Assembly (NCBI GenBank): GCA_945933905.1
Contig: CAMEQX010000010.1
Coordinates: 1-13,890, forward strand
Reading direction: 5' to 3'
DNA: 13,890 nucleotides
Source of the DNA: an uncultured Clostridia bacterium
GTDB lineage: Bacteria; Bacillota; Clostridia; Oscillospirales; Ruminococcaceae
The position numbers and the translations under genes are program-made. Shown one piece after another: positions 1-13,890 of this stretch (the first letter of the stretch is position 1; every line of letters starts with the position of its first letter). The notes below the pieces were generated by a model. It did not search any database. It was given only the letters and a program-made list of their open reading frames with translations, and had not been told where the DNA came from.

Positions 1-317
1 TCATCATCATTCAAAACGGTAATTCCGGTGTAAAAATAAACCGTGACATTTCCTATAATGTCAATCAATTTGAAATCCGAAATATCCGCTTCATAAGTAC
101 AATTCTTGAACTTGAAAGCTCTCTTTCCGTCGGGATACTCGCCGCTTACCGCCTGATTTTGACTCATCATAATTATATCCAAATCAATGCTTCCGCTTTG
201 AGAATAGTCGTAATATTCATTCCCCAAAATCGAGTGAATTGGAAAACAACCGCTTGTTAAAGCGACGCAGCAGCAAAGCAAAACCGCAAAAATTCGTTTT
301 CTGATTGAAAAGCGCAT
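1..317 (-). CDS. Probable lipoprotein, N-terminal part only (runs off left edge)
   Basis: An open frame begins with ATG at 317 (minus strand), directly after the TAA stop (318-320) of the upstream gene, and stays open for 105 codons to the window edge. The protein begins MRFSIRKRIFAVLLCCC, a basic n-region and a hydrophobic core, then reaches VALTSGC with the cysteine at residue 24. This resembles a lipoprotein signal peptide, although threonine at the -3 position is atypical for a lipobox. The mature part is polar and contains aromatic residues (NEYYDYSQSGSIDLDI). I do not recognise a family. The zero-base spacing suggests translational coupling to the anchored repeat protein before it, so it is the eleventh member of the T4SS operon. 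It is probably exported and tethered to the outer face of the membrane. The C-terminus and true length are unknown. Confidence 0.75.
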   Translation of the reverse strand, partial: MRFSIRKRIFAVLLCCCVALTSGCFPIHSILGNEYYDYSQSGSIDLDIIMMSQNQAVSGEYPDGKRAFKFKNCTYEADISDFKLIDIIGNVTVYFYTGITVLNDD

Positions 318-1544
318 TTACCTCACCGTCATCTTTCTGTTTCGCTGAATGAAAAAATAAACCACGCCGCCAACGACAAGAACGCCGAAAATTATCACGA
401 AATCCAGCGGATTTATCGCGGAAACTGCCTTAATTTCCACGCGCGCGGAGGTGGTGTTTCCCGCGGCGTCCGTGGCGGTAATACGGTAAATCCCCGCGCC
501 GAGAAGCTCGGTTGTGCTGCTCGAAATCTGTCCGTTTTTCGTTACGCGAATGGAACATTCCGTGTCCGAGGTCACAAAAACGCGCTCGCTGAAAATGACG
601 TCTGTTGTGCCGTTGAAATACAGCACAGGCGGCGTTATATCGCGAGATAGCTTAACACTTCTTGTCGTGTTGCCGTTTTTGTACTCTATAAAATATTCAC
701 CCTCGCCGTTCAAATCCGCAAAATTTCGTTCCGTAACAGGAACGTCTTTCCCGTTCAGCGTAATTCTCGTCAATTCAAACCCAAACGGCGCCTGAAAAAT
801 ACCCAAGCGATTTGTCGGCTTTGAAAAAAAGTTGAACGAAAAATACCGCTTCTCAAGCCGCCCGTCGCTGCCGTAACAGGTGAAATCTATTTTGTACGCG
901 CCGTCCTCGGTTATCAGACCGCTTGTCGAAAGCGAGCAGATTTTCCCGTCGCGCGTCATCGAGCAAACAACATTTTCGGGCACGGAAAGCTTCGGCATAA
1001 AGCTCACCGTTTCGCCGTCCAGCACGTTTGTTTCAAAAATTTCGCCGTTTAAAAAAGTATGACGAAAGGTCTCGCCGTCACCGTTTTCAAGCGAAACTCT
1101 CCCCGAAATAACCGTCTCTGCGGGTGCTGCCGACTGCTCGCCAATTTCCACGGCAAACCGCGCCTGAACCGAGCCGCTTGCGTTTCTCAGCTCGTGCGAA
1201 ATCGTCACCTCGTACACGCCGTCCTCCGTGAGAAAAACCTCCTGAGACTGCTCAAGAAAGCCGTTTGCGCTGTTCACGAGAATTGAAATATCGTCCTCCT
1301 CAGTGCCGACGAGCAGAATTGACGTGAAATTTTCGCTGTCGGAAAGCACCTCGGACGCGTAGAATTTCGCGCCGTCGGGAAACGCGTAAAAATACATCAT
1401 CGTTTCCTCATCATAGCTGCGCGAAACGAGCGAAAGGTCGCTTGAAAAGCTCGGTTTTTCGCTGTCGGCGAAGCAAACGAGGCTCATCAAAATCATCGTC
1501 AAAACCGCAGTAACAAGCGCCGAAAACGCCTTTTTAAAGCTCAT
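318..1544 (-). CDS. Secreted membrane-anchored four-repeat (Ig-like) protein, second copy
   Basis: A 408-aa protein. The frame could begin further upstream (1634), but ATG at 1544 is preceded by AGAGG at a good distance and starts a clean signal peptide (MSFKKAFSALVTAVL..., likely cut after VCFA, residue 26). The body shows four repeats, each ending in a G-x-Y-hydrophobic strand: GVYEV (109-113), GAYKI (215-219), GEYFI (282-286) and GIYRI (351-355). The last repeat carries DITPP and TDAAGN, typical of bacterial Ig-like/beta-sandwich surface modules. A single transmembrane helix (about 380-400) and a basic tail (QRNRKMTVR) anchor it, with the body outside the cell. It aligns repeat by repeat with the product of 8976-10403 and lacks only that protein's acidic linker. 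It overlaps the upstream gene by 11 bases (ATGAGCTTTAA). Function is inferred to be an adhesin or outer-face scaffold of the T4SS; the family is not identified. Confidence 0.85.
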   Translation of the reverse strand: MSFKKAFSALVTAVLTMILMSLVCFADSEKPSFSSDLSLVSRSYDEETMMYFYAFPDGAKFYASEVLSDSENFTSILLVGTEEDDISILVNSANGFLEQSQEVFLTEDGVYEVTISHELRNASGSVQARFAVEIGEQSAAPAETVISGRVSLENGDGETFRHTFLNGEIFETNVLDGETVSFMPKLSVPENVVCSMTRDGKICSLSTSGLITEDGAYKIDFTCYGSDGRLEKRYFSFNFFSKPTNRLGIFQAPFGFELTRITLNGKDVPVTERNFADLNGEGEYFIEYKNGNTTRSVKLSRDITPPVLYFNGTTDVIFSERVFVTSDTECSIRVTKNGQISSSTTELLGAGIYRITATDAAGNTTSARVEIKAVSAINPLDFVIIFGVLVVGGVVYFFIQRNRKMTVR

Positions 1545-1938
1545 GGGAAACCTCTTTTTGACGCGCCATTTCGCGCGGTTTTTGCGTGAGCCGCGGCGGC
1601 TCATACATATTTGCCTCGCGGAGAAGTTCCTCAAAGGTCATTTTCACGCGGTACTCGCTGTCGCCGTGAACGCGCTCTGCACGCGGCTTCGCGGCATTTC
1701 CCGTTTTTTCTGAAGCGCGGTAAAACGTGGTTTCCTCGCGCTGTTTTTCCTCGGAAAAATCGAGTTTTTCTTCGTCAACAAAATCGTTCTCGGGAGCGAT
1801 TTTCTCGATTTTTTTAGCCGCAGCGCGCTGTTCCTCAAGCGGCGGCAAGCCCTCTTTTATCCGCGCTTTTTCCATTCGCAGCACGGAAAGTTCCTTTTCC
1901 CACTGCGCTTTGTGTTTCGGGTTGTCAAAATATCCCAT
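1534..1938 (-). CDS. Small charged cytosolic protein of unknown function
   Basis: A 134-aa protein starting at ATG 1938, with AGGAG nine bases upstream inside the end of the preceding lipoprotein gene (stop at 1940-1942, one base away). It has no signal peptide or membrane helix. It is rich in Lys, Arg and Glu: the N-terminus (GYFDNPKHKAQWEKELSVL, then an Arg/Lys/Glu-rich stretch to about residue 45) looks like an amphipathic helix, possibly coiled coil. The middle is acidic and probably disordered, and a short possible helix (MTFEELLREANM) lies near residues 100-111. The 3' end overlaps the start of the next gene by 11 bases, so the two are translationally coupled. I do not recognise a family. 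Its position among machine genes suggests a soluble accessory factor, for example a chaperone or a partner of the VirB4/VirD4 ATPases, but this is inference only. Confidence 0.8.
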   Translation of the reverse strand: MGYFDNPKHKAQWEKELSVLRMEKARIKEGLPPLEEQRAAAKKIEKIAPENDFVDEEKLDFSEEKQREETTFYRASEKTGNAAKPRAERVHGDSEYRVKMTFEELLREANMYEPPRLTQKPREMARQKEVSHEL

Positions 1939-1939
1939 A

Positions 1940-2617
1940 TCACTTTTCTCCTGTAATCATTTTCCCGACAATTCCGTTCACCGCGCCGAAAAGCTCGGGT
2001 TTGCTCCGCGAAACCAAAATCCCGAAGCGCTCCGGCTCAACGTCCGCAAGCGCGCAGCAGCGCAGTTCGGCGTTCCCCGAAAGCAGCTCCCGTGCCTCGT
2101 CCTCGAAGCAGACATACGCTTGGATATCGCCTTTTTTCAAGAGCTCCGCCGCGTTTTTCGTGTTGTTGCAAATCAGGTTTCCGTCCGCAACGATTGAAAG
2201 AAGCGAGCGCAAAATGCTCTCGGGAAGCCCCGCGGACGCGCCGATAACCCGCCCCGTGAGGTCCTCCGTGCCCGTCACGGAAAGCGTTTCGGTGCAGACT
2301 GCGTAAATCCGCTTTTCAGCCACGGGCATCGTCATATAAAAGTTCAAGCCGGGGTCGTTGGACTCGCTGAACGCGCCGACCGCGATGTCCGCTCTGCCGT
2401 TCGACACCATTTCAAGCGCGGTGGCTCTCTCGGCTTTGCTGATTTCAAGCGGCGCGCCGATTTCACTTGCGATATATTTCGCAATTTCCTCGGAATTTTC
2501 CAGCTCAAACGTAATCGCAGCGCGAAGTTTTCCGCTTTTCAGCATCGCCTCGGTTGGCGTTTTGCAGCCGCTTAAAAGCAGCACCGCCGCCAGTATCAAC
2601 AGTGAAATTTTTTTCAT
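1940..2617 (-). CDS. Lipoprotein resembling family 3 solute-binding protein
   Basis: A 225-aa protein. The longest frame starts at 2698 inside virB4, but ATG at 2617 gives a textbook lipoprotein signal peptide: MKKISLLILAAVLLLSGC, with lipobox LSGC and the lipid-bearing cysteine at residue 18. The mature region follows the pattern of SBP_bac_3 periplasmic-binding proteins: GKLRAAITFE near the start, then IAKYIASEIG, then the SNGRADIAVGAFSES segment that matches the conserved 'sGkaDi' region, then a second lobe around GRVIGASAGL. It is slightly short for the family and the canonical amino-acid ligand residues are not obvious. No ABC permease or ATPase accompanies it, so transport is unlikely. 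A ligand-sensing or structural role at the cell surface within the T4SS is inferred. It starts one base after the virB4 stop with only a weak ribosome binding site, suggesting coupled translation. Confidence 0.82.
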   Translation of the reverse strand: MKKISLLILAAVLLLSGCKTPTEAMLKSGKLRAAITFELENSEEIAKYIASEIGAPLEISKAERATALEMVSNGRADIAVGAFSESNDPGLNFYMTMPVAEKRIYAVCTETLSVTGTEDLTGRVIGASAGLPESILRSLLSIVADGNLICNNTKNAAELLKKGDIQAYVCFEDEARELLSGNAELRCCALADVEPERFGILVSRSKPELFGAVNGIVGKMITGEK

Positions 2618-2618
2618 A

Positions 2619-5306
2619 TTATTCCGTGAAAAGTTCTTGCAAATCGTCCGAAGCCACGATATCAACGCAGGTTCGGTTGGACGGCGCAGTAACAACAAAC
2701 GCGCGCCCTCGCGGGTTGTTTATAATCTGGTCCTGCTCGGTTTCGTTGATTTCGCCCGCCTTCTCGTACAGCTTGCACAAATCGTGCATATCATTCGGCG
2801 CAAGCGCGAAAATAAACGAATACTGGCACGCGTTGATGATTGCCGTTGACTTGCGCGCGAGTTCCTCCGTGCCGACAAAGTCCTTGATGTTCTGCGTGAT
2901 TATAATTTGCATACCGTTGTACTTGCGGATACGCTTCGCAAGCTGGTACATAAAGTCAAGCGCAATCGGGTATTTTTCGTCAATGAAAACGTGCGCCTCG
3001 TCGATTACGATGATTATTTTTCTGTTCGCCTTATGCAAGATATTGTAGTCGCGGTTCTTTATAATCTCATTATCTAGGTATTTCAGCACCAAAAGCATCT
3101 GCGCGTTTGCAATCGTGTTGTTGCGGTTTGCAAGCAGCGACTGGAAGTTGAACGCGATGAAATTTTCCTTCGTGGTGATGGTTGACGGGTTGTTCCACAA
3201 GTGCGCGTTTCGTCCGCCGGTGGAGAATTTCGACACATAATTGAGCAAAATTCGCAGATTATTTTTGTTGTAATCGCTGGTGGCGCGCTGGAAATCCGTC
3301 AGAATTTTGTCGTAAAGGTCGTCGAAAATGGGGTAATCCTCGGGCTCAAGCGTCGAGAGGTCGGTGTCCGCGTCGATACCGCGCTCCGCGTAAATTCTCG
3401 GGAAAAGGTTGTTCAAATACTCGAGCGCGTCGTTTTCGGTCTCGGGCAAAATCTGCTTGAAGAACTCCTCGAGGAACTGCAAATGCGCGTTAAAGCTGTT
3501 TGACGAGCCCTCTTCGTCGTCGGAAACGCCCGTTATAATCTGGAACGGATTGAGCGTGCCCTCGGTCGCTTTTCCCACGTCAATCATCTTGCCGTGAAGC
3601 TTTTTCGCAAGCGCGCCGTACTCGTTTTCGGGGTCGAGAATGAAGATTTTGCTGTTGTCGGCAGCGAGATTTGACAAAATAGTTTTGGTAGCAAACGATT
3701 TACCGGAGCCCGACTTACCGATAATCGCCATATTGCTGTTTACGCGCTCGCTGTCGCGCTGGAAGAAGTTGACGAAAACGGGGTTGCCGCCGGTCGTGCC
3801 GAAGCACATTCCGTCCTTGTCCTGAAGGTACGGATAAACGAACGGAAACGCCGCCGCGATTGACGAGGAGTGAATTCCGCGGCTCTTTTTCTTGAACGCG
3901 TCGCACGCCGAAATGTGCGAACTCGTGTAAACGTCAAACGTCTGCATAAACAAATCCTGCGTCTTGAAGCCCGCTTCCGCGAGGTTGCGCTTGATTGTCT
4001 TTTTCAGCGAAACATAGGTTGACGAAGCAGCCGTGGAAGCGCCCTCGGACGCGCGTTTTGAGCGCTCGGTGAGCTCGTAATCGTAGATTGTAATATAAGT
4101 GTTGACGTCATAAAGCGACTCGTTTTCGCTTTGAAGCATCGAAAGGAGCTCCGCCAAGGACTCGATATTTTCGTTGATTTCCATAAGTCGAGAAACCTTG
4201 CCCGTCTGCCCCGCCTGTCCGCGAAGTTCTTCGAGAGAGCGGTCAATTCGCTTGATTGACTGGTATCTTTCAACCGGCTTGAATTTCATCACAACGCGCG
4301 TGTTCGGCACGTTGAACAGGCGATAACCCCACGCGTTTCCGACAACGGACGGATAGTCGAGAATTTTCAGATTGTGCGTGATAAGACCGTCATATTTCAC
4401 GGTTCGCGCGGTCATTTCAATCTTCTTCGGGATAATCCAATCGAGATAATCCTCGGGCTTGATTTTGTCCACCTCGCGCTCGTCAAAAACCTGATTGTAC
4501 TGGTACTTGAGGAAAATAGCGAGGTCTCTGCCCCTGAGCTGATGCGCGTCAAGTCCCGCGCTTCTGAACTGACCGACAGCGTTCCTCGTCATTTCGGACA
4601 AAATGGGTTTTTTCTTGTCGAACAGCACGAGATAATGGAACGGGCGGTAAACCTTATCGTCAAAGTTGATTTTCTTGATTTCCTCAATTCTGCCGTAGAT
4701 TATCTCAACGCGCCTTGTGAGCTCGTCTTCGCTGATGATGTCGTCAAGAAACGCTTTTTTGAGGTCGTCAATTTTCCTGCGCTCCGTGCGGATATACTCG
4801 TCGTAAATCACGGGGCGGTCAATTTTCACGAACGCGCCTGTTTGGTCTTGCGTGATTGTGCGGATAATCGAGCCGATGTTGTGGTCGATAATCGAGTCCT
4901 GCCGAAGCTCCGTCAAAAAGCGAAACTCAATCGACGGAATTTCGATAACCGTGGCGTAATATTCCTTGTTGTAACTGATGTATCGGTCGTCAATTTCGGT
5001 GAACGGTGTGATGTCCTCAACGCTGATTGCGCCGCTTTTTTCCTTCTTCCTGAAGAAGACGTGCGGTATCGCGAAGTGCCGCAAAAAGTGGATGAAAAGC
5101 ATATAGATTTTCTCGTCGTCAAGCGGCATCAGCAAAAACACAAACACCACCAGCACGCCTATCGCAATCCACCATCTGTACGGAATATTCGAGGTAATCA
5201 GCGCAACGCAAACAAACGCGCCGAAAAGCCCCACAAGCACGTCAATTATGGAAACGCCCTTGAAAAGTTCGGTTTCAACCTTGGTTTTCTTTGGAATTAT
5301 TCGCAT
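2619..5306 (-). CDS. virB4: VirB4-type T4SS ATPase with N-terminal PrgI-like membrane domain
   Basis: An 895-aa hexameric-type secretion ATPase that energises pilus or channel assembly and substrate transfer at the inner face of the membrane. Residues about 12-60 form two hydrophobic helices (FKGVSIIDVLVGLFGAF and WWIAIGVLVVFVFLLM) preceded by IPKKTKVE, resembling the small PrgI/VirB3-like protein that is usually a separate gene just before virB4. A long N-terminal VirB4 region follows. The ATPase core has Walker A GKSGSGKS (530-537), the downstream LDPENEY segment (557-563), Walker B IIIVIDEAH (764-772, catalytic Glu 770) and the ITQN motif (803-806), all intact. AAGGTG lies seven bases before ATG 5306, and the gap to the upstream gene is 17 bases. 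The length is typical of VirB4 plus the extra domain. Assignment as a VirB4 family ATPase is firm; the PrgI relationship is judged by pattern only. Confidence 0.96.
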   Translation of the reverse strand: MRIIPKKTKVETELFKGVSIIDVLVGLFGAFVCVALITSNIPYRWWIAIGVLVVFVFLLMPLDDEKIYMLFIHFLRHFAIPHVFFRKKEKSGAISVEDITPFTEIDDRYISYNKEYYATVIEIPSIEFRFLTELRQDSIIDHNIGSIIRTITQDQTGAFVKIDRPVIYDEYIRTERRKIDDLKKAFLDDIISEDELTRRVEIIYGRIEEIKKINFDDKVYRPFHYLVLFDKKKPILSEMTRNAVGQFRSAGLDAHQLRGRDLAIFLKYQYNQVFDEREVDKIKPEDYLDWIIPKKIEMTARTVKYDGLITHNLKILDYPSVVGNAWGYRLFNVPNTRVVMKFKPVERYQSIKRIDRSLEELRGQAGQTGKVSRLMEINENIESLAELLSMLQSENESLYDVNTYITIYDYELTERSKRASEGASTAASSTYVSLKKTIKRNLAEAGFKTQDLFMQTFDVYTSSHISACDAFKKKSRGIHSSSIAAAFPFVYPYLQDKDGMCFGTTGGNPVFVNFFQRDSERVNSNMAIIGKSGSGKSFATKTILSNLAADNSKIFILDPENEYGALAKKLHGKMIDVGKATEGTLNPFQIITGVSDDEEGSSNSFNAHLQFLEEFFKQILPETENDALEYLNNLFPRIYAERGIDADTDLSTLEPEDYPIFDDLYDKILTDFQRATSDYNKNNLRILLNYVSKFSTGGRNAHLWNNPSTITTKENFIAFNFQSLLANRNNTIANAQMLLVLKYLDNEIIKNRDYNILHKANRKIIIVIDEAHVFIDEKYPIALDFMYQLAKRIRKYNGMQIIITQNIKDFVGTEELARKSTAIINACQYSFIFALAPNDMHDLCKLYEKAGEINETEQDQIINNPRGRAFVVTAPSNRTCVDIVASDDLQELFTE

Positions 5307-5323
5307 CGCTAATCACCTTTTCG

Positions 5324-7336
5324 TTAAAATTTGCCGCTGTCATTTTTGTGGTCATTTTTCCTCTTCAAAAGAGGGTCGTCAAGATTTGATGCCTTGTTAT
5401 TGCTGCTTGACGAGCTTGTATAACTTGTTGACGAACCCGCAGAAGATGTTCCCGAGCCGCCGTAATTATCGCCTGTAAAATGCGTTGAGCCGCCCGATGA
5501 ACCGCTTGTGACGGTTGAATTTTTTGCGCTCTCAAGCGGGTCAACCGTCTTGACAACATTCGCGGACTCGCCTGTAAACTGACTTGAGCCGCTTTCCGAG
5601 CCCGAAGAGGACGAGCTGCTTGCGTTCTTTGCAGCTTCAAGCGGGTCAACATTTTTCACGATATCCTGAGCTTCAAAATCCGTGCTGCTGCCGTCATTAA
5701 AGCCGTTGCCGCCTTCCTCGCCGAACAGGTTTCTCACGCCCTCAAACGCGTTTTCTTCGTCTTGGTAAGCGCTGCCGAGAGTGCCCGTTCTGAACAGCTC
5801 GTCAACGCTCGAAAGCGTATCCTCATAGTCCTGTTCAGCTTGGTAATCCGTGCCGAGCGTGCCCGTTCTGAACAGCTCGTCAACACTTGCAAGCGTATCG
5901 TCGTATTCCTTGTCGCTGAGGTAGTTCTTTTGGCGCGGCTTGTTGCTTTGCGGGAAATTGCCCTTGGTATTGCTTGAAGTGCCGCCGGTGAATTTCGAGG
6001 ACTTCCCCTTGCTCGAGCTGACGGAATTCTTGGACTTCGAGCTCATCTTGCTGAACGCGCTTATTCCCGCGCCCGCGAAAGCCTTCGCGCCCTTCATCAT
6101 ACCGCCCGCGACCATTCCGCCGAGCAGCGCGTTGTTCATATTTTCCTCCGCGGCAACGCTCGAGCTGATGATGCCCGTGAGCAGCGTCGAGGACTTGTAA
6201 ACCGCGAACATTCCGCCTAAAATGAACACAAGCCTGATTACATAGCCGCCCGTGATGTTCCCCGCAACCGAGTCAAACAGCTTCAGCTCGTCGCTCATTA
6301 TAACGGGAACCATCATCAAGAAAATTCGCAGTCCTATCACCGAGCCGAAGCCTATAAGAATTCTCGCGATAAAGCTTTCCCGCCATTTTCTGAATTTTTC
6401 GCCGTCGTCAAGCACGATTGTTGACACGAAATACGGCGAGGTGACGTACAGGATAATTACATCGAAAATTCGCTTTATAAACGTGAACAGGCAGGCTATC
6501 ATCACAATCGACATAAAGATTATCGAGGCATAGCCGAGCAAATAGTCAACGTGCGAAACGTGGATTTTTACGCCGAAGGTTATGTAATCCATTCCTTCAT
6601 AAAGCAGCGAATTCCACGGCTCGTTCATCTGATTTGTGCTTGGATTTATGAACGGCGTAGGCGGGTTTCCGCGACCCGCGTCCATCGATGAAATCGCCAA
6701 AACCCAGCGCCCCAGCGAAGCGTCGCTTCCGCCGCTTATCGCAGAGCAAGTCTGCTTGAGAACGATTGACGCAAGGCTCACGCCAACAATCGCAATCGTC
6801 GGCACAAGCAAAAACGCAATCATTGTTTTCGCCACGGAATTCAACACTTTTCCGACAGGGCGTTTCCCCTCGAAATCGAAGTCCAACGTCGAGCGCATAA
6901 CCGAGTAAATCGCGAAAATTATCGACAATCCGAGCGCGATAAAGGTTATGGAAACAATGGCGTTTCGGATAATGTCGTTATTCATAAAGTACTGCAAAAG
7001 CGTGGTTTGCGTATCCTCGCCCGCCGCTTCCGAATAATACGTCACGTCCTTCAAGCCAATCAGCACGTCAAATCCGCTTTGCAGCTGGTCCAGCAGCCAT
7101 AGCCACTGACAGTAGCCGTTGTAGATAAACGAGAAGAAAATGTCCGCGATATTCGCGATGACAATGTTCCACAAAAACTCAAAAACCGGCATCAGAAGCG
7201 GGATTACGATTGTGTTCAAAATCCACTCGAATATGGAATTGAGTATTTTCGACAGCCAACTTATTATCGGGTCGAAAATCTTGTCGCAAACCCAATCGAA
7301 TACGCTGTCAAATATTCCTAGCGATTGTATCGGCAT
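5324..7336 (-). CDS. VirB6/TrbL-like polytopic T4SS protein with repeat-rich tail
   Basis: A 670-aa membrane protein, start ATG 7336 with AGGAGG nine bases upstream. Several hydrophobic segments span about residues 25-75, 125-148, 170-195, 268-300, 323-347 and 362-390. The KRPVGKVLNSVAKTMIAF block (158-175) and the ILYVTSPYFVSTIVLDDG...FRKWRESFIARIL block (295-327) are shared with the neighbouring gene at 7357-8946 and are typical of Gram-positive VirB6/TrbL-like channel proteins. From about residue 395 the protein is hydrophilic and low in complexity: a basic Ser/Lys stretch, two copies of a 26-residue unit containing VDELFRTGTLG (485-495 and 511-521), two copies of a 35-residue unit with VDPLEAAKN/VDPLESAKN (563-571 and 598-606), and Ser/Gly-rich runs. 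The N-terminal half would form the membrane channel; the tail, with its charge and repeats, may bind partners. It is separated from virB4 by 17 bases. Confidence 0.9.
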   Translation of the reverse strand: MPIQSLGIFDSVFDWVCDKIFDPIISWLSKILNSIFEWILNTIVIPLLMPVFEFLWNIVIANIADIFFSFIYNGYCQWLWLLDQLQSGFDVLIGLKDVTYYSEAAGEDTQTTLLQYFMNNDIIRNAIVSITFIALGLSIIFAIYSVMRSTLDFDFEGKRPVGKVLNSVAKTMIAFLLVPTIAIVGVSLASIVLKQTCSAISGGSDASLGRWVLAISSMDAGRGNPPTPFINPSTNQMNEPWNSLLYEGMDYITFGVKIHVSHVDYLLGYASIIFMSIVMIACLFTFIKRIFDVIILYVTSPYFVSTIVLDDGEKFRKWRESFIARILIGFGSVIGLRIFLMMVPVIMSDELKLFDSVAGNITGGYVIRLVFILGGMFAVYKSSTLLTGIISSSVAAEENMNNALLGGMVAGGMMKGAKAFAGAGISAFSKMSSKSKNSVSSSKGKSSKFTGGTSSNTKGNFPQSNKPRQKNYLSDKEYDDTLASVDELFRTGTLGTDYQAEQDYEDTLSSVDELFRTGTLGSAYQDEENAFEGVRNLFGEEGGNGFNDGSSTDFEAQDIVKNVDPLEAAKNASSSSSSGSESGSSQFTGESANVVKTVDPLESAKNSTVTSGSSGGSTHFTGDNYGGSGTSSAGSSTSYTSSSSSNNKASNLDDPLLKRKNDHKNDSGKF
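5519..5662 (-). repeat. Two-copy 105-bp (35-codon) repeat in the VirB6-like tail
   Basis: The 14-base string tcaagcgggtcaac occurs at 5532-5545 and again at 5637-5650, exactly 105 bases apart. It encodes the core of IVKNVDPLEAAKN (residues 559-571) and VVKTVDPLESAKN (594-606). Each is followed by a serine-rich stretch ending in FTG (QFTG, HFTG). A weaker third version, NLDDPLLKRKN, lies at 651-661, closer to the C-terminus. The period is a whole number of codons, so the reading frame is kept. Confidence 0.8.
5761..5916 (-). repeat. Two-copy 78-bp (26-codon) tandem repeat in the VirB6-like tail
   Basis: Two direct copies, 5761-5838 and 5839-5916 with period 78 bases, share long identical blocks such as gtgcccgttctgaacagctc. 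They encode the YDDTLASVDELFRTGTLG and YEDTLSSVDELFRTGTLG units. A degenerate third unit (AFEGVRNLFGE, residues 530-540) lies just after. The high DNA identity suggests recent duplication or conversion. Confidence 0.85.
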
Positions 7337-7356
7337 TATCGAAAACCTCCTCTCCG

Positions 7357-8946
7357 TTACTTCTTTTCTTCATCATCTTTGTTGTCCGAGCCGCCCGATG
7401 AACCTAGGCTCTTGCCCATTTTCGCGACATTTCCGAGACCGCCGCCGCTTCCGCCCGTGAAGGCATTTCCCGCGCTCTTTGCAGCGCCCTGAGCCGCCGA
7501 AGCCGCGCCCTGAGCCGCAGAAGCCGCACCCTTAGCAGCCGTTGCCACGCCCTTCGCAGCAAGGCTTCCTCCGCCTGTCGCCGCCGCCAAAGCCGCGTCC
7601 TTAGCGGTGTTCGCAGCCATCTTCACCATTCCCGCAACCACCATCGCAGACGCGCGGTCAGCCGCAGCAACCTCCGGATTTATTACCTCAAGAATGGTCG
7701 TGTTGGACTTCCAAGCCGCGTACATACACCCTATCACGAATATAATTTTCAGCGTTGCGTCAAGCGCAACGTTGTCGCTGAACGAGAAATTCGAGCTCAT
7801 TATCATCGGAATGAAAATCATCACGAGATTCATCGAAATCACAATTCCAAAGCCCGAAAGCAGCTTTCCTATGAACATCTCGCGCCATCTCTTGAAGGTC
7901 ATTCCGCCATCAAGCGGCATTGTTGCAACAAACAGCGGCGATGTGATGTACAAAATAACAACCTCGATTATCTTTCGGATAAACACAAACATCGAGCAAA
8001 TCATAATCAGAATTATTCCGAGACTTGCGATGTAAACCAGCGGATAATTGTACAAGCTCTCAAACATATTCGGGAAAGTTTTCGCGTTTTTCGACAGGTC
8101 GTCAAGCGAGAAATCCGTCTTTCCGTCCTTGTTGTTTTTGAGGTTATTCGCGGACTTGTCGGCAACCTTCACGTCCTCCGCCTGACTTTGAAAAATTGCC
8201 TGAATATTTTCGAGGTCGAGGTCGGGGTACATATCGAAATCGGCAAGATAATGCGCGGGATTGTAGATGCTCTTTTCACCGCTGAAATACGCCGCGCGCT
8301 TGCCCGATGTGAAAGACGCTTCCTTATCGTCGTCATCGCCGAAGGTGCCCGACAGGAACAAAATTGTCGAGAGCTTCGGTGCCTCGTCCGAGCCCGTCAC
8401 GCCGATTATCGCGTTTTCCGTCGAAACCAAAATCGCCGACGAAAGCTGCGAGCCGAAGAACATCATAACCGGCACAATCATAAACGCAATGCACGATTTC
8501 AGCGCCGTTTTCATAACGTGGCTGATGGGGCGCTTGTGCTCGAGAGCATACGAGCCCATCGACTTTGCCACCGAGTAAATCGTGAAAATAAAGCAAATCG
8601 CGACGCCCACAAACGTCACCGCAATCATCGCTTGCTTAATTCCGTCGTTCGTGAGAAAAACATCAAGCAGATACATTTCGTTTCCGTCGTTTTTCACGGT
8701 TTGCGTTCCTGCGAAAATGTCGAAGAAATCCTGAAAAACGTCAACAATGTGCAGAAGATAAAGCAGAATTCCCTGCAAAAACGTGCCGCATATTAGCATA
8801 AGTCCGTTCAGCACAACGGAAAACAGGAAGTTGAACAGATATGTAATCAGCATGGAAAACAGCTCGAAAGCCCAGCTCAGCGAGTCTGCAATCGCGCCCG
8901 TTACCGTGGAAACCCAGCCCAAACTGTCCAGCAGCACAGGTGTCAT
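7357..8946 (-). CDS. VirB6/TrbL-like polytopic T4SS protein with Ala-rich tail
   Basis: A 529-aa membrane protein. A GTG three codons upstream (8955) is in frame, but the ribosome binding site AGGAGG (8955-8960) overlaps that GTG and stands eight bases before ATG 8946, which is therefore taken as the start. Hydrophobic segments lie at about 28-70, 104-128, 150-178, 303-335, 362-385 and 399-413. Shared blocks with its neighbour at 5324-7336 include KRPISHVMKTALKSCIAF and VILYITSPLFVATMPLDGG...FKRWREMFIGKLL, marking it as a VirB6/TrbL-like component of the membrane channel. A long polar loop of about 110 residues (roughly 183-293) separates the two membrane halves and is longer than in the paralogue. 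The tail is Ala/Gly-rich with a seven-residue repeat (463-491), then Gly/Ser and a DDEEKK end. It sits 20 bases before the next VirB6-like gene. Confidence 0.92.
   Translation of the reverse strand: MTPVLLDSLGWVSTVTGAIADSLSWAFELFSMLITYLFNFLFSVVLNGLMLICGTFLQGILLYLLHIVDVFQDFFDIFAGTQTVKNDGNEMYLLDVFLTNDGIKQAMIAVTFVGVAICFIFTIYSVAKSMGSYALEHKRPISHVMKTALKSCIAFMIVPVMMFFGSQLSSAILVSTENAIIGVTGSDEAPKLSTILFLSGTFGDDDDKEASFTSGKRAAYFSGEKSIYNPAHYLADFDMYPDLDLENIQAIFQSQAEDVKVADKSANNLKNNKDGKTDFSLDDLSKNAKTFPNMFESLYNYPLVYIASLGIILIMICSMFVFIRKIIEVVILYITSPLFVATMPLDGGMTFKRWREMFIGKLLSGFGIVISMNLVMIFIPMIMSSNFSFSDNVALDATLKIIFVIGCMYAAWKSNTTILEVINPEVAAADRASAMVVAGMVKMAANTAKDAALAAATGGGSLAAKGVATAAKGAASAAQGAASAAQGAAKSAGNAFTGGSGGGLGNVAKMGKSLGSSGGSDNKDDEEKK
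7484..7567 (-). repeat. 21-bp (7-codon) direct repeats encoding an Ala-rich tail
   Basis: Units at 7484-7504 and 7505-7525 differ by a single base; 7526-7546 is a more diverged copy and 7547-7567 is weakly related. They encode AAQGAAS/AAKGAAS-type heptads in the VirB6-like protein. The seven-residue spacing of small residues could give a long helix, and the near identity of two units points to slippage or recent duplication. Confidence 0.75.
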
Positions 8947-8954
8947 TCTGTTCA

Positions 8955-8960
8955 CCTCCT
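8955..8960 (-). promoter_or_regulatory. Ribosome binding site deciding the start of the first VirB6-like gene
   Basis: The minus strand reads AGGAGG here, eight bases before ATG 8946. The alternative GTG start at 8955-8953 shares its first base with this site and so cannot use it. This argues for the ATG. Confidence 0.85.
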
Positions 8961-8975
8961 CTCAAGAATTTCGCG

Positions 8976-10403
8976 TTATCTGATGTTGAATTTTTTGCGC
9001 GTGATGATGAAGAAAACAAGCCCCGCGACAATCAGCGCGCCGCCGAGAACTACCGCGACAATCGCCATTCCGTTCATCTGGTAAATTATATCAAACGTCT
9101 GCGAGAAGCTGTTTCCCGCCTTGTCGTAAACCGTCACATAGTATTTTCCCGCGTCCGTGAGTTCAAGCGTTTTCTTTATCGTTTCGCCGTCTTTTATTAT
9201 CGTGTAAGTGTCGATATCGTCCGAAATAAGCTCGATGAAAACCGTCACGCCCTGCGCTTTTCCTTCGCTGTCCAGCCCGTTCACCTTGAACTCGGGCGGC
9301 GTGTTGTCAAGCGTGAAGCTCTCCGTCCACTTGTAAATTCCGCAGGAAATATCGAACGTGTATTCGCCCTCAGCGCCGAGGTCAACAAAGGTTTTGTTCG
9401 CGCGGATTTCGTTTTTCCCGAACATCGCCTTCTCGATTTCGCAGCCCTCCGGCACGGCGTACTGCGTGATTGAACCCGCGTATTCGCCTATAATCGTGAA
9501 CCCGAATTTCGCGGGATTTTCGTCGTCGCCGTCGTAAATCAGGAGCGTATATTCGCCATCTTCGGTAAGCGCGTTGCCAAAAGCATAGCTGGTCTGTTCC
9601 TCGCCGTCTTTCAGCAGTTCATACTCGATAGTGTCCGGATACTCAAGTTTAACATTGTTCGTGGTTACCGTTCCCGCGGGGACATTGCTGAAAAACACCG
9701 TGCCACCATCCGTGACAACGCGGATTTTTTCGCTTGTCGCGTACTGCGAGAGAAGGCTTGCCTTGTCGTTTTTCGGGAGCAAAATCCCCTGCTCCTCGGT
9801 ATCTTTATCGTCGGGATTTGACGGTTTTTCACCCTCTCCGCCCGAGCTGTCGGAGCTTGTATCCGAGCCGTCCGATGAGATATCCTCGCTGCTGTCACCC
9901 GAGCTGAACTCGCTATCCTCGGAGCTTTCCGAGTCCTCGATATCCGAGCTTTCGCCATCGGAATCGCCCTCCTCGGACTTCTCCGTTATCCAAAAACGAA
10001 ACAGCCCGTAGTAAACCTCGTCCTCGCTCCCGCCGAGCAAATCTTTCCCCTCAACCATCAGCGTGAGCGAGTATTTTCCCGGCTCCTCAAACGGCTCGCC
10101 GCGCGTGTATTCGGACTTTTTCCCGTCCTTATCCACGGTGACCGAAACGGTTTCCGGCAAGTCAAGCGTGACCGGATAATCGATAACCGCGCCGTTTGAA
10201 ATGTTGCTGTAAAACACAATCTGCTTTGCGATTATCTCCTCGAAAAGCGTGGAATTAACCCTATTCTGAGCAATCTCCGTGTAAATATATTCGATTTTTT
10301 GTTGGCTTTCCGCAGTACTTTCGTCCGTTTCGGCAAACGCAGTAAGCGAAACCGTTCCAAAAACCGCGCAGGCAAGCGCCGCAGTCAGAAATTTCTTAAA
10401 CAT
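8976..10403 (-). CDS. Secreted membrane-anchored four-repeat (Ig-like) protein with acidic Ser/Asp linker
   Basis: A 475-aa protein, start ATG 10403 with AAAGGA eight bases upstream. The signal peptide (MFKKFLTAALACAVFGTVSL) is probably cut after AFA at residue 24. Four repeats each end in a G-x-Y-hydrophobic strand: GKYSL (109-113), GEYTL (283-287), GEYTF (346-350) and GKYYV (419-423). The last carries DNTPP and YDKAGN, as in bacterial Ig-like surface modules. Between repeats 1 and 2 lies a Ser/Asp/Glu-rich, almost certainly disordered linker (about 142-204). One transmembrane helix (about 445-467) and a basic tail (TRKKFNIR) anchor it with the repeats outside the cell; no LPXTG sortase signal is present. 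It is paralogous to the product of 318-1544. Its place between virD4 and the VirB6 genes suggests an outer-face T4SS component or recipient-contact adhesin. That role is inferred. Confidence 0.88.
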   Translation of the reverse strand: MFKKFLTAALACAVFGTVSLTAFAETDESTAESQQKIEYIYTEIAQNRVNSTLFEEIIAKQIVFYSNISNGAVIDYPVTLDLPETVSVTVDKDGKKSEYTRGEPFEEPGKYSLTLMVEGKDLLGGSEDEVYYGLFRFWITEKSEEGDSDGESSDIEDSESSEDSEFSSGDSSEDISSDGSDTSSDSSGGEGEKPSNPDDKDTEEQGILLPKNDKASLLSQYATSEKIRVVTDGGTVFFSNVPAGTVTTNNVKLEYPDTIEYELLKDGEEQTSYAFGNALTEDGEYTLLIYDGDDENPAKFGFTIIGEYAGSITQYAVPEGCEIEKAMFGKNEIRANKTFVDLGAEGEYTFDISCGIYKWTESFTLDNTPPEFKVNGLDSEGKAQGVTVFIELISDDIDTYTIIKDGETIKKTLELTDAGKYYVTVYDKAGNSFSQTFDIIYQMNGMAIVAVVLGGALIVAGLVFFIITRKKFNIR

Positions 10404-10422
10404 ACCGTTTTCCTTTCGGAGA

Positions 10423-12411
10423 TTAGTTTTCGTTTTCGCCGAGAACTATGCCGTTTCTCTCGGCAAGGTCGTAATAAACCTCGTCGGGAAAGAACGCGTT
10501 GCTGCGAACCTCGGTCAAGTCCATTGTGCCGAACTGATACAGGTCGCACTTGTAGCTCGGCGTGAATTTCGTTTTCAGCGGATAGTTACCAAAAGTCACG
10601 ATAATCGCGTTTCCCGTGTCGGTTTTGTTGTTGATTTTTTGCAGCTCGGACGGGTAGATAAGCGGGCGCGTCTGAATTGACGTGCTGTAACTCGCCTCGC
10701 CCTCCTTCGTTCCCATTGAGCGCGAAACGCTCGTTGTGGAAACGGTGCAGTTTCCGCAAAGTTCCGAGAATTCCTTGCACGTCTCGATATCGTTTGAACC
10801 GATGAACATTTTCATACCGCAGTTGGATTTTACGATATCTCCGACCGTTTTTCCGTAAACATTGTCGAGCTGCGCGTAGGACTGCACGACCATATTGAAC
10901 CAGATTTTTCTCGAACGTCCTACGGTAATCATCTTGTCGAACTTGTCGATTTTCGGCATATTTCCGAACTCATCGAGAATGAAATAAACGTTTCTCGGAA
11001 GCGACAAATCCTCGCGCGTGGAGGCTTTTTTGATGAGCGCCTTGTAGATGCACAAAATGAACGCCGCCGCAAGCGTGTGGCGCGTGTCCTTTTCATCGGG
11101 GATTTTGAGGAACAGCGCGGTCGGTTCGTCTGCGAAAATTGCGGGGTCGATGTCCGTGTTTGACGTCAGCGAGCAGATGCCCTCGTCGTTGAAAATAGAC
11201 AGCTTGTCGAACGCGATTGACATATAGCTGGCGAGCGTATTTTCCGCGGCGGAAAGCACCTGTTTACTCAGCGTAACCGCCTTTGAAAGCACGTTTCTGC
11301 CGTAAAAATAGTTGCGCAGAGCCTCGAAATTGTTGTCCGAATTTCCGAGCGCTTTGTTGACGTTGAAGAAGTTGAATTTTTCCTTCGTCATACCGAGTTC
11401 TTCGTTTTCGCTGTCCTCGAGCATTCCGATTATTGTCGCCATAATAATCGAGCGCGCGCCCTTTTCCCACACGGGATCGTCCTTGCTTTCAATCGGGCAG
11501 ATAACGCTTACAAGGTCGTTCAAATCCTCGTAAACCTCGTCGTAAATCTTCTGTCGCTGCACCTTGATTACGCCGATAAGCTCCTTGCGGACAGCGTACG
11601 CCTTGCCTTCATATTCGTACCACTCGTCCTCGTAAAGCTCGGGCGGATTTACCAGCTCCAGCCCCGACTCCTCGGCATTGTCGGTTCTGCAGTAAATTTC
11701 GTTGCCCGTGTTCACATACTCTTGATAGCGGTCGTACAGCTCTCCGAGCGGGTTCCAGCGGAACGAAGAATACGGGTCGCGCAAATCCAGCACCATTACC
11801 TTGTACCCGCGCTCCTGCAAAAATTTGCTGTGCATTTGAAACAGCTCGCCCTTCGGGTCGGTGCAAATCATCGACGAGCCCGCGCCCGATTTCGCGAGAA
11901 TTTGAATCATCGGATTGATGAAAGTTGTCGTTTTACCGGAGCCGGTTGCACCGATTATAAGGCCGTGCATTGGAGACGCGAGATTTACGTGAAGTCCCTT
12001 TTTATCGTACCAAGCTCTCACGGGAATTCCGTCTTTTTTCGACTCGCCGAGCTTTGCAAACTCGTGCGGAGCGAAGTTGAAATCGCGCTCCTTATCGGTC
12101 ATAAAACGCGAATTTTCCAGCGTTGAGTCGGTCACGGCGTTCTTCTTATTCGCGCCGAGAAGGCTCTGCCGTGTGCGCTTGAAGCTGTCGGGGCGCGTTG
12201 CCGCGTACAGCACGATGATGACGATAAGCACAATCAGCCCGTACAGGTAATTCAGCGGATTAAGCAGCACCGCGGGATTTAAGAAAAGCGAAAAATCCTT
12301 CGCCGTAATCGCGGGCATCAGGTTGTCGAGCATCGCTCCCGCAAGATACGCGCAGAAAACTAGCGCCACAAGTCCGATTGCCGCCGTGCTGTAAATTTTC
12401 TTCAAATTCAT
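10423..12411 (-). CDS. virD4: VirD4/TraG-type T4SS coupling ATPase
   Basis: A 662-aa coupling protein that recruits substrates (in conjugation, the relaxase-DNA complex) to the T4SS channel and pumps them using ATP. A TTG at 12429 is in frame, but GGGAGG (12419-12424) seven bases before ATG 12411 marks the start. Two N-terminal membrane helices (about 10-28 and 61-80) are followed by the ATPase domain with Walker A GATGSGKT (154-161), DPKGELF (195-201), Walker B VYFILDEFGNMPKI (485-498, with DE at 490-491) and the VVQSYAQLDNVYG segment (518-530). Between FRWNPL and the DDPVWEKGARSI segment is a stretch with extra, acidic/Tyr-rich sequence (about 228-285) that seems longer than in typical family members. 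All catalytic motifs look intact. It abuts the protease gene upstream and lies 19 bases before the repeat-protein gene. Confidence 0.96.
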   Translation of the reverse strand: MNLKKIYSTAAIGLVALVFCAYLAGAMLDNLMPAITAKDFSLFLNPAVLLNPLNYLYGLIVLIVIIVLYAATRPDSFKRTRQSLLGANKKNAVTDSTLENSRFMTDKERDFNFAPHEFAKLGESKKDGIPVRAWYDKKGLHVNLASPMHGLIIGATGSGKTTTFINPMIQILAKSGAGSSMICTDPKGELFQMHSKFLQERGYKVMVLDLRDPYSSFRWNPLGELYDRYQEYVNTGNEIYCRTDNAEESGLELVNPPELYEDEWYEYEGKAYAVRKELIGVIKVQRQKIYDEVYEDLNDLVSVICPIESKDDPVWEKGARSIIMATIIGMLEDSENEELGMTKEKFNFFNVNKALGNSDNNFEALRNYFYGRNVLSKAVTLSKQVLSAAENTLASYMSIAFDKLSIFNDEGICSLTSNTDIDPAIFADEPTALFLKIPDEKDTRHTLAAAFILCIYKALIKKASTREDLSLPRNVYFILDEFGNMPKIDKFDKMITVGRSRKIWFNMVVQSYAQLDNVYGKTVGDIVKSNCGMKMFIGSNDIETCKEFSELCGNCTVSTTSVSRSMGTKEGEASYSTSIQTRPLIYPSELQKINNKTDTGNAIIVTFGNYPLKTKFTPSYKCDLYQFGTMDLTEVRSNAFFPDEVYYDLAERNGIVLGENEN

Positions 12412-12418
12412 AGTTTTT

Positions 12419-12424
12419 CCTCCC
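12419..12424 (-). promoter_or_regulatory. Ribosome binding site deciding the virD4 start
   Basis: The minus strand reads GGGAGG, seven bases before ATG 12411. It lies downstream of the in-frame TTG at 12429, which has no such site and begins immediately after the stop of the protease gene. The shorter virD4 product is therefore preferred. Confidence 0.85.
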
Positions 12425-12429
12425 GACAA

Positions 12430-13413
12430 TTATTCGAGGATTTTTTCGGCTTTTAAATCGCCGAGCAATGTCCTAACGCAGAAAAAGGCAGTTATTCCGC
12501 CGAAAATTAGGTATATGAGCTCCGCGACAATGTTGTCGAAAAGCACCTTGTACGCGTCCGTGTTCATCAGCAAAAGCATCGGCACGCTTGCTAAATTGAA
12601 CCCAATGTGCATCAGAAGCGGGTATGTGAGGTTGTTGTATCTTATGCGAACCAACGTGAAAAATCCGCTGCTCACAAGCGCCACGGCAATCCAAACCGGC
12701 TGAATATGCGGCAGCGCAAACGCCACGGTCACCACAATCACCACGGCTTTTTCGGGGAACGCGCGTTTTAGCGTGTGGACCAAAAATCCGCGGAACATCA
12801 TTTCCTCGCAAAGCGGCGCGAGAACCGCGATGTACAGCAAGCTCAGCGCGATATTGTCCGTGTAGAGCAGGCTTTCCGTGCCCGCGCTGTAACTTTTCAC
12901 AAAGCTGTCCGGCAGCGGCAAAATTGCCAGCAGCGCCGATGTTGAAAGATTGAGGCAAACTCCCGACAAAACGCATAACAAAGCGGGTTTGCGGCTGATT
13001 AAGCGCGGGTGAAACTCCAGCATATCCTTCACCGTTTCGGTTTCGGGATGCTTTTTTCTTTTGCGGATGTAGTGGTTCATCAGGTAGAAAAAGTACACAA
13101 AAAATCCCATTATTGAGCAGAGCAGCTTGAGTGTGCCACTGTTCTGAAGCGCGTCGTTCGAGAAGATGATGAAGAACATTTGCGGGAAGAAATAGAACCC
13201 GAAATACAGCCCCACCGCCGACAAAATTGAGGTGATTATTATGTATTTTCGCGAGTTTCGGTTGATGATTTGGCGGCGTTTTTTCTCGCGTTTTTTCTTC
13301 TCCGCAAGAGCCGCTTCTTCGCTGTCGTCAGCCTCCTCGACCTCCGCTTCAACCTCGATTTCTTCGGCAAAATTCTCGAAATCGGAATTTTTTCTCTGCT
13401 TTTTCTTTTTCAA
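12430..13413 (-). CDS. CPBP (CAAX-type) family intramembrane protease
   Basis: A 327-aa polytopic membrane protein of the CPBP/Abi family (Rce1-like glutamic metalloprotease fold). The three conserved motifs are present: EEMMFR (Glu203, Glu204, Arg208), FALPH (Phe232, His236) and HIGFN (His269, Asn273), so an active enzyme is expected. The first 55 residues are highly charged: a Lys-rich start, an acidic stretch of Glu/Asp/Ala, then a Lys/Arg-rich stretch. They are probably a cytosolic tail. About seven or eight hydrophobic segments follow between residues 57 and 315. The start is TTG at 13413, supported by AAGGGTG seven bases upstream; no better ATG is near. It lies between the pilin and virD4 genes, downstream of a terminator-like hairpin. 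Substrate is unknown. Processing of the pilin or another T4SS protein, or protection of the host cell, are possibilities by inference only. Confidence 0.9.
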   Translation of the reverse strand: MKKKKQRKNSDFENFAEEIEVEAEVEEADDSEEAALAEKKKREKKRRQIINRNSRKYIIITSILSAVGLYFGFYFFPQMFFIIFSNDALQNSGTLKLLCSIMGFFVYFFYLMNHYIRKRKKHPETETVKDMLEFHPRLISRKPALLCVLSGVCLNLSTSALLAILPLPDSFVKSYSAGTESLLYTDNIALSLLYIAVLAPLCEEMMFRGFLVHTLKRAFPEKAVVIVVTVAFALPHIQPVWIAVALVSSGFFTLVRIRYNNLTYPLLMHIGFNLASVPMLLLMNTDAYKVLFDNIVAELIYLIFGGITAFFCVRTLLGDLKAEKILE

Positions 13414-13437
13414 TTTATTTCACCCTTAATTTAAGCC

Positions 13438-13496
13438 AAAAAACAACTCTTGCCGCTCCTCGTATGTGCTTCGGGAGCTTACGGAGAGCGGCAGAG
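13438..13496 (-). terminator. Intrinsic terminator or attenuator after the pilin gene
   Basis: On the minus strand a left arm CTCTGCCGCTCTCCGTA (13480-13496) pairs with a right arm TACGAGGAGCGGCAAGAG (13447-13464), with one bulged base and a two-base internal mismatch. The loop is about 15 bases and TTGTTTTTT follows (13438-13446). This is a standard Rho-independent terminator shape, ending 24 bases before the protease start. No convincing promoter fits in the remaining gap, so partial read-through is the likely way the downstream genes are transcribed. It would give more pilin mRNA than mRNA for the rest. Confidence 0.8.
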
Positions 13497-13506
13497 TAGA
13501 TTACTG

Positions 13507-13827
13507 TCAGTTCGATGTCGCTGCGGTTGTTGCCCACTGTTCCATCGCGGGAAGACCGATTTTCAGAGCAACAAGCAAAACAAATATAAGTACAAAGCCG
13601 ATTATCGCGTTTCTCAAACCGTGCTTCGCTTTTTCTCTGTCCTGAGGCTCTTCAGCTTTCGCGAACTTCACACCGAGGATTATGCAGAAAACTGCACCGA
13701 GCGCTCCGACAACAGCAAGCGCGGGACCCAAAATCATATCCAAAAGGTTGATAATCGGGTTCGTCATCTTCTCAAAGGGATTTTCCGCTCCCGAGGAAGC
13801 CGCAAGAAAAAGTAACATATTGTTCAT
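13507..13827 (-). CDS. VirB2/TrbC-like T4SS pilin subunit
   Basis: A 106-aa protein, start ATG 13827 with GGAG nine bases upstream. It has a short N-terminal hydrophobic stretch (MLLFLAAS), then two transmembrane helices (about 28-53 and 73-92). A short charged cytosolic loop (FAKAEEPQDREKAKHGLRN) joins them, and a small polar C-terminus follows. The two-helix layout, with G-V-K-F-A-K-A and the R/K-rich loop leading to IIGFVLIFVLL, is typical of VirB2/TrbC-like and related T4SS pilin families. It would be the major subunit of the conjugative pilus or channel. It has no long cleavable leader, as is common in Gram-positive versions. It is the first visible gene of the cluster and is followed by a terminator, fitting a product needed in excess. 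Assignment is by topology and pattern, not by a search. Confidence 0.85.
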   Translation of the reverse strand: MNNMLLFLAASSGAENPFEKMTNPIINLLDMILGPALAVVGALGAVFCIILGVKFAKAEEPQDREKAKHGLRNAIIGFVLIFVLLVALKIGLPAMEQWATTAATSN

Positions 13828-13846
13828 AAAAATTTTCTCCTTTTTT

Positions 13847-13858
13847 CCGCCGAAGCGG
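13847..13858 (-). other. Small UUCG-tetraloop hairpin in the pilin leader
   Basis: The minus strand reads CCGC-TTCG-GCGG, a four-base-pair stem closed by the very stable cUUCGg tetraloop, ending six bases before the ribosome binding site GGAG. It could protect the 5' end of the pilin mRNA or keep the binding site open. It is short, so chance is not excluded. Confidence 0.4.
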
Positions 13859-13869
13859 GTATTTTTTCA

Positions 13870-13883
13870 TTGGTTTATACCAA
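13870..13883 (-). promoter_or_regulatory. Palindrome overlapping a possible -10 box upstream of the pilin
   Basis: The minus strand reads TTGGT-ATAA-ACCAA, a five-base inverted repeat about 43 bases before the pilin start. TATAAA within it could serve as a -10 element, so the palindrome could be an operator. Any -35 box would lie outside the window, and this cannot be tested here. Confidence 0.25.
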
Positions 13884-13890
13884 TTTTTCC

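Follow-up and report, generated by a model that had tools for sequence, protein, structure and literature searches.

Gene content of the window

The window, i.e., the whole stretch of 13,890 nucleotides that was analysed, carries on its reverse strand the core genes of a type IV secretion system (T4SS), and the genes for two proteins, designated A and B, sit at opposite ends of these core genes (Table 1). Both the A and B ORFs are uninterrupted; the length of 408 aa for B assumes the ATG at position 1544, the mechanical ORF from a TTG being 438 aa long. A relaxase was searched for with two families, PF03432 and PF03389, in 8 genomes. PF03432 was found on other contigs in four of them and not in the other four, and PF03389 was over the cut-off on other contigs in G016 and G468, below the cut-off in G015, and not found in the remaining five.

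Table 1. Genes and protein features of the window, with the evidence for each assignment
Feature	Position	Strand	Evidence or remark
VirB2-like pilin	13507..13827	-	NF045849, 57.4 bits (cut-off 40); PF18895, 42.1 (cut-off 26.6)
CPBP/Rce1-like intramembrane protease	12430..13413	-	PF02517, 61.1 bits (cut-off 22.4)
VirD4 coupling ATPase	10423..12429	-	NF045973 (CD1115 VirD4 family), 298.3 bits (cut-off 250)
Protein A (475 aa)	8976..10403	-	Four Ig-like-type repeats and an acidic linker between a signal-peptide-like start and a C-terminal TM helix with basic tail
Acidic Ser/Asp/Glu linker of A, residues 140-205	9789..9986	-	Composition and alignment
C-terminal hydrophobic segment of A	9000..9071	-	About residues 445-468, hydropathy rise from 439 (Kyte-Doolittle)
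VirB6-like multi-TM protein a	7357..8955	-	NF045848 (MMCAP2_0566 family), 187.7 bits (cut-off 90)
VirB6-like multi-TM protein b	5324..7336	-	NF045848, 184.0 bits (cut-off 90)
VirB4 ATPase	2619..5306	-	NF045975, 554.3 bits, below cut-off 590, residues 3-893
Lipoprotein with weak solute-binding-protein similarity	1940..2617	-	PF00497, 22.4 bits, below cut-off 26.4
134-aa protein	1534..1938	-	Found with B; tail RVKMTFEEL at 1624-1650
Protein B (408 aa)	318..1544	-	Paralogue of A without linker
C-terminal hydrophobic segment of B	345..410	-	About residues 379-400, hydropathy rise from 371 (Kyte-Doolittle)
End lipoprotein	3..317	-	Cut by contig end; full lengths 510, 511, and 533 aa in G031, G016, and G015

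Homology of A and B

The hydropathy profile of each protein contains two hydrophobic segments, one near the N-terminus, starting at residue 5 in both, and one near the C-terminus, and the C-terminal helix is directly followed by a basic tail (RKKFNIR in A and RNRKMTVR in B). The layout that the original prediction had described for the pair (signal-peptide-like start, four repeats, TPP and AGN motifs in the last repeat, C-terminal helix, and basic tail) was present in both A and B. B ends in VR, as in the A-like layout, with the C-terminal helix kept. The acidic linker claimed for only one of the two proteins was located in A (D or E at 26 of 66 residues); it is missing from B and variable across the A-type rows of the alignment.

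A and B are paralogues. In a single BLASTP comparison they were 26% identical over 257 residues (E 3e-16), and profile-profile comparison by hhalign, with alignments of 26 rows each as input, gave a probability of 99.7% and an E-value of 6.6e-27 over 396 columns. In a 40-row tree A and B each formed their own group (support 99/99 and 100/100), and the expectation of a duplicated and retained pair was borne out by this separation and by the paralogy. The date of the duplication is not settled by the tree, because A and B as one clade were not rejected (p-AU 0.092) and branches were long.

Repeats and fold signals

The motif G-x-Y-x-hydrophobic occurs exactly four times in A (residues 109, 283, 346, and 419) and exactly four times in B (109, 215, 282, and 351), and at least four such motifs were obtained in 6 of 2000 and 1 of 2000 residue shuffles of A and B, respectively. 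The count of four per protein holds with this spacing; the form first proposed, G-x-Y-hydrophobic, fits only some of the repeats. The first motif does lie at residue 109 in both proteins, as had been noted, which means little because the lengths ahead of the first GxY motif vary among relatives. DxTPP was found at 366 (A) and 302 (B), and DxAGN at 427 (A) and 359 (B). Repeat-by-repeat hhalign supported the predicted one-to-one correspondence for repeats 2, 3, and 4 (E 1.4e-9, 1.1e-6, and 4.4e-12) and not for repeat 1, which is nearest to repeat 2 in both proteins: repeat 1 of A matched repeat 2 of A (2.8e-13) and repeat 2 of B (1.1e-11) better than repeat 1 of B (1.3e-5), and repeat 1 of B was nearest to repeat 2 of B (8.7e-10).

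In searches for known folds, Big_13 (gathering score 27) was not reached by B (18.0 bits) and gave no listed match to A; P0060 scored 26.2 bits and P0041 14.5 bits with this family, and P0041 scored 22.9 bits with BiPBP_C, below the cut-off of 26.8. Precomputed PF19077.7 assignments are present for four relatives of B (P0060, P0061, P0065, and P0067). A PDB sequence search with the A and B profiles returned chance-level matches only (1 and 10, respectively), several of those of the B profile being antibody or NCAM chains (E 0.057-0.93). These Ig-like signals are weak and below the cut-offs, yet all lie in the same direction; as no Pfam or PDB match was convincing, we only infer an Ig-like fold for A and B.

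Such a fold brings in the reading of A and B as cell-cell adhesins outside the channel, in which Ig-like stalks would bind partner cells and serve two targets or mating steps. A surface stalk would fit the repeats and the long disordered linker, and Gram-positive T4SS often use surface adhesins: PrgB of pCF10 (Enterococcus faecalis) is described as having four Ig-like domains, proposed to form a stalk (PMC10588982), and it resembles the proposed form of A and B in being a T4SS surface protein with such domains in a Gram-positive host. PrgB, however, is described there as bearing a polymer adhesin domain atop the stalk, whereas no adhesive head domain was recognised in A or B by domain-profile scans, and the gene for A, unlike that of PrgB, lies between those for VirD4 and VirB6. 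The best sorting-signal match in A was NF058670 with 13.0 bits (cut-off 32), and in B there was none beyond a T9SS-type match of 14.7 bits (cut-off 23), so that no sortase signal was over the cut-off. Furthermore, the gene position is unchanged for a short single-copy form of 314-319 aa with three repeats, which also speaks against adhesion. The two-target adhesin originally suggested thus gained no direct evidence, and we regard the adhesin reading as unlikely.

VirB8/TcpC-like channel components have an N-terminal TM anchor and an extracytoplasmic NTF2-like domain. In A and B, as read from the sequence, the lasting anchor appears to be C-terminal and the repeats are of the GxYx type.

Occurrence across genomes

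Two genome sets were used, 43 genomes of the genus and 394 of the order. Within the genus, A was found in 4 of 43 genomes and B in the same four, neither occurring alone, and a close VirB4 was present in exactly these four, the other VirB4 matches within the genus being only 27-31% identical. To this extent the predicted tie of the pair to the T4SS stands, but in each of five distant relatives there is a single A-like protein. That the pair is a general trait of this T4SS type is accordingly not supported, and the proposal that it defines the type was rejected. Since the distant members carry one copy, A is taken as the conserved part and B as the extra one. The same counts bear on an obligate heteromer of A and B that would define an outer-face complex of the T4SS type. 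Both proteins are retained in 4/4 two-copy genus genomes, with neither alone among the 43, and their groups are separate and well supported in the tree, as such a complex would predict; the single copy in the five relatives argues against a type-defining role, and we think the heteromer doubtful.

The A-like gene directly follows that for VirD4 in four loci (L073, L074, L071, and L075); in L072 it directly precedes a VirB6 gene, with VirD4 about 9 kb off. Four of the five single-copy relatives have both N- and C-terminal hydrophobic segments, and in the fifth, G452, the C-terminal segment alone was flagged. Among the 394 order genomes, six gave a match to the A1 profile at E<=1e-10 (G000, G031, G400, G095, G468, and G452), and in all six the A-like protein lies beside a VirD4 of the same family; for strong matches, then, the homologues are not scattered in T4SS-free genomes. 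Weaker matches were obtained with A1 in seven further genomes (best 5.8e-10, to an 874-aa frame in G470) and with A2 in nine (best 5.8e-8). They were left out of the A-like counts, and the stretch of G136, the only one of them checked for a T4SS, had no match to a T4SS protein of the window over 10.9 kb besides the weak A/B match.

Some gaps count against A as a core part of the T4SS. G396 (100% complete) has a VirB4 match with E 1.7e-289, yet no A-like match was obtained with A4, its VirB4 contig being only 3.9 kb long, and it was also absent from the A1 and A2 match lists, the draw of 394 genomes being assumed identical. In G452, A-like and VirD4 genes are present and the contig stops ahead of any VirB4, and the A2 profile listed neither G095 nor G452.

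Three true loci (L033-L035) were recovered when genome contigs were scanned with A1. The one doubtful match, 37% identical over 73 residues with an E-value of 1e-5, fell on a contig of Candidatus Eisenbacteria and was treated as a chance Ig-like repeat. No relative was found in viral contigs with the A4 or A1 profile, and no relative of A in plasmid records.

B occurs together with the 134-aa protein, the solute-binding-like lipoprotein, and the end lipoprotein in 4/4 two-copy genomes, and scanning stretches from single-copy relatives gave no match to these three partners. B looks like a lineage-specific paralogue adjoining a lipoprotein module. The same linkage would be expected if B were outside the channel, in a sensing or regulatory module with its three partners; B nevertheless retains an A-like layout down to the C-terminal helix and the terminal VR, and a sensing or regulatory role is in our judgement quite improbable.

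Comparison with known systems

The VirB2-like, VirB6-like, and VirB4 proteins of the window match the NCBIfam families Mbov_0395/0396/0397 and MMCAP2_0566 of Mycoplasma/Spiroplasma ICE T4SS, but VirB4, at 554.3 bits, falls under the Mbov_0397 family cut-off of 590. The best 10 of 103 plasmid records matching VirB4 are from Spiroplasma or mycoplasma (23-31% identity); all 103 are below 60%, and the rest include Listeria, Priestia, Bacillus, and one Oscillospiraceae record. The single mycoplasma record examined has the gene order pilin, Mbov_0396, Mbov_0397, and Mbov_0399, with no A-like gene between, and the A1-A4 profiles gave a best E of 0.14 on that stretch and one Spiroplasma plasmid stretch. 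In ICEA of Mycoplasma agalactiae, the element-encoded surface lipoprotein CDS14 is reported to be needed for conjugation (PMC6030558); it is comparable to A and B by description, but is a lipoprotein, whereas A and B have repeats and a helix anchor.

Exported or surface-located proteins with several domains are also described for pLS20, whose TIEpLS20 (p34) is a surface thioester-domain adhesin aiding conjugation (PMC8092201), and for R27 and pKAZ3, whose high-molecular-weight Big proteins are exported to the medium and aid conjugation (PMC8730810). A and B share the multi-domain character, but differ from the former as a thioester-domain adhesin and from the latter as proteins released to the medium.

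The window VirD4 belongs to the CD1115 family, as in CD1110/CD1115-type conjugation systems, which we take to be Tn1549-like, but VirB4 is far under the CD1110 cut-off (154.9 versus 325 bits).

Proposed role of A and B

We consider it probable that A is a core membrane-anchored T4SS component acting as a scaffold in the wall zone and that B is a lineage-specific paralogue contributing to the same channel; this wall-zone scaffold is favoured over the two-target adhesin on sequence grounds. A would face outward, be anchored in the membrane, and be core to a distinct T4SS clade of walled Clostridia. After cleavage of its signal peptide, its tandem beta (Ig-like) repeats may form a stalk or scaffold in the wall zone, around the VirB6/VirB2 channel, and the C-terminal helix and basic tail would hold it in the membrane close to VirD4 and VirB6. 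B would have arisen by gene duplication and been kept in one lineage with the two lipoproteins and the 134-aa protein, where it probably builds, on the same channel, either a second ring or stalk or a mixed one, possibly in contact with A.

To our knowledge, the passage of Gram-positive T4SS through the cell wall is little understood. A, as a conserved ectodomain protein that no Pfam or NCBIfam model covers and whose gene lies between those for VirD4 and VirB6, is a candidate wall-crossing part, and its role can be tested with the lineages that naturally have one copy or two.

Multi-copy tail family

The T4SS is accompanied by a multi-copy family of about 425-1070 aa without a confident Pfam match, which carries the motif R-x-[KR]-x-[ST]-F-x-[ED]-L 34-44 residues before the C-terminal end. 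Among the 43 genus genomes this family is confined, bar one weak match, to the same four as A and B, and it may represent a candidate set of secreted substrates. The tail of the 134-aa protein, RVKMTFEEL, resembles the tails of these candidate substrates. The regular expression matched 13 of 349 ORFs (8 A5 proteins, 3 copies of the 134-aa protein, and 2 small proteins), a descriptive count, as the expression was picked from the 8 A5 proteins after the tails had been seen. Against the profile without their own rows, the 134-aa protein and two close relatives gave E-values of 0.018-0.027 (320 ORFs), and the small G468 and G095 proteins 0.031 and 0.37, with an unrelated match at 0.049 (153 ORFs); the likeness of these tails to those of the candidate substrates is suggestive only.

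A tentative possibility is a protein-exporting chromosomal T4SS, in which the motif would be the signal of the tail family, the 134-aa protein an adaptor or small substrate, and A and B a wall-zone part of the channel. If the tail family is exported, the T4SS of these commensals would deliver proteins, and its cargo could be found by way of a readable signal. Such a T4SS of walled gut Clostridia would export proteins instead of, or besides, conjugation.

Organization of the T4SS operon

The window is contig C10 of its genome (G000; completeness 73.5%) and carries a minus-strand T4SS operon in the order VirB2-like pilin, CPBP protease, VirD4, the four-repeat protein A (475 aa), two VirB6-like proteins, VirB4, a lipoprotein, a 134-aa protein, the four-repeat protein B (408 aa), and the start of another lipoprotein. 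VirD4, both VirB6-like proteins and the pilin scored above the cut-offs of NCBIfam conjugation families whose names derive from mycoplasma or Clostridioides genes, and VirB4 fell below its own (554.3 of 590 bits). A CPBP protease gene also adjoined VirD4 in a distant relative, G452. The complete lipoprotein weakly resembles solute-binding proteins; in mycoplasmas, uptake of an ICE is reported to be governed by a nucleoside-binding lipoprotein of the recipient (PMC12892991), which is a parallel only.

Relationship of A and B

Judged from their sequences, A and B are real paralogues, as originally predicted, with relatedness spanning the whole length, exactly four G-x-Y-x-hydrophobic motifs in each and an acidic linker in A only. 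The one-to-one correspondence proposed for the repeats was borne out by repeat-level profiles for repeats 2, 3 and 4 and failed for repeat 1, which in each protein was nearest to a repeat 2. At E<=1e-3, searches of 5.8 billion proteins (7997 and 7999 candidates scored for A and B, respectively) yielded at least 41 relatives of A and at least 50 of B; the two lists shared no identifier. From 42 and 51 available sequences (window protein plus hits), 26 rows each were picked for diversity to give the A-type (A1) and B-type (A2) alignments; a mixed alignment (A3, 11 rows) retrieved 25 relatives in a third protein search, and nine short single-copy sequences formed alignment A4.

A tree built from 40 rows of the shared C-terminal region separated A (99/99) from B (100/100) as groups of their own; the G452 protein grouped with A (98/93), and the other single-copy forms fell on both sides on weak or long branches. 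A single clade of A plus B was not rejected (p-AU 0.092), and the tree allows the duplication to lie either before or after the divergence from single-copy systems.

Co-occurrence with the T4SS

Within the genus, A and B were each found in 4 of 43 genomes, the identical set (G000, G031, G016 and G015) to which close VirB4 proteins (93-95% identical) were restricted, the remaining genus VirB4 matches being 27-31% identical. The expectation that both proteins always accompany this T4SS held within the genus and broke down in five distant relatives (G400, G468, G095, G452 and G081), each with a single A-like match. Among 394 genomes drawn from the order, VirB4 was detected at E<=1e-80 in G000, G031, G468, G095, G396 and G400, and the A1 profile at E<=1e-10 in G000, G031, G468, G095, G400 and G452. 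Five of the six VirB4 genomes had an A-like protein; G396 gave no match with the A4 profile and was unlisted in the A1 and A2 searches. In G452, the contig with the A-like gene ended before any VirB4.

The A-like gene directly followed VirD4 in G400, G468, G095 and G452 and directly preceded VirB6 in G400, G081 and G452; in G081, VirD4 lay about 9 kb away. The window VirD4 was 63-70% identical to those of all five relatives, and VirB4 52-57% identical to those of four. A is thus likely a core part of the T4SS, and B is an extra, second copy.

On the favoured reading, A would be a type I membrane protein whose repeats occupy the wall zone on the outer side of the channel, and B a second copy that was kept along with a lipoprotein module of its own. 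Mycoplasmas have no wall, and the absence of an A-like gene from the one mycoplasma element inspected fits a wall-related role of A, as a single case. The two proteins, originally proposed to form a heteromeric outer-face complex or a two-target adhesin, are possibly adhesins, as Ig-like stalks are described on a Gram-positive T4SS adhesin, although no head domain was seen in A or B. Ig-like proteins near a T4SS are already known and form the ordinary side of the finding; unusual are the conserved gene position of A, the fact that no family model covers it, and the tail family that occurs alongside.

Candidate cargo family

Paralogous proteins of 425-467 aa (family A5) adjoined the T4SS in G031, G016 and G015. 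Of the eight proteins in the A5 alignment, the seven scanned with Pfam gave at most weak sub-cut-off matches (DUF445, 20.4 of 33.8; Granin, 15.4 of 25); an NCBIfam scan of all eight gave a single weak match (E 0.036), and a PDB search with the A5 profile gave no match. Their alignment was poorly conserved save near the C-terminus, where R-x-[KR]-x-[ST]-F-x-[ED]-L is followed by about 30 polar residues. Across 23 stretches, which comprised the window, the neighbourhoods of the T4SS and pieces farther off on those contigs, this expression matched 13 of 349 ORFs, a descriptive count since it was read from the A5 tails themselves, every time 34-44 residues from the end and never more than 90.

The A5 profile matched 5 of 43 genus genomes and left 38 without any match; it hit 8, 9, 8 and 8 stretches in the four T4SS genomes (best E between 8.6e-140 and 6.9e-162), several of them on contigs separate from the T4SS contig. 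G037, a genus genome without this T4SS, gave one weak match (E 1.4e-4) in a 765-aa frame. The tail profile A6 (17 rows) gave 32 matches at E<=0.01 confined to the four T4SS genomes, 15 being profile rows and 17 not, many of the latter closely related to rows; the remaining 39 genomes had a best E of 0.029, and eight of them matched at E<=1. A 934-aa protein outside A5 and the A6 rows also had the tail (E 4.3e-5 in 320 ORFs).

The tail proteins could be secreted T4SS substrates, for which they are candidates; possibly they are instead co-regulated intracellular proteins. None of 14 checked had a 19-residue stretch with mean hydropathy above 1.6 (highest 1.51). The 134-aa window protein carries, 38 residues from its end, a motif (RVKMTFEEL) resembling that of A5; its match to the tail profile was weak with its own rows left out, and it is a candidate adaptor or small substrate. 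Two 82-aa ORFs matched only the C-terminal part of A5, and similar 87-89-aa frames were present in G031 and G016.

Features of the T4SS operon and related loci (L, loci fetched from the genomes compared)
Feature	Location	Remark
A	window 8976-10403 (-)	
B	window 318-1544 (-)	
134-aa protein	window 1534-1938	
Solute-binding-like lipoprotein	window 1940-2617	in T4SS operon
CPBP intramembrane protease	window 12430-13413	inside T4SS operon
CPBP protease, G452	L075:3516-4358	
A5 family members	L068:14943-16220, L069:1756-3063, L069:3380-4777, L083:1834-3120, L083:6754-8073, L082:16337-17662, L067:3861-5165, L067:5233-6636	
Weak A5 match, G037	G037:C1:269729-270184	
934-aa tail protein	L189:5176-7980	
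82-aa ORFs	L083:1463-1711, L185:71-319	
ECF sigma and STAS/SpoIIE/HATPase partner-switch genes	L067:6670-7188, L074:12809-13297, L071:4368-4877, L085:13455-18070	beside T4SS, several genomes
Second T4SS, G031	L078, G031:C8:562001-582000	

Neighbourhood and mobility

Pfam identified ECF sigma factors close to the T4SS of G031 and of G468, and G095 has one with 55% identity to the G468 protein; on sequence alone, further ones lay near the T4SS of G016 and on contig C145 of G000. Small proteins matching one another occurred in six loci, the three scanned being STAS-domain proteins, and SpoIIE-type phosphatase and HATPase genes were located near the T4SS in G468. PF03432 relaxases were not found in G468, G081, G400 or G095 and lay on contigs other than the T4SS one in the four T4SS genomes of the genus; MobA_MobL exceeded its cut-off in G016 and G468, again on other contigs. 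Some close neighbours were common to two genomes: G031 and G016 share a 535-aa lipoprotein, while a LuxR-type ATPase and a 263/306-aa protein are shared by G031 with G015. Past these, the flanks differed between genomes. Found in 4 of 43 genus genomes, the cluster has a patchy distribution and is probably either mobile or frequently lost.

About 25 kb away in G031, a second T4SS was observed (VirD4 27% and VirB4 25% identical to those of the window), and a gene that looks recombinase-like on visual inspection points to a separate element. Gene order in relatives suggests that contigs C145 (L185), C10 and C27 (L184) of G000 are neighbours, giving the order LuxR-type ATPase, ECF sigma factor, two tail proteins with an 82-aa ORF, the window, and two further tail proteins.
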